Source: an uncultured Bacilli bacterium (GTDB taxonomy: Bacteria > Bacillota_I > Bacilli_A > RF39 > UBA660). Taken from it: a DNA stretch of 64,000 nt. Location of the stretch: positions 1 through 64,000 of the forward strand of contig CATNCE010000005.1 in NCBI GenBank assembly GCA_950097225.1. Reading direction: 5' to 3'. Numbering within the stretch: position 1 is the stretch's first letter; each line of letters starts with the position of its first letter. Below, piece by piece: positions 1 through 64,000 of the stretch. The notes under the pieces are model-generated. The model ran no database searches. It was not told the DNA's origin and was given only the letters and a program-made list of their open reading frames with translations. The position numbers were made by a program, and so were the translations under genes.

Positions 1-437
1 AACCATATAATACAGAAACAGGATATCTAGCTTCAACGACTGGTAATATAACTGGGATATATGATATGTCAGGTGGGTCTTGGGAATATGTAGCTGGATA
101 CCTAGATGGAACTGTAGGGAGTAGTGGACTAACATTAGATGAAATAAGAGAAACATATAGTAAATATATAGATGTATATGCAAGTAATTCAGCGCAAACA
201 ACATATAGTAAAAGAATCTTAGGAGATGCCACAGGAGAGCTAGGACCATTTTATAATGATGGAAATAATCGAAATAACTGGTATGATGATTATTCTAGCT
301 TTGCAGAATCTTCTTATCCTTGGTTTGGTCGAGGCGGATATTATAATCGTGGATTAAGCACAGGACTATTATATTTCACTAGAGATAGTGGTGGTGCCGG
401 AAGTAGTGATAGTGCACGCCTTGTACTTTTAGGATAG
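1..437 (+). CDS. C-terminal part of a variable surface protein (FGE/C-type-lectin-like domain)
   Basis: The reading frame is open from the left edge (first full codon at base 3), so the start lies outside the window. It encodes the last ~144 residues of a protein closely similar to the next gene: both carry the YDMSGG..EYVAGY core of formylglycine-enzyme/C-type-lectin-like domains, a GDATGE.GPFY block, then PWFGRGGYYNRG and a final SARLVL strand. Domains of this fold are the usual carriers of diversity-generating-retroelement variation. Here the variable stretch (about 316-423) keeps AT-type codons (TAT, GAT, AGT), unlike the next gene, so it may have drifted, come from a different template, or never have been mutagenised. 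The tandem arrangement suggests duplication. Cell-surface display is inferred from the paralogue. Function unknown beyond ligand binding. Confidence 0.75.
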   Translation, partial: PYNTETGYLASTTGNITGIYDMSGGSWEYVAGYLDGTVGSSGLTLDEIRETYSKYIDVYASNSAQTTYSKRILGDATGELGPFYNDGNNRNNWYDDYSSFAESSYPWFGRGGYYNRGLSTGLLYFTRDSGGAGSSDSARLVLLG

Positions 438-555
438 TTTGTATTCTCTGTAAAATTTGTGTAGATAATAATAAAAAATGCAATACAAACACTTGTACAA
501 AAAAAAATGATATATTACTAATAGGGAAGTCCGCCCATTAGAAGGGATTGTAATT

Positions 556-1947
556 ATGAAAAGTAGGAATATTATAATATTAGTAATAGGTTTGTTCTTT
601 GGAAGTATAATTGGGGCGGGAGCAGTTACTTTATGTAATGCTAAAGATATCTTATATAGTCCGACTGATGAAGCCTGGGAGATCGATACAGTAGATGATG
701 CATTAAATGATTTATATAATGCATGTGTATTAGGAGAGATGCCAGGAGATGGAACTGGAGATTCAGGAGGCTGGAGTGATGGCTCTGGAGCAAGTGCCCC
801 AGTAATAAATGGAGATTTAGTTCCCATAACAATAGCTAATGATGGAGTAGTAACATATGCTGACACAAGTGAAAAATGGTATGATTATAATAATAAAGAA
901 TGGGCTAATGCAGTAATCTTAGTTGATTATCCATCTAAGGCTTATGATGTAGGTGATACAATAATCGAAGATGATATTGAATCATACTTTGTATGGATTC
1001 CAAGATATAGATATAAGTTATTTCATGCTAATCAAGCTGATGGAACAACAGCTAAATTAAGTAGTAGTATAGCTCATACAATAGAAATTGAATTTGAAAG
1101 TAAGGAAACTCCAGTATCAAGTGGAAACCAAGACGGAGAATGGTTAACGCACCCAGCCTTCACAAATTTCGATGTAAATGGGTTATGGGTAGGAAAGTTT
1201 GAAACTGGATATAAAGGATCAACTAGCGTTTCTTCTGCTCAAGTAATTTCGTCAGATCCAACCAAAATTCAAGTAAAACCAAATGTAAATTCATGGCGAA
1301 ATAATCCAGTAGGTAATTTTTTCAAAGCCATACATAATTATAATCGTGGACTTGATTCGCATATGATGAAGAATGCTGAGTGGGGAGCAGTTGCATATTT
1401 GAGTCATTCTAAATATGGAATAAATGATGAAGTAAGAATAAATAACAATCAAAATTATTTAACTGGATATGCAGCAAATGAAGAAGATGCTTCTGGAAGT
1501 ACAACAGCAAATCAGCCATATAATACAGAAATAGGATATCTAGCATCAACTACTGGCAACATAACTGGAGTATATGATATGTCAGGTGGAGCATATGAAT
1601 ATGTAGCAGGATACCGAGATGGAACTATAGGAAGTAGTGGACTGACATTAGATGAAATAAGAAATACCTATAGTAAATATATAGATGTATATCCAAGTAA
1701 TTTGGCAGCAACAACATATAGTAAACGAATACTAGGAGATGCAACAGGAGAGATGGGACCATTTTATGGAACTTATTATAATAACTGGTATAATGATGTT
1801 TCGGCTTTTGCGGAGTCCTCTCGTCCTTGGATCCATCGCGGAGGGGGGTACAACGATGGATACAAAGCAGGCCAGTTCTACTTCAGTAGCTACAGCGGGA
1901 TTGGCTACGTTCAATTCAGCGCTCGCCTCGTACTAGCACCCAAATAA
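556..1947 (+). CDS. Surface-anchored variable protein with C-terminal FGE/C-type-lectin-like domain (DGR-target type)
   Basis: 463 residues. Residues 1-25 form one hydrophobic signal-anchor. Residues ~85-120 (INGDLVPI...WANAVILVD) start a domain shared with the gene at 50186. The YFVWIPRYRYKLF, EWLTHPAF and VGKFETGYKG blocks and the late YDMSGGAYEYVAGY block are typical of formylglycine-generating-enzyme/C-type-lectin-like folds. The last ~45 codons (from about 1800) change composition sharply: by hand count about 60% G+C in 1801-1860 against about 32% in 1681-1740. They contain many NNC codons around the frame RGGGYNDG..AGQF...SARLVL. This is what adenine-directed mutagenesis of AAC codons gives, so I read it as a diversity-generating retroelement target. 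Likely role: variable ligand binding at the cell surface. An SD (GAAGGGA) precedes the ATG. No LPXTG or lipobox is visible. Confidence 0.8.
   Translation: MKSRNIIILVIGLFFGSIIGAGAVTLCNAKDILYSPTDEAWEIDTVDDALNDLYNACVLGEMPGDGTGDSGGWSDGSGASAPVINGDLVPITIANDGVVTYADTSEKWYDYNNKEWANAVILVDYPSKAYDVGDTIIEDDIESYFVWIPRYRYKLFHANQADGTTAKLSSSIAHTIEIEFESKETPVSSGNQDGEWLTHPAFTNFDVNGLWVGKFETGYKGSTSVSSAQVISSDPTKIQVKPNVNSWRNNPVGNFFKAIHNYNRGLDSHMMKNAEWGAVAYLSHSKYGINDEVRINNNQNYLTGYAANEEDASGSTTANQPYNTEIGYLASTTGNITGVYDMSGGAYEYVAGYRDGTIGSSGLTLDEIRNTYSKYIDVYPSNLAATTYSKRILGDATGEMGPFYGTYYNNWYNDVSAFAESSRPWIHRGGGYNDGYKAGQFYFSSYSGIGYVQFSARLVLAPK
1798..1938 (+). other. Candidate DGR variable region in gene 556-1947
   Basis: This block covers the C-terminal variable part and the invariant SARLVL end. 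It is G+C-rich in an AT-rich gene. Its codons are enriched in NNC: ATC, CGC, TAC, AAC, TAC, GGC, TTC, TAC, TTC, AGC, TAC, AGC, GGC, TAC, TTC, AGC. In known retroelements an A-rich template carrying AAC codons is copied with random changes at A, which leaves the third-base C fixed. The 3' end (GCGCTCGCCTCG) is GC-rich like an initiation-of-mutagenic-homing element. The boundaries are approximate and the template repeat was not found. Confidence 0.6.
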
Positions 1948-1961
1948 TCACTTAATTTAAA

Positions 1962-1998
1962 TAAAACAAGGAAATAATTAACTACTCCTTGTTTTTTA
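1962..1998 (+). terminator. Intrinsic terminator
   Basis: Arms AAACAAGGA (1964-1972) and TCCTTGTTT (1986-1994) pair perfectly around a ~13-base loop and run into a T tract. It ends transcription of the variable-protein gene 15 bases after its stop. Confidence 0.85.
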
Positions 1999-2010
1999 TT
2001 TATCAAAGCA

Positions 2011-2050
2011 TTGACAAATGTTATATACTGTTATATTATACATATAACAG
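2011..2050 (+). promoter_or_regulatory. Promoter with overlapping palindromic operator for the ytrA-like operon
   Basis: TTGACA (2011-2016), a 17-base spacer and TATTAT (2034-2039) make a near-consensus sigma-A promoter. A perfect inverted repeat, CTGTTATAT (2028-2036) and ATATAACAG (2042-2050) with a 5-base centre, covers the -10 box and start region. YtrA-type GntR repressors commonly autoregulate by binding such a dyad, so this is probably the operator of the downstream regulator. The binding itself is inferred. Confidence 0.8.
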
Positions 2051-2061
2051 CGGAGGAGTAT

Positions 2062-2442
2062 ATGAATATAATAATTAGCAATAGTAGTTCGATACCGATA
2101 TACGAACAAATAAAAAATGCCATAATTGACGCTATTATAGCTGGAGATATTAAAGAAGACGAGAGTATTCCATCAATTCGTGCTCTAGCTCAAGATATAC
2201 GCATTAGTGTTATGACTATTAAAAAAGCTTACGATGAACTTGAAAAAGAGGGATACATTATCACAAGACAGGGAAAAGGTAGTTTCGTGGCCCCACGCAA
2301 TAAGGAATTGGTTTTAGAGCAAGCACGTAAAGAAATCGAAGAACATATCGAAAAAATAATATCAATAAAAAATAAATTTAAAATAAGTGATGAAGATATA
2401 AATAATACATTCAAATATTTTATGGGAGAGAATAATAAATGA
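2062..2442 (+). CDS. GntR-family (YtrA subfamily) transcriptional regulator
   Basis: 126 residues, starting at the ATG five bases after GGAGGAG; an earlier in-frame start at 2011 would lie inside the promoter. The N-terminal winged helix-turn-helix (about residues 8-72) has the GntR pattern IPIYEQIKNAI...SIPSIRALAQDI...MTIKKAYDELEKEGYI..RQGKGSFV. The short C-terminal helical tail is typical of YtrA repressors, which lack a large effector domain. Members usually repress the adjacent ABC exporter and are relieved by cell-wall-active antibiotics. It overlaps the ATPase gene by four bases (ATGA), so the two are translationally coupled. Confidence 0.88.
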   Translation: MNIIISNSSSIPIYEQIKNAIIDAIIAGDIKEDESIPSIRALAQDIRISVMTIKKAYDELEKEGYIITRQGKGSFVAPRNKELVLEQARKEIEEHIEKIISIKNKFKISDEDINNTFKYFMGENNK

Positions 2443-3299
2443 AAAATGCAATTGAAATAAAAGAACTAATTAAAACTTATGATGAAAAATTTACATTAGG
2501 ACCAATAACGGCTAATATTCCCTCAGGGGAAATAATTGGTCTCATCGGTGAAAATGGAGCTGGAAAAACCACATTAATAAAGACCCTTCTTAATATCATT
2601 AAACCAACTTCTGGAAGTATCAATATTTTTGAAAAAAATTATGTTACAGAAGAAGATAAGATAAAGGAAGACATTGCTGTTGTTTTAGATGACATGTTTT
2701 TCCCCGAGATACTTTTTGTAAAAGACTTAGATGGCATTATGGCTGGCATTTACTCAAAATGGGACTCTCATCTTTTTTACGAATACTTAGAAAAATTTGA
2801 AATTAATGCAATTAGAAAAATCAATGACTTATCCAAGGGAATGCGCAAAAAATTAGAAATAGCAGTAGCGCTTTCCCATCATCCCAAACTACTTATACTA
2901 GATGAACCAACATCAGGGCTTGATCCAATTGTCCGCAATGAAGTACTAGATATATTCCTAAACTTCATATCCGATGAAGACCATACAATTTTATTTTCGA
3001 CTCATATTACCAGTGACTTAGAGCACATTGCCGATCGCATTATTTTTGTTAATAAGGGGCAAATAATATTAGACGACAATCGCGATAATATAATGGATGA
3101 CTATGGTATTTTAAAATGTGACGAAACCACGTTTGCTACTATAAATCAGGAAGACATAATTCGTTATAAAAAGAATCGTTACGACTACGAAGTATTGATA
3201 AATAAAAACAATAAGACAACCAAAAAATATCAAAAATGCATAATTGATAAAATAACCTTAGAAGATTTAATGTTACTAATGATAAAGGGGGATAAATAA
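2439..3299 (+). CDS. ABC transporter ATP-binding protein (YtrB-like)
   Basis: 286 residues. Walker A is GENGAGKTT (near residue 40), the signature is LSKGMRKK (a variant of LSGGQ usual in drug/peptide exporters), Walker B is LLILDEPTSGLD, and the H-loop is FSTHI. A C-terminal extension of ~80 residues follows the ATPase core, as in YtrB/BcrA-type subunits. The gene overlaps the regulator upstream and the permease downstream by a few bases. It should energise export through the next gene's product. The substrate is unknown; envelope stress is inferred from the YtrA-type regulator. Confidence 0.9.
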   Translation: MKNAIEIKELIKTYDEKFTLGPITANIPSGEIIGLIGENGAGKTTLIKTLLNIIKPTSGSINIFEKNYVTEEDKIKEDIAVVLDDMFFPEILFVKDLDGIMAGIYSKWDSHLFYEYLEKFEINAIRKINDLSKGMRKKLEIAVALSHHPKLLILDEPTSGLDPIVRNEVLDIFLNFISDEDHTILFSTHITSDLEHIADRIIFVNKGQIILDDNRDNIMDDYGILKCDETTFATINQEDIIRYKKNRYDYEVLINKNNKTTKKYQKCIIDKITLEDLMLLMIKGDK

Positions 3300-3928
3300 T
3301 GAAAGGATTAATTAAAAAAGATTTATATATAGCTCGCAGTAGTCTAAAAATATTATTAGCTGTATTTATTATTTTTCTCATAATGGGAATCGCTGAAGGA
3401 AGTAACTTATTCTTTTTCCCCGCAATGATGAGTATGTCGATTATGCTATCAACATTTAGTTATGATGAACGCAGTAAAACTTGTGCTTACATAGCATCTA
3501 TGCCAAAGGGCCGTCAAAATTATATTAAGGCCAAATACTTTTCTACAATTATCGTAATTATCATAACGACAATCATTACTTGTCTTTTAGAACTTAGTAT
3601 TGATATGATTCAAAACAAATTGGAAATAGCATCTGTAATGATAAGTTGTCTTTTATGTATTGCTATTGTTTCGTCTATAATAGCTTTAATTTATCCAACT
3701 ATATTCAAATTTGGAATTGAAAAAAGTCGTATTGGGATCTTCATAGCTATTTTTGTTATTGCTGGGATATTTGCTGTAGCTGCTGATTTCCTACCTAAAT
3801 CATTTCTTTACAACATTGAAAATATATTAGGTCATTTTTGGTTAATCATATGTCCAATCGTTGCCTTAATTCTTTTAATAATTTCTTATAACGTATCTAA
3901 AAAAATATTTTTTAATAAAGAATTTTAA
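3299..3928 (+). CDS. ABC-2 type permease subunit
   Basis: 209 residues with about six predicted membrane segments (clusters such as ILLAVFIIFLIMG, FSTIIVIIITTIITCLL, GIFIAIFVIAGIFAVAA and IICPIVALILLIISY). It begins MKGLIKKDLYIARSSLK, the usual start of ABC-2 permeases of the YtrC/ABC-2_membrane_5 type. It starts at the last base of the ATPase gene. It is shorter than many permeases, so it probably works as a homodimer. The terminator just downstream closes a three-gene operon. Confidence 0.85.
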   Translation: MKGLIKKDLYIARSSLKILLAVFIIFLIMGIAEGSNLFFFPAMMSMSIMLSTFSYDERSKTCAYIASMPKGRQNYIKAKYFSTIIVIIITTIITCLLELSIDMIQNKLEIASVMISCLLCIAIVSSIIALIYPTIFKFGIEKSRIGIFIAIFVIAGIFAVAADFLPKSFLYNIENILGHFWLIICPIVALILLIISYNVSKKIFFNKEF

Positions 3929-3952
3929 AATAGCAAAATTGCTATTTTTTTG
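3927..3952 (+). terminator. Intrinsic terminator of the ytrA-like operon
   Basis: AAATAGCAA pairs with TTGCTATTT over a very short loop and is followed by a T tract, right at the end of the permease gene. Confidence 0.85.
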
Positions 3953-3982
3953 TTATATTTATATATAGAGAGAGGTAAACTA

Positions 3983-4672
3983 ATGGATCAGGAAAAAATT
4001 GGACGAAAAATTAAAAGTATTCGACTAAAAAACAATTTAAGCCAACAGAAGTTTGCTTCAAAATATGGAGTAACATATCAAGCTGTTAGCAAATGGGAAA
4101 ACGGGAAAAATATTCCCGATATCGCGATAATAAAACAGATATGTGATGACTATCAAATTAACATCGAAGAATTCTTAGGTTCTAACCCCAAAAAGAAAAC
4201 TAATAAGTATATATTTATAATCCTGATTATTTTTCTTATCTTAATCATTGGTATTATTTTATTTAAAATGTATCACAATCACAATTTTGAATTTAAAACT
4301 ATTGCTCCTAACTGCAGTAACTTTAAACTATATGGTAGCATTGCCTACAACAATAAAAAATCGTCTATTTATATCTCGAATGTTACCTACTGTGGAGAAA
4401 GCGATAATACTGAATATAAGAAAATTAATTGTACATTATATGAATATAATGGCCGCATTCGTACTGAAATAAGTCAGTGCAATAATGAAACTACTGAACC
4501 AATAACCTTAGAAGAATACTTAAATAGCATTAATATAAATGTCGATCATTATGAGAGTTCATGTAAGATATACAAAGATAACAGCCTATATATGGAAATA
4601 GAGGCCATATCTAGTGATGATACTATAACTACTTATAAAATACCTTTGAAATTAGAAGATAATTGTGAATAA
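3983..4672 (+). CDS. Membrane-tethered XRE-family regulator
   Basis: 229 residues from the ATG after GAGAGAGGT; the upstream in-frame extension to 3950 has no ribosome site. Residues 1-62 are an XRE/Cro helix-turn-helix (IGRKIKSIRLKNNLSQQ...VTYQAVSKWENGKNIPD). A single membrane helix lies at about 70-92, and then ~135 residues are predicted outside with several Cys and many charged/Tyr residues. This gives a one-component transmembrane sensor design. A second protein of the same layout lies at 58575-59276. No partner is coded next to it, and its target and ligand are unknown. Confidence 0.85.
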   Translation: MDQEKIGRKIKSIRLKNNLSQQKFASKYGVTYQAVSKWENGKNIPDIAIIKQICDDYQINIEEFLGSNPKKKTNKYIFIILIIFLILIIGIILFKMYHNHNFEFKTIAPNCSNFKLYGSIAYNNKKSSIYISNVTYCGESDNTEYKKINCTLYEYNGRIRTEISQCNNETTEPITLEEYLNSININVDHYESSCKIYKDNSLYMEIEAISSDDTITTYKIPLKLEDNCE

Positions 4673-4767
4673 CTAATCCTCAACTCTAAGTTGAGAACTT
4701 TCAACTTCCTCTTGCTTGTTATCTTCTAATATATGCTATAAAATTTTTTAGGAAGGGAATGATAAGA

Positions 4768-5382
4768 ATGAAAAATAAAATTTTAATTATTACAGCTGTA
4801 CTATTGATAATTGGATTAAGTACTTTTTTCTTAATAAATAATAAAACCGAAGAACTGATAAAAGAAGATGTGAGTGATTCTATAAAGTTTTCAAAAGAGT
4901 ACAATGAAGTACCAAGTGACAATGTATTTGTCTATCGAAGTGTTGATGAAATAATCGATATCATGAAACATGGAGTAGGAGTAGTTTACTTAGGTTATCC
5001 CGAGTGCCCTTGGTGTCAGTCTTACGTAAAATACTTAAATGAAGTAGCCAAAGAAGTTGGTCTTAGCAAAATATATTATTGCAACACAAAAGAAGTAAAA
5101 GAATCGTCCTATGATAAATATCAAGAGTTAATCTCTCTTCTTCATGGACACCTTCAATATAATGATGAAGGTAAAGAATGGATTTATGTTCCTAATGTCT
5201 CATTTCATAACAATGGGAAGATCATAGAAAACGACTATGAGACATCTAAAGATACTCATAATTTAAAAGACCCAAATGAATATTGGACAGAAGAAGAAAT
5301 AAGTGAGCTAAAGAATAAACTTAAGCCCGCGATGCAGCAAATTGTTGAAGCGAGTGGAATTTGTACAGATTGTAATAAATAG
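4768..5382 (+). CDS. Membrane-anchored thioredoxin-fold protein
   Basis: 204 residues from the second ATG, 10 bases after GGAAGGG; the ATG at 4759 touches the ribosome site. A membrane anchor (residues ~4-22) leads to a thioredoxin-like domain with redox motif CPWC (C80, C83) preceded by the strand GVVYLGYPE. A Cys pair also occurs at the very C-terminus (CTDC). It probably acts outside the membrane as a disulfide exchange protein. It is about twice a minimal thioredoxin because of the anchor and an inserted helical region. It stands alone with its own terminator. Confidence 0.82.
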   Translation: MKNKILIITAVLLIIGLSTFFLINNKTEELIKEDVSDSIKFSKEYNEVPSDNVFVYRSVDEIIDIMKHGVGVVYLGYPECPWCQSYVKYLNEVAKEVGLSKIYYCNTKEVKESSYDKYQELISLLHGHLQYNDEGKEWIYVPNVSFHNNGKIIENDYETSKDTHNLKDPNEYWTEEEISELKNKLKPAMQQIVEASGICTDCNK

Positions 5383-5408
5383 GTAAATCATTTGATTTAC
5401 TTTTTTTG
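5383..5408 (+). terminator. Intrinsic terminator
   Basis: GTAAATCA (5383-5390) pairs with TGATTTAC (5393-5400) and is followed by a run of seven Ts. Confidence 0.88.
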
Positions 5409-5489
5409 TCATTTAATAGTCACATAAAAAATATATACTTTATATATGAAAAAGAGCTATAATAGTAATAGAGTTAAAAAGGAGCTTAT

Positions 5490-6554
5490 ATGAAAAAGAA
5501 CAAAGATGCAGAATTATTAAGCAGTAAAAAAAGACTTTTATTTGCCTTACTATTCATAATTATTGCCGTTTGTAGTATTCTATCTATAATGGCCTTCAAT
5601 AAAAGTTTTTCTATTAAAACATTTATAACGTTTATTGTTTCGTCTAATCCAATATTTATCATCTTAGCAAGCATATGCGTTATATTATTTATTGTATTTC
5701 AAGGTTTATCTATTACAACTCTATGTGATGCACTAGGGCACAAGAGTAAAAAGAAAGATGGCTTCTTTTATTCGTGTGCTGAAATATATTTCTCAGCTAT
5801 TACACCCTCAGCTACTGGTGGACAACCAGCATCAGCTTACTTTATGCTAAAAGATGGGGCATCAATTCCTGTTGTAACAGCATCGCTTTTATATACCATG
5901 TTAATGTATTGTCTTTCTATGCTTATAATTAATATAGTTACATTTATCATTAATCCTAATATCTTCTTGAGCTTAGATTTTGTTGCTAAGGCCTTCGTCT
6001 TAGTTGGTGTCGTTGTACACATTGGTCTAATCATTTTCTATTATTTTGTCTTGTATCACGATAAAATTTTATATAAAATATGTCAGTTCTTCTTAAATAT
6101 TGGCGCTAAAGTGCATCTAGTAAAAGATAAGTCTGAGAAGTTATCTCAACTAACCGAACTTGCTGCTAAATATCGGGAGGCAACAAATCTTTTAAAACAG
6201 AAAAAAGGCTCTCTATTGCTTTCCTTTCTCTTTAATTTCCTTCAAAGAGTTTCACAAATATTGGTAGTAGTCTTTGTCTTCTTAGCAACATCAGGCAGTA
6301 TAGGGAATGTTTTTACGATATGGTCTATTGAGAGCTTAGCTATTATTGGTTCTTATTGTGTACCAATTCCAGGGTCAATTGGCGTTACTGATTATTTAAT
6401 GCTCAATGGCTTTAAAAAGATTATGAGTGAATCATCCGCCGTTAATCTAGAACTTTTAGGTCGTGGCTTATCATTTTATGGTTGCATAATAATAAGTGGA
6501 TTAGGGGTTATTATAAAATACGCATTAGTAAAGAAAGGTAAAAAACATGATTAA
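5490..6554 (+). CDS. Flippase-like membrane protein of the LPG synthase TM family (UPF0104)
   Basis: 354 residues, with about eight hydrophobic segments across its whole length. The conserved block PSATGGQPASAYFMLK and the late SYCVPIPGSIGVTDYLML are hallmarks of the MprF-type flippase/UPF0104 domain. The catalytic lysyl-transferase half of MprF is absent, so it cannot be the synthase. It may flip a lipid, but the substrate is unknown. AAGGAGC precedes the ATG, and a TATAAT lies about 28 bases upstream of the ATG. It overlaps the rhodanese gene by eight bases. Confidence 0.85.
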   Translation: MKKNKDAELLSSKKRLLFALLFIIIAVCSILSIMAFNKSFSIKTFITFIVSSNPIFIILASICVILFIVFQGLSITTLCDALGHKSKKKDGFFYSCAEIYFSAITPSATGGQPASAYFMLKDGASIPVVTASLLYTMLMYCLSMLIINIVTFIINPNIFLSLDFVAKAFVLVGVVVHIGLIIFYYFVLYHDKILYKICQFFLNIGAKVHLVKDKSEKLSQLTELAAKYREATNLLKQKKGSLLLSFLFNFLQRVSQILVVVFVFLATSGSIGNVFTIWSIESLAIIGSYCVPIPGSIGVTDYLMLNGFKKIMSESSAVNLELLGRGLSFYGCIIISGLGVIIKYALVKKGKKHD

Positions 6555-6912
6555 AAAAATATTGTTGAGTGTTATTGCACTTATAGCCGCAGTAGGTTGT
6601 GCCAAAAATGAAATAAAGGAGGCGTCAGAACTTGATAAAATAATTGCTACAAACAACTATGTAATTGTCGATGTACGTACTAAAGAAGAGTATGAAGATG
6701 AGAGAGTATCTACATCTATCAACATCCCCTATGATGAAATTGATGCCGATGTAAAATTAGATAAAAACAAAACCATCATCGTCTATTGTCGAAGTGGTTC
6801 TAGAAGTGAAATTGCTACTAAGACTCTTGAGGAGTTAGGTTACAATGTTTATGATGCTGGTGGCATAGCTACACTAAAATTACCAAAAGAAAAAGGATCA
6901 AACCGTCAATAG
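6547..6912 (+). CDS. Rhodanese-domain lipoprotein
   Basis: 121 residues. A lipoprotein signal ends at lipobox AAVGC (C18), which predicts lipid anchoring on the outer face. The rhodanese fold follows, with VIVDVRTKEEYEDERV, INIPYDEI and the active-site loop CRSGSRS (nucleophile C81), then the usual ELGYNVYDAGGI end. Rhodaneses transfer sulfane sulfur through a Cys persulfide. Together with the thioredoxin-like protein upstream it suggests extracytoplasmic thiol chemistry (inference). Translation is coupled to the flippase-like gene. Confidence 0.88.
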   Translation: MIKKILLSVIALIAAVGCAKNEIKEASELDKIIATNNYVIVDVRTKEEYEDERVSTSINIPYDEIDADVKLDKNKTIIVYCRSGSRSEIATKTLEELGYNVYDAGGIATLKLPKEKGSNRQ

Positions 6913-6930
6913 TTTTATTTGAGGGATTAT

Positions 6931-7596
6931 ATGAGTATATTAATAATTGAAGATGATACTTCTATTAACAATATGTTAGAGTATCTACTAAAAAATCATG
7001 GATACGAAGTTAAGCAGGCTTTTTCGGGAACTGAGGGACTTTTAATTCTAGATGATTCTATAGATCTTGTTTTGCTAGACTTGATGTTACCTGGCAAAAC
7101 GGGGGAAGAGATTATTCGCGAAATAAAAAAACGCAGCAATTTGCCCGTTATCGTCATGAGTGCCATTGATGCAATGGATAAAAAACTTAATCTATTTGCC
7201 TTAGGTGCTGATGATTATGTCACTAAACCATTCAATAACGACGAACTTCTAGCGCGAATTAAAGTCCATTTAAAAAAAGCTAATAAAGAAGAGAGCAAGA
7301 TTCTTTCCTATAAAGATATTATCCTTGATTTAAATACCTATCAAGTAACCTGTAACAAACAAGAAATATCTTTACCTAAGCACGAATTTCTTCTTCTAAA
7401 AGCCTTAATGGAAAATAAAAACCAAGTTCTAACTAAGAGTAACTTATTCTCAATTGTGTGGGATACTAGTGAATCTGCTGATGATAATACCTTAAATGTT
7501 CACATTAGCAAACTGAGAAATAAACTAAAAGAGTGTAATCCAAATGAAGAATACATTGAAACAATATGGAGTATTGGTTATCGCCTAAAAAAATAA
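6931..7596 (+). CDS. OmpR-family response regulator
   Basis: 221 residues from the ATG after GAGGG. The receiver domain shows acidic pocket E7/D8/D9, phospho-acceptor D50 in LVLLDLMLPG and the KPF loop. The winged-helix output domain (from about 125) ends NTLNVHISKLRNKL...IETIWSIGYRLKK. The cognate kinase is most likely the one at 9445-10326, separated from it by an ABC transporter pair, as in Bcr-type resistance loci. It lies 18 bases after the rhodanese gene and may be read through from it. Direct repeats downstream (7598-7628) are candidate binding sites. Confidence 0.88.
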   Translation: MSILIIEDDTSINNMLEYLLKNHGYEVKQAFSGTEGLLILDDSIDLVLLDLMLPGKTGEEIIREIKKRSNLPVIVMSAIDAMDKKLNLFALGADDYVTKPFNNDELLARIKVHLKKANKEESKILSYKDIILDLNTYQVTCNKQEISLPKHEFLLLKALMENKNQVLTKSNLFSIVWDTSESADDNTLNVHISKLRNKLKECNPNEEYIETIWSIGYRLKK

Positions 7597-7597
7597 T

Positions 7598-7651
7598 TTA
7601 AGACTTTTTTATAATTGTGTTAAGACTTATTTAACACTTTTTTTATATAAT
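7598..7651 (+). promoter_or_regulatory. Response-regulator-type direct repeats and promoter of the ABC/kinase operon
   Basis: TTAAGACTT occurs at 7598-7606 and again at 7620-7628, 22 bases apart, which is two helical turns. TATAAT lies at 7646-7651, so the second repeat covers the -35 position, where no consensus -35 exists. OmpR-type regulators often activate in this arrangement. The same stretch contains GTGTTAA/TTAACAC (7617-7623/7631-7637) followed by Ts, which could instead act as a weak terminator of the regulator gene. Confidence 0.6.
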
Positions 7652-7673
7652 TCAAATAAGAAAGGAAATCCAT

Positions 7674-8588
7674 ATGAACGATATTGTTGCAAGAACAAAT
7701 AATTTAACTAAAAAATATAAAGACTTTTATGCTCTAGAAGACATAAATATAACTATAAAGAAAGGGGATATTTATGGTTTAATCGGGCGCAATGGAGCAG
7801 GGAAAACTACTTTAATGAAAATTATTACCACACTTAGTAATAAAACATCGGGTTCTTTTAGTCTATTTGAAAGTGCGGATGATGATTTAACCAAGACTAA
7901 GCGTCGTATAGGTTCATTAATTGAAAATGCTGCTTTTTTTCCTAACATGAGTGCCTATGATAATTTAAAATACTACGCTATTCAAAAGGGAATAGTCGAC
8001 TATGCTCAAATTGATGAGGCTCTTTTACTAGTCGGACTTAACGATACTAAAGGTAAAAAATTTAAAAACTTTTCTCTTGGTATGAAACAACGTCTAGGCA
8101 TTGCATTAGCTATTCTCGATAATCCTGATTTTATTATTCTCGATGAGCCCATTAATGGTCTCGATCCAATCGGTATAAGTGAACTAAGGGATACTTTTCA
8201 AAAATTAAACCAAGAAAAAAATATAACAATTCTTATATCCAGTCATATTCTCTCGGAGTTATATGCCATTGCTACAAAATTTTGCATCATTGACTCTGGC
8301 CATGTTATCAAAGAAATAACCAAAGAACAACTCGATTTAGAATGTAGCAAAAGCATCGTTATTAAAACTAATGATGTAAAAAAAGCAACGACTATATTAG
8401 AAAAAGAGTTAAAAACTACTAACTATAAAGTAATTGATAAAAAAGAAATTCGTCTATATGATTATTTAGATCACGCTGGGAAAGTTAATAAAACGCTTCT
8501 AAAAAATGGCGTTGAAGTAATGGGAATAAATGAAACCGGGCTTTCTCTAGAAGATTATTTTAAGTCAATTATAAAGGGGGAAGTATAA
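7674..8588 (+). CDS. ABC transporter ATP-binding protein (BcrA-like)
   Basis: 304 residues. Walker A is GRNGAGKTT, the signature FSLGMKQR, Walker B FIILDEPINGLD and the H-loop ISSHI. The ~80-residue C-terminal domain after the ATPase core is typical of BcrA/lantibiotic-immunity subunits. AAGGAAAT precedes the ATG. It starts the operon ATPase-permease-kinase placed directly after the response regulator. Such modules pump or clear membrane-targeting peptides such as bacitracin or lantibiotics; the actual substrate cannot be read from sequence. Confidence 0.9.
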   Translation: MNDIVARTNNLTKKYKDFYALEDINITIKKGDIYGLIGRNGAGKTTLMKIITTLSNKTSGSFSLFESADDDLTKTKRRIGSLIENAAFFPNMSAYDNLKYYAIQKGIVDYAQIDEALLLVGLNDTKGKKFKNFSLGMKQRLGIALAILDNPDFIILDEPINGLDPIGISELRDTFQKLNQEKNITILISSHILSELYAIATKFCIIDSGHVIKEITKEQLDLECSKSIVIKTNDVKKATTILEKELKTTNYKVIDKKEIRLYDYLDHAGKVNKTLLKNGVEVMGINETGLSLEDYFKSIIKGEV

Positions 8589-9427
8589 TGTTTAATATTA
8601 TTAAATCAGATTTATATCGAATCTTAAAATGTAAAGCAATATATGTATGTCTTATAATCATTACTATTATGAATCTTACTACAGCTATATCTGTTTCGCC
8701 TGGACACATCGGCATATCCATAGGTTCAAGTTTAAACGAAAATATTCAAAATCCTGAATTTATTGAAAAACTTCAAAAGGCAGATTCCTTACAGGCCTTC
8801 CGTGATGTAATGAAGAGTATGGGCGAGTTCGCATTAGATAAAGAATCCATTGGCCAAAACGTCAACCTTTACTATGTATTCATCGTCATCGTCGTATTAG
8901 TTATTACCACTGACTTTTCTAATAAGACTATTAAAAATACCCTGGCATCGTCGGTCAGTCGCCCAAAATATTATAGTTCAAAAGTTGCTGTTGTCTTCTT
9001 TCTTTCAACCATAATTTTACTATTTAGTAACTTTTCCCTTTATCTTCTAAACTATTTTATCAATGGTCCATCATTTGCCTCTCCAATTGGCGATATCATA
9101 AAATTAACTCTTATCCAAATGCCTTTAATATATGGTATAATAAGTTTGTTGTTGGGAGTCAGTTTTGTCTTTGGACGTACAAGTATATTTAATACAATTT
9201 CCATTCCTTTCATTCTAGTAGTGCAACTTATTGGTTTAGGAATAATTAATCTATTTAAGATAAATGGTGATTGGTTTTATAATTATGAAATTCAATTTGC
9301 CTTATCTAATTTAGCTAATAATCCAACAAATGCCTATATCATAAAATGTATAATTCTGGGTTTTTCCTATATCATAATATTCAACATAATAGGTTATATA
9401 GTATTTAAAAATAAAGAAATAAAATAG
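8588..9427 (+). CDS. ABC-2 type permease (BcrB-like)
   Basis: 279 residues with six predicted membrane helices and a large first extracellular loop (residues ~35-95). The start MFNIIKSDLYRILKCKAIYV is the usual ABC-2 permease opening, and the NKTIKNTLASSVSR..YYSSK block is characteristic of this exporter family. It begins on the last base of the ATPase stop codon. It forms the membrane part of the transporter controlled by the flanking two-component pair. Confidence 0.85.
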   Translation: MFNIIKSDLYRILKCKAIYVCLIIITIMNLTTAISVSPGHIGISIGSSLNENIQNPEFIEKLQKADSLQAFRDVMKSMGEFALDKESIGQNVNLYYVFIVIVVLVITTDFSNKTIKNTLASSVSRPKYYSSKVAVVFFLSTIILLFSNFSLYLLNYFINGPSFASPIGDIIKLTLIQMPLIYGIISLLLGVSFVFGRTSIFNTISIPFILVVQLIGLGIINLFKINGDWFYNYEIQFALSNLANNPTNAYIIKCIILGFSYIIIFNIIGYIVFKNKEIK

Positions 9428-9444
9428 TTAAGGATAGTGGATTA

Positions 9445-10326
9445 ATGGGTACTCTAATAATAATTCTTATTGTTATAATTTTTTTATTACTAAGCTATTT
9501 TTTTTATATTAAATATAATTTAAAACGCATTGCTAAAGAAATTAAGTACATCAGGGACTCCAATAGTAATCTAATAATATCATCAGAACTAAATCTAAAG
9601 GAACTCAATATGCTTATCAAAGAGATAAATATTTGTCTATCAGAAGAACATAACATGAAAAGTGAATTTGCAAGAAAAAAGACTAATTTAAATAAGATGC
9701 TTTTAAATATTAGTCATGATTTAAAGACACCATTAACTTCATCTTTAGGATATATTGACATTCTTAGTAGATCAAAAGAGATAAGTGCTAAGGCTCGCGA
9801 GGAACTACTAATCGTGATGGAACGGCTACATCGACTTGAAGAGCTTATTAATTCATTCTTTTACTTTTCTAAAATGACGAATTCTTCGGAACCAGATTTG
9901 ACTAAAGAAAACTTAATAAGTATCCTTGAAAGTACGATTGCTCACCACTATGATGATTTCATTAAAGAAAAACGCGAAGTTATTTTTAATAAGAACACTA
10001 ATAAATATATGATAAATACTAATAAGGAAATGCTTACCTGTATTTTTGATAATCTAATCGTTAATTCCTTAAAGCATAGTACTGATAATTTAACAATTGA
10101 TTTAAATGTTACAAATAGAGTAACCATTACTTTTTCTAATTCCCTATTAACTAGTCTTTTAGATATAAGTCGTATATTTGATGAATTTTATACGATTGAT
10201 ATATCTAGAACTAAGGGAAACACAGGACTGGGTCTTGCTATTGCCAAACAATTTACCTTAATGCTAAAAGGAGAAATAACTGCTTCTAAAGAGCATGATA
10301 AATTTATTATTACATTAGTCTTTTAA
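9445..10326 (+). CDS. Sensor histidine kinase
   Basis: 293 residues. One N-terminal membrane helix (residues 3-24) is followed by a coiled linker, dimerisation box NISHDLKTPLTSSLGY with phospho-acceptor H91, N-box DNLIVNSLKHS and a GNTGLGLAI G-loop. The extracytoplasmic sensor part is almost absent, so the signal may reach it through the transporter, as in other peptide-resistance modules. It lies 17 bases after the permease and should phosphorylate the regulator at 6931-7596. Confidence 0.88.
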   Translation: MGTLIIILIVIIFLLLSYFFYIKYNLKRIAKEIKYIRDSNSNLIISSELNLKELNMLIKEINICLSEEHNMKSEFARKKTNLNKMLLNISHDLKTPLTSSLGYIDILSRSKEISAKAREELLIVMERLHRLEELINSFFYFSKMTNSSEPDLTKENLISILESTIAHHYDDFIKEKREVIFNKNTNKYMINTNKEMLTCIFDNLIVNSLKHSTDNLTIDLNVTNRVTITFSNSLLTSLLDISRIFDEFYTIDISRTKGNTGLGLAIAKQFTLMLKGEITASKEHDKFIITLVF

Positions 10327-10344
10327 GCCGCAAGGCTTCTTTTA
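10325..10344 (+). terminator. Short intrinsic terminator
   Basis: AAGCC, loop GCAA, GGCTT, then TCTTTTAT, overlapping the kinase stop codon. The stem is only five pairs but has a stable tetraloop. Confidence 0.65.
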
Positions 10345-10397
10345 TTTCGTTAATAGATAAAATGTTGTATAATAATCATGAAGTAGGAGTGAAGTTT

Positions 10398-10907
10398 ATG
10401 AAGTATCCTAAAGATTGCTCGGCTCGTAAAATTGGTGATAAAGCGCGCAAGATTGTTCACTATAAAGTTGATACTGATCACTTTATCTATAGGGAATCTA
10501 CTGGCTTAGATGTCGGAACTGATTGCATCCTTGAATTATCAGAAAACGACGAATGGCATAATGAAAAAATTTATTGTCAAGTAAAGGGCACCCTTTCTCC
10601 TAACTTTTTAGCAACCAATGAAGAACTTATTTCCTTCCCATTAGATGTAAAAACCATTAATTATGCTTTAGATAGTCCTTTCTCATTTGTTTTATTTTTA
10701 GTTGATGTTACAAAAGAGATAGTTTATTATGAATGTATCCAAGAATACTATTATCAACACAAAAAAAGAATTGACTCATTAGATGATGACCAAGAAAAGA
10801 TAAATATTCATGTCCATTCCAAAAATATTTTTGATCCAACAAACCAAGATATTCGCATCTTTGCTAAAAAAGAATGGAAATGTAAGAAACGGAATGAAAA
10901 TCGATGA
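10398..10907 (+). CDS. DUF4365 domain protein (PD-(D/E)XK nuclease-like fold)
   Basis: 169 residues, starting at the ATG 8 bases after AGGAG; the longer frame from 10362 lies in the promoter region (TATAAT near 10370). The core GLDVGTDCILEL...YCQVKGT (residues ~31-65) matches the DUF4365 pattern, in which an acidic residue and a Q-x-K resemble the catalytic strand pair of PD-(D/E)XK nucleases. DUF4365 proteins often occur in defence contexts, but no helicase or methylase is beside it here. It overlaps the next gene by four bases. Confidence 0.75.
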   Translation: MKYPKDCSARKIGDKARKIVHYKVDTDHFIYRESTGLDVGTDCILELSENDEWHNEKIYCQVKGTLSPNFLATNEELISFPLDVKTINYALDSPFSFVLFLVDVTKEIVYYECIQEYYYQHKKRIDSLDDDQEKINIHVHSKNIFDPTNQDIRIFAKKEWKCKKRNENR

Positions 10908-11323
10908 AAAAATTTATTGTTATAGCTGTTATAATTGTTTTATCGCTTATCTTAGGAACCCTTAGTCGTTCAAGAAGTAAAATAAAAACGGAATTTGATG
11001 TAATAGTGGAAGTAAATTCAAAAGAAGAGATTCAGGGTATTCACTACGAATATTATTTAGACGATACCGCAGTTGGTGGAGCCAAAGTATTGGGATATGA
11101 AAATAAAAACGTTAAAGTAGGGGAAAAGTTATATCTTACTTTTGAAGATAAAATGTTCCCTGAAAACGCTAATTTAAATAATTTAAAAATAGAGATATTC
11201 ATAATCGAAACCGATCAAACCGAAACCTTAGCTTCTAGTATTAAAATAGATGCTAATTATGGAAGTACATATAATTATGTATTGACTGGAGATCCTGCTA
11301 ATTATACTCTAAAGGAGAAATAA
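10904..11323 (+). CDS. Membrane-anchored protein of unknown function
   Basis: 139 residues: one N-terminal membrane helix (2-21), a basic turn RSRSK, and then an all-beta-looking extracytoplasmic domain rich in Asp/Glu/Tyr. I do not recognise the family. It overlaps the DUF4365 gene (ATGA) and ends one base before the natA-like gene, so the four genes 10398-13230 form one transcription unit. A role as an accessory of the transporter is possible but only positional. Confidence 0.6.
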   Translation: MKKFIVIAVIIVLSLILGTLSRSRSKIKTEFDVIVEVNSKEEIQGIHYEYYLDDTAVGGAKVLGYENKNVKVGEKLYLTFEDKMFPENANLNNLKIEIFIIETDQTETLASSIKIDANYGSTYNYVLTGDPANYTLKEK

Positions 11324-11324
11324 A

Positions 11325-12083
11325 ATGATTGAAGTTCAAAACTTATCTAAAAAATTTATAAGAAATAAAACTAAAAAAGAAAAAGAAGAATTCTATGCCG
11401 ATAAAGATATATCATTTACAGCTCAAAATGGAGAGATTATTGGCATACTTGGTCCTAATGGAGCCGGGAAAACTACACTTCTTCGCATGCTTGCTGGTAT
11501 TCTTGAGCCAACAACTGGGTCGATTTCCTTCGATGAGTTAACCTATGAACATGATGAGATCGCGATAAAGAAAAGTATTGCTTATTTATCTGGTAATACC
11601 AAACTTTATGATACCTTTTCTGCGCACGAGATTTTAAAAATGTGCTGTAATATATACCAAGTACCAAAAGATATTCAAGATAAACGCATTAAAGAAATAG
11701 TAGAATTGTTAAAAATGTCGACATTCGAACACAATAAAATAGCTAATTTATCTACTGGCCAAACTCAAAGAGTAAACTTAGCACGTTGTCTAATCCATAA
11801 TCCCCAGTATTACATTTTAGATGAAGCAACTACCGGATTAGATATTATTTCTAGTCAAATAATTTTAAATTTTATTAAAGAGGAGAAAACCGCATCTAAA
11901 ACTATTTTATATTCTACTCACTATATGGAAGAAGCTGAGAATATCTGTGACCGAGTTATAATGATCAACAAAGGCAAAATAATAAGTACTGGAACGCCCG
12001 AAGAAATAAAAGTGAGAACTAAAACAACCAACCTACGTGATGCCTTCTTTGCTTTAACAGGGAGTGATACTTATGAAGAATAG
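11325..12083 (+). CDS. ABC transporter ATP-binding protein (NatA-like)
   Basis: 252 residues. Walker A is GPNGAGKTT, the signature LSTGQTQR, Walker B YYILDEATTGLD and the H-loop STHYMEEAE. The variation in the signature and the EATTGLD reading are typical of the NatA sodium-export branch. AAAGGAGAAATAA precedes the ATG. It overlaps the permease gene by eleven bases. The substrate could be sodium or a hydrophobic compound; the NatA assignment is by overall pattern only. Confidence 0.85.
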   Translation: MIEVQNLSKKFIRNKTKKEKEEFYADKDISFTAQNGEIIGILGPNGAGKTTLLRMLAGILEPTTGSISFDELTYEHDEIAIKKSIAYLSGNTKLYDTFSAHEILKMCCNIYQVPKDIQDKRIKEIVELLKMSTFEHNKIANLSTGQTQRVNLARCLIHNPQYYILDEATTGLDIISSQIILNFIKEEKTASKTILYSTHYMEEAENICDRVIMINKGKIISTGTPEEIKVRTKTTNLRDAFFALTGSDTYEE

Positions 12084-13230
12084 TAATTTAATTATCATTT
12101 TAAAAAAAGAATTAAAAGAATTATTTCGGGACAAAAAATCATTAGCCATGATCATCATTATTCCTCTAATGATTCCTCTAATAGTCATTGGAATGTCAGC
12201 TTTGTTCGAAGCCCAAATGAATAAAGATGTTTCCAAATATAATCGTATTGGTTTTTCTTACGAGTTAAGCGAAGAAGAGAGTAATCTCGCCTTAAATATG
12301 AATATTGAAGTCATTAATGGCACTGAAGAAGAATTAGAGCAAAAATACAATAACAAGGAAATAGATTTATATGTCACTAAAGATAATACTACCTACATTT
12401 TAAACTATGATGAATCTGAGAACTCTTCATACGCTTCTAAATTAGTTGAGTCCTTCTATAATACTTATAAAACTTATTTACAACAAAGTTATCTTCAAGA
12501 ACATGAGATTGACGGAAACGAAGTATTAAATATAATCACTATTAATACTAAAATAATAGAAAAAGAAAATAACAATTTCTTTGCTAATTACATTAAAAAT
12601 TATGCATTCTTATTTATCATGATGGCTATAACTGTATCCGCAACATACCCAGCTACTGATGCAACCGCTGGTGAGCGTGAAAGAGGAACCCTAGAAACAT
12701 TATTAACATTTCCCATAAAGAGTAGGGATATCATCGTAGGAAAATTCTTAAGCGTTTCTTTTTCTTCCGCTATCACAGGGCTCCTAAGTTTAGCCTTAGC
12801 GATAACGTCTTTAATCATTGTTAAAAATATGTTTACTATCTATGAAGGCATTAATACGCTGTTTTCTCTTGTATCTATTATTTTTGCCATAGTCGTAATC
12901 ATTGCATACTCCCTTTTCATAAGTGGATTATGTATTGCTATTGCTAGTAAATCAAAGACCTTCAAAGAGGCTCAAAGTGCTCTGACGCCACTTAACTTTA
13001 TTTCCTTCTTTCCAGGAATGATTGCCTTCATGATGAACATTCAAGGATCCCTTCTAATATCTATAATGCCTTTTTTAAATTTCACTGTAATCTTCACAGA
13101 TATCAACAGTGGCATATTCAAAATAAGTCATGTACTCTTAATGATACTATCAACTATCATATACATTTCTCTTGTTTTAACCTACATCATTCGTCAGTAC
13201 AAATCCGAAAAAGTCTTATTCATGAAATAA
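12073..13230 (+). CDS. ABC-2 type permease (NatB-like)
   Basis: 385 residues from the ATG that follows GGAGTG; an upstream ATG at 12064 lies in the ribosome site. Layout: one N-terminal helix, a ~150-residue extracytoplasmic loop with Lys/Glu/Asn-rich sequence, then five or six helices. The motif TAGERERGTLETLLTFPIKS is the signature of the NatB/ABC-2 family. It pairs with the ATPase upstream. No terminator hairpin is obvious before 13300. Confidence 0.86.
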   Translation: MKNSNLIIILKKELKELFRDKKSLAMIIIIPLMIPLIVIGMSALFEAQMNKDVSKYNRIGFSYELSEEESNLALNMNIEVINGTEEELEQKYNNKEIDLYVTKDNTTYILNYDESENSSYASKLVESFYNTYKTYLQQSYLQEHEIDGNEVLNIITINTKIIEKENNNFFANYIKNYAFLFIMMAITVSATYPATDATAGERERGTLETLLTFPIKSRDIIVGKFLSVSFSSAITGLLSLALAITSLIIVKNMFTIYEGINTLFSLVSIIFAIVVIIAYSLFISGLCIAIASKSKTFKEAQSALTPLNFISFFPGMIAFMMNIQGSLLISIMPFLNFTVIFTDINSGIFKISHVLLMILSTIIYISLVLTYIIRQYKSEKVLFMK

Positions 13231-13296
13231 GTAGTCTAAACAATGTTAATTTTATCTAATTTTTACACTATTCATGCGCTTAAAAATTCAACAATA

Positions 13297-13305
13297 TGGT
13301 ATAAT
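13297..13305 (+). promoter_or_regulatory. Extended -10 promoter for the OatA-like gene
   Basis: TGGTATAAT matches an extended -10 element about 35 bases before the start codon. No good -35 is present, as expected for extended -10 promoters. Confidence 0.6.
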
Positions 13306-13339
13306 ATAAAAGAAAGATGATATAACAGAGGTAGTAAAA

Positions 13340-15565
13340 ATGGCAGTAAAAAAACGAAAATATATTATTGGTATTGATTTAATTAGATTTGTTTCATGTT
13401 TATCGGTAGTATTGTATCATCTTAATATTTTAAAAGGTGGATACTTAGCAGTATGTACCTTTTTTGTTTTGAGTGGTTACTTATCATATACTACCTATAA
13501 TAAAAAAGCACCTCTTTTGTCTTACTATAAAAAGCGTTTTACTAAATTATATCTGCCACTATTAATAGTAGTATTTACTACCATCGCGATAACGTCGTTA
13601 TTTCCTAATATTGTCTGGTTAAATTTAAAAAAAGAAACATTATCGGTTCTATTCGGGTACAATAACTTTTGGCAACTTAGTGCTAATCTAGATTATTTTA
13701 CTAAACAAATAACTTCTCCTTTTATTCACCTTTGGTATATTGCTATCCTAATGCAATTTGATTTAATATTTCCATTTATTTATCGTATACTTGATTATAT
13801 TCGCCAAAAGAAAGGCAAGATTTATCCATGCATAATTCCTACAATATTCGCAGGTATAAGTGCCGCTGCATTCTGCATTCTTGTTCATACAGGTAATTTA
13901 ATGATTCCATATTATCATACCTTAACTCGTATATTTTCGCTTCTATTTGGAGTTACGATAGGTATTATCCATACCGATTTTAAAATAATTATTCCCGAAT
14001 CATTAAAGCGCAAGAAAAAAATTCAAAAGCGCGTTTTCTATGGTTACTTATTAGCTCTTATAATTCTTTTCATATTCATCGACGCCTCATCACCACTATT
14101 GAGTCTTTCGGTTTTACTGACTACGTTTATCAGTTGTCGTCTTATCGACTATAGCATTGCAGTATTTAAAACTAAAGAACCATTTATCGAAGTATTTTGT
14201 TCACCACTATCTAAAATAAGTTATGAAGTTTATCTACTACAATATCCGGTTATATATATGTTTTCTTATACCAAAATAATGCCATATCTAAAAGTAACTA
14301 TGATAATCATTATTTCGATTTTTTTAGCATATATTTATCGCTTGAGTTTCCTTAAATTAAGAAAAACTGAATATAAGTATGGGGCTATCTCTGGGCGTCT
14401 TTGTCTTTCTCTAATTGCCATTTTTGGCGCTTTTCAGTTCTTTCTTGCTAAAGATCACACAGCCGAGATGAAAATGCTCGAAGAACAACTTGCTCAAAAT
14501 GAATTGATGTTAGAAAGTATTCAAGCCGAGTATGCTGAACAAGTAAAAAAAGAAGAAGAAAATTGGCAGGCTATTTTAGATGATTTAGAAAATGGCGAGG
14601 CAAAAATACCTGAAATCGTTAGCAACTTACCAGTTGTGGGAATAGGGGATTCCATCATGTTAGGTGCTGTTAATAACTTATATAAAAAGTTTAATAATGG
14701 TTATTTTGATGCTAAAGTATCAAGAAGTCTCTGGTCAGGTGTTGGCATAATAAATGAACTAAATAAAACAGAACCTATAAAAGGGCCAATTATTATTAAT
14801 CTTGGAGCTAATGGGGATTGTTCAACATCTTGTAAAACCCAGTTAATTGAAAGTTGTAAGGATAATCTTATTTTTTGGGTCAATGTCACTAATGATCACA
14901 GCGTTCATATTAATGACAAAATCTCCTCACTTGCCAATCAATATGCGAACCTATTTGTCATCGACTGGGCTAGTATTTCTAAAAATCACTCTGAATACTT
15001 TTATGCTGATGGTATTCACTTAACTGAAAAAGGAAGAGTCGCATATACTGATGCGATTTATAACGCTATCTATCAAGTTTATTTAGATGAATACAACGCC
15101 AAAAAAGAAGAGACCATTCGCAAGCACGAAGAAGAACAAAAAAATAAAATAAGTTTCTTTGGTAATAATTTATTATTAAATGGGTATCAAGATCTTGCCA
15201 ATGACTTTTCTGATGCAACTTTCCATCTAAAAAAAGATTTTAATTTTGATAAAATAAAAAAAGAACTAAATGCTGCTAAAGAGAAGGGAACATTAAATCA
15301 TAAAGTCGTATTTGCCTTTGATTCCAAGGCTCGCCTTACTTATCAGAATTATTTATCACTATTTGAACTATGCCAAGAGCAGGAAATATATTTGCTTCTA
15401 ACTGATAAAAATTCATCTTCTTGGGAATTTAATCGGGATATTAAATACATTAACTTTTACGAAGAGCTATCTTCCCATGAAGACTATTTAATGAAAGATA
15501 AAATTCATCTAACCGATGCTGGAACTAGTGCTTTAATTAACACTTTAAAAGAGACATTAAAATAA
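13340..15565 (+). CDS. OatA-like acyltransferase with extracytoplasmic SGNH domain and degenerate second SGNH copy
   Basis: 741 residues. The first ~380 form an acyltransferase-3 membrane domain (GIDLIRFVSCLSVVLYHLN, FFVLSGYLSY, IHLWYIAILMQFD) with about ten helices. A coiled linker (~375-415) leads to an SGNH hydrolase domain with GDSI (S438), NLGANGD (N491) and DGIHLTEKG (D557, H560). This matches peptidoglycan O-acetyltransferase OatA, which gives lysozyme resistance. Unusually, ~150 more residues follow that look like a second SGNH copy: FFGNNLLLNG where the Ser block should be, and DKIHLTDAG (D720, H723) at the end. The copy has lost the Ser. A sugar or other acyl acceptor is also possible. 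Confidence 0.85.
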   Translation: MAVKKRKYIIGIDLIRFVSCLSVVLYHLNILKGGYLAVCTFFVLSGYLSYTTYNKKAPLLSYYKKRFTKLYLPLLIVVFTTIAITSLFPNIVWLNLKKETLSVLFGYNNFWQLSANLDYFTKQITSPFIHLWYIAILMQFDLIFPFIYRILDYIRQKKGKIYPCIIPTIFAGISAAAFCILVHTGNLMIPYYHTLTRIFSLLFGVTIGIIHTDFKIIIPESLKRKKKIQKRVFYGYLLALIILFIFIDASSPLLSLSVLLTTFISCRLIDYSIAVFKTKEPFIEVFCSPLSKISYEVYLLQYPVIYMFSYTKIMPYLKVTMIIIISIFLAYIYRLSFLKLRKTEYKYGAISGRLCLSLIAIFGAFQFFLAKDHTAEMKMLEEQLAQNELMLESIQAEYAEQVKKEEENWQAILDDLENGEAKIPEIVSNLPVVGIGDSIMLGAVNNLYKKFNNGYFDAKVSRSLWSGVGIINELNKTEPIKGPIIINLGANGDCSTSCKTQLIESCKDNLIFWVNVTNDHSVHINDKISSLANQYANLFVIDWASISKNHSEYFYADGIHLTEKGRVAYTDAIYNAIYQVYLDEYNAKKEETIRKHEEEQKNKISFFGNNLLLNGYQDLANDFSDATFHLKKDFNFDKIKKELNAAKEKGTLNHKVVFAFDSKARLTYQNYLSLFELCQEQEIYLLLTDKNSSSWEFNRDIKYINFYEELSSHEDYLMKDKIHLTDAGTSALINTLKETLK

Positions 15566-15569
15566 ATAC

Positions 15570-15598
15570 TTGTTTATAAATACTTTATTGTATATAAT
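15570..15598 (+). promoter_or_regulatory. Promoter of the TfoX-like gene
   Basis: TTGTTT (15570-15575), a 17-base spacer and TATAAT (15593-15598) lie 23 bases before the ATG, with AAGGAGA between. Confidence 0.75.
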
Positions 15599-15620
15599 AA
15601 AAAAAGGAGATTTAAGAATC

Positions 15621-15935
15621 ATGGCTACAAATGAAGATTTTATTCACTATGTATGTGAGCAAATAAGTGGGGTAGGGGCTGTGCGCTTTAAGAAGATGTT
15701 TGGCGAATACCTAATATATATTGATGAACTGCCAATTATCGTTGTATGCGACAGCACAGTATATGTAAAAAAATTAGAGTGCATTGATGAACTTATGCAA
15801 GATGCTAGTGTTGGTTTTCCCTACAAGGGCGCTAAAGAACACTACATCCTTGATATTGAAAATTCGGACTTTAGCAAAAAGATAATTTCTATCTTAAAGA
15901 AAAATACCCCATTACCTAAGAAGAAAATCAGATAG
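15621..15935 (+). CDS. TfoX N-terminal domain protein
   Basis: 104 residues from the ATG after AAGGAGA. The pattern MATNEDFIHYVCEQISGVGAVRFKKMFGEYLIYIDE..I..VCDSTVYVKKL and the later VGFPYKGAKEHYILD fits the TfoX_N family of small proteins. The Gram-negative TfoX acts in competence, but the stand-alone N-terminal domain in Firmicutes has no assigned function. It has its own promoter, which could also serve the leader and ABC-F gene downstream if the hairpin at 16037 is leaky. Confidence 0.8.
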   Translation: MATNEDFIHYVCEQISGVGAVRFKKMFGEYLIYIDELPIIVVCDSTVYVKKLECIDELMQDASVGFPYKGAKEHYILDIENSDFSKKIISILKKNTPLPKKKIR

Positions 15936-15953
15936 TACGAAAGGGAAATAACT

Positions 15954-16001
15954 ATGCTAATAAATAATACTTTTAAACAATTTAATATTAATATGTTTTA
16001 G
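15954..16001 (+). CDS. Possible 15-codon leader ORF
   Basis: A short ORF (MLINNTFKQFNINMF) starts 7 bases after AAGGGA and ends before the hairpin at 16037. It lies in the untranslated stretch before the ABC-F gene, and leader ORFs ahead of attenuator hairpins are known for ABC-F genes. Coding by chance is quite possible in such AT-rich DNA, so I keep this low. Confidence 0.25.
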   Translation: MLINNTFKQFNINMF

Positions 16002-16036
16002 AGTTTTTTTAGCATTCTATAAAAATTATTTATTAT

Positions 16037-16084
16037 AAACACGCATTCTATAACATATATAATCTTAATGCGTGTTTTATTTTG
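16037..16084 (+). terminator. Strong hairpin terminator or attenuator ahead of the ABC-F gene
   Basis: AAACACGCATT (16037-16047) pairs perfectly with AATGCGTGTTT (16067-16077), 11 pairs, followed by TATTTT. It either ends the TfoX-like gene or serves as an attenuator for the ABC-F transcript. Its 19-base loop contains TATATAAT-like bases. Confidence 0.75.
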
Positions 16085-16095
16085 GAGGGATAATC

Positions 16096-16125
16096 ATGAG
16101 AATAATTGTTACTAGTCTGGCATAA
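16096..16125 (+). CDS. Nine-residue leader peptide of the ABC-F gene
   Basis: MRIIVTSLA and stop, with an excellent ribosome site (GGAGGGA, six bases before the ATG). Its last codons and stop form the first arm of a hairpin that competes with a second hairpin around the ABC-F ribosome site. Leader peptides that stall ribosomes in the presence of an antibiotic are an established control for ABC-F and erm genes. Here the arrangement is seen; the stalling is inferred. Confidence 0.6.
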   Translation: MRIIVTSLA

Positions 16126-16158
16126 GCTAACCTTTTATGCCAAGAAAGGAAGGCATAA
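16118..16158 (+). promoter_or_regulatory. Mutually exclusive hairpins controlling ABC-F translation
   Basis: Arm 1 TGGCATAA (16118-16125) pairs with arm 2 TTATGCCA (16135-16142). Arm 2 also pairs with arm 3 GGCATAA (16152-16158), which lies next to the ATG at 16160 and encloses the ribosome site AAAGGAA in its loop. The 1:2 form leaves the start open and the 2:3 form closes it. A ribosome halted early in the leader would leave arm 1 free and turn translation on; one finishing at the stop covers arm 1 and favours the closed form. Confidence 0.6.
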
Positions 16159-16159
16159 T

Positions 16160-17656
16160 ATGTTAAATATAAAAGATTTAACTATAAATATTGAAAAACG
16201 TTGTTTAATTAAAGATCTATCTTTATCTTTAAACAAAAAAGATAAACTTGCCATCATTGGGGAAGAAGGCAATGGAAAAAGTACACTATTAAAAGCAATA
16301 CTAGGGTGGTGTTCATATGCCGAAATTACGGGCATTATCAATTATAATGATCATCGTATAGGTTACCTAGAACAATCAATCCCCAAGGATTTAGAAGAGA
16401 AGTTCGTAAAAGAGTTACTATTTTCTAGTGATGATGATTACTATAATAAAATAGCTGATACATATAGGTATTTTGAACAATTTAAACTATCCGACAATAT
16501 TTTAGAACAAACTATCAATAGTTTATCTGGTGGAGAAAAAGTTAAGGTACGCATAGTAAACTTATTATTATCAAACTATGATATTTTATTTTTAGATGAA
16601 CCAACTAATGATTTAGATCTTGAAACTTTAGATTGGCTAGAGGAGTTTATCAACACAACCACGATTCCCATCATTTATGTTTCGCACGATGAGACTTTAT
16701 TAGCCGCAACAGCTAATCGCATTTTGCATATTGAGCAAGTAAAGCACAAGAGTACTCCTCGTCATACACTTGCCAGTATAACTTACGATGAATATGTTAC
16801 TAATCGAAACCTTGCTATAAGTAAACAAAATCAAATAGCCAAATCCGAAAATCGTGAATTTCGCAAAAAAACTCAGGCCTTACAGCAAATCATGCAAAAA
16901 GTTGAACACGATCAGAACACTATAAGCAGAAAAGATCCGCATGGGGCAAAATTATTAAAGAAAAAAATGAAAACTTTAAAATCGCAAGAACGCAAGATGG
17001 AAAATACGACATTAACCGAAGAAGTAGCTGTCGAAGAACACATTAATGTTAAATTTTCTAATATTAGTATTCCTAGTAATAAAATTGTTATTGATCTAAA
17101 TATACCACGCCTAACTATTTGTGATCATCTTTTAGCAAGAAATATAACTTTAAAAGTTAAAGGTGGAGAACACATATGCATTATCGGCGCTAATGGCGTC
17201 GGAAAATCAACCCTAATTAAAGAGATAATGCAAAACTTAGATAATCGAAGTGATATAAACGTCGGCTATATGCCACAGGACTACCAAGATGTACTAACAT
17301 CCAAGTATGTCTTAGAATATATATCACCATCTAATAACAAAGACGATATTACTAAAGCCCGTATATACTTAGGAAATATGAATTTTACCCATGAAGAAAT
17401 GACTGGTAAGATTAGCAATTTAAGTAATGGCTCTAAAGCTAAATTGATTCTAGCTAAATTGATCTTAGATAATTGCAATGTTTTAGTTCTCGATGAGCCA
17501 ACTAGAAATGTAAGTCCATTATCTAATCCTGTTATCAGATCCATTTTTAAAGGTTATCAGGGAACAATTATAAGCATCTCTCATGATCGTAAGTATATCT
17601 TTGAAGTTGCAGACAAAATATACGAATTAACTAAAGATGGCTTAATTTTAAAATAA
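16160..17656 (+). CDS. ABC-F family ATPase, probable antibiotic resistance ribosomal protection type
   Basis: 498 residues from the ATG after AAAGGAAGG; an upstream in-frame TTG (16106) lies inside the leader peptide. Two ATPase domains have no membrane segments: domain 1 with GEEGNGKST, LSGGE and LFLDEPTNDLD; domain 2 with GANGVGKST, LSNGSK and LVLDEPTRNVSPLS. The interdomain linker (~225-310) is Lys/Gln-rich and helical, as needed to reach the ribosomal P site. The non-canonical second Walker B extension (no NHLD) recalls clinical ABC-F resistance proteins more than housekeeping ones. With the leader peptide this suggests inducible protection from a 50S-targeting drug. Which drug class is unknown. 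Confidence 0.85.
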   Translation: MLNIKDLTINIEKRCLIKDLSLSLNKKDKLAIIGEEGNGKSTLLKAILGWCSYAEITGIINYNDHRIGYLEQSIPKDLEEKFVKELLFSSDDDYYNKIADTYRYFEQFKLSDNILEQTINSLSGGEKVKVRIVNLLLSNYDILFLDEPTNDLDLETLDWLEEFINTTTIPIIYVSHDETLLAATANRILHIEQVKHKSTPRHTLASITYDEYVTNRNLAISKQNQIAKSENREFRKKTQALQQIMQKVEHDQNTISRKDPHGAKLLKKKMKTLKSQERKMENTTLTEEVAVEEHINVKFSNISIPSNKIVIDLNIPRLTICDHLLARNITLKVKGGEHICIIGANGVGKSTLIKEIMQNLDNRSDINVGYMPQDYQDVLTSKYVLEYISPSNNKDDITKARIYLGNMNFTHEEMTGKISNLSNGSKAKLILAKLILDNCNVLVLDEPTRNVSPLSNPVIRSIFKGYQGTIISISHDRKYIFEVADKIYELTKDGLILK

Positions 17657-17680
17657 TAAAAATAAAGGAAGTGATTTAAA

Positions 17681-18442
17681 TTGATTAATCTTGATCGTTG
17701 TTATTTTCACAGTGTAACGCCCTTATTCAGTACTGACTTGCGTTCATCTAATCACCTTAGCCAAAGTGAGCTATCGCAGGTTTTAGAAGAGGAAACGAAA
17801 CGCCGTTTAAAATTGATTTTAAAAACTAACCACTTACTTCCAGGTGATAAACTTGCATCCATCTTACCAGAGTACGCTAAGAATTTTCTAAATACTTCCC
17901 AATCTAAATATGTCTATCTTGCTATAAGACCAACATCAAAACTCGAAAATACTGGGGATGCTCAATTTAATGCTGAATTTTCGGCATATCAAGAGCACAT
18001 TAAAGGCTCTCTAGCGCTCGTCTTCGATGAACACACTTTAACCGATTTATCTATCGCTAAAGTTACGCATTGGTTAAGTGAAGAAATATGCATTGATGGG
18101 TCTGTTCCTTTAACAAATTTAATTGCTTTAGCATTGCCACTTGAAACACCCCGTGAACTTGTCAAAGAATATCTTTTCTTCATTAGAAAATATGCTAATA
18201 GTTCTTTTTTCGAAGAATTTATTCCTGACCAAAATCAAAAAATAAAGCATATTTTAGATCATTACGAGGAATATATTACCCAAGCAAAAACCAATATTTT
18301 AGAATATAAGCGCATTCTTGAAGATTATTCTAAGAATATTCCGTGTATCAATTATTCTGGTGAAGAATATAATATTGATTCTGAACATACATGGTTTAAA
18401 GAAAATGTCAAAGAACTAAAACAGATTATTAAAGGGGAATAA
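17681..18442 (+). CDS. Hypothetical cytoplasmic protein
   Basis: 253 residues beginning with TTG, 25 bases after the ABC-F gene, with GGAAGTGA upstream; no better start is available. It has no signal peptide or membrane helix. It looks mostly alpha-helical, with a charged C-terminal half (TQAKTNILEYKRILEDY). I recognise no family. Its tight spacing to the ABC-F gene and to the next gene (2 bases) suggests one transcript. Confidence 0.6.
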   Translation: MINLDRCYFHSVTPLFSTDLRSSNHLSQSELSQVLEEETKRRLKLILKTNHLLPGDKLASILPEYAKNFLNTSQSKYVYLAIRPTSKLENTGDAQFNAEFSAYQEHIKGSLALVFDEHTLTDLSIAKVTHWLSEEICIDGSVPLTNLIALALPLETPRELVKEYLFFIRKYANSSFFEEFIPDQNQKIKHILDHYEEYITQAKTNILEYKRILEDYSKNIPCINYSGEEYNIDSEHTWFKENVKELKQIIKGE

Positions 18443-18444
18443 GT

Positions 18445-18798
18445 ATGAAAGATACATTATTAAAATTGGAAATGTCATTCTTTTATAAAAAGTACATTAA
18501 CGATATCAATTGGTTAAACAAAACTATTCATGATGAATTTTTGGAAATGGGCAAATCTGGATTCTTTTTCGACAAGGAAACTACCATTAGAGAATTACTA
18601 AAATGTAAAGAGGATCGAAACATTACCATCCATAATTTTACGTATAAAAAAATTGATGTTAACACCTATTTAGTTCATTATATAACAAAGAACAATGATA
18701 CTTGCTATTATCGAACATCTATTTGGACTTATGAACATGGTTTACAATTATTCTTTCATCAAGCTAGCTTAATAAATGAAAATATCCCTCTTATATGA
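18445..18798 (+). CDS. NTF2/SnoaL-like (DUF4440-type) small protein
   Basis: 117 residues, starting 2 bases after the previous gene with AAAGGGGAATAAGT as ribosome site. The pattern of a helical N-terminal half, then NITIHNFTYKKIDVNTYLV, TCYYRTSIWTYEHGLQLFFHQAS fits the cone-shaped NTF2-like fold of DUF4440 proteins, which bind small molecules or act as minor enzymes. No catalytic residue can be named. The downstream SDR gene begins 25 bases later. Confidence 0.65.
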   Translation: MKDTLLKLEMSFFYKKYINDINWLNKTIHDEFLEMGKSGFFFDKETTIRELLKCKEDRNITIHNFTYKKIDVNTYLVHYITKNNDTCYYRTSIWTYEHGLQLFFHQASLINENIPLI

Positions 18799-18823
18799 TA
18801 CTATTAACTTAGGAGGATATAAA

Positions 18824-19603
18824 ATGAAATTAGAAAACAAAGTATGTATTGTGACTGGAGGGGCAATGGGAAATGGTTTAGGAATCGTAAAAGTATTCTT
18901 AAAATACGGAGCGCGTGTTGCAATACTTGATTATGATGATTCTGTTATGGACGTTTGCAAGTCATTAAACACAGATCGCGTAATTGGCTACAAATGTGAT
19001 ATTCGTGATACAGCGACAGTTAAAAATGCTGTTGATGATATAGTTAGTAAATTCGGAACAATCGATGTTCTTATCAACAATGCTGGAGTAGCACGTTTAA
19101 GTAGATTTGAAACCATGAGTGATGAGATTCGCGATTTTCACTTTGACATCAACATTAAGGGAACTTGGAATGTTACAGCATGTTGTTTGCCTCATATGAA
19201 AAATCATCAAGCTTCTATAGTTAATTTATCTAGTGTAACTGGACCTATGGTAGCTGACCCAGGAGAAGTAGCTTATGCCACAACTAAAGCTGCCATTTTA
19301 GGTTTTACCAAAGCTCTTGCTGCGGAATTAGTAAGCGATGATATTCGCGTTAATGCTATCCTACCAGGTTATATAAGAACCCCAATGGTAGATGGAATCG
19401 CAGCTGATAGTGATGCTAATAATCCTGAGTCGGTTATCGATGGTATTGCAAGTGCAATTCCTATGAAACGCCTTGGAACTATCGAAGAATTAGGAGAATT
19501 AGCAGCCTTTTTAGCATCAAGCGAATCTAGTTATATTACTGCTCAAGGCATTGTAATTGATGGTGGAAGTACCTTACCTGAAACTTCATCAGTTGGTGTT
19601 TAA
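18824..19603 (+). CDS. Short-chain dehydrogenase/reductase
   Basis: 259 residues from the ATG after AGGAGGAT. It is a Rossmann NAD(P)-binding protein with the glycine-rich TGGAMGNGLGI motif (variant TGxxxGxG), a D62-like acidic step, NNAGVA, and the catalytic Ser (LSSVTG) with YATTK (Tyr about 151). The C-terminal IVIDGGST is typical of FabG/glucose-dehydrogenase-type enzymes. The substrate cannot be read from the sequence. A second SDR is at 30341-31075. Confidence 0.88.
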   Translation: MKLENKVCIVTGGAMGNGLGIVKVFLKYGARVAILDYDDSVMDVCKSLNTDRVIGYKCDIRDTATVKNAVDDIVSKFGTIDVLINNAGVARLSRFETMSDEIRDFHFDINIKGTWNVTACCLPHMKNHQASIVNLSSVTGPMVADPGEVAYATTKAAILGFTKALAAELVSDDIRVNAILPGYIRTPMVDGIAADSDANNPESVIDGIASAIPMKRLGTIEELGELAAFLASSESSYITAQGIVIDGGSTLPETSSVGV

Positions 19604-19633
19604 TAAAAACTTTGTCGAAGGAATACTAATGCA

Positions 19634-19662
19634 TTTACAAAACAAAATAATTGCTTTATAAT
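19634..19662 (+). promoter_or_regulatory. Promoter of the Cys-rich protein gene
   Basis: TTTACA (19634-19639), a 17-base spacer and TATAAT (19657-19662). It leaves a ~90-base untranslated leader containing a GGTGA/TCACC hairpin before the ATG. Confidence 0.7.
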
Positions 19663-19762
19663 GCAATTGGTGAGTTAAATTTAGAATATCACCCATATAG
19701 ATGTATTTCTTTAGTAGTCTTCAAAGCTGAGGATTTAAAAATTAGGAGAAAGGATGATTAAA

Positions 19763-19939
19763 ATGGAAGAAGAAAAAAAATGTAATTGTGAACCTGAATG
19801 CACTTGCGGATGCCAAGACGGTGAAGAATGCACATGTCATGGTTCTTGTGAATGTGACGAATCTTGTGAATGCGAATCTGCATGTGACTGTGGATGCCAA
19901 GATGACGAAGAGTGTTCATGTGGCTGTGGAAATGAGTAG
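19763..19939 (+). CDS. Metallothionein-like Cys-rich protein
   Basis: 58 residues, 17 of them Cys, mostly as C-x-C pairs in an acidic (Glu/Asp) background with one His; no aromatic residues. The start is the ATG ten bases after AGGAGAAAGG; an ATG at 19754 is too close. This composition is that of a metal-thiolate protein and suggests binding of Zn, Cu or Cd. It contains an internal approximate repeat (GCQDGEECTC and GCQDDEECSC). No known bacterial metallothionein (SmtA-type) signature is obvious, so it may be a new small family. Confidence 0.75.
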   Translation: MEEEKKCNCEPECTCGCQDGEECTCHGSCECDESCECESACDCGCQDDEECSCGCGNE

Positions 19940-19947
19940 TATTCTTT

Positions 19948-19976
19948 AAAAGCGATTTTTAGTATCGCTTTTTTTC
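19948..19976 (+). terminator. Intrinsic terminator
   Basis: AAAGCGAT (19948-19955) pairs with ATCGCTTT (19964-19971), then a T tract. Confidence 0.88.
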
Positions 19977-20007
19977 TTGTCTTTCATATGATAAAATATT
20001 TGAATGA

Positions 20008-20341
20008 AATAGAAATAGCGCTTTGGCATATCCAATTGGGTTAATTACTCTAGACGAAACAGCCTTATCTAGGGACACGAGTTATTATAAGAATGATGGA
20101 TCAATTAAAGCTAACTATATGGTATCAGCAGATAATTACTTATATTCTCAAAGTGCTTTCTGGACCTTATCACCAGCATTTTTCGGTGGTCAATTTGCTT
20201 TTGTTGGAACTATCCATTCCTATATAAATAGCAATAGCGTAAATAAGATTTTTTGGAGTTCGTCCATGCATATCTTTAACTTCATCAACAGAAGTAACTT
20301 TAGGAGATAGAACTAAAGAAGATCCGTTTGTTGTTGAATAG
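20008..20341 (+). pseudogene. Truncated, frameshifted relic of a variable surface protein gene
   Basis: The frame reads ALAYPIGLITLDETALS...NYLYSQSAFWTLSP and then breaks. Removing one T from the T6 run at 20249-20254 restores a perfect ending: VNKIFGVRPCISL, TEVTLGDRT, stop at 20341. GVRP-(V/C)I is the conserved end of the same lectin-like family as the gene at 28974 (GVRPVI). The 5' end is missing: a TGA sits in frame just upstream and no signal peptide is present. It is thus a C-terminal fragment left by deletion, now also frameshifted. Confidence 0.8.
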
Positions 20342-20356
20342 AATAATAAAAAAACA

Positions 20357-20385
20357 TTGACTTCAAAACAAATGTACGATATATT
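20357..20385 (+). promoter_or_regulatory. Promoter of the cardiolipin synthase gene
   Basis: TTGACT (20357-20362), a 17-base spacer and TATATT (20380-20385), then GAGGAAG and the ATG at 20409. It lies directly after the relic gene. Confidence 0.8.
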
Positions 20386-20408
20386 AAAACATAAGAGGAA
20401 GATGTCAT

Positions 20409-21899
20409 ATGAAAGATGCAATCAAAAAAGGAATAATAGTAGGTCTTGGTGTTATACTACAAGTATTACTGAGTTTATTTATTCATTTATTTTTAGTTGA
20501 AAAGATCTGGGTAATTGACATCCTTTATGGTTTTTTAAGTCTTATTTTGGTTTTTGGGTTAATTAGAAATAGCAAGAACTACTCATACACATTGCCATGG
20601 ATAATAATTTTAATACTATTTCCTTTAGTTGGGACGCTTCTATATTTTATCCTAGCCCAAAATAGGAACAATAGTAAGATCTATAAAAAAATAAAGGCCT
20701 TAGAAAAAGAAAATAAAAAATATTTTAAATCAAGTGCAAGTATTAAACCAAATTCCACGGGAAATATCTATTATTTGAGTGAGTTTGCTGGATACCCAGC
20801 AACAACTAAAAATGACGTAACTTATTTTTCCCTTGGAGAAGAAGCATTTCAGTCGATGTTAGAAGAATTAAAGAAAGCTAAAAAATTTATTTTCTTTGAA
20901 TACTTTATTGTAAGTCATGGCACAATGTGGAATTCAATTTTAGAAATCCTTCTAGAAAAAGTCAAAGAGGGAGTAGATGTTCGCGTTATGTATGATGATG
21001 CTGGCTGTATTTCTACTTTAAAACACAATTATGATAAGTTTCTTGAATCTAAAGGAATCAAATGTGTTGTTTTTAACAAATTAAATCCTATTTCCGGAGT
21101 AATTATGAATCATCGTGATCATCGCAAAATTTTAATAATCGATGGGCAAGTTGCTTTCTCAGGTGGTATTAATATCTCGGATGAATATATTAACATCAAT
21201 AGTCCCTTTGGACATTGGAAGGATAATGGAATAAAAGTCTATGGTGAAGCCGTATGGAGTTATACTATTCTTTTTTTAACTATGTGGAATGCCTTACGCA
21301 AGACGGATGATAACTATGAGCAGTTTAAATGTCAGTTTAAGAATATAGAAGAAAACGGCTATGCTATACCTTATGGAGAAAACCCTTTAGACCAAGAAAT
21401 AACAGGAGAGGATGTTTACCTTAATATCATTAATCAAGCTAGCAAATATGTCTATATTATGACGCCTTATTTGATTATCGATACCGATATAATTAATGCT
21501 TTAGTGCTAGCTGCCAAACGTGGAGTAGATGTTCGCATAGTTATTCCTGGAGTACCCGATAAAAAAATTGTCTATACCTTATCAGAGTCTTATATCGAAG
21601 CTTTAGTCAATGGGGGCGTAAATGTTTATAAATACACACCAGGATTTACTCATGCTAAAGTCTTTGTTGCCGATGATTGTGTAGCTACTGTTGGAACTAT
21701 TAATCTCGATTATCGAAGTCTTTACCTTCACTTCGAATGTGGACTATATTTAGAAAAAGTAAAATGTATAAAAGATATAAAACGGGATTTAGACGATACT
21801 ATCAAGAAGAGTCATAAAGTAACTAAAATGGAAGCCACTCCGTCTTTGGGAAAAGGACTCTGGCAAGCTCTTTTACGCCTAATTGCTCCTTTGTTATGA
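20409..21899 (+). CDS. cls: Cardiolipin synthase
   Basis: 496 residues: N-terminal membrane segments (first ~80 residues), then two phospholipase-D domains. Each has a catalytic HKD-type motif: NHRDHRKILIIDG near residue 232-245 and THAKVFVADD near 413, followed by GTINLDYRS. Bacterial Cls joins two phosphatidylglycerols into cardiolipin plus glycerol at the inner membrane. Length and layout fit the Firmicutes Cls family. Higher cardiolipin is linked to daptomycin-type peptide tolerance, in keeping with other envelope genes in the window (inference). Confidence 0.93.
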   Translation: MKDAIKKGIIVGLGVILQVLLSLFIHLFLVEKIWVIDILYGFLSLILVFGLIRNSKNYSYTLPWIIILILFPLVGTLLYFILAQNRNNSKIYKKIKALEKENKKYFKSSASIKPNSTGNIYYLSEFAGYPATTKNDVTYFSLGEEAFQSMLEELKKAKKFIFFEYFIVSHGTMWNSILEILLEKVKEGVDVRVMYDDAGCISTLKHNYDKFLESKGIKCVVFNKLNPISGVIMNHRDHRKILIIDGQVAFSGGINISDEYININSPFGHWKDNGIKVYGEAVWSYTILFLTMWNALRKTDDNYEQFKCQFKNIEENGYAIPYGENPLDQEITGEDVYLNIINQASKYVYIMTPYLIIDTDIINALVLAAKRGVDVRIVIPGVPDKKIVYTLSESYIEALVNGGVNVYKYTPGFTHAKVFVADDCVATVGTINLDYRSLYLHFECGLYLEKVKCIKDIKRDLDDTIKKSHKVTKMEATPSLGKGLWQALLRLIAPLL

Positions 21900-21930
21900 T
21901 AGTAAAATATTTTAAAAGAAAGATGATTAT

Positions 21931-22758
21931 ATGATAGTAAAAGAAATAAAAACTAATAATTATTTGACTAAATCTAATTTGCCATCGAGTGATTATGTTA
22001 TAAATCCCTATGTTGGGTGTACTCATGCCTGTAAATATTGTTATGCTTCTTTCATGAAAAGATTTACAAACCACCCAGAAGCTTGGGGTGAATTCATCGA
22101 TGTTAAAATGTGTGATAAACCCATTAATCTTAAAACTATAAAAGGAAAACGAGTATTTTTATCATCTGTAACTGATTGTTATAATGAATTAGAAGAAAAG
22201 TATGAGATAACTAGAAACATTTTAAAACAACTAGTAAATGCCGAGTGTCATTTAAGTATCTCAACTAAGTCGAGTCTAATTCTCCGTGATCTGGATTTAC
22301 TAAGGCAAATAAACGATCTTGAAGTATGCTTATCTGTTAACACTTTAGATGAGAAATTTAAAGATGACATGGATAATGGCTCTAGTATTAAAGATCGCCT
22401 TATGACTCTAAAGTCTCTCCATGAAAATGGGATTAAAACTATTCTTTTTGTTTCGCCCATATTCCCCTATATTACTAACATATTTGAGTTAGTTGAGGCA
22501 ACCAAAGATTACATCGATGAATATTGGTTTGAAAACCTTAATCTTCGTGGGAATTATAAATCAGTGATTCTAAATTACATTCAAGAAAAATACCCTGAGT
22601 ATTATCCTTTGTACATAAATATTTATTTAAAAAATGATTTATCCTATTGGCAGCAATTATCCGATCAAATCGCTTTTTATTGTGAAGAGCAGGGAGTTAA
22701 TTACATCAATTACTTTTACCATGACACTTTAGTTCAAGAAAAGAAAAATAAACAATAA
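21931..22758 (+). CDS. Radical SAM protein of the SPL-like family
   Basis: 275 residues. The [4Fe-4S] motif is C30-x3-C34-x2-C37 in NPYVGCTHACKYCYASFM. Further on, LSSVTDCYNELEEKY and the strand CLSVNTLDEK match the SPL/Rv2578c-type radical SAM group often annotated near spore photoproduct lyase, although the protein is shorter. The reaction is unknown. AAAGAAAGATGATT provides a weak ribosome site. No obvious partner is adjacent. Confidence 0.82.
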   Translation: MIVKEIKTNNYLTKSNLPSSDYVINPYVGCTHACKYCYASFMKRFTNHPEAWGEFIDVKMCDKPINLKTIKGKRVFLSSVTDCYNELEEKYEITRNILKQLVNAECHLSISTKSSLILRDLDLLRQINDLEVCLSVNTLDEKFKDDMDNGSSIKDRLMTLKSLHENGIKTILFVSPIFPYITNIFELVEATKDYIDEYWFENLNLRGNYKSVILNYIQEKYPEYYPLYINIYLKNDLSYWQQLSDQIAFYCEEQGVNYINYFYHDTLVQEKKNKQ

Positions 22759-22802
22759 ATATTTAAAAAGTTATTGTTAATAATAAAAATGAGGTAATAT
22801 CT

Positions 22803-23828
22803 ATGAAGTTAACAAAAAATATAAATTTTGATATTGTACGTTTTATATCGGCTTTAATGATTATAGCAATTCACATGTATCCATTTACTTGTATAAGCGA
22901 ACTAGTCGATTATAATCTGACGCGAATACTATTTCGCATATGTGTCCCATTATTTTTTAGTATAACTGGTTTTTTTGCTATGCCAAGAGCCCTAAAAGAT
23001 ACTGAGTACTTATGCAAATATACGATTAAGATTATGAAAATATATTTGCTGAGTATTTTATTATACTTGCCAATAAATATTTATATCGGCTATTTTAATG
23101 ATTTTTCTTTTATTAAGATCATCAAAGATATATTAATTGATGGAACATTTTATCACTTGTGGTATTTCCCAGCTTTAATATTAGGTATTTGGCTAACTTA
23201 TTTATTTGTAAAAAAAATAAAAAATACCAAAATGATTGCTATTGCTTTGGGAACTTTATATATAATTGGTTTATTTGGTGATAACTATTATGGTTTAATT
23301 GCCAATACCCCGTTAACTAACATATATAGCTTAATATTTAAAATATTTGTGTATACTAGAAATGGTTTATTCTTTGCGCCTATATTTATTTATATGGGGT
23401 ACTATTTTTCTAATAGAGAAAACAAGTTATCAATTAGCAGTAATATAATCATCATAATTGCTTTAATGGCACTTATGTTAATTGAGGGAAATGTTTTATA
23501 CTATTACAACATCCCTCGTCACTCGAGTATGTATCTATTTTTAGTTCCACTCGTATACTTTATCTTTAATCTTTTAACAATAAATAAAGATATTAAAAAT
23601 GTTTTACTGCGTGATATAGCAACACTAATCTATATTCTTCATCCACTTGTTATTATTATTTATTCTACAGGAGCAAAAATCGTTTCACTATCAATATTAA
23701 ATAATAGTATAATAAGTTATATTCTAGTTTCTATCGGAACAATTTTGTTGAGTTTCATTATCGTCAAAATAAAGAATTGTAGGATAGTAGAAAAGGAATA
23801 TGATAAAAAACTAAATTTAAAAATATAA
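22803..23828 (+). CDS. Acyltransferase-3 family membrane protein
   Basis: 341 residues, about ten membrane helices, starting NINFDIVRFISALMIIAIHMYPF with the conserved R and H of the acyltransferase-3 family, and FRICVPLFFSITGFF and HLWYFPALI blocks. It has no extracytoplasmic SGNH domain, unlike the 13340 gene. The layout resembles the membrane half of VanT-type proteins as well as sugar O-acetylases, so the acceptor is uncertain. A terminator follows at once. Confidence 0.82.
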   Translation: MKLTKNINFDIVRFISALMIIAIHMYPFTCISELVDYNLTRILFRICVPLFFSITGFFAMPRALKDTEYLCKYTIKIMKIYLLSILLYLPINIYIGYFNDFSFIKIIKDILIDGTFYHLWYFPALILGIWLTYLFVKKIKNTKMIAIALGTLYIIGLFGDNYYGLIANTPLTNIYSLIFKIFVYTRNGLFFAPIFIYMGYYFSNRENKLSISSNIIIIIALMALMLIEGNVLYYYNIPRHSSMYLFLVPLVYFIFNLLTINKDIKNVLLRDIATLIYILHPLVIIIYSTGAKIVSLSILNNSIISYILVSIGTILLSFIIVKIKNCRIVEKEYDKKLNLKI

Positions 23829-23829
23829 G

Positions 23830-23857
23830 AGTATATCCATGTATATGCTTCTTTTTT
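23830..23857 (+). terminator. Intrinsic terminator
   Basis: AGTATAT (23830-23836) pairs with ATATGCT (23843-23849, one G-T pair), then TCTTTTTT. Confidence 0.7.
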
Positions 23858-23919
23858 AATTTGTAAGATTAATCTATAAAAAAGTGTTATAATATTGGCA
23901 ATTGAGAGGAGCAAAATTC

Positions 23920-24582
23920 GTGAAAAAAATATTGATAATTGAAGATGATGAAAGTATCTGTAATGAGCTACAGGCATTATTAAAAGGAGCTGCTTACGAT
24001 GCAATTATTTTAACTGATTTTTTAGATCCGCTTGGATTTATTGAAAAAGTTAATCCAGATTTAATCTTACTTGATATAAATATTCCTTATATGAATGGAG
24101 AAATGGTCTTACAAAAAATTCGCAGCACTAATGATGTACCAATAATCATGGTGACAAGTTGTAATAGTGAAACCGATGAAGTACTATCATATTCTTATGG
24201 AGCTGATGATTACATTACCAAACCATATAATCCCCATATCTTACTTCTTCGCATAGCTGCCATATTTAAAAGAATGGATCATTCAAGTGAGGTTATAAGT
24301 TATAAAAATATTAAAATAAATATTCAAAAAGGCATTATTTATAATGATCAAACAAGCATTATTTTAACTAAAAACGAGATGATAATATTTAGCTACTTGC
24401 TAAACAATCAAAATCGCATCGTCGAACGCGAAGAACTTATGACTAATCTTTGGGATAATTTTGAATATATCAACGACAATGCTTTAACAGTCAATATCAG
24501 TCGCCTGCGAAGTAAACTTAAAGAACTAGGGCTTGCCTCATCAATCGAGACACGAAAGGGAATAGGGTACATCTTATCATGA
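23920..24582 (+). CDS. yxdJ: Response regulator of the Yxd/Bce peptide-sensing system
   Basis: 220 residues starting with GTG, eight bases after AGAGGA; a TTG at 23902 would extend it by six residues without a better ribosome site. Receiver domain with E8/D9/D10, phospho-acceptor D52 (LILLDINIP) and KPY loop; winged-helix output ending NALTVNISRLRSKL..IETRKGIGY. TATAAT lies at about 23888. It is first in a five-gene set with kinase, ATPase, permease and YxeA, the order seen for Bacillus yxdJK-LM-yxeA. The symbol is by gene order and family. Confidence 0.85.
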   Translation: MKKILIIEDDESICNELQALLKGAAYDAIILTDFLDPLGFIEKVNPDLILLDINIPYMNGEMVLQKIRSTNDVPIIMVTSCNSETDEVLSYSYGADDYITKPYNPHILLLRIAAIFKRMDHSSEVISYKNIKINIQKGIIYNDQTSIILTKNEMIIFSYLLNNQNRIVEREELMTNLWDNFEYINDNALTVNISRLRSKLKELGLASSIETRKGIGYILS

Positions 24583-25598
24583 AATTTTCTAGTTACCTAA
24601 AAGATAAAGCATATTCGTTTATAATATTTATAGTTGTATTCACCTTGCTCATCCTTCTTCTTACCTCTTTTAAAACTTCTTCGCAAGCAATTATTGCGTT
24701 CAGTTTAATATTCATAACATTTTATCTCACCTTACTGCTAATCGATTTTTTTAGAAAAAGAAATTATTATACCCAGCTAATTCAAAATGTTGAAAATTTA
24801 GACAAAAGTTATCTTGTTTTAGAAACTCTTAACAAGCCAACTTTCTACGAAGGGTTAATTCTTGATCGCGCTCTTTATCAAATAAACAAATCTATGCTCG
24901 AACAAATTCGCATATTTGAAAATCAAGTTCATAACTTTAAAGACTATATTGAAATGTGGATTCATGAAATAAAAATACCTGTGACATCTTTAACATTAAT
25001 GTCTTATAACCATAAAGAATTGTCTGATCAAAAAACATTGGAACAATTAAAGAAAATTGAATCTTACATAGAACAAGTACTATTCTATGTCCGTTCTGAG
25101 AATGCCGAAAACGACTATTTAATCAAACCAGTTAACTTAGATCAAATAATTGCTAGTGTTGCTCTTAAAAATAAAAATGACTTCTTTGCCAATAAAATCG
25201 AGTTCATTAGTAAGAAAAACAATGTTCAAGTCTACACTGATGCTAAATGGCTTGAGTTTATTTTAGGGCAAATCATTAATAATAGCATTAAATATCATCG
25301 TAAAATAAAGAATTCTTATATTAAAACAACTATAAACGTTGAAGAGGCTAAAACTATCTTGACTATTGAAGATAATGGTATTGGCATAGCTGAGCACGAC
25401 ATTCCAAGAATATTTCTAAAATCCTTTACAGGTGAAAATGGACGTGCTTCATCGTCTTCAACTGGAATGGGACTTTACATATCCAAAAGTTTATGTGACA
25501 AATTGGGCCATTCAATATACGTCGAATCGAAAAAAGGCCAATACACGCGAATTTCCATTGAATTTTCCAATAACAAATATTATGAAGTAACGAAGTAA
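24579..25598 (+). CDS. yxdK: Intramembrane-sensing histidine kinase (BceS/YxdK type)
   Basis: 339 residues: two N-terminal membrane helices (about 13-32 and 36-55) with almost no loop between them, so no extracellular sensor. The phospho-acceptor box is EMWIHEIKIPVTS (H129), the hallmark of BceS-like kinases. The N-box INNSIKYH and G-box SSTGMGLYI follow. In this family the ABC transporter itself senses peptide flux and signals to the kinase. It overlaps the regulator by four bases. Confidence 0.9.
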   Translation: MKFSSYLKDKAYSFIIFIVVFTLLILLLTSFKTSSQAIIAFSLIFITFYLTLLLIDFFRKRNYYTQLIQNVENLDKSYLVLETLNKPTFYEGLILDRALYQINKSMLEQIRIFENQVHNFKDYIEMWIHEIKIPVTSLTLMSYNHKELSDQKTLEQLKKIESYIEQVLFYVRSENAENDYLIKPVNLDQIIASVALKNKNDFFANKIEFISKKNNVQVYTDAKWLEFILGQIINNSIKYHRKIKNSYIKTTINVEEAKTILTIEDNGIGIAEHDIPRIFLKSFTGENGRASSSSTGMGLYISKSLCDKLGHSIYVESKKGQYTRISIEFSNNKYYEVTK

Positions 25599-25618
25599 TA
25601 TTACAAAATTGTAATATT
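25597..25618 (+). promoter_or_regulatory. Perfect palindrome before the Yxd transporter genes
   Basis: AATATTACAA and TTGTAATATT are perfect inverted arms with a 2-base centre, starting within the kinase stop codon. There is no T run after it, so it is not a terminator. A possible -10 (TATGAT) lies about 37 bases downstream. A response-regulator operator is likely, because BceR-type regulators bind inverted repeats before the transporter genes. A GAC/GTC half-site pair is also visible at about 25637-25651. Confidence 0.5.
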
Positions 25619-25685
25619 AAGAAATATTAGAAATACGACATAAATAAGTCTTTGCTATATGATATAACCAGAAAGGAGAAATATT

Positions 25686-26456
25686 ATGGAAAATAATATT
25701 TTAAAAATTGATAAAATAGAGAAATATTATGGTAGTAGATCATCGCTTACTAAAGCCATAAATAATATTTCTTTTGAAGTATCAAAAGGGGAGTTTGTTG
25801 CTATCATGGGGCAATCAGGATCCGGAAAAACTACTCTTCTAAATGTTATATCGACAATAGATCGTGTAACATCAGGATCAATATATGTTGGAGGCAAGGA
25901 CATAACTAAACTAAAAGGGAATGCTCTAAATCGTTTTCGTAGAGAAGAACTAGGCTTTATCTTTCAAGATTTCAACTTATTAGATACCCTTACTGCTTAT
26001 GAAAATATTGCCTTGTCTTTGTCTATTCAAAATATCAAGGCTCGTGAAATAGACGAGAGAATAACAAAAGTTGCCAAAGAACTTGATATTAAAGATATTC
26101 TTAACAAATATCCCTATCAAATGAGTGGGGGACAAAAACAAAGAGTTGCATCTGCTCGTGCCATCATAACAAATCCCTCATTAGTGCTAGCAGATGAACC
26201 AACTGGTGCTCTAGATTCGAAATCAGCTCGCATGCTTCTTGAAAAATTTAACTATTTAAACGAAACATTAAAGGCAACAATTCTCATGGTTACTCATGAT
26301 GCTTTTACAGCATCTTATGCATCGCGTGTAATATTCATCAAAGATGGCCGAATATTTAGTGAAATAATTCGTGGTGAATTATCTCGCAAGGAATTCTTCG
26401 ATAAAATAATCGATGTTGTCACCTTGCTAGGTGGAGATGTTAACAATGCTCTTTAA
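25686..26456 (+). CDS. yxdL: Peptide-resistance ABC transporter ATPase (BceA/YxdL type)
   Basis: 256 residues. Walker A GQSGSGKTT, signature MSGGQKQR, Walker B LVLADEPTGALD, H-loop VTHD: the MacB/LolD-like ATPase type that partners BceB permeases. AGAAAGGAGAAATATT precedes the ATG. It overlaps the permease by eleven bases. Expected function: power removal or sensing of antimicrobial peptides; the particular peptide is unknown (the Bacillus Yxd system responds to LL-37-like peptides). Confidence 0.92.
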   Translation: MENNILKIDKIEKYYGSRSSLTKAINNISFEVSKGEFVAIMGQSGSGKTTLLNVISTIDRVTSGSIYVGGKDITKLKGNALNRFRREELGFIFQDFNLLDTLTAYENIALSLSIQNIKAREIDERITKVAKELDIKDILNKYPYQMSGGQKQRVASARAIITNPSLVLADEPTGALDSKSARMLLEKFNYLNETLKATILMVTHDAFTASYASRVIFIKDGRIFSEIIRGELSRKEFFDKIIDVVTLLGGDVNNAL

Positions 26457-28500
26457 ATTATCTTTAAAAAACATCAAGAAGAGTTTTAAAGATTATGTCA
26501 TTTATTTTTTTACTCTAATACTTGGTGTTTCAATATTTTATATATTTAACTCTATTGAAAGTCAAACTATCATGTTAAATGTCAAATCTTCAACACGAGA
26601 AATAATTGATCTAATGATTAACTTGTTATCAGGCGTAAGTGTCTTTGTATCTTTTGTTTTAGGATTTTTAATTATTTATGCTTCTCGCTTTTTAATTAAA
26701 CGCCGAAAAAAAGAATTTGGAATATACATTACTCTAGGAATGAGTAAACGAAAAATATCATTAATATTGCTCTTCGAGACTATATTTATAGGCATCATAT
26801 CTCTTTTTGTTGGTTTAGCACTAGGAGTTATTCTTTCGCAATTTATGAGTATACTAGTTGCTAACATGTTTGAAGCTGATTTAACAAAATTTAAATTCAC
26901 ATTCTCGGCTGCATCTTGCATAAAAACGCTTATATATTTTGGTATTATGTATTTGTTTGTCATGATATTTAACACGATAAGCATTAGCAAATGTAAATTA
27001 ATATCTTTACTACATGGTGATAAATTATCCGAACAAGTTAAATTAAAAAATCCCATCATATGCACGATTGTATTCATTATTTCTTCTATCTTTTTGGGAT
27101 ATGCATATTATCTCGTTACCGTTAAGGTCGAAGCCCTTGGGGATGCTACACAAATATTTAAACCAATCGTAATTGGCGCTATAACAACATTCTTAATATT
27201 TTGGAGCTTATCTGGGTTGATTATTAAAATAGTAACTAGTTTTAAAAATACATATTATAAAGGATTAAATAGCTTTGTTGTTCGTCAAATAAGTAGTAAG
27301 ATCAATACAACTGTATTTTCGATGAGTGTTATTTGCTTAATGCTATTTATAACAATATGTGTGCTATCGAGTGCCTTATCAATAAAAAATTCTATGACGG
27401 TCAACTTGAAAACTCTAGCGCCAATCGATATAGATCTATCTAAAAAGCTAAACATAACAGAAGAGGACGCTAAAAATAATTGGCTATTAACTCCTAATAT
27501 GATTGAAGATTCTAAATTAACATTGCGTGATACTTTATTAAAAATGGATTTTAATCCCGATACATATTTAAGGGATATAGTTGAAATTTATTTATATGAA
27601 TCTGCTGATATAAAAATTTCATCTACATTAGGAACTTACTATGACGAATGTAAAAGCAAGTATCCATTTCTTAGGTACGAGATGAGGGAATCTTTAATTA
27701 AGTTAAGCGACTATAATGCGGCTGCCCGTCTTTTGGGAAATAAAGAACTTAGTTTGAATAATGACGAATATATTATTGTTGCTGATTATGATGGATGGAT
27801 TCCTATGCGCAATGAAGGTTTAAAAAGAAATACCAAAATAAAAATAAATGATCAAACTTATACTCCTAAATATCAAGAGGTTCAGCCAGGATTCATTCAT
27901 ATCTCTGCTAATCATGTCAATATGGGAATTATCATCGTACCAGATGATGCCTTAACAGAAGAGATGAAAAGTGAAAGCATAATGCTAGCTAACTATCGTG
28001 GGAATAAGGAAGAAACTGAGGATGTTATCCTATCATTAAATAATCATTCTTATAATAGCTTAACCAGTTTAAATGGCGCAACTAAATTAGCTCTTTATGA
28101 ATCTAGTATTGGACTTGGAGCTATGGTAACTTTCATTGGACTATACTTAGGAATAATCTTCTTAATCAGCAGTGCTGCCATTCTTGCCCTAAAAGAACTA
28201 TCGGAAAGTAGTGACAATAAAATGCGTTTTAGGATGTTAAGAAAAATCGGCGCTGATGAGAGTATGATTAATCGTGCTTTGTTCTATCAAATTGCCATTT
28301 TCTTCATGTTCCCACTACTTGTTGCCATTATTCACTCTATATTTGGAATAATTTTCTGTAACTACATACTAGAAACTATAGGTAATGAGAAATTATTAGA
28401 ATCGATCATTACGACGAGTATCTTTATCGTATTAATATATGGTGGATATTTTATAATAACTTATCTATGCAGTAAGAACATAATTAAGGATAAGGTGTAA
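26446..28500 (+). CDS. yxdM: Peptide-resistance ABC permease (BceB/YxdM type)
   Basis: 684 residues starting MLFKLSLKNIKKSFKDYVIYF; earlier in-frame GTG/ATG codons (26431, 26437) are further from the conserved family start. Ten predicted helices with a large extracytoplasmic loop of ~200 residues between helices 7 and 8 (about residues 325-530), the region that recognises peptides in BceB. The RRKKEFGIYITLGMSKRK block is the FtsX-fold motif. It is slightly longer than Bacillus BceB. Confidence 0.9.
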   Translation: MLFKLSLKNIKKSFKDYVIYFFTLILGVSIFYIFNSIESQTIMLNVKSSTREIIDLMINLLSGVSVFVSFVLGFLIIYASRFLIKRRKKEFGIYITLGMSKRKISLILLFETIFIGIISLFVGLALGVILSQFMSILVANMFEADLTKFKFTFSAASCIKTLIYFGIMYLFVMIFNTISISKCKLISLLHGDKLSEQVKLKNPIICTIVFIISSIFLGYAYYLVTVKVEALGDATQIFKPIVIGAITTFLIFWSLSGLIIKIVTSFKNTYYKGLNSFVVRQISSKINTTVFSMSVICLMLFITICVLSSALSIKNSMTVNLKTLAPIDIDLSKKLNITEEDAKNNWLLTPNMIEDSKLTLRDTLLKMDFNPDTYLRDIVEIYLYESADIKISSTLGTYYDECKSKYPFLRYEMRESLIKLSDYNAAARLLGNKELSLNNDEYIIVADYDGWIPMRNEGLKRNTKIKINDQTYTPKYQEVQPGFIHISANHVNMGIIIVPDDALTEEMKSESIMLANYRGNKEETEDVILSLNNHSYNSLTSLNGATKLALYESSIGLGAMVTFIGLYLGIIFLISSAAILALKELSESSDNKMRFRMLRKIGADESMINRALFYQIAIFFMFPLLVAIIHSIFGIIFCNYILETIGNEKLLESIITTSIFIVLIYGGYFIITYLCSKNIIKDKV

Positions 28501-28502
28501 AT

Positions 28503-28853
28503 ATGAAAGAAAATGCTGCTATAATATTAGCCGTTCTAGCTTTCATTATATTATGTGGTTTATCTTATTATTTACTTATCATAAAAGAAACACCTTATTA
28601 TTCCATTATCGACAATACCCAATATGAAAAAATTAACGAAAGAGAATATCGCTATTCACTAGTTTCTTATCAAGCTAACGGAAAAGCAAAAAGGATTAAA
28701 TTTGTGACAACTCGTGAATTAATTGAGGGAGCATACATAAAGTTAGATGTTATGTTCTTGCGTGGCGTTGTAAGATGGGAAGAAGTAGACTATAACGATA
28801 TTCCTAAAAATGCCCAAATTAAAATACCAAAGATTTCAAAAAGTGTTGATTAA
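28503..28853 (+). CDS. yxeA: YxeA-family small secreted/membrane protein
   Basis: 116 residues: one N-terminal membrane segment (6-25), then YYSIIDNTQYEKIN..EYRYSLVSYQANGKAKRIKFVTTRELIEGAYIKLD, VRWEEVDYNDIPKNA, the YxeA (DUF1093) pattern. In Bacillus yxeA is the last gene of the yxd operon, and the same order here supports the system assignment. It may be an accessory of peptide sensing. It begins two bases after the permease stop. Confidence 0.85.
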   Translation: MKENAAIILAVLAFIILCGLSYYLLIIKETPYYSIIDNTQYEKINEREYRYSLVSYQANGKAKRIKFVTTRELIEGAYIKLDVMFLRGVVRWEEVDYNDIPKNAQIKIPKISKSVD

Positions 28854-28870
28854 GCTCAGCATTTTTTTGT
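28842..28870 (+). terminator. Intrinsic terminator of the Yxd operon
   Basis: GTGTTGA pairs with TCAGCAT-type arm (one or two G-T pairs) over a loop that includes the yxeA stop codon, followed by seven Ts. Confidence 0.7.
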
Positions 28871-28918
28871 TAATTACTGAATGTATTCTACGTTGTTGGA
28901 AAATATACACCATAATTA

Positions 28919-28948
28919 TTGTAAAAAGCAATATATATATGATAAAAT
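28919..28948 (+). promoter_or_regulatory. Possible promoter of the variable protein gene
   Basis: TTGTAA (28919-28924), an 18-base spacer and TAAAAT (28943-28948). Moderately good match; the ATG follows 25 bases later after AAGAAGG. Confidence 0.5.
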
Positions 28949-28973
28949 TTAAATAAAGTAAGAAGGTATACAA

Positions 28974-30200
28974 ATGAAAAGAAGAAGTGTGTTATTACTA
29001 GGTATGTTATTTCTTGTGGTAGGTTTTGCAGCAGTAACATCTACGTTAGTAATAAATGGTAATGCTAGAATAGCTAGTAATGATGATGATTTTGATGTGT
29101 ATTTTTCTGCATCATTCGAAAATGGAAAAAAGAAAAATAGTCTAATCAAGGATGATACCCATATCGTGTTTGATTATGATATCAGTATGATTGGTGAAAC
29201 CTATACATTAGAATATGATGTAACAAATGGAAGTCGTGAGTATGATGCAAGTGTAAGTATAAATTGTACTAATAGTACAGAGTACTTGGGTATAACTAAT
29301 GAGTTTGATGAAGAAACTAATCTTTTGGCAACTGAAACTAGAAAAGGAACATTAAAAATCGAGTTAGTTAAGGCTTATGTAGGAGAGACAACTGATGTAG
29401 AGGTATCTTGTGAGATAGTTGGAAGTGCTGTTTCAAGAGAAGAAGTGTCTGATGGAACACCAGCTGATAAAGTAAAAAGTGCATGGGAGATAACTGAGGA
29501 TAATGATAATAATGGTGAAGTATCTGTAGGGGATTTAATCACCTTAGGTAGTGAATCGTTCTATGTCTATAACATTGAAGGAGATAATATATCAGCCATA
29601 GCTAGATATAACTTGCATGTTGGAGGAATAGTAGTAGATGGCTCAGTAAATATTACTCCAATAGAAAATCCAACTGGACTACAATATCCAAGTGCTAATG
29701 GAATGATATCTGAAGATAATGGATTAACTCCAAGTGGTTTTTCATTGGCAGGAGTAGTACCATTCACAACAGAAGAAAAATATAATCAAGCTAACGAAGG
29801 ATTATCAGAAGAAAACAAATTAAAACCAAATGATTATAGTATAAGTGTAGTTAAAGAATATGTTGATGAATACGCAATTAAATTAGCTGAGTTAGGTGGA
29901 GAAATAAAAACAACACGATTAATAACAAAAGAGGAGTTAGAAAGTGTTGGATGTGATCCGAATAAATGGTCATGTAAAGCCGGATATGATTATAGTGAAA
30001 GTGAAGAAGATCCAACATTCGCAGGAGCACCAGAATACATGTATACAACATCGTACTGGACTTCTTCGCCTGATGAAAAGCATGACGAGTACGTTTTTCA
30101 TGTCGACTACTTCGGCCACTTCGGCGGCAGCCACAACGTTTACGGCGACGGCGCTCTTGGTGTGCGCCCTGTTATCGAAATCTCTAAAACGTTATTTTAA
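28974..30200 (+). CDS. Surface protein with N-terminal TasA-like region and C-terminal variable lectin-like domain (DGR-target type)
   Basis: 408 residues. Residues 1-25 (LLLGMLFLVVGFAAVTSTLVINGNARI) are a signal peptide/anchor. Residues ~30-160 look like an all-beta TasA/camelysin-like domain, similar in style to the gene at 50186. Residues ~165-405 form a domain that ends YWTSSP...GVRPVIEI, a family widespread in uncultured gut Firmicutes. Between these invariant ends the DNA turns G+C-rich (about 62% in 30121-30180 by hand count) with a run of NNC codons. This indicates adenine-directed diversification by a retroelement. It has its own promoter and terminator. The ligand is unknown. Confidence 0.8.
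   Translation: MKRRSVLLLGMLFLVVGFAAVTSTLVINGNARIASNDDDFDVYFSASFENGKKKNSLIKDDTHIVFDYDISMIGETYTLEYDVTNGSREYDASVSINCTNSTEYLGITNEFDEETNLLATETRKGTLKIELVKAYVGETTDVEVSCEIVGSAVSREEVSDGTPADKVKSAWEITEDNDNNGEVSVGDLITLGSESFYVYNIEGDNISAIARYNLHVGGIVVDGSVNITPIENPTGLQYPSANGMISEDNGLTPSGFSLAGVVPFTTEEKYNQANEGLSEENKLKPNDYSISVVKEYVDEYAIKLAELGGEIKTTRLITKEELESVGCDPNKWSCKAGYDYSESEEDPTFAGAPEYMYTTSYWTSSPDEKHDEYVFHVDYFGHFGGSHNVYGDGALGVRPVIEISKTLF
30064..30170 (+). other. Candidate DGR variable region in gene 28974-30200
   Basis: Codons include TAC, GTC, GAC, TAC, TTC, GGC, CAC, TTC, GGC, GGC, AGC, CAC, AAC, TAC, GGC, GAC, GGC. Almost all end in C in a genome that prefers A/T there, and nearly all are one or two changes at A away from AAC. 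Invariant blocks flank it: YWTSSP before and ALGVRPVI after. The GC-rich end fits a mutagenic-homing initiation site. The template was not found in this window. Confidence 0.65.
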
Positions 30201-30208
30201 ATACAAAA

Positions 30209-30236
30209 TAGTTCTTTTATAAAAAGAGCTTTTTTG
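30209..30236 (+). terminator. Intrinsic terminator
   Basis: GTTCTTTT (30211-30218) pairs with AAAAGAGC (30222-30229, one G-T pair), then a T tract. Confidence 0.78.
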
Positions 30237-30340
30237 TTAATGAAAATAATTAATAACTTTCTACTAAATGTAAAATAAAATTGGTAAACTTCTTTTTTTT
30301 TCTAATATATGGTAGAATTATAAAGAGGAGTTTAACTATT

Positions 30341-31075
30341 ATGATAAGAAAAGTTGCAGTTATTACAGGAGCAAGAAGGGGGCTTGGAGCAAGCATAGCT
30401 TATAGTTTAGCCAGACGTGGATACGATATTGTTGTGAACGATCGTGTGGGAGAAAAAGAACTACTTGAAGTAGTTAATTATATTAAAGATAATTACGATG
30501 TTGACGCCATTGGTGTTATGGCGGATGTATCGACTGAGGGTGAAGTAAAAAGATTTTTAAATGTCGTAAAAGAAAAATATGGTCGGGTTGATGTCGTTAT
30601 TAATAATGCTGCCATCGTTGAAGATGTTGAAATTGAAAAAAGATCGACTGAGACTTTCAACGAAACACTTATTAACAATACAACATCAGTTTATTTAATG
30701 AGCAAGTACTTTGGCAAATTCATGTACAATAACAAGAAGGGGAAAATTATCAATATATCATCGACTAACGGAATCAATGCCTTTTTTCCAACTAGTATTG
30801 ATTATGATGCATCAAAAGCAGCAGTTATATCGCTTACTCATAATTTTGCACTTGAGTATGCTCCATATGTCTTAGTAAATTCTGTAGCGCCAGGATGGAT
30901 TAATACTGCCATGAATCAAGAGTTACCTATTAAGCTAATTAAAGAAGAATGCGATAAAATATATTTAAAACGTTTTGCCGAACCACAAGAGATAGCAAAT
31001 TTAGTATGCTTTTTGGCAAGTGAAGAGTGCTCTTATATTAATGGAGAGATTATAAAAATTGATGGAGGTTACTAG
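30341..31075 (+). CDS. Short-chain dehydrogenase/reductase (FabG-like)
   Basis: 244 residues from the ATG after GAGGAG; an upstream in-frame start at 30281 has no support. NAD(P)-binding motif TGARRGLGASI, NNAAIV, catalytic Ser in NISSTNG and Tyr/Lys in DYDASKAA (Tyr about 155), end YINGEIIKIDGGY. It resembles 3-oxoacyl-ACP reductases, but the reaction is not fixed by sequence. A TGGTAGAAT-type -10 lies upstream. It is not clustered with fatty-acid genes. Confidence 0.85.
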   Translation: MIRKVAVITGARRGLGASIAYSLARRGYDIVVNDRVGEKELLEVVNYIKDNYDVDAIGVMADVSTEGEVKRFLNVVKEKYGRVDVVINNAAIVEDVEIEKRSTETFNETLINNTTSVYLMSKYFGKFMYNNKKGKIINISSTNGINAFFPTSIDYDASKAAVISLTHNFALEYAPYVLVNSVAPGWINTAMNQELPIKLIKEECDKIYLKRFAEPQEIANLVCFLASEECSYINGEIIKIDGGY

Positions 31076-31104
31076 AAAAGAATCATAAGTAGTGTGAGTA
31101 AAGT

Positions 31105-34100
31105 ATGGAAAATTTACAAGAACTTAAAGAATTGCTTAACAATATAAGAAATCTTAATGACCATGATGGAAAACGATTAAGGGCCATAGTAACTCCACGT
31201 GGACTTATCTGTGCTTTTGATGAATACATGGAGCTTTATAATAGTTTATCTGAAGAAAATTTAAAATCTTTAATTAATTTAGTTGGCTAAGAAAATTTAA
31301 GTTTAAAATTTATCAAAGAAATAAATAATAAAAATTGCCTAGTAGTCCAATACAATAGAAATGATCCGTTCATGTATATGCTTTTTTCTGATGAGCAAGT
31401 TCTTAATCAAAATATAGCATCGCCAATTTTTTACTAAAATATAGTTGATTTAGACATTGTTCTTATCTTAGAGAAATTAACGACTACAGACCAAAAAAAG
31501 ACATTTGTTAAAAATTGTATACAATATAGAATTGATTATCTTATTTATGTATTAGCTCATGATACACAAAGTACTAAAGAAAAACTAGCTCAATATATAC
31601 CTGATCAAAAAATTATTGAATTAATAGGGCAACAAGACAGCTCAAACAATGTAATTACTTTGTATAGATTCTTAAGTGATAAAAATAAAGTAAAAGTTTT
31701 TAGAAGTGAAATTTTTCAACGAAAAGTTGATATTAATAACTCTTATACTAAAGAATTGATTATTCTGTCCTCGCCAGATGAGATAATTGTTGAATTAATA
31801 AAGCCTTTTTATTTACTAGAATTTATAAATTATTTTGCTCGTACAAAAAAAACTATTTTTTTGAAAACAATCTTAGATGAGACAGGACCAAGCGATTTTG
31901 ATCAATGTGCGTGTTCTTTATTTATTGATGTTCTATTCTCGCTTAATGATGAGAATATACAAAAATTAGGTGAATATCGTTCAAAACTCTTTCAGTTACT
32001 AACTGATTTGGACGACGTTACATTTGCACAAAACTATTTTGCAAAGTATAAAGCACCTAAAAGTATATTTATTGGTGATTTAATGTACGATAAAGTTCAT
32101 GCCTACTTAGAAACTGCCAAAATACATGTTACTAAAATATCTCAGAATATCATAAATAGTGACGACCCTAAAATCCTTAATTTACTAGTTAAAACTTTAG
32201 GAAAATCAGAATTACTATTGTTAGCTGTTAGAAATGAATTTATAAATGATTATGTAGTAAAAATTCTAAACGAAAATCAATATTATTTTCTTGGCACAGA
32301 AATTGAAGATAATCAATTATATCCAATGTTTAATCAGACTCAAAAAGATATTCCATCTTTATTAAATAGATACATGCGTATTTTTCCATATTTAAGTGCT
32401 GAACAAAAGAAAGTATATTATTTGCCATTTTTCACAAGGAATAATATAGAGATTAAAAAACATTATATTGAATCAGTAAAAAAAGACTATAACAATTTAG
32501 CTTCTTTAGTTGATTTATCTTTCTTTAATGAGCAAACAATTAATGATATCATAGCTAATTTAGATATTAAAAAGCTTATAAAATTAATTTTGTACGGGAA
32601 AACAGATCGCAATAAAATTCAAATTTTAAGAGATGGTTTTAGCAAAAGAAGTTTCGAGGTAGCTGATTTTATCGATGATGAAGATAATCAAACGTTTATT
32701 TTGCAATCGTTTCATGAGCATTTTTTACTTAAGTTAATGAATGATGATAAGAAAGCGGAATTTATTAACTTAATCAATAATAAAGAATTTTTGGCTCGTG
32801 CATTAAATAATGTAAATGGTAATTTATATGATCTAATCCTCGAAAGATTAGTTAGTATTTATAATAATGAAGTTGAAATTGCGAAATTTTCTTTTACTCC
32901 TATGTTTTTTGATAAGAGAAAAAAGAATAGATTTTATGAAATGTTATCATTTGATGCTTTAGTAAATCTATCAATTTATGAATGCCGATATGCAGATAGA
33001 AATAGCAATGAATATAAATATAGGATAAATATTATTTCTAAAATGATTGAAGATAATATTGATATTATTTTCTCAATTAATGTTATAACTAAATTAGATG
33101 AATTATTACTATATTTACCATGTGCTAATTCAATAAAATCATTATTGATGAGTGCTATTCCCATTTGTCTTGTAAATATACTGATTTAGTTAGTGATAGT
33201 AATTCCTATGCTCAAAAGGCTAATTGTATAAATGCGGTAACTAAAGGATATATTAATGAAGATAATTATTATTATGTAAAAGAACTTTTCTTAAAAAATA
33301 AATATTTATTTTCTAGTATAGATTTTAGATTATTATCAAAGGACTTTATGAAAATGGGAAGCTACTTTATTGATAAGACGAGTAGACATCCTTTAATAGC
33401 TTCTAAAATATTAAAAATTTATGATGAAAATTTACCGAAATTTAATTTGATTGTTGCTTTGTCTAACAAGATTTATTCTGAAAATGAAGAAAGAACTTAT
33501 AATAAAAAAATTGAAATTATCATTAATTATCTATTTGCCCATGATATAGACTGTCCAGAAAACCTTAAACTTGACATAAAAAACTATATCGGTAATAGAA
33601 ATAAAGAAGTACTATCGCAAACAGAGGCTACTCAAAATATTGACGCATTGAAAAATTTGATTTTCATAAAAAAGTTTTGGTTAAATGAAAAACGCGTTGA
33701 TGACTTTTTATTTAGCTATGTACTATTTTGGGAAGATGCCGTCAAATTCTGTAAAAGTAAGTTAGTGAATACCTATATAGAAGATATTCGGTTGGTAAAA
33801 GATGCTCAGACAGTCGAGGAATTAAAAAAATTACTGGACACATTGTCTGAATATACAATAACAGACTTTTTTTACGTAGAAGATGCTATGATAGATGCTT
33901 ACAATAAAAGTATATCAAGTAGCATAAAAACTAAAGATGAAGGAAAATCGAGATCTATTACTATTGATAATAGGCAAATTGAAGTTGAGGAACTAGAAAA
34001 CAATTTTGGGATATATGCACATTCAACAGCTGCCTACGGAAATATGCCACTGATTAACAATGATTACTATGAGTCGTGGAATTATAATCCTAATACTAAT

Positions 34101-34895
34101 AATCACGGAATATGCGTCAGCTATATTGAAAATTCAAGCTATGGAACAGCTCCCGTAAAAAGCCAAGGGGTGATGTTTGGTTTTTATAATATTCAAAATA
34201 GTGATATTGCTATATCGGCCCCATATGATTTATACACTACTAATGATGGATATTCGATAACATCGTGTCGTCGCCCATTGTTTTGTGGTTTAAAACACAT
34301 GGCCAGCTATACTAGACATACTCATAATGAAGCAACTTTAGTATTTGAAGAAATGCCTTTAGAAACTAAAAAGAATAGTATTAAAGCTTATGAAGACTTT
34401 TTAGTACATGCATCAAACTAAAGATAAAATACCTTGATCGCGTCAAAAATGCTAAACGTGAAGCAGATAAATTAAATTTATTAATAGATGAATATAAAAA
34501 AAAGCTTTAATTTAGACATATTAAGTTGCATAATTGATAGATGTGAATCAAATCTAAATGGCTGTTATGATTTAGGAATAGGTAAAAAATGGTCATTAAA
34601 TTTATTTCATCAATATGAACTTTTTCAAACAGAAGAAATAAAAAAGCTAATAACTTCAACTATTAAATATATAAAGAGTTTAGATGATATAAATTTAAGA
34701 ACGATACTAGCTAATAAATTAAGTGCTGTTATACAAGAGGAACTCTACAAGTATGCTATTGGACCTGAACCCATTAGAAAATCTCCTACATTAATTGATG
34801 ACTTTTTGCTATCAGAAATAAATGAGCTTTTAGCTTCTGTAACAGAGTACGAATGTTTAGAAGGTAAGCCAGATTCCAAAATACATTTAAAATAA
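31105..34895 (+). pseudogene. Large decayed gene of unknown function
   Basis: The pieces join into one ancestral frame of ~1260 codons. The first 61 codons run into TAA at 31288, continue in the same frame through TAA at 31435 and then to TAG at about 33187. A frameshift near 33165-33189 leads to a second frame (…LVSDSNSYAQKA…) ending at 34421. The downstream coil (YLDRVKNAKREADKLNLLIDEYKKK) lies in a third frame, and a slip in the A8 run at about 34497 leads into the last frame to 34895. The protein was Asn/Lys/Ile-rich, with a Tyr/Asn/His-rich region at 33990-34330. I recognise no domain. No ribosome site supports any of the internal frames. Confidence 0.7.
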
Positions 34896-34936
34896 AAAAG
34901 TAAGTTTAGGATGAAAAAATCTAACTTACTTTTTTG
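34895..34936. terminator. Bidirectional terminator between convergent genes
   Basis: AAAAGTAAGTT(T)AG pairs with CTAACTTACTTTTT, with T runs on both strands. It lies between the decayed gene (+) and the glycosyltransferase gene (-) and can stop both. Confidence 0.85.
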
Positions 34937-34937
34937 T

Positions 34938-35876
34938 TTATAAAATATCTTCATCAAATCCTAGTTTTTTCTTAGTAATAAAAATTGGCCTTTTTTTTAC
35001 TTCCAAATATGACTTGGCGATGTATTCGCCAATAATTCCTAAAACAAGAAGCTGGATACCACCTAATAGTAAAATAACCGACATCATAGAAGCATATCCA
35101 GGTAAATCCTTACCAAATATTATTGTTTGAAATAATATCTCAAGTAAATATATAAACGAAATTGTCGAAATAATAGTTCCCAAAATAGTAGCAATCTTAA
35201 GTGGTTTAGTTGAAAAACTTAAAATGCCATCCTTTGCATAACTAATTTGTTTTCTCAGTTTAAACTTTGATGTACCAGAATGGCGTTTTTCTACACTATA
35301 ATCTATATAGTAAGTATTAAAACCTACCCAAGCAAATAACCCCTTAGAGAAACGGTTAATTTCTTGCATACTCACTAAAGCTTCGACAACTCCATGACGC
35401 ATCATGCGAAAATCACTAGCACCAATAACTGTATTTTGTCCAGATGCCTTACTCATGATCCGATAAAAAGCTCTTTTCATAAAACGTTGACTTCTTTTTT
35501 CGTTACCATAGTTATTAACCATCGCTACTTCATCAAACTCTTCGTTATCCTCTAAAAAATTAAGCATCTCCATGATGTGTTTAGGATTTTGCTGTAAGTC
35601 AGCATCAATTATACACGTGTATTCAGCCGCTGCAGCCTTAAGTCCCGCATACATTGCCGATTCTTTTCCAAAGTTGCGCGAAAATGAAATAACTTTAATT
35701 GAATTTTTGTTTTCATTATAAAGATCTTTTAAAATTTGAAAAGAATTATCTGTTGAACCATCATCGACAAATATAATCGTGTATTTTACGTTCTTTAATG
35801 AATTATCCAATTCTTTAAACAAATCTTTAATATTTCCTTCTTCATTATATATAGGAATAACGATATTTAACTTCAT
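34938..35876 (-). CDS. Family 2 glycosyltransferase, GtrB/DPM1-like, membrane anchored
   Basis: 312 residues from the ATG (complement 35876) after AGGTGATATC; the longer frame to 35927 has no better site. The GT-A domain starts KLNIVIPIYNEEGNI, with FVDDGSTDNSF and metal-binding DADLQQNP (DXD-like). RFSKGLFAWVGF and two C-terminal membrane helices follow. Such enzymes load a sugar from UDP/GDP-sugar onto undecaprenyl phosphate for wall polymer decoration. An extended -10 (TGGTATAAT, complement 35893-35901) is upstream. It diverges from the ribosomal operon. Confidence 0.9.
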   Translation of the reverse strand: MKLNIVIPIYNEEGNIKDLFKELDNSLKNVKYTIIFVDDGSTDNSFQILKDLYNENKNSIKVISFSRNFGKESAMYAGLKAAAAEYTCIIDADLQQNPKHIMEMLNFLEDNEEFDEVAMVNNYGNEKRSQRFMKRAFYRIMSKASGQNTVIGASDFRMMRHGVVEALVSMQEINRFSKGLFAWVGFNTYYIDYSVEKRHSGTSKFKLRKQISYAKDGILSFSTKPLKIATILGTIISTISFIYLLEILFQTIIFGKDLPGYASMMSVILLLGGIQLLVLGIIGEYIAKSYLEVKKRPIFITKKKLGFDEDIL

Positions 35877-36000
35877 GATATCACCTAGGAGCATTATACC
35901 ATAAATAGGGCAAAATGTGCTTATCATTAATATTTTTTGTATTTTACATCGTCTTGATTTTTACTTGTCAAAAAAAATCATAAAAAAAGTAAAAAAAGGG

Positions 36001-36029
36001 TTGCTTTTCCATATAATCTAATGTATAAT
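36001..36029 (+). promoter_or_regulatory. Main promoter of the S10 ribosomal operon
   Basis: TTGCTT (36001-36006), a 17-base spacer and TATAAT (36024-36029), preceded by A-rich tracts (AAAAAAATCATAAAAAAAG type) that could act as an UP element. The distance to rpsJ is ~135 bases. Confidence 0.85.
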
Positions 36030-36035
36030 CGTAAA

Positions 36036-36164
36036 TAGTTTAACTGGCTGTGATGTGCGAGGTTGCTGACACACTAGGAGGAGTTGCAATACACCTAGTA
36101 AAAATCAGGTTAATTTGCTCGGAGCTATGTTTATACAAGATATAGACGAAGGGAGGACATGTAA
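36036..36164 (+). ncRNA. S10 operon leader RNA
   Basis: The untranslated leader before rpsJ is long and relatively G+C-rich (GGCTGTGATGTGCGAGGTTG at its start, GGAGCTATG later). It contains ACTAGG/CCTAGT (about 36080-36101) as a hairpin around GGAGGAGTTGC. Such leaders mediate autogenous control by a ribosomal protein (L4 in several bacteria). The protein acting here is not deducible. AGGGAGGACATGTAA is the rpsJ ribosome site. Confidence 0.55.
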
Positions 36165-36470
36165 ATGTCAAAAGTTAGAATAAGATTAAAGGCTTATGAT
36201 CATAGAGTTCTTGAAACAGCTGTTGCAAGAATCATCGAAACTGTAAAAAGAACTGGTGGTAATGTATCTGGCCCAGTTCCACTTCCAACAGAAGTTCAAA
36301 AGTTTACTGTGTTAAAAGCTGTTCACAAATACAAGGATTCACGTGAACAATTCGAGATGCGTACTCATAAACGTTTAATCGATATTAAAAATCCAAGTAA
36401 AGAAACTATGGATGCGTTAACTCACTTAGATATACCAAGTGGTGTTGAAATCGATATCAAAACTATCTAA
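36165..36470 (+). CDS. rpsJ: 30S ribosomal protein S10
   Basis: 101 residues, the normal S10 length: [18 protein letters not shown]...[13 protein letters not shown], ...[20 protein letters not shown]. First gene of the large ribosomal operon after a strong promoter and structured leader. S10 is also the NusE partner in transcription antitermination. Confidence 0.98.
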
Positions 36471-36492
36471 TAAAATTATAGGAGGATAAAAC

Positions 36493-37305
36493 ATGAAAGG
36501 AAAAGGAATCTTAGGACGTAAAATCGGGATGACCGAAAAATTTACGACAGATGGAAAAGTTATTCCTGTTACAGTTGTTGAAGTTGAACCAAATGTTATT
36601 TCTCAAATTAAAACTGAAAATACAGATGGATACAATGCAATTCAATTAGCAATTGTTGACAAGAAAGAAAAAAATGCTACAAAAGCTGAACTTGGACATG
36701 CCAAGAAAGCTGGATCAGCTCCTAAGCGCTTCTTAAAAGAAATTAGAGTTGAATCTACTGAAGGTTACACTCTTGGAAGTACTATTACAGCTGATATATT
36801 CGAAGTAGGAGAACGTGTTGATGTTACTGGTACTTCAAAAGGAAAAGGATACCAAGGTGTTATTACTCGCCATGGACAATCACGTGGGCCTGAAACTCAT
36901 GGTTCAAGATACCACAGAAGACCAGGTTCAATGGGAACTATGCGTCCAATGCGTGTTATGAAAGGTAAAAAGTTAGCTGGACATATGGGTTCAGAAACTG
37001 TTACTATTCAAAACCTAGAAATAATTGAAGTTTGTGTAGAAGATAACTACATATTAGTAAGTGGAAATATTCCAGGACCAAAACAATCGTTAGTTTTAAT
37101 TCGCTCTGCTGTAAAAGGTGGAAAAGTTAATCCTAAAGAAATCATCATTAATGAAACAAAAGTTGCACCCGAAGTAGAAGAGGTTAAAGAGGAAACTCCA
37201 GTAACTACGGAAACTGTTGAAAGTGCAACAGAAGCAGTAACAGAGAGTGCTACTGATGCAAATGTTGAAAATGTTGAGAAAGTCGAGGAAACTACTGAAG
37301 CTTAA
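36493..37305 (+). CDS. rplC: 50S ribosomal protein L3 with acidic C-terminal extension
   Basis: 270 residues. The first ~213 are normal L3 ([52 protein letters not shown]). About 57 residues follow, low-complexity and strongly acidic (Glu/Thr/Val/Ala, repeats such as [10 protein letters not shown] and [13 protein letters not shown]), without any aromatic residue. Ordinary L3 ends near 210. The tail should be disordered and solvent-exposed. Codon use does not break, so it is not an assembly fusion. AGGAGG precedes the ATG. Confidence 0.97.
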
Positions 37306-37331
37306 TACTTCGGTTGAAAGGAGATTATAAA

Positions 37332-37955
37332 ATGACAAAAGTAAACGTTATAGATTTAAAAGGTACAAAAGTAAAAGATATTACTATTAATGATGAAATT
37401 TGGAATATTGAAGGAAACAATGTTGTATTAAAGAAAGCTATTAGATTGCAAATGGATTCTTTAAGACAAGGAACTGCTGATACTAAAGGACGTTCTGAAG
37501 TGTCAGGTGGAGGAAGAAAACCATACAGACAAAAAGGTACTGGTAATGCAAGACAAGGTACAATCCGTGCTCCTCATTATAGAGGCGGCGGCGTTGTATT
37601 TGGGCCAACTCCAAGAAGCTACTCATTCAAAATTAATCGCAAAGAAAGAAGATTGGCTTTAAAGTCAGCTATTTCTGAAAAAGTGGCTGAAAACAAATTA
37701 GTAGTTATTGATTCATTAGAATTAATAAGTACTAAGACAAAAGATGCTATAAAGATGTTAGAAACATTAAAATTAGAAGGAAAAGTATTATTCGTAAGCT
37801 CACACGATGCTGAAAAATTATACTTAGCTACTCGTAATTTAAATAATGTTGCTGTAATTATGGCTGATGAAATAAATGTTTATGATATCGTAAACGCTGA
37901 CGTTTTAGTTTGTGACTGCGATACAATTAATTATATAGAGGAGGCGCTTAAATAA
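37332..37955 (+). CDS. rplD: 50S ribosomal protein L4
   Basis: 207 residues from the ATG after AAAGGAGA. Contains the long internal loop KGRSEVSGGGRKPYRQKGTGNARQ that reaches the exit tunnel, plus the globular C-terminal half. It overlaps rplW by one base (TAATG). In many bacteria L4 represses this operon. Confidence 0.98.
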   Translation: MTKVNVIDLKGTKVKDITINDEIWNIEGNNVVLKKAIRLQMDSLRQGTADTKGRSEVSGGGRKPYRQKGTGNARQGTIRAPHYRGGGVVFGPTPRSYSFKINRKERRLALKSAISEKVAENKLVVIDSLELISTKTKDAIKMLETLKLEGKVLFVSSHDAEKLYLATRNLNNVAVIMADEINVYDIVNADVLVCDCDTINYIEEALK

Positions 37956-38224
37956 TGAAAGATATTATTATTGCTCCAGTTTTTACTGAAAAAGGTGCAA
38001 ATATCAATGCTGATGGCAAAACTTATGTATTCAAAGTTAAAAAAGAAGCAAATAAGTTTCAAATTGCTGAGGCTATTGAAAGCGCATTCAATGTTAAAGT
38101 TTTAAATGTAAGAACTCTTAATACAAAAGCTAAAGATAAAAGAGTTGGAAAATATACAGGTAAAACAAAAACTTATAAGAAAGCTATCGTTACTTTAGCT
38201 GACGGTTGTGCTATAGAAATATAG
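37955..38224 (+). CDS. rplW: 50S ribosomal protein L23
   Basis: 89 residues, close to the 95-100 usual: DIIIAPVFTEKGA, YVFKVKKEANKFQIAEAIE..FNVKVLNVRTLN, KRVGKYTGKTKTYKKAIV. It sits at the tunnel exit and docks SRP and trigger factor. It starts within the rplD stop codon after GAGGCG, coupled to it. Confidence 0.98.
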   Translation: MKDIIIAPVFTEKGANINADGKTYVFKVKKEANKFQIAEAIESAFNVKVLNVRTLNTKAKDKRVGKYTGKTKTYKKAIVTLADGCAIEI

Positions 38225-38239
38225 TAGGAGGTATGACTT

Positions 38240-39067
38240 ATGGGTATAAAGAAATATAAGCCAACGACTAATGGTCGTAGAGGAATGTCTACTTTAACTA
38301 ATGAGGAAATTACTACATCAAAACCTGAAAAATCACTTTTAAGAAGTGCTAATAAAACAGGTGGGCGTAATAACCAAGGTAGAATGACTGTTCAACATAT
38401 CGGTGGCGGTGCAAAAAGAAAATATCGTCTAATTGATTTTAGAAGAAATAAATTTGGTGTAACTGGTAAAGTTGCAAGCATAGAATACGATCCGAATCGT
38501 AATGCAAATATTGCTCTAATCCACTACTTGGATGGAGAAAAAAGATATATAATTGCTCCTAAAGATTTAACAGTAGGTAGTATCATTGAAGCTGGCGAGG
38601 CTGTTGATATTAAAGTAGGAAACGCAATGCAATTACAAAACATTCCAGTTGGTACATTAATTCACAATATTGAATTAAAACCAGGAAAAGGTGGAGAAAT
38701 TGCTCGTTCTGCTGGACAGAGCGCTCAAATCTTAGGTAGAGATGGTAAATATGTAATCGTTCGTTTACAATCAGGTGAAACAAGAAAAATACTTGGTACT
38801 TGTATGGCAACAGTTGGTGTTGTTGGTAATGAAGATTACGAACTAATTAATATTGGAAAAGCTGGACGTTCACGTCATATGGGAATTCGTCCTACAAATC
38901 GTGGTTCTGTAATGAATCCAAATGACCATCCACATGGTGGTGGTGAAGGTAGAACGCCAATCGGACGTAAAGCTCCAATGACTCCATGGGGTAAACCAGC
39001 TCTTGGATATAAAACTCGTAAAGGAAAGAAAGCTTCTGACAAATTAATTGTTAGTAAGAAGAAATAG
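38240..39067 (+). CDS. rplB: 50S ribosomal protein L2
   Basis: 275 residues, standard length: [31 protein letters not shown], the peptidyl-transferase-proximal loop [28 protein letters not shown] is the ribosome site. Confidence 0.98.
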
Positions 39068-39076
39068 GTGATTTAT

Positions 39077-39340
39077 ATGGCAAGAAGTTTAAAAAAAGGG
39101 CCTTTCGTTGATAAAAGCCTAATGAAAAAAATTGAAAAATTAAATGAAGCAAATAAAAAAGAAGTTGTTAAAACTTGGTCACGTCGATCAACAATTTTCC
39201 CAGCTTTCGTAGGACACACTATCGCAGTACATAATGGGAAAGATTTTATTCCTGTATATATAACTGAAGATATGGTAGGACATAAACTTGGAGAATTCGC
39301 TTTAACTCGTAAAGCCGGCGGACATGCAGGACAAAAATAG
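39077..39340 (+). CDS. rpsS: 30S ribosomal protein S19
   Basis: 87 residues from the ATG after AGGTGA (the upstream in-frame ATT start at 39068 lies in the ribosome site). [30 protein letters not shown] and [16 protein letters not shown] are typical S19. Confidence 0.97.
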
Positions 39341-39353
39341 GGAGGTTAAATAG

Positions 39354-39695
39354 ATGGAAACTTATGCAATACATAAAAGTGCTATGGTAGCTCCACGTAA
39401 ATGTCGTATGACTATGGATTTAATCCGTAGTAAGAAGGCTACAGTAGCTGTTGGAATATTAAAAAATACTAACACTAAATCATCTAGATTAATCTTGAAA
39501 GTTTTAGAATCTGCAATGGCTAATGCTACTAATAACTTTGGAGCAAACGTAGAAGATTTAGTAATATCTGAATGCTTTGTTAATCCAGGACCAGTATATA
39601 AAAGAGTTAAAATTGGTTCTAGATCTAAAGTAGACAGAAGAGATAAAAGAACAAGTCACATAACTGTTAAAGTTAGTGATGGTAAGGAGGCTTAA
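39354..39695 (+). CDS. rplV: 50S ribosomal protein L22
   Basis: 113 residues: [33 protein letters not shown], and the tunnel-lining hairpin [13 protein letters not shown]. Macrolide-resistance changes usually map to this hairpin; nothing abnormal is seen here. GGGAGG precedes the ATG. Confidence 0.97.
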
Positions 39696-39697
39696 TT

Positions 39698-40378
39698 ATG
39701 GGACAAAAGGTAGATCCTAGAGGGTTAAGACTTGGTGTCAATAAAGATTGGCAATCAAAGTGGTATGCTGAGGGTTCAGAATATGTTAAATCATTAAACA
39801 ACGATATTAAAATTCGTGAATATTTAACAAAAGAACTTAAAGATGCTGCTGTATCAGAAATCGTTATTGAAAGAAAAAATAATCGTATAGATGTTAGAAT
39901 CTCAACTGCAAAACCAGGTGTAATAATCGGACGTGGTGGAGAAGACATCGAAAAATTAAGAACAAACATTAAGCGTGCTTGTGGGGAAGAAGTATTCGTT
40001 ACTATTAATGAAGTTAAAAACCCAGCATTAAGCGCTGAATTAGTAGCTGGTTCAATTGCTAGACAAATTGAAAATCGTGCTAATTTCCGTAATGTTCAAA
40101 AGAAAGCCATTAAAGAAACTATGAAGGCTGGAGCAAAAGGAATTAAAACTGCTGTATCTGGCCGTTTAGGTGGAGCTGAAATGGCAAGAACTGAAGGATA
40201 TACAGAAGGAACTGTACCTTTACAAACTATCCGTGCTAATGTTGACTATGCTACTGCAGAGGCTAACACTACATACGGAAAAATTGGTGTAAAAGTTTGG
40301 ATTTACAAAGGCGAAATCCTAAACAAGAAAGCCAATAAAGAAGGAGGTAATACCGATGTTAATGCCAAAAAGAACTAA
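39698..40378 (+). CDS. rpsC: 30S ribosomal protein S3
   Basis: 226 residues: [18 protein letters not shown] domain with [16 protein letters not shown]3-C domain [17 protein letters not shown]. Its 3' end overlaps rplP by 23 bases, with the rplP ribosome site AAGGAGGT inside rpsC. Confidence 0.98.
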
Positions 40379-40787
40379 ATATCGTAAACCTCACAGAATT
40401 TCTTACGAAGGACATGCTAAAGGTAATACTAAATTAACATTTGGTGAATATGGTTTACAAGCTAAAGAAGGAGGATACGTTACTGCAAGACAAATTGAAG
40501 CTGCACGTATCGCAATGACTCGTTACATGAAACGTGGAGGACAAGTTTGGATTAACATCTTCCCACATTTAGCTAGAACAATGAAACCTTTAGAGACTCG
40601 TCAAGGAACAGGAAAAGGTAATGTAAAAGAATGGGCTGCTGTAGTTAAAGAAGGAAAAATCATGTTTGAAGTTTCTGGAGTAACTGAAGAAATAGCTCGT
40701 GAAGCTTTAAGACTTGCTTCTCATAAGTTAAGTGTTAAAACAAGATTCGTTAAAAAAGAAGAAAGCGGTGAATCTAATGAAAGCTAG
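40356..40787 (+). CDS. rplP: 50S ribosomal protein L16
   Basis: 143 residues starting [14 protein letters not shown], the conserved L16 start, so the upstream ATG (40356) and not the one at 40362 is used. [36 protein letters not shown]. It overlaps rpmC by 11 bases. Confidence 0.97.
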
Positions 40788-40980
40788 TGAAATAAGAAAA
40801 ATGTCTGATACAGATATCTTAAATAAAATAAAAGAACTAGAAAATGAAATTTTCGATTTGCGCATGAAACAATCAACAGCATCATTAGAAAAACCACATA
40901 AAATAAATGCTGCAAGAAAAGATATAGCTCGTATGAAGACTATATTAACTGAAAGAAAAAATCAAGGAGGTAATGAATAA
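40777..40980 (+). CDS. rpmC: 50S ribosomal protein L29
   Basis: 67 residues from the ATG inside the end of rplP; the GGTGAAT ribosome site is also inside rplP. Two-helix protein: [20 protein letters not shown].. [30 protein letters not shown]. Shares its stop/start (TAATG) with rpsQ. Confidence 0.95.
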
Positions 40981-41240
40981 TGAGTGAAACTAAAAGATCT
41001 GAACTAATTGGAAAAGTTGTTAGTGCATCAAATGATAAAACTATCACTGTTTTAGTAGAGACTTATACTAATCATCCTCTTTATAAAAAGAGAGTAAAAC
41101 GTTCTAAGAAATATGCTGCTCACGATGAAAAAAATATAGCAAAAGTAGGAGATACAGTTAGATTATTATCGACAAGACCATTATCAAAAACTAAAAGATA
41201 TGAACTTGCTGAAGTTCTAATTGAATCTGTCGAAGCTTAA
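40980..41240 (+). CDS. rpsQ: 30S ribosomal protein S17
   Basis: 86 residues, OB-fold: [72 protein letters not shown] precedes the ATG. Confidence 0.97.
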
Positions 41241-41251
41241 GGAGGGTTATT

Positions 41252-41620
41252 ATGATACAACAAGAAACTAAATTAAAAGTTGCTGATAATTCTGGAGCTC
41301 GTGAACTTAAAGTAATAAAAGTATTAGGCGGAAGCACAAGACATTATGGTAACATTGGAGATACAGTTGTTGCTTCTGTTGTTAAAGCAATTCCAAACTC
41401 TAATGTAAAAAAAGGAAAAGTAGTTAAAGCTGTAATTGTTAGAAGTGTTGAAGGAGTAAGAAGAGCTGATGGATCACACATCAAATTTGACGAAAATGCT
41501 GCTGTATTAGTTAAAGAAGATAAAAGTCCAATCGGGACTCGTGTTCTTGGTCCAGTAGCTAGAGAGCTTCGTGAAAAAGACTTCATGAAGATTGTATCTT
41601 TAGCACCAGAAGTATTATAG
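41252..41620 (+). CDS. rplN: 50S ribosomal protein L14
   Basis: 122 residues, exact standard length: [41 protein letters not shown]. Strong AAGGAGGG ribosome site. Confidence 0.98.
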
Positions 41621-41629
41621 GAGGATAAC

Positions 41630-41923
41630 ATGAAAGTAAAAGTAGGAGATAAAGTTAAAATTCTTGCCGGAAAAGATAAAGGTAAAGAAGGAACTGTAAC
41701 AGTTACTTTAGCAAAAAAAGATAAAGTAGTTGTAAGTGGAATCAATATTGTTAAAAAACACATGAAACCAAATGCTATGAATGAAACTGGTGGAATTGTT
41801 TCTATTGAAGCACCTATCCATGTTTCTAATGTTTCTGTTATCGAATCTAACAAAAAGGCTAAGACTGCAGCAGGAGAAAAAACTGCTAAGAAAACAACAA
41901 AAAAAGAAGCAGGTGATAAATAA
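41630..41923 (+). CDS. rplX: 50S ribosomal protein L24
   Basis: 97 residues: KOW motif [49 protein letters not shown], with a short Lys-rich tail (KKTTKKEAG). Last base overlaps rplE (TAATG). Confidence 0.97.
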
Positions 41924-42462
41924 TGAATAGTTTAAAAGAAAAATATGAGAATGAAATCAAAAAAGAATTAATGACTAAATATAATTATTCATCAGTTATG
42001 GAAGTTCCTAAACTAGAAAAAATTGTTGTTAACATCGGTGTTGGTGAAGCTTCTCATGATTCAAAATTTATTGAAGCAGCTGCTAATGATTTAGAGACAA
42101 TTACTGGTCAAAAAGCGATAATCACTAAGGCTAAAAAGTCAATCGCTAGTTTCAAATTAAGAGAAGGACAAAGCATTGGAACTAAAGTTACTTTAAGAGG
42201 AGATAACATGTATAACTTCATGGAAAAACTTATCCGTGTTGCACTACCTCGTGTACGTGACTTTAGAGGTGTTAGTCCAAAAGCTTTTGATGGCTTTGGA
42301 AACTATACATTAGGAATTAAGGAACAACTTATATTCCCGGAAATAGAATATGATAATGTATTAAAAATAAGAGGAATGGACATTGTTTTTGTTACAACAG
42401 CAAAGACAAATGAAGAAGCATTTGAATTATTAAAAGGCTTCGGAATGCCATTTAGAAAGTAG
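41923..42462 (+). CDS. rplE: 50S ribosomal protein L5
   Basis: 179 residues: [56 protein letters not shown], a 5S rRNA-binding protein of normal length. Starts inside the rplX stop codon. Confidence 0.98.
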
Positions 42463-42469
42463 GTATTTT

Positions 42470-42655
42470 ATGGCAAAGACAAGTATGAAAGTAAAGGCTA
42501 ATCGCCCACAAAAGTTTAAAGTAAGAGAATATACTAGATGCCAAAGATGTGGTAGACCTCATGGTGTACTTCGTAAATTTGGTTTATGCCGTATATGTTT
42601 TAGAGAACTTGCAAATCAAGGTAAAATACCTGGCGTAAAAAAATCAAGTTGGTAG
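42470..42655 (+). CDS. rpsN: 30S ribosomal protein S14, zinc-binding type (type Z)
   Basis: 61 residues. Two CxxC pairs (CQRCGRPHG and CRICFREL) mark the short zinc-binding S14 form usual in Gram-positive bacteria. AAGTAGGTATTTT is a weak ribosome site. Confidence 0.97.
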
Positions 42656-42670
42656 AAAGGAAGTAGAGTT

Positions 42671-43069
42671 ATGGTAGAAGATAGAATTGCTGATATGCTT
42701 ACAAGAATTCGTAATGCAAATCAAATGAAATATGATACTGTTGAAGTATTAGGATCTAAGATGACTTGTGAAATATCAAGAATCTTAAAAGAAGAAGGTT
42801 ACATAAGTGATTATGCCCTTGCAGAAGCAAAAAATGGTAACAAAATAACTATTACTCTTAAATATACAGAGGGAAAGAAAACAAGAGTTATTACTGGACT
42901 TAAAAGAATTTCTAAATCTGGATTAAGAGTATACGCTAAACATGATGAACTTCCTCGTGTTCTAAATGGTTTAGGAATCGCTATTATCTCAACTTCCGAG
43001 GGAATTATGACTGATAGAGATGCTAGAAATAAAAAACTAGGAGGAGAAGTACTTGCTTACATTTGGTAA
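42671..43069 (+). CDS. rpsH: 30S ribosomal protein S8
   Basis: 132 residues: [65 protein letters not shown] upstream. In spc operons S8 is the autogenous repressor; no leader of its own is seen here. Confidence 0.97.
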
Positions 43070-43086
43070 CAAGGAAAATATTGGTT

Positions 43087-43626
43087 ATGAGTAGAATAGG
43101 AAACAGAGTTTTAACTATTCCATCTGGTGTAACTGTTGAAATAGCTGATAATACTATTAAGACAAAAGGACCAAAGGGAGAGTTAAGTTATACATTTGAT
43201 AAAGCTATTTCTGTTGCTGTTGAAGATGACAAAGTTAAAGTAACAAGAAGTAATGAAACAAAACAAGTTAAATCCTTACATGGAACAACAAATGCCCTAG
43301 TAGCAAATATGTTAACTGGAGTATCAGTTGGATATCAAAAGGGATTAGAGGCTGTTGGTGTTGGATACAAATTTGCTGTATCTGGCAAAAAAGTAACAGT
43401 TAATGCAGGTTATTCACATCCTGTTGAGGTTGAAGTACCTGCTGACATCACAGTTGAAGCAGTATCAGCTACTGAGATTACAGTAAGTGGTATTGATAAA
43501 CAAAAAGTATCTGAATTTGCGGCTAATATTCGTAAGATAAGACGTCCAGAACCATACAAGGGTAAGGGTATCCGTTATAAGGGCGAATATGTAAGACGTA
43601 AAGAAGGAAAGAAAGCATCTAAATAG
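43087..43626 (+). CDS. rplF: 50S ribosomal protein L6
   Basis: 179 residues from the ATG of MSRIGNRVLTIPSGV; the frame stays open further upstream but lacks the conserved start. The ribosome site AAGGAAA is twelve bases away, longer than usual. YQKGLEAVGVGYKFAVSGKKV and the C-terminal RRPEPYKGKGIRYKGEYVRR are standard. Confidence 0.97.
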   Translation: MSRIGNRVLTIPSGVTVEIADNTIKTKGPKGELSYTFDKAISVAVEDDKVKVTRSNETKQVKSLHGTTNALVANMLTGVSVGYQKGLEAVGVGYKFAVSGKKVTVNAGYSHPVEVEVPADITVEAVSATEITVSGIDKQKVSEFAANIRKIRRPEPYKGKGIRYKGEYVRRKEGKKASK

Positions 43627-43642
43627 GTAGGAGGATAAGAAA

Positions 43643-43999
43643 ATGACAAAAAAAGAATCAAATAATGTTGCAAGACTAAGAAGACATGCCAGAGTTCGTA
43701 ATAAAGTTTTTGGAACTCCAGAATGTCCAAGATTAAATGTATTTAGATCTAATTCTCATATTTTCGCACAAATCATTGATGACGAAAAGGGAACTACCTT
43801 AGCAAGTTCTTCAAGTGTTGAACTAAAGTTAAAAAATGGTGGAAACGCTGAAGGTGCTAAATTAGTTGGTGCTGATATAGCCAAAAAAGCTAGTAAGGCT
43901 GGCATCAAGGCTGTTGTATTTGATAGAGGTGGATACCAATATCATGGACGTGTTGCTGCTTTAGCAGAATCTGCACGTGAAAATGGATTGGAATTTTAG
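43643..43999 (+). CDS. rplR: 50S ribosomal protein L18
   Basis: 118 residues: [21 protein letters not shown], 5S rRNA-binding region [16 protein letters not shown], end [31 protein letters not shown] precedes the ATG. Confidence 0.97.
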
Positions 44000-44008
44000 G
44001 AGGTAATT

Positions 44009-44512
44009 ATGGCAAGACAAGATATGGACCCTAAGAAAAAACTTTTAAACGAAAAAGTTATTAACATCTCTAGAGTAACAAAAGTTACAAAAGGTGGACG
44101 TAATTTTAGATTCTCTGCTGCTATGGCAGTTGGTGATGGAAAAGGTTTAGTAGGAATTGGAATCGGAAAAGCAAATGAAGTAACAGAAGCTATTAAAAAA
44201 GGATTACAAGCAGCTAATAAAAATCTAGTTAAGGTTTCTTTAGTTGATAATCGTACTATTCCACATGAAGCTATAGGTACTTGTGGAAGAGCTAAAGTTT
44301 TAATTAAACCAGCTAAAGAAGGTAGCGGAATCGTTGCCGGAGGTGCTGCTCGTGCAGTACTAGAACTTGCTGGTGTTAAAGATATCGTTGCTAAGAGTTT
44401 AGGTTCAAATACTAAAGTTAACGTTGCTAAGGCAACATTAGAAGCATTAAAATCTGTTCGTACTGCTGAAGAAATTGCAGAATTACGCGGTAAGAAAGTT
44501 GAGGAGTTATAA
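44009..44512 (+). CDS. rpsE: 30S ribosomal protein S5
   Basis: 167 residues: [55 protein letters not shown]. Strong AGGAGGT site. Normally followed by rpmD; here rplO starts one base after its stop. Confidence 0.98.
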
Positions 44513-44513
44513 T

Positions 44514-44954
44514 ATGAAGTTAAATAATTTAGAAAAATCTCCAGAAACTAAAAAAAGAAAAATAGTTGGACGTGGACCGGGTAGTGGAATGGGTAAGACT
44601 GCTACTCGTGGTGAAAACGGACAAAAATCTAGAAGTGGGGCAAGCATTTCTGCTTGGTTCGAAGGTGGACAATCTCCATTATATAGAAGAGTTCCTAAAA
44701 GAGGATTTAATAATAAGAGATTTAGAACTGAATACGCTACAATCAATTTATCTGATTTAAATAGATTCAATGATGGTGAAACAGTTACTCCAGAATTATT
44801 AATGGAATTAGGAATTGTAAAAAAACAATTAGCTGGTATTAAAGTACTTGCAAACGGGAAATTAGAAAAGAAAGTTAATGTAAAAGCTCATAGATTTTCA
44901 TCTAAAGCTGTTACAAAGATTGAGGAACAAGGCGGAACAGCAGAGGTGATTTAA
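44514..44954 (+). CDS. rplO: 50S ribosomal protein L15
   Basis: 146 residues from the ATG following GAGGAG (inside the end of rpsE). Gly-rich N-terminal GRGPGSGMGKTATRGENGQK and the C-terminal globular part ANGKLEKKVNVKAHRFS. It follows rpsE directly: no rpmD (L30) gene lies between. Confidence 0.97.
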   Translation: MKLNNLEKSPETKKRKIVGRGPGSGMGKTATRGENGQKSRSGASISAWFEGGQSPLYRRVPKRGFNNKRFRTEYATINLSDLNRFNDGETVTPELLMELGIVKKQLAGIKVLANGKLEKKVNVKAHRFSSKAVTKIEEQGGTAEVI

Positions 44955-44955
44955 A

Positions 44956-46224
44956 ATGTTCAAGAGTCTTCACGGACTATTTAGTCCAAATAATAAAGAT
45001 TTGCGAAAAAGAATTTACTTCACCTTACTCGTACTAGCTGTATTTGCCTTAGGAACCAATATTGTTGTTCCAGGTGCAAAACAAATCACAGAGAGTTTAG
45101 GTTTCTTAGATTTATTAAACCTAATGAGTGGTGGTAGTTTAAAAACTTTTTCCATATTTGCGCTAGGAGTAATGCCTTATATAACGGCATCAATTCTAAC
45201 CCAATTATTACAAATGGATATCATTCCATATTTCAAAGAATTAAAGGAACAAGGAGCTACTGGTAGACAAAAGATAAATAGAATTAATCGTTATCTAGGT
45301 ATTCTATTTGCTTTTATACAAGGTTATATATATTCTGTTGCTTTCATGGGTGGGGAATCAACTCAAATCATTAAGACAACTATTATATTAACTGCCGGAA
45401 CATCTTTATTACTATGGTTAGCTGATCAAATAACTAATAAGGGCTTAGGTAATGGAATATCATTATTCATTATGGCTGGTATCGTTAATACCTTACCATC
45501 GACATTCATTACAGCATTCCAAGAATTAGTTATTGCTGATACATTTACAAAAGTTGTGGGAATCATTTTCTTCGTTGACTTCATAATTGCATACATCCTA
45601 ATTTTAATTGGTGTTGTATACATGCAAGTTAGTGAAAGAAGAATTCCAATACAACATAGTACAAGAACTGATAGTTCATATTCAAAGGAACAATCATATA
45701 TTCCTTTAAAACTTAACTCAGCAAGTGTAATGCCTGTAATATTTGCTAGTGCCATGACAAGTATACCTTCGTTAATTGGGCAAGTAATTAAGAACACAGG
45801 TTTCACAAACTTTGTTGATAAATATATAGTTTATACATCACCTACAGGTTATGTTCTATATATTATATTGATTTTCTTATTTGGATATGTTTACACTTTA
45901 ATGGAACTTAATCCAAAAGAGATGAGTGAAAATTTAGATAAGAATAGAAGTTATATCCCTGGTATTACTCCAGGAGAAAAAACAGCGAGTTATCTTCGCG
46001 GAACTATTTCCCGTTTAACTGTTGTTGGAAGTATCTTCTTAATCGTAATTGCATCTATTCCTATCTTATTTAGTAAAATTTCAAGTCTATCAAGTGCTAT
46101 CACATTAGGTGGTACTGGACTTTTGATTGTTGTTGGTGTTGCTCTTGAAACGTATAAGCAACTTGAAAGTAGTATAGTTTCTCGTAGTTATCAAGGAAGC
46201 AGAAAGAGAAGACATAGAAGATGA
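44956..46224 (+). CDS. secY: Protein translocase subunit SecY
   Basis: 422 residues, ten predicted membrane helices. FKSLHGLFSPNNKDLRKRIYF, the plug/TM2 region LMSGGSLKTFSIFALGVMPYITASIL, QQSERRIPIQ-type loop (QVSERRIPIQH), and EQSYIPLKLNSASVMPVIFA match SecY. It is the central pore of the Sec translocon. The stop TGA overlaps the adk ATG. Confidence 0.98.
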   Translation: MFKSLHGLFSPNNKDLRKRIYFTLLVLAVFALGTNIVVPGAKQITESLGFLDLLNLMSGGSLKTFSIFALGVMPYITASILTQLLQMDIIPYFKELKEQGATGRQKINRINRYLGILFAFIQGYIYSVAFMGGESTQIIKTTIILTAGTSLLLWLADQITNKGLGNGISLFIMAGIVNTLPSTFITAFQELVIADTFTKVVGIIFFVDFIIAYILILIGVVYMQVSERRIPIQHSTRTDSSYSKEQSYIPLKLNSASVMPVIFASAMTSIPSLIGQVIKNTGFTNFVDKYIVYTSPTGYVLYIILIFLFGYVYTLMELNPKEMSENLDKNRSYIPGITPGEKTASYLRGTISRLTVVGSIFLIVIASIPILFSKISSLSSAITLGGTGLLIVVGVALETYKQLESSIVSRSYQGSRKRRHRR

Positions 46225-46868
46225 AAAATATTATCTTTATCGCGCCACCAGCTGCTGGAAAAGGTACTCAAAGTGATTTACTAGTGCATAAATATGGCTA
46301 TGTTCATATTTCTACTGGTGATCTAATTCGCGAGGAGATAGCTTCTGGTACACCAATAGGTGCGCATGTTGCAAGCATTATCGAAAGTGGTAAATTAGTA
46401 AGTGATGAAATCGTCACTGAATTATTAAAAAATCGTCTTGAAAAAGATGATGCACAAAATGGATTTATCCTTGATGGTTATCCTCGTAATATTAAACAAG
46501 CTGAGATACTTGCAGATATTGCAAAGGACCTAGGCATTGATATTGAAACTGTTCTTTATCTAGAAATGGATGAACAAACAGCTATGCATCGTGCCTTAGG
46601 TAGAGTAACTTGTCCAAAGTGTGCTCGAAGTTATAACAAATATGAAGATGCAATGAAGCCTAAAAATGGTTTAATGTGTGATGATTGTAATACCGAACTT
46701 ATCGGTCGCAGTGATGACACAGAGGAAACATTCAAAGTCAGATTTCAATCTTATATTGAAAATACCTTACCTTTATTAGAGTATTATAAAGAAAAGGGAA
46801 TATTGAATGTGATTGACAATAGTGGTACTCCTGAGGAAACGTTTAATAACATTGAAAGCGTGATCTAA
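46221..46868 (+). CDS. adk: Adenylate kinase, zinc-lid type, atypical P-loop
   Basis: 215 residues. NMP-binding STGDLIREEIASG, LID domain with four Cys (CPKC...CDDC) of the zinc-binding Gram-positive type, DGYPRNIKQAE. It makes two ADP from ATP + AMP. The P-loop reads APPAAGKGTQ, where the family usually has GPPGAGKGTQ: the first Gly and one inner Gly are Ala. Lys and Thr are kept. It overlaps secY by four bases. Confidence 0.96.
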   Translation: MKNIIFIAPPAAGKGTQSDLLVHKYGYVHISTGDLIREEIASGTPIGAHVASIIESGKLVSDEIVTELLKNRLEKDDAQNGFILDGYPRNIKQAEILADIAKDLGIDIETVLYLEMDEQTAMHRALGRVTCPKCARSYNKYEDAMKPKNGLMCDDCNTELIGRSDDTEETFKVRFQSYIENTLPLLEYYKEKGILNVIDNSGTPEETFNNIESVI

Positions 46869-46869
46869 A

Positions 46870-47619
46870 ATGGTAAATATCTATAGTGATGATGAGATTA
46901 AAATAATCAAAGAATCAGGACACATTACTTATATGTGTCACCAATACCTAAAAGAGTATTTACATCCAGGAGTTACTACTAAATATATTGATGATTTAGC
47001 AGGTGAGTTTATTAAAGAACAAGGCGGAATTCCTAGTTGCTTAGGTTATGATGGTTTTCCTGCCAATATCTGCATATCAATCAATGATGAGGTTGTTCAT
47101 GGTATCGCGAGTGATGATGTCATCCTAAAAGAAGGGGATATTGTCACCTTAGATATTTGTACACTATATAAAGGTTATCATTCTGACTCAGCATGGTCAT
47201 ACCCAATAGGGCATATAAACAAGCAAAAAGAGCATTTGCTGCATCATACAGAAAAAGCTTTATTTACTGGTTTAAAAGAGATTAAGGCTGGAGTTCCATT
47301 AGGAAACATTTCCGCAAGAATTGAACAATACGCGACCAAACATGGGTTAGGTGTTGTAAGAGAACTTGTTGGACATGGTGTAGGTCATGAACTTCATGAA
47401 GAACCAGATGTTCCAAACTATGGAAAGTATAACACTGGAATGATTTTACAAGCTGGCATGGTAATCGCCGTAGAACCGATGCTTACAGCTGGAAAAAGAA
47501 ACGTAGAAATCCTCGATGATGAATGGACAATAGTAACTGAAGATGGAAGCCCATCGGCTCATTTTGAACACACTATTGCAATTCGTGAAGATGGCTATGA
47601 AATACTAACAGGAGAGTGA
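46870..47619 (+). CDS. map: Methionine aminopeptidase, type I
   Basis: 249 residues. All five metal ligands are readable: D in LDICTLYKGYHSD (two Asp), H in GHGVGHELHEEP, E in AVEPMLTAG, E in HFEHTIAI. It removes the initiator Met. It starts one base after adk and its end carries the infA ribosome site (GGAGAGTGA). Confidence 0.97.
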   Translation: MVNIYSDDEIKIIKESGHITYMCHQYLKEYLHPGVTTKYIDDLAGEFIKEQGGIPSCLGYDGFPANICISINDEVVHGIASDDVILKEGDIVTLDICTLYKGYHSDSAWSYPIGHINKQKEHLLHHTEKALFTGLKEIKAGVPLGNISARIEQYATKHGLGVVRELVGHGVGHELHEEPDVPNYGKYNTGMILQAGMVIAVEPMLTAGKRNVEILDDEWTIVTEDGSPSAHFEHTIAIREDGYEILTGE

Positions 47620-47624
47620 AAAAA

Positions 47625-47837
47625 TTGGCTAAAGAGCAAAAAGTCGAATTCGAAGGAACAGTAATCGAAGCGACTCATGAAATATATAAAGTAGAGTTAG
47701 ATAATAAATTAATTGTAACTGCCCGTGTTTCTGGTAAAATACGCATACACATGATACGCATCTTACCAGGCGATAGAGTTACAGTAGCGATGTCACCAAC
47801 GGATTTAACACACGGGATTATAAAAATTAGAAATTAA
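47625..47837 (+). CDS. infA: Translation initiation factor IF-1 (TTG start)
   Basis: 70 residues. The conserved start (M)AKEQKVEFEGTVIEA puts the initiation codon at TTG 47625, seven bases after GGAGAG. A GTG at 47616 is inside the ribosome site. OB-fold with VTARVSGKIRIHMIRILPGDRV, ending DLTHGIIKIRN. A TTG start on an essential gene is unusual. Confidence 0.95.
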   Translation: MAKEQKVEFEGTVIEATHEIYKVELDNKLIVTARVSGKIRIHMIRILPGDRVTVAMSPTDLTHGIIKIRN

Positions 47838-47849
47838 GGAGGATAGCTT

Positions 47850-47963
47850 ATGAAAGTCAGATCATCAGTTAAAAAAATCTGTCCAAAATGCAGAGTTATC
47901 AAAAGAAAAGGTAAAATAATGGTTATTTGTGAAAATCCAAAACACAAACAAAAACAAGGATAG
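47850..47963 (+). CDS. rpmJ: 50S ribosomal protein L36
   Basis: 37 residues: [20 protein letters not shown] and [17 protein letters not shown]. The zinc ligands C-x2-C...C...H are intact. AAGGAGGAT lies seven bases upstream. Too short for most gene callers. Confidence 0.97.
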
Positions 47964-47972
47964 GAGATTAGT

Positions 47973-48347
47973 ATGGCACGTATTAAAAATATTGAATTAC
48001 CAAAGGATAAAGCATTATATATTGGTTTAACTGCAATTTATGGAATTGGTCAAAGTAGTGCAAAGAAAATTTGTGCAGCAGTTGGAATTAATCCAGAAAT
48101 GAAAGTTAGAGATATAACAACTGAACAAGAAAATGCAATTCGTGTTGAAATCGACAACTACTTAGTTGAAGGAGAATTGCGTAGAGAAGTTCAAATGAAC
48201 ATCAAAAACAAAATGGAAATTGGTTCATATCAAGGTAGTAGACATAAAAAAGGATTACCAGTACATGGACAAAGTACAAGAAGTAATGCCAAAACTCGTA
48301 AGGGTAAAGGTAAAGTCGTTGCTAACAAGAAAAAAGTTGGTAAATAA
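47973..48347 (+). CDS. rpsM: 30S ribosomal protein S13
   Basis: 124 residues: IELPKDKALYIGLTAIYGIGQS, RREVQMNIKNKMEIGSYQG, RHKKGLPVHGQSTRSNAKTRKGK, all typical. Follows rpmJ as in other Bacillota. Confidence 0.97.
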   Translation: MARIKNIELPKDKALYIGLTAIYGIGQSSAKKICAAVGINPEMKVRDITTEQENAIRVEIDNYLVEGELRREVQMNIKNKMEIGSYQGSRHKKGLPVHGQSTRSNAKTRKGKGKVVANKKKVGK

Positions 48348-48368
48348 TTGAAACGGAGGTAAATAGGA

Positions 48369-48752
48369 ATGGCTTATAACAGAAGAAAAAGAAAAGTAAA
48401 AAAGAATATTCCCGAAGCACAAGCTCATATTTCAACATCTTACAATAATACTTTAGTTACTATTACAGATTTTGCTGGTAATACTATCAGTTGGGCTTCA
48501 TCAGGAACTATAGGTTATAAAGGATCTAAAAAGAAAACTCCATATGCTGCTGGTCTTGCTGCTGAAAGTGCTGGAAAAGCTGCAATGGATGCTGGTGTAG
48601 TAAAAGTTGAAGTACACGTTAGAGGTTTAGGTAACGGTAGAGAAAATGCAATCCGTTCACTTCAAGCTGTTGGTTTAGAAATAACTGCTATTATTGATGA
48701 AACACCAATTCCACATAATGGTTGTCGTCCACCAAAACGTCCAAGAAACTAG
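48369..48752 (+). CDS. rpsK: 30S ribosomal protein S11
   Basis: 127 residues: [20 protein letters not shown], end [20 protein letters not shown], near-invariant. ACGGAGGTAAATAGGA is the ribosome site. Confidence 0.98.
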
Positions 48753-48780
48753 ATTGTAATTAAGGAAAAGAGGATTGAAT

Positions 48781-49719
48781 ATGAATTTTGAAAAACCAGA
48801 ATATAAAATTACTGAATATGTTGAAAGTAAACATTATGGTAAATTCGAACTAGAACCCCTAGAAAGAGGTTTTGGAACAACTATAGGTAATGCATTAAGA
48901 AGAGTAATGTTATCTAGTATGCCAGGGTGTGCTGTTACTAGTATTAGAATTGCTGGAGTTTTACATGAATTCCAAAAAATTGAAGGCGTAAGAGAAGACG
49001 TTATGAATATTGTTCTTAACATTAAAAACTTAGTTGTTAAGAATCATTCAACAGAAAAGAAAATAATGAGATTGAATGCATCAAATGAAGGACCAGTAAC
49101 CGCTGGAATGATCGAACATGATGCTGATATCGAAATAGTAAATCCTGATTTAGTTATTTGTAATTTAGTTAAAGGTGGAAAAATCGATATTGAAATGACT
49201 GTTGACAATGGTCGTGGATATGTTGATGCAAAAGAAAATAAAAAGAATTTGGGTGAAACAGTTGGTCTTATTCCAATTGACTCAAACTATTCACCAGTTG
49301 AAAAAGTTTATTTCGAAACTGAAAGTGCCCGTGTAGGTCACAATGAAAATTATGATAAATTAATTGTTTATGTATATACTAATGGATCAATTACTCCAGA
49401 AGAATGTATGGCATTAGCTAGTCGTATCTTGATTGAACATTTAAATATTATTGCTGATTTAAATCAAATTGCTGATATAACTGGTATTATTGCCGAGAAA
49501 AAAGTTGATACGATTACTAAAACTCTTGAAACTCCAATTGAAGAAATTGAATTCTCAGTTCGTGCTTATAACTGCTTAAAAAGAGCTGGTATTCATACAA
49601 TGCAAGATTTAATTGATAAACGCGAAGTTGAAGTAACAAAGATTAGAAACTTAGGTAAAAAATCACTTAAAGAAGTAATTGAAAAAGTAAATGAAATGGG
49701 ACTAAAGTTCCGCGATTAA
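48781..49719 (+). CDS. rpoA: RNA polymerase subunit alpha
   Basis: 312 residues from the ATG; a TTG at 48775 directly touches AAGAGGA. N-terminal dimerisation domain (GFGTTIGNALRRVMLSSMPG), linker, and C-terminal domain (CLKRAGIHTMQDLI, IRNLGKKSLKEVIEKV) that contacts UP elements and activators. Standard length. Confidence 0.98.
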   Translation: MNFEKPEYKITEYVESKHYGKFELEPLERGFGTTIGNALRRVMLSSMPGCAVTSIRIAGVLHEFQKIEGVREDVMNIVLNIKNLVVKNHSTEKKIMRLNASNEGPVTAGMIEHDADIEIVNPDLVICNLVKGGKIDIEMTVDNGRGYVDAKENKKNLGETVGLIPIDSNYSPVEKVYFETESARVGHNENYDKLIVYVYTNGSITPEECMALASRILIEHLNIIADLNQIADITGIIAEKKVDTITKTLETPIEEIEFSVRAYNCLKRAGIHTMQDLIDKREVEVTKIRNLGKKSLKEVIEKVNEMGLKFRD

Positions 49720-49740
49720 TACAGTAAGGAGGTTATTATA

Positions 49741-50082
49741 ATGTATAGAAAATTAGGAAGAGAATCTAGAATTAGAAGAAGTATATTAGCCGGAATTACT
49801 AAAGATGTAATCATGAATGAAGCTGTTGTTACAACTGAAGCAAGAGCAAAAGAAGTAAGAAAATTTGTTGACAAAATGATCACTTACGGAAAAGATGGAT
49901 CTTTAGTTGCTAGAAGAAAAGCATTAGCATTCTTACATAACGATAAGGCAGTTGTTAGTAAAATATTTAATGAATTAGCTCCTCGTTATGCTGAAAGAAA
50001 CGGTGGATACACTAGAATTATTAAATTAACAGAAAGAAAAGGCGATGACGCCTTAACAGTAAGACTTGAATTAGTTGACTAA
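49741..50082 (+). CDS. rplQ: 50S ribosomal protein L17
   Basis: 113 residues: [35 protein letters not shown], ending [15 protein letters not shown]. Last gene of the ribosomal block. Confidence 0.97.
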
Positions 50083-50100
50083 TCAAGTCTTTTTCTTTTT
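50063..50100 (+). terminator. Terminator of the ribosomal operon
   Basis: GACTTGA(A)TTAG (50063-50073) pairs with CTAATCAAGTC (50079-50089) with one bulged base, followed by TTTTTCTTTTTC. The stem includes the end of rplQ and its stop codon. Confidence 0.85.
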
Positions 50101-50185
50101 CATTTTTTGATAAAATACTACACCATAAACGTTGTAAGCAAAATGGACTTTGTGATATAATACTAACAGAATAGGAATGTTGCTT

Positions 50186-51871
50186 ATGAAAAAGAAAAGT
50201 ATCATATATTTCTTTGTTATCGCGCTTGTAATAGGTTTTGCAAGTGTAACAACTAACTTAATCATAAATAATACTTTAAACATTGGTTTTAATAATGCAT
50301 TCCTAGATAATGTTAAATTTATAAATACTAAAACTGATGGTAAGGCATCAATTAGTTTAGATGGAAAAACAATCAGTTATGAAGCAAAAGAGTTAACTAG
50401 CATAAATGAAGAGGCTAATTTAACATTCTGGATAAAGAATGAAAATACTCAGTATGATGTTGAAGCCATTATATCTTGTAGTATTAATAATGCATCAGAG
50501 AATATCAAAGACTTAGTAAGTATATCAGTTGAGCCTAAAAACTTCACTCTAGCAAGTAATGAAGTAAAAAGTGGAGAAGTCAGAATAGAAATGACTAGTG
50601 TTGTTACTGAAAGTATAGATGGTAACTTCACATGTGAGTTAATAGCAACACCAGTAGAAAGAGAAGAACCAGGTGTAATAACTAATACATGTATAGCAGA
50701 CTTGAACGAAAATAATCCGGTAATCAATGGTGAGTTAATACCTATTGAATTAGACAATAATGGTATTGTTACATACTCCGATAAAGGAGAATCTTGGTAC
50801 AACTATTGTGAGCAGAAATGGGCTAATGCAGTAATACTAGTAGATAATCCGTCTAAAACTTATAAGGTAGGAGATACAATTCAGGAAAATGATATAGAAT
50901 CATACTTCGTATGGATACCAAGATATAGATATAAGTTATTTCATGCCAATCAAGCGGATGGAACGTCAGCTAAATTAAATAGTAGTATAGCTCATACGAT
51001 AGAAATTGAATTTGAGAGTAAAGAAAGTCCAGTATCAACAGGAACGAAAGATGGAGAATGGTTAACCCATCCCGCTTTCACAAATTTTGATGTAAATGGC
51101 ATATGGGTAGGAAAGTTCGAAACAGGGTATAAAGGGGCAACAAGTATAAATTCTGCTCAAGTAAGTTCATCAGATTCAAGCAAAATTCAAGTGAAGCCCA
51201 ATGTATACTCATGGCGTTTAAATTCAGTAGGAAGCTTTTTCAAAGCCATGTATAATTACAATCGTGAGTTGGATTCGCACATGATGAAGAATACTGAATG
51301 GGGAGCAGTAGCATACCTATCACATTCAAGATATGGAATAAATGATGAAGTAAGAATAAATAATAATTCAAATTATCTAACAGGCTATGCAGCAACCACT
51401 AAAGATGCTCCTGGAAGTACAACAGAGAATAGGCCATATAATACATCTACTGGATATTTAGCGTCAACTACTGGTAATATAACTGGAATTTATGACATGT
51501 CTGGCGGAGCTAATGAGTATGTAGCAGGATATATAGATGGAAATGGACATACTGGAGGACTAACGTCAGAGGAAATAAAAAATGCATACAATGAATATAT
51601 AGACATATATCCAAGTAATAGTGACAAAACAACATATAGTAATAGAATCTTAGGAGATGCAACAGGCGAAATTGGACCATTTTATGGAAGCTCACCATAT
51701 TATAATAACTGGTATCAAGATAACTCGATCTTCTTATTCTCTACCTATCCATGGTTTTCTAGAGGAAGTGGATATGGAGGAAAAAACTATGCAGGGCAAT
51801 TTTGTTTCACTTCCTACGGTGGTGGAATTAATAATGGTTACAGCGCGCGTCTCGTCCTATCTCCAAAATAA
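50186..51871 (+). CDS. Surface protein with TasA-like N-terminus and C-terminal FGE/C-type-lectin-like domain
   Basis: 561 residues from the ATG after TAGGAATG. Signal peptide/anchor at residues ~4-28 (IIYFFVIALVIGFASVTTNLI), an all-beta region of ~170 residues similar in style to the 28974 gene, then from ~190 the same domain as the 556 gene (ING.L.PI..., ESYFVWIPRYRYKLFHANQA, DGEWLTHPAFTNFDVNG.WVGKFETGYKG). It ends PWFSRGSGYGGKNYAGQF...SARLVLSPK, in the position of the variable region, with intermediate base composition. So one C-terminal module is joined to different N-termini in this genome. Confidence 0.8.
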   Translation: MKKKSIIYFFVIALVIGFASVTTNLIINNTLNIGFNNAFLDNVKFINTKTDGKASISLDGKTISYEAKELTSINEEANLTFWIKNENTQYDVEAIISCSINNASENIKDLVSISVEPKNFTLASNEVKSGEVRIEMTSVVTESIDGNFTCELIATPVEREEPGVITNTCIADLNENNPVINGELIPIELDNNGIVTYSDKGESWYNYCEQKWANAVILVDNPSKTYKVGDTIQENDIESYFVWIPRYRYKLFHANQADGTSAKLNSSIAHTIEIEFESKESPVSTGTKDGEWLTHPAFTNFDVNGIWVGKFETGYKGATSINSAQVSSSDSSKIQVKPNVYSWRLNSVGSFFKAMYNYNRELDSHMMKNTEWGAVAYLSHSRYGINDEVRINNNSNYLTGYAATTKDAPGSTTENRPYNTSTGYLASTTGNITGIYDMSGGANEYVAGYIDGNGHTGGLTSEEIKNAYNEYIDIYPSNSDKTTYSNRILGDATGEIGPFYGSSPYYNNWYQDNSIFLFSTYPWFSRGSGYGGKNYAGQFCFTSYGGGINNGYSARLVLSPK

Positions 51872-51874
51872 CAA

Positions 51875-51908
51875 AAATACAAGAATTTTATCTCTTGTAT
51901 TTTTTTCA
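51875..51908 (+). terminator. Intrinsic terminator
   Basis: AAATACAAGA (51875-51884) pairs with TCTTGTATTT (51893-51902), then a T tract. Confidence 0.88.
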
Positions 51909-51942
51909 TATCTATCTTAATATATAAAATAGAGTGGTGCTT

Positions 51943-52206
51943 ATGAAGAAAAAAGAATTTGTAGTAAATGGAACATACGTATTTTTAATAAATGTAATAA
52001 TAACTTTATTTTTACTAACTAGTGATGACATTAATTATGTATACTATATAGTTGCAATTATTTCTAATATAATTGCCATAGGTTTTAATGCCATTATAAT
52101 AAAAACAAACACGCAAAAAGCATTTAATATTATCGCGTTAATATTAAATATAATTGTTATTGCAATTGTAACTTATTATTTATTGAAGTATATTAATGTT
52201 ATCTGA
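51943..52206 (+). CDS. Small membrane protein
   Basis: 87 residues with three hydrophobic segments (about 10-28, 36-54, 64-84) and little else; a GTG nine bases earlier is an alternative start. No family recognised. The upstream GTGGTGC is a poor ribosome site. Its end overlaps the convergent minus-strand gene by eight bases. Confidence 0.5.
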   Translation: MKKKEFVVNGTYVFLINVIITLFLLTSDDINYVYYIVAIISNIIAIGFNAIIIKTNTQKAFNIIALILNIIVIAIVTYYLLKYINVI

Positions 52207-52456
52207 AAAACGTTAAATTGTTATTATTCATTCTATTATTTGGAGTAGGTCCGTTGTTGTTTGGACGACTTTGCTTCTGGGGTTGCTGAGTATTATTTAG
52301 TGCAGGCAAAATTTTATCGCGCATATTTAAACTTTTTACTTTTTTAGTTATATAATTATAAGCAGGGTTAAATTCCTTGACTAGAGGTAGAGTCTTGTTA
52401 ACGATGTTTAGAATTTTCATCCCGCCCTGTAATATATAAGGTAAATTCATTCGCAT
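52199..52456 (-). CDS. Small Asn/Pro-rich protein, distantly YqfQ-like
   Basis: 85 residues. The first ~50 (LPYILQGGMKILNIVNKTLPLVKEFNPAYNYI) resemble the short helical core of VrrA/YqfQ-type proteins. The rest is a low-complexity Asn/Pro/Gln tail (NNTQQPQKQSRPNNNGPTPN). AGGTGATGAT precedes the ATG on this strand. Convergent with the small membrane protein. The YqfQ link is weak. Confidence 0.55.
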   Translation of the reverse strand: MRMNLPYILQGGMKILNIVNKTLPLVKEFNPAYNYITKKVKSLNMRDKILPALNNTQQPQKQSRPNNNGPTPNNRMNNNNLTFFR

Positions 52457-52500
52457 ATCATCACCTACTAAATTATATGACGTTTATTTATAATTAGTGT

Positions 52501-52528
52501 TTAACAAAGTAATTATTTGTGTTATAAT
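52501..52528 (+). promoter_or_regulatory. Promoter of the pilin assembly genes
   Basis: TTAACA (52501-52506), a 16-base spacer and TATAAT (52523-52528). A possible start at ATG 52543 would leave almost no leader, which favours the ATG at 52570. Confidence 0.65.
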
Positions 52529-52569
52529 GATATCATAGTGAGATGCTAGAAAGTAGGTGTCAGCTTATT

Positions 52570-54162
52570 ATGGGGTTAGCAAGTGAGAATAGAGTACATA
52601 AGCAAGATAATTTCTTCCTTTTTTTTCCTATGTATGTATGTTTAGGTGTATACTATGTCATGTATAGTGTTGTTTGGCCAATTATTTGGTTATGGAATAA
52701 ATCATCAGATACCTTATATACATCAATAAATAAAGCCACTGATCGTACTGAACTTAGAGGTGCTTATATGACTTCAACAGAAAGTGAAGTCACTGGTAAA
52801 ACCGAAGAGGAAGTTGAAAAAAATCTAATTGATCGTGGCCCAATTAAAAAAGAAGTAAGAATAAGTGAATCCCTAATTAAGGCTCGTGAAAACTTAATCA
52901 ATACAATAGATGCTGGAGAAGAACAGCGTAGTGATCAGCCAAGAACTTATCGTTATACCGCCTTAGGTCCTGATGGCAAACAAGTTACTAATACATTCTA
53001 TGCTTATTCTAAAGTTGAAGTATATACATTCTTAGAAAATGAAGGATACAAAGTATTTAAGATTGAGACGTCATCTTTAATTGAAAAATTATATGGAACA
53101 TCTATCTTTGGTGCTCATAAAATCAAAATTAAGGATATCGTATTTTGGCTTCAACAACTATCAACTTACTTAAAAGCCGGGATTCCATTAACTGATTCCA
53201 TGCGCATCTTAAGTAAGCAGATGGGAAAGAAAAATCATAATATTAAAAAATCATTTGATTCAATTGTTTATAATTTAACATTAGGAGAGAGTTTCTCGAC
53301 TAGCTTAGAAAAACAAGGGGATGTATTCCCAACCCTGTTAATCAACATGATTAAGTCAGCTGAGGCAACAGGAGATCTTGAAGGAACCCTTGACGAAATG
53401 GCCGATTACTATAAAGCAACAGAGACAACTAGAAAAGAAATGATAAGCGCTCTAACTTATCCATGTTTAGTAATTGTCTTCTCAATTGCCGTTGTCATTT
53501 TCATATTGCTATACTTAATTCCTCAGTTCGTTGACATTTATAATACGGCTGGTGTAAAACTAAATCCAATAACCGTCTTCATTATAAACGCCAGTGAATT
53601 CTTACAGGCCAATATGTTATATGTTGCTATTGTTGTAATAATTTTTATTGCCGTAATTGTCGTACTATATAAAAATGTCAAAGCTTTCCGCTATTTTATG
53701 CAAACGATGTCGATGAAATTGCCAATCTTTGGTAAAATAATAATTTATAAAGAGATGATGATATTTACTAAGACGTTTGCGAGTCTATTGAAAAACAATG
53801 TCTTCATAACCGAATCGATGGATATTTTAGGAAAAATAACATCTAATGAAATATATCGCGAAATAATGATAAGAACAGTTAATTACATTGGGCGTGGAGA
53901 AAAAATTTCTGCGGCCTTCCAAGGACACTGGGCTATCCCAGAGGTTGCTTACTACATGATGGTAACAGGAGAATCAACTGGCGAACTCGCTTCAATGATG
54001 AGTAAGGTATCTGATTATTACGCAGAACAACATAAGATGATAGTTGACTCATTAAAGACCTTAATTGAGCCACTGCTAATCGTTATATTAGCTGTAATCG
54101 TTGGTGGAATAATGATTGCCGTAATTGTACCAATGTTCAGTTTATACGAAGAACTCTTATAA
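52570..54162 (+). CDS. Type II secretion/type IV pilus assembly platform protein (PilC/GspF-like)
   Basis: 530 residues from the ATG eleven bases after AAGTAGGTG. It has an unusual N-terminal extension: one membrane segment (~15-35) then a charged cytoplasmic region of ~100 residues. The PilC N-terminal module (YRYTALGPDGKQVTNTFYAYSKVEV) and two T2SSF domains follow, each with motifs such as FWLQQLSTYLKAGIPLTDSM, ALTYPCLVIVFSIAVV and FTKTFASLLKNNVFITESM. It forms the inner-membrane platform. No pilin or ATPase gene is beside it; the next gene is the prepilin peptidase. Confidence 0.88.
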   Translation: MGLASENRVHKQDNFFLFFPMYVCLGVYYVMYSVVWPIIWLWNKSSDTLYTSINKATDRTELRGAYMTSTESEVTGKTEEEVEKNLIDRGPIKKEVRISESLIKARENLINTIDAGEEQRSDQPRTYRYTALGPDGKQVTNTFYAYSKVEVYTFLENEGYKVFKIETSSLIEKLYGTSIFGAHKIKIKDIVFWLQQLSTYLKAGIPLTDSMRILSKQMGKKNHNIKKSFDSIVYNLTLGESFSTSLEKQGDVFPTLLINMIKSAEATGDLEGTLDEMADYYKATETTRKEMISALTYPCLVIVFSIAVVIFILLYLIPQFVDIYNTAGVKLNPITVFIINASEFLQANMLYVAIVVIIFIAVIVVLYKNVKAFRYFMQTMSMKLPIFGKIIIYKEMMIFTKTFASLLKNNVFITESMDILGKITSNEIYREIMIRTVNYIGRGEKISAAFQGHWAIPEVAYYMMVTGESTGELASMMSKVSDYYAEQHKMIVDSLKTLIEPLLIVILAVIVGGIMIAVIVPMFSLYEELL

Positions 54163-54176
54163 TGGAGGTAAACAAC

Positions 54177-54941
54177 ATGTATGTGATTTATATTAGTTTA
54201 TTTATAATAGGTATTATTCTTGGATCATTTTATAACGTTGTCGGCTTACGACTACCTAAAAATGAATCTATCATATCACCAGGATCACATTGTGTTAATT
54301 GTAACCATAAGTTAAACTGGTATGAATTAATACCAGTTTTTTCTTATATATTTTTGCACGGAAAATGTCGAACTTGCAAACAAAAAATATCATGGCAATA
54401 TCCTCTTATTGAATTGTTAACAGGCGTCCTTTTTGTCATAAGCTTTCTTCTTTTTGGTATTAATTATGACACTCTTATATCTTTAGTATTAGTATCAATT
54501 GTCATAACGACATTCATATCTGATTGTAAATATATGGTTATTCTAGACGAAGTATTAATAATAGCTAGTATATTATTGCTTATATTATTATACTTTCAAG
54601 GCGGCCTAATATATACATTTCGTCATCTTCTAAGTGGACTTTTATTGTTTTCAACAATGTTATTGATAAAAGTAGTAGGGGATCATGCTTTCAAACAAGA
54701 ATCATTAGGTTGGGGAGATGTTAAACTATCAGCTGTAGCAGGCATCCTTCTAGGGTTTAAACTGGGAACTATTTATATATTTTTAGGGGCTGTTTTAGCA
54801 CTACCTTATGCCATATATCAAACCATAAGACAAAAAAATAGTATGATTCCTTTTGGACCATTTCTTGTCTTAAGTATGATAATAATATTTTGGAATAGTG
54901 GACTTTTCCTCAAATTTATAAATATCTTAATGGGAGTATAA
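54177..54941 (+). CDS. Prepilin peptidase (PilD/ComC, A24 family)
   Basis: 254 residues. GGAGGT lies seven bases before the ATG at 54177, so an ATG at 54162 is not used. Zinc-binding methylase-type motif CVNCNH...CRTCKQ near the N-terminus, then membrane helices with the catalytic Asp in FISDCKYMVILDE and GWGDVKLSA. It cleaves and N-methylates type IV prepilins. Together with the platform protein it shows a type IV pilus, competence pseudopilus or similar apparatus, with its pilins elsewhere. Confidence 0.92.
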   Translation: MYVIYISLFIIGIILGSFYNVVGLRLPKNESIISPGSHCVNCNHKLNWYELIPVFSYIFLHGKCRTCKQKISWQYPLIELLTGVLFVISFLLFGINYDTLISLVLVSIVITTFISDCKYMVILDEVLIIASILLLILLYFQGGLIYTFRHLLSGLLLFSTMLLIKVVGDHAFKQESLGWGDVKLSAVAGILLGFKLGTIYIFLGAVLALPYAIYQTIRQKNSMIPFGPFLVLSMIIIFWNSGLFLKFINILMGV

Positions 54942-54942
54942 T

Positions 54943-56493
54943 ATGAAAAAAGCATTAATAATAATAATTTCTTTCTTTATTTTTAGTCCTAAAATTTTTG
55001 CAAGTGGACACATTAACAGCATGAATATTGATGTATACGTTGATGAAAATGGTACTGCAAGTTTCAAAGAAGTTTGGCAGATTAATAATAATGATACAGC
55101 ATATTTTGAGCGCCATTTTTCTGATGTTAAAGATGCAGTAGTAAGTGATATTATCATAACTGATGCCAATGGACATACTTTGGCATATCAAGAAAAGTTT
55201 AATAATAAGATGCCATTTGTCCATACTTTTCAGGATAAAAAAGATACTAAGATAATTAAATTTACAACCGATGGTAAAGAAAATACTATAACAATAGAAT
55301 ATAAAGTTGATGGAATAATAACACGATTTGATGACGTAGATGGACTAAATTGGTACTTCTTATCTTCATCAGCTCAAGAAATTGATACCCTTAACATATA
55401 TATATCTGGTTCTATTCCATTCTCTGAGACAACTACAGCTCTATATGGAATAGGGAATGTATCAAGCTTATTTAATGAGGGAAAAATTCATCTTTTTGCT
55501 TCTAATGTTGCCACTAATTCCAAAATTAAATTGTTAGCATCATTTACTGATACTAAATTTATTAAACATCAAACAAGAGAAGGGACACTACTTCAATATT
55601 ATAATAAGGTTGCCTCATCATCTCCTTTTAAACTCTACATTCAGAATCTTTTTAGTCATATTATTGTAGTAGTAATATTATGTCTTATCATCATATTGGT
55701 TATTACGCATCTTATTTATAAATTTATAAAGGGATCACATAATAAACGTTATCGCAACATTCTGTCGCATATTAAAGAATATAAGATCCCTGAACTGAAA
55801 GATATTGATTATAATGATTCAATACCTTGTTCTGGAAACATATATCAAATATACTTTATAGCTAGTTATTATAACCTTATAAAAAGTGATTCTTCTTTAA
55901 TTGGAGCAATATTATTTAATTGGTTATTAAAAGGAATCATTGCTATTAATGAAAAAGATGGTAAGTATCAATTAATATTATTAAAAAAAGATAAAATAAA
56001 TAGCGAACTTGATAAAGAGCTATATGCTATTTTAGAATCTTCCTCAGTTAAGCAAAGTATTGATAATAATAAACTTCATCGTTATGCAATTACCCATAGT
56101 GATGAAATACTAGCATGGTATAATAAAGTTGTAAGTGTTGTCCTTAAAGAAACATATGAAAATAACCAAGCAATTGTTAAAGGCAAAAAAACTATTCTTA
56201 CGAAAGAAAACTATCAAATGGCATTAGAGATTCAAAGTTTAAAAAAATATCTTCTCAATTTTAATCAAGTTCCCCGCAAAACGCGTCTAACTGAATCAAA
56301 TTATCATAACTCCTTAGTAATAAGCGTATTACTAGGGATCGATAATAATCTATGTGAAGAGATTTTACGCAAGAATCCCGATAATGAAAAAGCTATGATA
56401 CTATCGCAATTTCAAAAAGTTAAAAACATTTACAAGAATATATATTCGATTGCCAAAGACGAATCTAAAAATAAAAAACGTAAAAAGAGTTAG
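54943..56493 (+). CDS. DUF2207 predicted membrane protein
   Basis: 516 residues: signal peptide (1-22, ends IFASG), N-terminal DUF2207 beta-rich domain (DVYVDENGTASFKEVWQIN, WYFLSSSAQEIDTLNIYISGSIP), a membrane helix near 235-260, then a helical cytoplasmic part with repeated short blocks (LTKENYQMALEIQSLKKYL..FNQ). It follows the prepilin peptidase by one base, so it shares a transcript. The function of DUF2207 proteins is unknown. Confidence 0.82.
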   Translation: MKKALIIIISFFIFSPKIFASGHINSMNIDVYVDENGTASFKEVWQINNNDTAYFERHFSDVKDAVVSDIIITDANGHTLAYQEKFNNKMPFVHTFQDKKDTKIIKFTTDGKENTITIEYKVDGIITRFDDVDGLNWYFLSSSAQEIDTLNIYISGSIPFSETTTALYGIGNVSSLFNEGKIHLFASNVATNSKIKLLASFTDTKFIKHQTREGTLLQYYNKVASSSPFKLYIQNLFSHIIVVVILCLIIILVITHLIYKFIKGSHNKRYRNILSHIKEYKIPELKDIDYNDSIPCSGNIYQIYFIASYYNLIKSDSSLIGAILFNWLLKGIIAINEKDGKYQLILLKKDKINSELDKELYAILESSSVKQSIDNNKLHRYAITHSDEILAWYNKVVSVVLKETYENNQAIVKGKKTILTKENYQMALEIQSLKKYLLNFNQVPRKTRLTESNYHNSLVISVLLGIDNNLCEEILRKNPDNEKAMILSQFQKVKNIYKNIYSIAKDESKNKKRKKS

Positions 56494-56513
56494 AAAGAAA
56501 AGTGTGAGTTTAT

Positions 56514-57173
56514 ATGGAAGAAAACGAAAAGAAAGTTACTAACAGTAGTAGTAAAGGGAATACTCAAAAGTCTAGTGAAGTAAAAAAGGCCAGTACTCCA
56601 AAGAAAAATGATGAAGGGCCAAAGAATGTTGAAAAAAAAGAAATAATAATCAATGAAACAGAAAACAATAATCAAAAAAATGTTAATAACTCTAATGTTG
56701 TTAACAATAAAAATATCAAATATAATACCAAGGCCAAAAAAGAATTTTTAATAATACTAATTCCTTTAATTGTCTTATTTGGCATATTCTTTATCGCTTT
56801 TGTTGGAATTATATTTTTAATCATTTTATTAGGAGAAGATGGAATTATTTACGAAGAAAGATACTATTATGAAAATAATAATTACATAGTATTTTATTCA
56901 GATTATACATGCGAAATGGGCAGTATATCAGCTGGTAAATCAAATGGTATTTGCACTTATAGTATCGATGATGATATAACTGTTGATTATAAATTTGAAT
57001 ATTTAAATGAATTATACGAGTTTACATACTATTACAATGTCATTGATGAGTATAATATAGAATTATATGCATCATCCTACCTAGATGAAGATTACACTTT
57101 TAATAACATATGGTCAATAAGAGGGCATGGTTTAAAAACAAATAACCAAGATTTTGATCACTATAACTATTAG
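56514..57173 (+). CDS. Single-pass membrane protein with disordered N-terminus
   Basis: 219 residues. About 75 Lys/Ser/Asn/Glu-rich, probably disordered residues precede one membrane helix (~78-105: FLIILIPLIVLFGIFFIAFVGIIFLIILL). An extracellular domain of ~110 residues rich in Tyr, Asp and Glu follows. No family recognised. It lies 20 bases after the DUF2207 gene. Confidence 0.6.
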   Translation: MEENEKKVTNSSSKGNTQKSSEVKKASTPKKNDEGPKNVEKKEIIINETENNNQKNVNNSNVVNNKNIKYNTKAKKEFLIILIPLIVLFGIFFIAFVGIIFLIILLGEDGIIYEERYYYENNNYIVFYSDYTCEMGSISAGKSNGICTYSIDDDITVDYKFEYLNELYEFTYYYNVIDEYNIELYASSYLDEDYTFNNIWSIRGHGLKTNNQDFDHYNY

Positions 57174-57205
57174 TACTAATTATTCTAATAAAAGGAGGTA
57201 AAAAA

Positions 57206-57922
57206 ATGTCTAAAAAGATTTTATTAATACTTATTATAAGTACCTTTTTTACAACTGGTTGTGAAGAAAAAAATATTGTAGAATCAACTATCAAAGATGC
57301 TGGATATCAGGCTAATCAATCTAAATTTATCTGTGATTCCATCAAAGATGCTAAGTCCTTATCAGCAAGTAATAGACTATTCTTAACTAAAGACAATAGA
57401 TTGTATAAATACGATTTTAACGAGACATTTAGTAATGACCAGAATTGCCAAGAAATAAATTATTCAAACAGCGAACATCCGCATAGTTTACTATTTAATC
57501 GTCTTTATAATAAAGATAATAATATTTTATATACGTTTAATAATAATGTTTTAATTAGACCTGAAGAATATAATCTAAAAGAAGAGAATATTAATTTCTC
57601 CTTTGATTTTATCACTACTAATTATGGAACAAAAGAATATCTTTTCATTCAAAACCACCATGTCTATATTAGTGATACTTTAAAAAATGACAATAACAAA
57701 ATATTACTATTTGAAATTCCTGCTGACGAAAATATTATTGGCATATTCGGCACTCTAATAAAGACTGATAAAAATTATTACAATACTTATGAGAAAAAAT
57801 ATGTTAAAAGCAGTATAAGTGATATATATAATGATATCTTATTTGCAAGCCAGACCTTTATTATTGACAAAGAGGGCAATCTCTATGAGCATGAAGGTTT
57901 TGAAGAGATATTAATTCCATAA
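57206..57922 (+). CDS. Putative lipoprotein of unknown function
   Basis: 238 residues. Lipoprotein signal with lipobox FTTGC (Cys 18). The rest looks like repeated beta strands (LFLTKDNRLYKYDF, LFIQNHHVYISD, FIIDKEGNLYEHEG), perhaps a small beta-propeller. Excellent ribosome site (AAAGGAGGT). A terminator follows. The ligand is unknown. Confidence 0.65.
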   Translation: MSKKILLILIISTFFTTGCEEKNIVESTIKDAGYQANQSKFICDSIKDAKSLSASNRLFLTKDNRLYKYDFNETFSNDQNCQEINYSNSEHPHSLLFNRLYNKDNNILYTFNNNVLIRPEEYNLKEENINFSFDFITTNYGTKEYLFIQNHHVYISDTLKNDNNKILLFEIPADENIIGIFGTLIKTDKNYYNTYEKKYVKSSISDIYNDILFASQTFIIDKEGNLYEHEGFEEILIP

Positions 57923-57924
57923 TT

Positions 57925-57955
57925 GAGTATAGTTTAAAACTATATTCTTTTTTAT
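57925..57955 (+). terminator. Intrinsic terminator (+)
   Basis: TATAGTTT (57928-57935) pairs with AAACTATA (57937-57944), then a T tract. Confidence 0.75.
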
Positions 57956-57960
57956 TTATT

Positions 57961-57994
57961 ACAATAAAAAATGTAGATTATCACTATCTACATT
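57961..57994 (-). terminator. Intrinsic terminator of the minus-strand XRE gene
   Basis: AATGTAGAT and ATCTACATT form a perfect nine-base stem. On the minus strand it is followed by TTTTTATTGT. Confidence 0.75.
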
Positions 57995-57996
57995 AA

Positions 57997-58449
57997 TCAT
58001 TTCTTATGTTTCTTCTCTTCTTTAAAGATGTCTTTATCAATAGAAAATGGTTTATATAATTCTATTAAAGTATATATAAGTTCAGTTGTAGGGTAATATT
58101 TTCCACACTCATACCTTGAATAAAATGATTGAGACTTTCCTAAACGATTCGCTATTTGAGCTTGAGTTACACCATTTAAATCTCTTAATCTTCGTAAGTT
58201 ATGAGCAATTATATCTTTATCAGTAGTTAACTTAGTTGTAAGGTCAGCATCACTGCTAATACCAAATAAATAATCCAAACTTATTTTATAATTACTGGCA
58301 TATTTTAATAGTTTATCGATCGGAAAATTATTATGGCCATTTTCATAGCAAGACATAGTTGATTTATCAATATTCAATAACTCAGCAATATCCTTAGCTG
58401 GAATATCTTTCTCTTCACGACTCACTTTAAAATTTTCTACTACCACCAT
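57997..58449 (-). CDS. Tandem XRE-family HTH protein
   Basis: 150 residues from the ATG (complement 58449) nine bases after AGGTTGG. Two helix-turn-helix domains in one chain: residues ~5-60 (IPAKDIAELLNIDKSTMSCYENGHNNFP) and ~75-135 (NLRRLRDLNGVTQAQIANRLGKSQSFYSRYECGKYYP). A basic tail follows. Divergent from the next XRE gene, which suggests mutual control. Target unknown. Confidence 0.82.
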   Translation of the reverse strand: MVVVENFKVSREEKDIPAKDIAELLNIDKSTMSCYENGHNNFPIDKLLKYASNYKISLDYLFGISSDADLTTKLTTDKDIIAHNLRRLRDLNGVTQAQIANRLGKSQSFYSRYECGKYYPTTELIYTLIELYKPFSIDKDIFKEEKKHKK

Positions 58450-58574
58450 ACAATTCACCAACCTAATTATTTCATTAAGTCTGCTATAAAAAACGAAAGT
58501 TTGAGTATATGCATAAAATAAACATCAGAATAGAATAAGTAATATGTTAACATTATAAAGAAAGTTGGAATAAA

Positions 58575-59276
58575 ATGGATCAAGTTAAATTTGGAAAATT
58601 TATTAAGAAGAAAAGAAATGAGCTTGGCTTAACTCAAGCAGATCTTGGTAGCCTAGTCAATTTGAGTGATAAGGCCGTTAGTAAATGGGAAACAGGACGT
58701 GGAAGTCCTGATATTGACATACTTGTTCCACTAGCTAACGTCTTTGGTATTTCTGTTGACGATTTACTTAATCAAAGATCGGGTAGCAATAAAACAATGA
58801 GCTACAAAAGATTCTTAAAACCTTACATCTGTATTATTATAATTATAACAATTATTATTAGTAATTTTGCCACCTATCAGCTGAACCGGTATGCAGTCTA
58901 TGATTGTTCAACTACACAAGATAATTTCACAATTGATGGTTATATTCTATTAAATAGAAATAAATTCATATTAAATATTAAAAGCATTTCTTATAATGAA
59001 TCACATGTTGGTACTGAAAAAGAAGAAGTGCATGATCTCACTCTCGAAGTGTATTATGGTGATTATAAAATATATGAGCGTGCGCTTAATGAAAATTTCA
59101 TAAATAGTAATGGTATACATGATGCCTTAAAAAATGTTCATATATCTTCAGATAATTTAGAAAATAAAGAAATAAAATTTTCAAAAAAATATCCACAGAA
59201 AATATCTTTATTGATAAAATATCATAATGGTGGTAGTGAATTTATAAAGCATCAAATAGTTTTAAATGAAAACTGA
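58575..59276 (+). CDS. Membrane-tethered XRE-family regulator
   Basis: 233 residues, same layout as the gene at 3983: helix-turn-helix (1-64: KFIKKKRNELGLTQADLGSLVNLSDKAVSKWETGRGSPD), one membrane helix (~78-98), then an extracytoplasmic domain with a single Cys and a beta-rich look. Sensor regulators of this design act without a partner kinase. The downstream secreted protein (59369) may be a target or ligand; that is only positional. Confidence 0.83.
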   Translation: MDQVKFGKFIKKKRNELGLTQADLGSLVNLSDKAVSKWETGRGSPDIDILVPLANVFGISVDDLLNQRSGSNKTMSYKRFLKPYICIIIIITIIISNFATYQLNRYAVYDCSTTQDNFTIDGYILLNRNKFILNIKSISYNESHVGTEKEEVHDLTLEVYYGDYKIYERALNENFINSNGIHDALKNVHISSDNLENKEIKFSKKYPQKISLLIKYHNGGSEFIKHQIVLNEN

Positions 59277-59368
59277 TGTTCTACTAATAATATCTTAATT
59301 CTACTCAGCGTAGATTTATTATTTTGCCAAAATTTTGTAAAATCAACTTAGAAAGGAGAGTAGAGTAA

Positions 59369-60094
59369 ATGAAAAAAATGAGTATTATTATTGCACTTGC
59401 ATTAGTATGTTTTATTCCTAATGTAGCAAAAGCGGAGGAGTTAAAATTAATTGATGAGGTGACTAAGTACTTTAAAACAATTGAAAGTGCTGATCCAAAT
59501 CAAAGAAGTAGTTCACAGGAACCTATAACAATTGAAATTTCTGAAGAAGAATATTATAGTTTCAATCCAGATGTAATTCCGGCTGTAAGCACTACAGTTT
59601 ATACTGAGTATAAAAAACTTACAACGACTCTATGGGAAGTAGATGGTTACTATCGCTATCAAGTTGAATTAGATTGGCGTAATATGCCAAAAGTAAGAAG
59701 TTATGATATTATAGGTATTGGCTTTTTCTCAAGTGTCAAAATGAGCGGTAACTTTAAATATGAGACTCATATTTGTAGACATTCAGGGTGTACGATAGAT
59801 CGTACTCATACACCAAAAAATACTAGTACAGGTGTATCTGTAGTTTACAAATTACCAACTGACTCTATAATTTTATTGACTTCAGTATTACGTTTCGACG
59901 TTAAAAAGAATACAGATTTAACTATAATTAGACAAGCAGCAGTTGGAGATTATTCTCATGCAACTAAGACTGTAACTTTAGATCAAGCTTTAAAACATAA
60001 TATTGGTTTAAGTGGAATCATCCTAGATTCTAGTGTATCAGCTAAATATGATAAAATTGACGAAGCAGAAGCTAATTGGTCAGGTAACTGGTAG
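59369..60094 (+). CDS. Secreted protein of unknown function
   Basis: 241 residues with a clear signal peptide (MKKMSIIIALALVCFIPNVAKA, cleaved before EE). The mature part has a short helical start, then beta-rich sequence with one Cys pair (ICRHSGC) and several aromatic residues. No family recognised. AAAGGAGAG upstream. It ends NWSGNW and is followed by a terminator. Confidence 0.65.
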   Translation: MKKMSIIIALALVCFIPNVAKAEELKLIDEVTKYFKTIESADPNQRSSSQEPITIEISEEEYYSFNPDVIPAVSTTVYTEYKKLTTTLWEVDGYYRYQVELDWRNMPKVRSYDIIGIGFFSSVKMSGNFKYETHICRHSGCTIDRTHTPKNTSTGVSVVYKLPTDSIILLTSVLRFDVKKNTDLTIIRQAAVGDYSHATKTVTLDQALKHNIGLSGIILDSSVSAKYDKIDEAEANWSGNW

Positions 60095-60108
60095 TAACCT
60101 GTTTTTCT
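60081..60108 (+). terminator. Intrinsic terminator
   Basis: CAGGT (60081-60085) and ACCTG (60097-60101) with AC/GT added across one mismatch, then TTTTTCT. Confidence 0.65.
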
Positions 60109-60197
60109 ACTAATAAGATAGAGAACTCTCTTATCTAGGCATTCACTATTTTTTGCAAATTTGTTTAAATGGTGAATACAGATAGGAGGGATAATAT

Positions 60198-60488
60198 TTG
60201 ACAGACATATGTGATTTAATACATGGCTATGAATATATGAATTGCATCCTAAGAGGGAATTTTCGCAATAATATTCTTGGCCTATATGATTTTTATGTTA
60301 CTGCTAAGCACCAAAATATGCGAACAGCTGCTGCGTTTAATAATATAAACCAGTCGACTATTTGCAGAAGTATCAAAAATCTTGAAAATAGATGTTGCTT
60401 TAGCCTAATTATTACTCATAATCGCGGTGTCCGGTTAACTGAATCAGGAAATTACTTATTCAGAAGTCTCCATGATTACTTCTATTAG
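60198..60488 (+). CDS. Stand-alone LysR-type DNA-binding domain
   Basis: 96 residues from TTG, seven bases after TAGGAGGG. LYDFYVTAKHQNMRTAAAFNNINQSTICRSIKNLENR..F.LIITHNRGVRLTESGNYLFRSL is a full LysR winged helix-turn-helix, but the ~200-residue substrate-binding domain is absent; the stop follows at the normal domain linker. It is either a domain-only regulator or the remnant of a longer gene; no remnant of the second domain is visible downstream. Confidence 0.75.
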   Translation: MTDICDLIHGYEYMNCILRGNFRNNILGLYDFYVTAKHQNMRTAAAFNNINQSTICRSIKNLENRCCFSLIITHNRGVRLTESGNYLFRSLHDYFY

Positions 60489-60490
60489 TC

Positions 60491-60518
60491 TTGTTTTTCA
60501 AAAAAAATGTGTTATAAT
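60491..60518 (+). promoter_or_regulatory. Promoter of the 60563 gene
   Basis: TTGTTT (60491-60496), a 16-base spacer and TATAAT (60513-60518). Confidence 0.7.
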
Positions 60519-60528
60519 ATAACCCAGT

Positions 60529-60544
60529 TATGCGGGAGCGCATA
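60529..60544 (+). other. 5'-end mRNA hairpin
   Basis: TATGCG, loop GGAG, CGCATA: a perfect six-pair hairpin a few bases after the expected transcription start. It is too far upstream of the ribosome site to block it, so a transcript-stabilising role is more likely. Confidence 0.4.
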
Positions 60545-60562
60545 CCAATGGGGGAGAATGCC

Positions 60563-60859
60563 ATGCAATATGAATTGGATGAACTAAAAAATAAATCACG
60601 TTTTTTTTACAGAGAACTAGAGAAAGATTTAATCGACATCAACGATACACAAATAGATAATTATGAAATAGGATTAATAATTAACCATATTATAGAAAAA
60701 GATCTATATGAGGTGTACTATTTCATTAGCGGTCACAAAAAGACTGTTTCTGGTATATATAATAGATTATTTAGAAGTAAAATTATGGCTAAAATATATT
60801 TTGATTTAGCAGGATGGCGTCTAGAACAACGCGGATTAAAGCTATTTTTTAAAAAATAG
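60563..60859 (+). CDS. Small hypothetical protein
   Basis: 98 residues from the ATG six bases after GGGGGAGA; the frame is open upstream to 60530 but without a better site. Helical, charged, Tyr/Phe-rich, ending RLEQRGLKLFFKK. No family recognised. Own promoter and terminator. Confidence 0.55.
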   Translation: MQYELDELKNKSRFFYRELEKDLIDINDTQIDNYEIGLIINHIIEKDLYEVYYFISGHKKTVSGIYNRLFRSKIMAKIYFDLAGWRLEQRGLKLFFKK

Positions 60860-60888
60860 TATGCTTAGCCATGCAAATGGAGTAAAAA

Positions 60889-60929
60889 ATGAATTAATTA
60901 TTTAATAGATAATTAGTTCATTTTTTTTG
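60889..60929 (+). terminator. Intrinsic terminator
   Basis: ATGAATTAATTAT (60889-60901) pairs with ATAATTAGTTCAT (one G-T pair), followed by eight Ts. Confidence 0.88.
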
Positions 60930-60955
60930 TTAATCAATTATTTTTAAGATATAAT
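60927..60955 (+). promoter_or_regulatory. Promoter of the PfkB-type kinase gene
   Basis: TTGTTA (60927-60932), a 17-base spacer and TATAAT (60950-60955). The -35 box overlaps the T tract of the preceding terminator. Confidence 0.75.
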
Positions 60956-60987
60956 AATAGTAATATTATTTAAAGGGAGTATGAAAA

Positions 60988-61896
60988 ATGCGCATTATTA
61001 GTTATGGGGATTTATATATTGATTATTATTTTAATTCAGAGCTATTAATAGGAATATGCGGAGGAAAATCTAACGCTAATATTATTAGTAATTTATCGCG
61101 TTATTACAAAACTGCCTTTTTTGGTGCTGTTGGCAATGATACCCAAGGCACTATCGCAATAAAATCCTTAGCTAAACTAGGAGTAGATGTCGATAATATT
61201 GAAATTGTAGAAGGAAAAACCAAGGCTCTTTTTATTAATCCCAGTGGCTATCAGAAAGATTGTCCTTATTGCGGAAGAACTCTTTCTTATCAAGGTTTAA
61301 AAACGGACTTTGATACTATCCCAAGTTTAATACAAGAAGATGATATTATCGTTTTAGATAGTGCTAATCGAGAATCCCTTGAAGTATTAAAATATGTTCA
61401 GAACAAGGCCTTTATTGAACTTAATCATTTAGGGGATTTACTATATGAATCATTAGATGAATTTGTAACACTATTAAGTAATCGCTTCGAAATAATTAAC
61501 ATGAGTGGATCGGTATATAAAAATATTCGTAAAAAGTTTGGAATAGATTCCCTAGATCTATACGAACTTTTAAATCCGCAAGTTCTCATTATTTCTAATG
61601 GGAAAAGCGGGGTAGATATAATACATGATGGTATCCTAGAAGAAAAAGAAAATATCGATCCTATCCCCGTCGTTGAGTCATCTGGAGCTAAAGATGCCTT
61701 TTTCTCTGAATTCATTCGCACCTATTTAGAGTTTGAAGGGAACATTGATGATAAAATGCTTTCCTTAGCTTACATGCGAGCTAGTTCATTAGCGCGTTTT
61801 GTTGAATCTAACTATGGAGCTCGCACGCATCTAGAACCCCTAACCAAAATAAGTAATTATAAAGGATGCATATGTGAAAGCATTAACATTGAATAA
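60988..61896 (+). CDS. PfkB/ribokinase-family sugar kinase
   Basis: 302 residues. N-terminal YGDLYIDYYF, GGKSNANIISNLSRY (in place of the usual GGA.AN.A), FFGAVGNDTQGTIAIKSLAKLGV. The C-terminal catalytic block reads ESSGAKDAFFSEF, with the catalytic Asp kept where the family has GAGDAF. A Cys pair (CPYCGRTL) near residue 92 may bind metal. It phosphorylates a sugar or nucleoside; the substrate is unknown. Ribosome site AAAGGGAG. Confidence 0.82.
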   Translation: MRIISYGDLYIDYYFNSELLIGICGGKSNANIISNLSRYYKTAFFGAVGNDTQGTIAIKSLAKLGVDVDNIEIVEGKTKALFINPSGYQKDCPYCGRTLSYQGLKTDFDTIPSLIQEDDIIVLDSANRESLEVLKYVQNKAFIELNHLGDLLYESLDEFVTLLSNRFEIINMSGSVYKNIRKKFGIDSLDLYELLNPQVLIISNGKSGVDIIHDGILEEKENIDPIPVVESSGAKDAFFSEFIRTYLEFEGNIDDKMLSLAYMRASSLARFVESNYGARTHLEPLTKISNYKGCICESINIE

Positions 61897-61962
61897 GCAA
61901 AAAAGACGTTATAGATTTATTATCTTAATTAGTGTATAATTAAACTACACAAGGTGATGAAC

Positions 61963-63522
61963 ATGAAAGAATTACTAAAATTAACCAATAAACACGAGTG
62001 GCTACTAACCGGCTTATATAAGATAGCAATTTATATATGTTGGTTTTTATTTGCATGTATTTTCAATATCTACTTAAAAGATAGCATAACTGATGCTAAA
62101 CTAATCATGATTGTACTATCGATTACTGCTGTATACATCCTTCGCTCATTCTTAAAAATTCTATATAAAAAGAATGCCAATAAAAACTATTACAATATAA
62201 AACACGCTATTGAAGTTTATTACTTCAATAAACTTAAAGATGTAAGTTATCAAAAGCTAGAGACCATTGATACCCGTGATTTATCCAATCAAATCCTTAA
62301 AGTATCATATAGTTACACTAAAATTATAGCGGATATATTCGAGGTTATCATCCCAAGTCTTATAGGTGTTTTTATTGTTTTCATTAAACTATTAGAGTTA
62401 AATCGCGTTTTTGGCACTATAGTTAGTTTAGCATTAATTAGTATTCTTACATATGCTTATAATAACCTTGCTAATGAAGAATTAAAGCCTACTAATTATA
62501 ATGATCTTTTAAAAGAGTATATCAAGAAAATGCTCATAATAAAGAAATTAAATATCTTTGATTATTGTTCAAAAAAATTAGATGAAACTAACGAAAATGA
62601 CATTTGCATATTAAAAAATAATGATACAATTAATGATATTAAATTTACTAATTTTATCTTTATTTTAGTTGGTATAATTTTACTATCAACTTTCCTATTC
62701 ATTAAAAGTCCTATTACTCGTTTGGGAGTAATTATCTTTTACATTATAATGGCTTTAAAATTACATAAGCTTCTTTATAAAATCAATCCAGCTATTAAAA
62801 ATATGTTTTCATCGTCTAAAAGCAAAATAAAACTAGATAACTCTCTGAGTTTAAGTGAGCCATTAAAAGTTAATAAAACATGGAAAAAGATTGTCGTTAA
62901 AAATGGTCTTGTAAACTATAATTCAACTACAGAAGATATCAAAATTCCATCTTTTGAATTAGTTCGCAATGATCACATAAGTATCATGGGTTCAAAAGGG
63001 CAGGGGAAATCTACAATACTTAATATACTAAGTGGCATATTTAAGCTCGATCAAGGAGACATACTATTTGACGGACATGTAACAAATGAAATAGTTGATG
63101 CCTTTTACTTATCTGGTTCATCTTGCATATTTTGTACAACTCTACGCGAAAATTTAAACTTTTTACAAGAAGAAACTGATGAAGTCCTGATTGACTTAAT
63201 AAATGAAATAAACCTAACTGATTGGTATACATCTCTTGAACATGGCCTTGATGAAATTCTGAGTGATGATATAAGTCCCGCTATCTTACAAAAAATAAAT
63301 ATCTTAAGAGCTATAATTAGCAAGAAGGACATCTACTTTTTTGATGAACCTACTACTAACTTAGATAGTGATTCAGAAAAAAAGGTTGCCGCACTTTTAA
63401 AGAAATATTTTAAAGATAAAACCTATATTATTATCTCAAAAAAAACAGTGTTAACTAATCTTTGTAAAAAGAATTATTTCATAAAAAATCACACTCTACT
63501 AGAAAAAGAGCCACTTTTGTAA
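61963..63522 (+). CDS. ABC-type protein: membrane domain fused to a degenerate ATPase domain
   Basis: 519 residues from the ATG after AAGGTGA. Residues ~1-280 hold about five or six hydrophobic segments, like a type I exporter half. The ATPase part (~300-519) has Walker A GSKGQGKST and Walker B IYFFDEPTTNLDS, but the signature LSGGQ is replaced by ISPAILQK, and the H-loop His is replaced (IISKK). Without signature and His, ordinary ATP cycling is unlikely. It may regulate, or be half of a heterodimer, but no partner is next to it. Confidence 0.75.
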   Translation: MKELLKLTNKHEWLLTGLYKIAIYICWFLFACIFNIYLKDSITDAKLIMIVLSITAVYILRSFLKILYKKNANKNYYNIKHAIEVYYFNKLKDVSYQKLETIDTRDLSNQILKVSYSYTKIIADIFEVIIPSLIGVFIVFIKLLELNRVFGTIVSLALISILTYAYNNLANEELKPTNYNDLLKEYIKKMLIIKKLNIFDYCSKKLDETNENDICILKNNDTINDIKFTNFIFILVGIILLSTFLFIKSPITRLGVIIFYIIMALKLHKLLYKINPAIKNMFSSSKSKIKLDNSLSLSEPLKVNKTWKKIVVKNGLVNYNSTTEDIKIPSFELVRNDHISIMGSKGQGKSTILNILSGIFKLDQGDILFDGHVTNEIVDAFYLSGSSCIFCTTLRENLNFLQEETDEVLIDLINEINLTDWYTSLEHGLDEILSDDISPAILQKINILRAIISKKDIYFFDEPTTNLDSDSEKKVAALLKKYFKDKTYIIISKKTVLTNLCKKNYFIKNHTLLEKEPLL

Positions 63523-63525
63523 CTT

Positions 63526-63690
63526 GGACTTATAAAGTCCGTTACAACACATATGGTGTATGTTAATCTGGCAATAGAGTAGTGAGGTGATAAAGAATTA
63601 TTCCCCTAAAAAATAAAATAATAATATTTAGAAGCTGCTAAGGGGAAAACGCGGGTAAATCACTACTCGTGCTTTTATTTGTTAAAAAAA
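63526..63690 (+). ncRNA. Candidate RNA switch (terminator/antiterminator) before the kinase-like gene
   Basis: No gene lies in this stretch. GGACTT/AAGTCC forms a hairpin at 63526-63540. GAGTAGTGA (63577-63585) pairs over a long range with TCACTACTC (63660-63668), enclosing TTCCCCT/AGGGGAA (63601-63607/63641-63647). The alternative CGCGGGT (63650-63656)/ACTCGTG (63665-63671) would be a terminator followed by CTTTTATTTG. The two use the same bases, so they exclude each other. I matched no known riboswitch class. Confidence 0.5.
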
Positions 63691-63767
63691 GCAACAAATC
63701 ACCATAAAACTATTTCAAAATTTCTCAAATTGTACTATCATATAACTTTCGGAGAGGAAATGTCAAA

Positions 63768-64000
63768 ATGGAAGTAACACCACTAATTATAACAAAAGAA
63801 GAATTTTTAAGAATACAGAAAAAAACCATTGGCTATGGAACTGAAGGCAAAGTTTTTAAAGTAAACAGAAAAGAACTAATCAAAATATATCATGAAAATA
63901 TTGCTAATATTATCGCTTCTCAAGATGTTGAACAGTGTGATAATATTACAAAGATTTATCAAAAAGGTACTGGCAACAATCGCAGAGCCGAAGCCTTAAT
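63768..64000 (+). CDS. Protein-kinase-like protein, N-terminal part (runs off the right edge)
   Basis: About 77 residues before the window ends, from the ATG nine bases after GGAGAGGA. The block TIGYGTEGKVFKVNRKELIKIYH looks like a kinase glycine-rich loop (G-x-G-x-x-G-x-V) followed by the ATP-binding Lys of strand 3. Members with this start include antibiotic phosphotransferase- and Ser/Thr-kinase-like proteins. The catalytic loop lies outside the window, so activity cannot be judged. Confidence 0.6.
   Translation, partial: MEVTPLIITKEEFLRIQKKTIGYGTEGKVFKVNRKELIKIYHENIANIIASQDVEQCDNITKIYQKGTGNNRRAEAL

Follow-up and report, generated by a model that had tools for sequence, protein, structure and literature searches.

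We found that the G+C-rich 3′ end of gene 556-1947 is, with a probability of roughly 0.93, the variable region (VR) of a diversity-generating retroelement (DGR), whose template (TR), reverse transcriptase (RT) and Avd on contig C49 of the same genome appear to have rewritten in trans about 47 scattered members of one gene family. The gene lies in a 64,000-nt window, the whole stretch of DNA analysed here, at the start of contig C5 in a genome of 1.61 Mb (58 contigs, completeness 92%, contamination 0.28%). Most described DGRs have one or few targets adjoining the RT. Judged from sequence, every tested part of the present system is canonical; its scale and layout set it apart, with one template for dozens of dispersed homologues of graded age. 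The original prediction of a DGR footprint at 1798-1938 is supported: the observation was confirmed, an RT-linked TR, avd and a DGR-type RT are all present on C49, and the scale is larger than had been claimed.

The 3′ tract of gene 556-1947

The composition of the gene changes abruptly near its 3′ end, as had been noticed from its letters. The G+C content rises from 34% (556-1797) to 55-56% (1798-1938), and the NNC codons from 28 of 414 to 20 of 50. The RGG...AGQF...SARLVL residues, described beforehand as invariant, are indeed unchanged in most paralogs. Across the whole 64 kb, 129-nt stretches with a G+C content of at least 55% start only at 1798-1815 and at 30049. Both places proved to be DGR variable regions and, therefore, the compositional signal is real and specific. 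The VR starts sharply at 1801 (TCG, TR base 188 of C49), and its final TR-matching block ends at 1929. The features are collected in Table 1.

Table 1. Coordinates of the retroelement parts and their targets (positions without a contig name are those of the window; VP, variable protein)
Feature	Position	Strand	Description
VP gene	556..1947	+	463-aa intact ORF; predicted N-terminal membrane anchor, stalk, FGE-type C-type-lectin-like (CLec) domain, C-terminal VR
VR core	1801..1929	+	129 nt, gap-free alignment to TR C49:188-316
Putative IMH (homing initiation) core, AGCGCTCGCCTC	1918..1929	+	12 nt; identical in TR and most fresh VRs
Upstream VP gene, 3′ part	1..437	+	cut by contig start; tandem partner of 556-1947
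Third same-family VP gene	50177..51871	+	564 aa, longer N-terminal domain
Second-DGR VP gene	28974..30200	+	paralogue of C16 ORF with DUF6273-like C-terminus
Second-DGR VR	30099..30170	+	one extra codon; against TR2 (C16), 14/19 mismatches at template A (p = 2e-4)
TR	C49:188-328		39 A in 141; AAY codons at variable sites
avd homologue	C49:562-~900		in-frame TAA at codon 61
DGR-type RT	C49:903-1904		RVT_1 E = 1e-12; PHROG 1423 E = 1.6e-103
VP copies with stop at Trp	C3:61250, C3:95578, C1:70036, C24:20612, C42:2134, C1:111200

A DGR core on contig C49

The original prediction noted that the window has no RT and placed template and enzyme in trans. RVT_1 matches were found on only two contigs of the genome, C49 and C16, and the TR, avd and RT sit together on C49, a different contig from the window's. 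Along C49 (3.3 kb), the final 23 bases of a VR are followed by the TR, the avd homologue and the RT; the TR lies upstream of the RT, at a distance of about 575 nt from its start, and a 9-bp stem lies between the end of the cis VR and the TR. Translation of the TR gives SNFVESSNPWFNRGGNYNNGSNAGQFNFNRNTGDANSNNSARLILLG; its asparagine codons, AAC as expected or AAT, mark the positions at which the VRs vary. The RT carries IGNFTSQ at the position of QGxxxSP, a motif of other RTs. The avd homologue was matched, in each case below cut-off, by NF033474 (E = 8e-6) and by bAvd (E = 2e-4). A frameshift in avd was considered and rejected, as its frame is instead interrupted by the in-frame TAA, which could be a true stop, an allele of this strain or a fault of the assembly. 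It is unlikely that C49 comes from another organism, given that four VRs on four contigs match its TR at 93 of 93 non-A sites.

A further TR of the C49 kind was not found elsewhere in the assembly. Separately, the avd-RT junction occurs once more at the start of contig C33 (L169:1-180), where the contig boundary truncates it; this fragment is possibly the remnant of another DGR core.

Adenine-specific variation across a dispersed family

The protein of gene 556-1947 has 63 matches in the genome, and the family including fragments occupies about 4.5% of the genome. Its copy number is a lower bound, because contigs of the assembly end at its members. In 47 copies the 3′ end aligns to the single C49 TR; a few of these contain indels, so that their difference counts are overestimates. 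Ranked by their non-A differences, the 47 VRs form a continuum of about 18 fresh copies, defined by seven or fewer such differences, and about 29 aged ones. The four least-changed VRs have no non-A differences in 93 sites and 18-20 differences at A sites. When the 18 fresh VRs are pooled, 325 of 648 A sites (50%) differ from the TR, compared to 46 of 1674 other sites (2.7%; Fisher p about 3e-158). The A-rich near-copy that the original prediction placed beside an RT exists, adjoining avd and the RT, and the mismatches of the freshest sister VRs are confined to its adenines. That confinement did not hold for the window VR: of the 37 differences in its core, 18 are at A sites and 19 at other sites, only a moderate bias towards A (p = 0.006).

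We compared the VRs with the sequence upstream of them. Seven VRs with 0-1 non-A differences are 98.8% identical to each other at non-A sites and 47% identical at A sites, while the 600 nt upstream of the same seven have a mean identity of 86% (copies with enough upstream sequence). Non-A sites are thus far better conserved than the upstream sequence, which excludes recent duplication and fits templated rewriting in trans. A mixture of strains was also rejected as the source of the copies: among the freshest ones, gene-body identity is only 83-91%, the flanks differ, and contamination is 0.28%.

The fresh VRs contain 0 stop codons, and the AAY codons of the TR become mostly Y, G, S, N and D in them. 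At TR codon 26 (counted from 0), an AAC, 14 of the 18 fresh copies encode Tyr, which suggests selection on the drawn variants.

Conversion limits and proposed mechanism

Directly after AGCGCTCGCCTC there is a TR/VR mismatch, with A in the TR and G in nearly all VRs, and past position 129 the VR tails differ between copies, retaining their own sequence. The non-A differences of the fresh VRs are concentrated within the first 24 bases (6.4%, compared to 0.8-2.8% elsewhere; permutation p = 0.03), with two recurrent 5′ alleles carrying much of this signal. The 5′ excess and the unconverted tails fit 3′-primed copying, which would start at the 3′ GC-rich element and end at variable 5′ points. The conversion limit is also what points to an IMH role for the 12-nt element. 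At silent sites, the putative IMH of the aged VRs shows no excess retention over other silent sites (23/36 versus 112/170; 21/56 versus 101/261), and no conserved hairpin was seen by eye downstream of the fresh VRs.

In the mechanism that we propose, the C49 TR would be transcribed, and the adjacent RT and Avd would copy the TR RNA into cDNA, misincorporating at template adenines. The cDNA would be primed at or near the GC-rich 12-nt element and would replace the 3′ end of any genomic gene copy with that element and flanking homology. One TR would have served about 47 dispersed, putatively membrane-anchored proteins with a predicted CLec fold, about 18 of them apparently rewritten recently. 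The remaining copies, including gene 556-1947, would be older products of this TR lineage that drifted afterwards, the majority of them towards the AT-rich base composition of the genome. The cDNA mechanism is what we infer from these patterns, and the C49 DGR may still be active.

Aged targets and alternative explanations

In the aged VRs the non-A differences reach 47 and lead to A or T in about 81% of cases; along the gradient the G+C content of the VRs declines from 0.60 to 0.39, approaching that of the genome. We read the window VR as an aged target in the middle of this gradient, written from the same TR lineage and not recently rewritten. Because the 12-nt element is retained, the gene may still be rewritable.

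The main alternative, though an unlikely one, is that the window VR was written from another TR, either an older version or a second one missing from the assembly. Only 11 of its 19 non-A changes are AT-directed, a lower share than the 81% in the other aged VRs (p = 0.015), and a GAC..TCC 5′ haplotype common to several fresh VRs is absent from the C49 TR, but variable conversion end points would explain this haplotype as well. The truncated avd-RT fragment, whose upstream part is unassembled, also counts in favour of such a TR; against this, the assembly holds no other TR-like copy, and few derived non-A alleles are common to the window VR and other VRs. Moreover, the C49 TR is the closest one to the window VR (19 of 93 non-A sites differ), while the TRs of 17 relatives all fit it worse (28-46 differences).

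It is also improbable, in our estimate, that this strain has lost or is losing its DGR function and that every VR is a fossil of past activity. The in-frame TAA in avd would agree with this, as would the 29 of 47 VRs that are aged and the stops at Trp codons in several copies. However, the four VRs without non-A change in 93 sites argue for recent rewriting, the avd stop is possibly an assembly error or strain allele, and the intact avd of a second DGR could help. Finally, the usual divergence of paralogues, positive selection or gene conversion might be expected to produce variable positions in a large family whose gene bodies diverge by 10-25%, but the A-site-specific differences to an RT-linked template and the far better conservation of non-A sites than of the adjoining gene body leave such an origin without a DGR next to no probability.

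Two other family members in the window carry VRs that aged further, with 17 A-site and 28 non-A differences (G+C 0.43) in the gene cut by the contig start and, in the strongly aged VR of gene 50177..51871, 23 A-site and 40 non-A differences. A long family member repeatedly lies in tandem with a short one, on C5, C8, C32 and C1. A prophage is not indicated, because the targets have core genes around them; VP gene 50177, for instance, adjoins ribosomal genes and rpoA. Six VP copies (Table 1) have an in-frame stop, TAG or TGA, in place of the TGG of a conserved Trp, three of them at one shared site.

Fold of the variable protein

The original prediction had assigned the protein an FGE/C-type-lectin-like fold, and our comparisons by profile and by structure agree with it. 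Pfam gave a weak FGE-sulfatase match (PF03781), below cut-off. A profile of 27 homologues matched exactly one sequence in the PDB, TaqVP (5VF4; E = 8e-7), the DGR variable protein of Thermus aquaticus (PMC6328139). In a Foldseek search with a model of the VP, TaqVP was again the top match (E = 2e-7), followed by FGE and Mtd. The model is middling (pLDDT 76) and its TM-scores are low (0.33-0.42); the E-values therefore weigh more than the superposition. On these profile and fold matches to TaqVP, the VP is a predicted CLec-fold variable protein. A hydrophobic helix at its N-terminus suggests that it is anchored in the membrane and displayed at the surface, and the VPs would be expected to bind ligands. 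By eye, the product of 52543-54162, near a VP gene in the window, resembles a type IV pilus/type II secretion inner-membrane protein, and VP homologues from Clostridia relatives have prepilin-like N-termini.

A second DGR in the same genome

The second DGR, on contig C16, has an RT, an intact Avd and a TR, and it serves five further VRs, one of them in the window. Within the 69-nt core of these VRs, template A accounts for 14-16 of the 19 differences in three copies (p 4e-6 to 2e-4), and the A-site bias is less clear in the other two. Its TR2 is the translated 3′ end of ORF C16:19636-20853 (- strand), NSIGNFDNNNVNNDNDLGVRP, so that TR and coding sequence overlap.

Relatives and known systems

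Relatives of the C49 RT were found in MAGs named Bacilli, Erysipelotrichaceae, Tenericutes or Clostridia, in many of them with a TR upstream of the RT. The design recurs in a same-genus species, whose genome has a different TR, one cis VR in which all 8 differences are at A, a single remote VR that is nearly fresh, and about 15 others that are aged. Within the family of this organism, VP relatives occur in 50 of 117 genomes and the RT in 24 under strict cut-offs. In a relative with many candidate VP copies (G012), a motif scan did not find a TR near its RT and intact avd.

Dispersed targets have been described before. The TvpA DGR of Treponema denticola, whose target protein also has a CLec fold, likewise uses a single TR and RT for up to seven dispersed targets, some with excess mutations (PMC4891356). 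In contrast, the single TR described here has about 18 fresh and 29 aged targets, with tandem target pairs, in a 1.6-Mb Bacilli-related gut genome. In Trichodesmium erythraeum IMS101, two DGRs share 18 loci (PMC8867640, PMC7517822) with remote targets and graded TR/VR homology, as here, but in a cyanobacterium and with other N-terminal domains on the targets. Thiohalocapsa PB-PSB1 (nine DGR loci, 15 targets and 21 VRs; PMC10907252) also has trans targets, C-terminal CLec domains and intragenomic duplication, but its DGRs are tied to conflict systems and not to one surface family. TaqVP, the closest solved structure, shares the FGE-type CLec fold and the C-terminal VR; unlike the present family, it is prophage-encoded, in a cassette resembling that of the Bordetella phage (PMC6328139). 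One survey has larger TR-VR counts, such as 91 pairs from six TRs in a Pseudomonas, where 21 merged VRs are all within one ORF, and the method of a large metagenome survey was, by its own account, unable to detect remote targets (PMC8144416). In openly searchable reports, dispersed target sets are smaller (7 in T. denticola, 18 in Trichodesmium), and a larger case may exist.

The gradient from fresh to aged copies provides a handle on target choice, on where conversion starts and stops, and on how frequently each copy is rewritten. The family also draws attention to an uncultured gut lineage that may have a highly variable surface. A further, tentative possibility, which we hold to be rather less than an even chance, is that one template RNA continuously rewrites dozens of surface receptors, while copies leave and possibly re-enter the pool. 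If true, a single cell would hold a genome-scale, self-renewing receptor repertoire.
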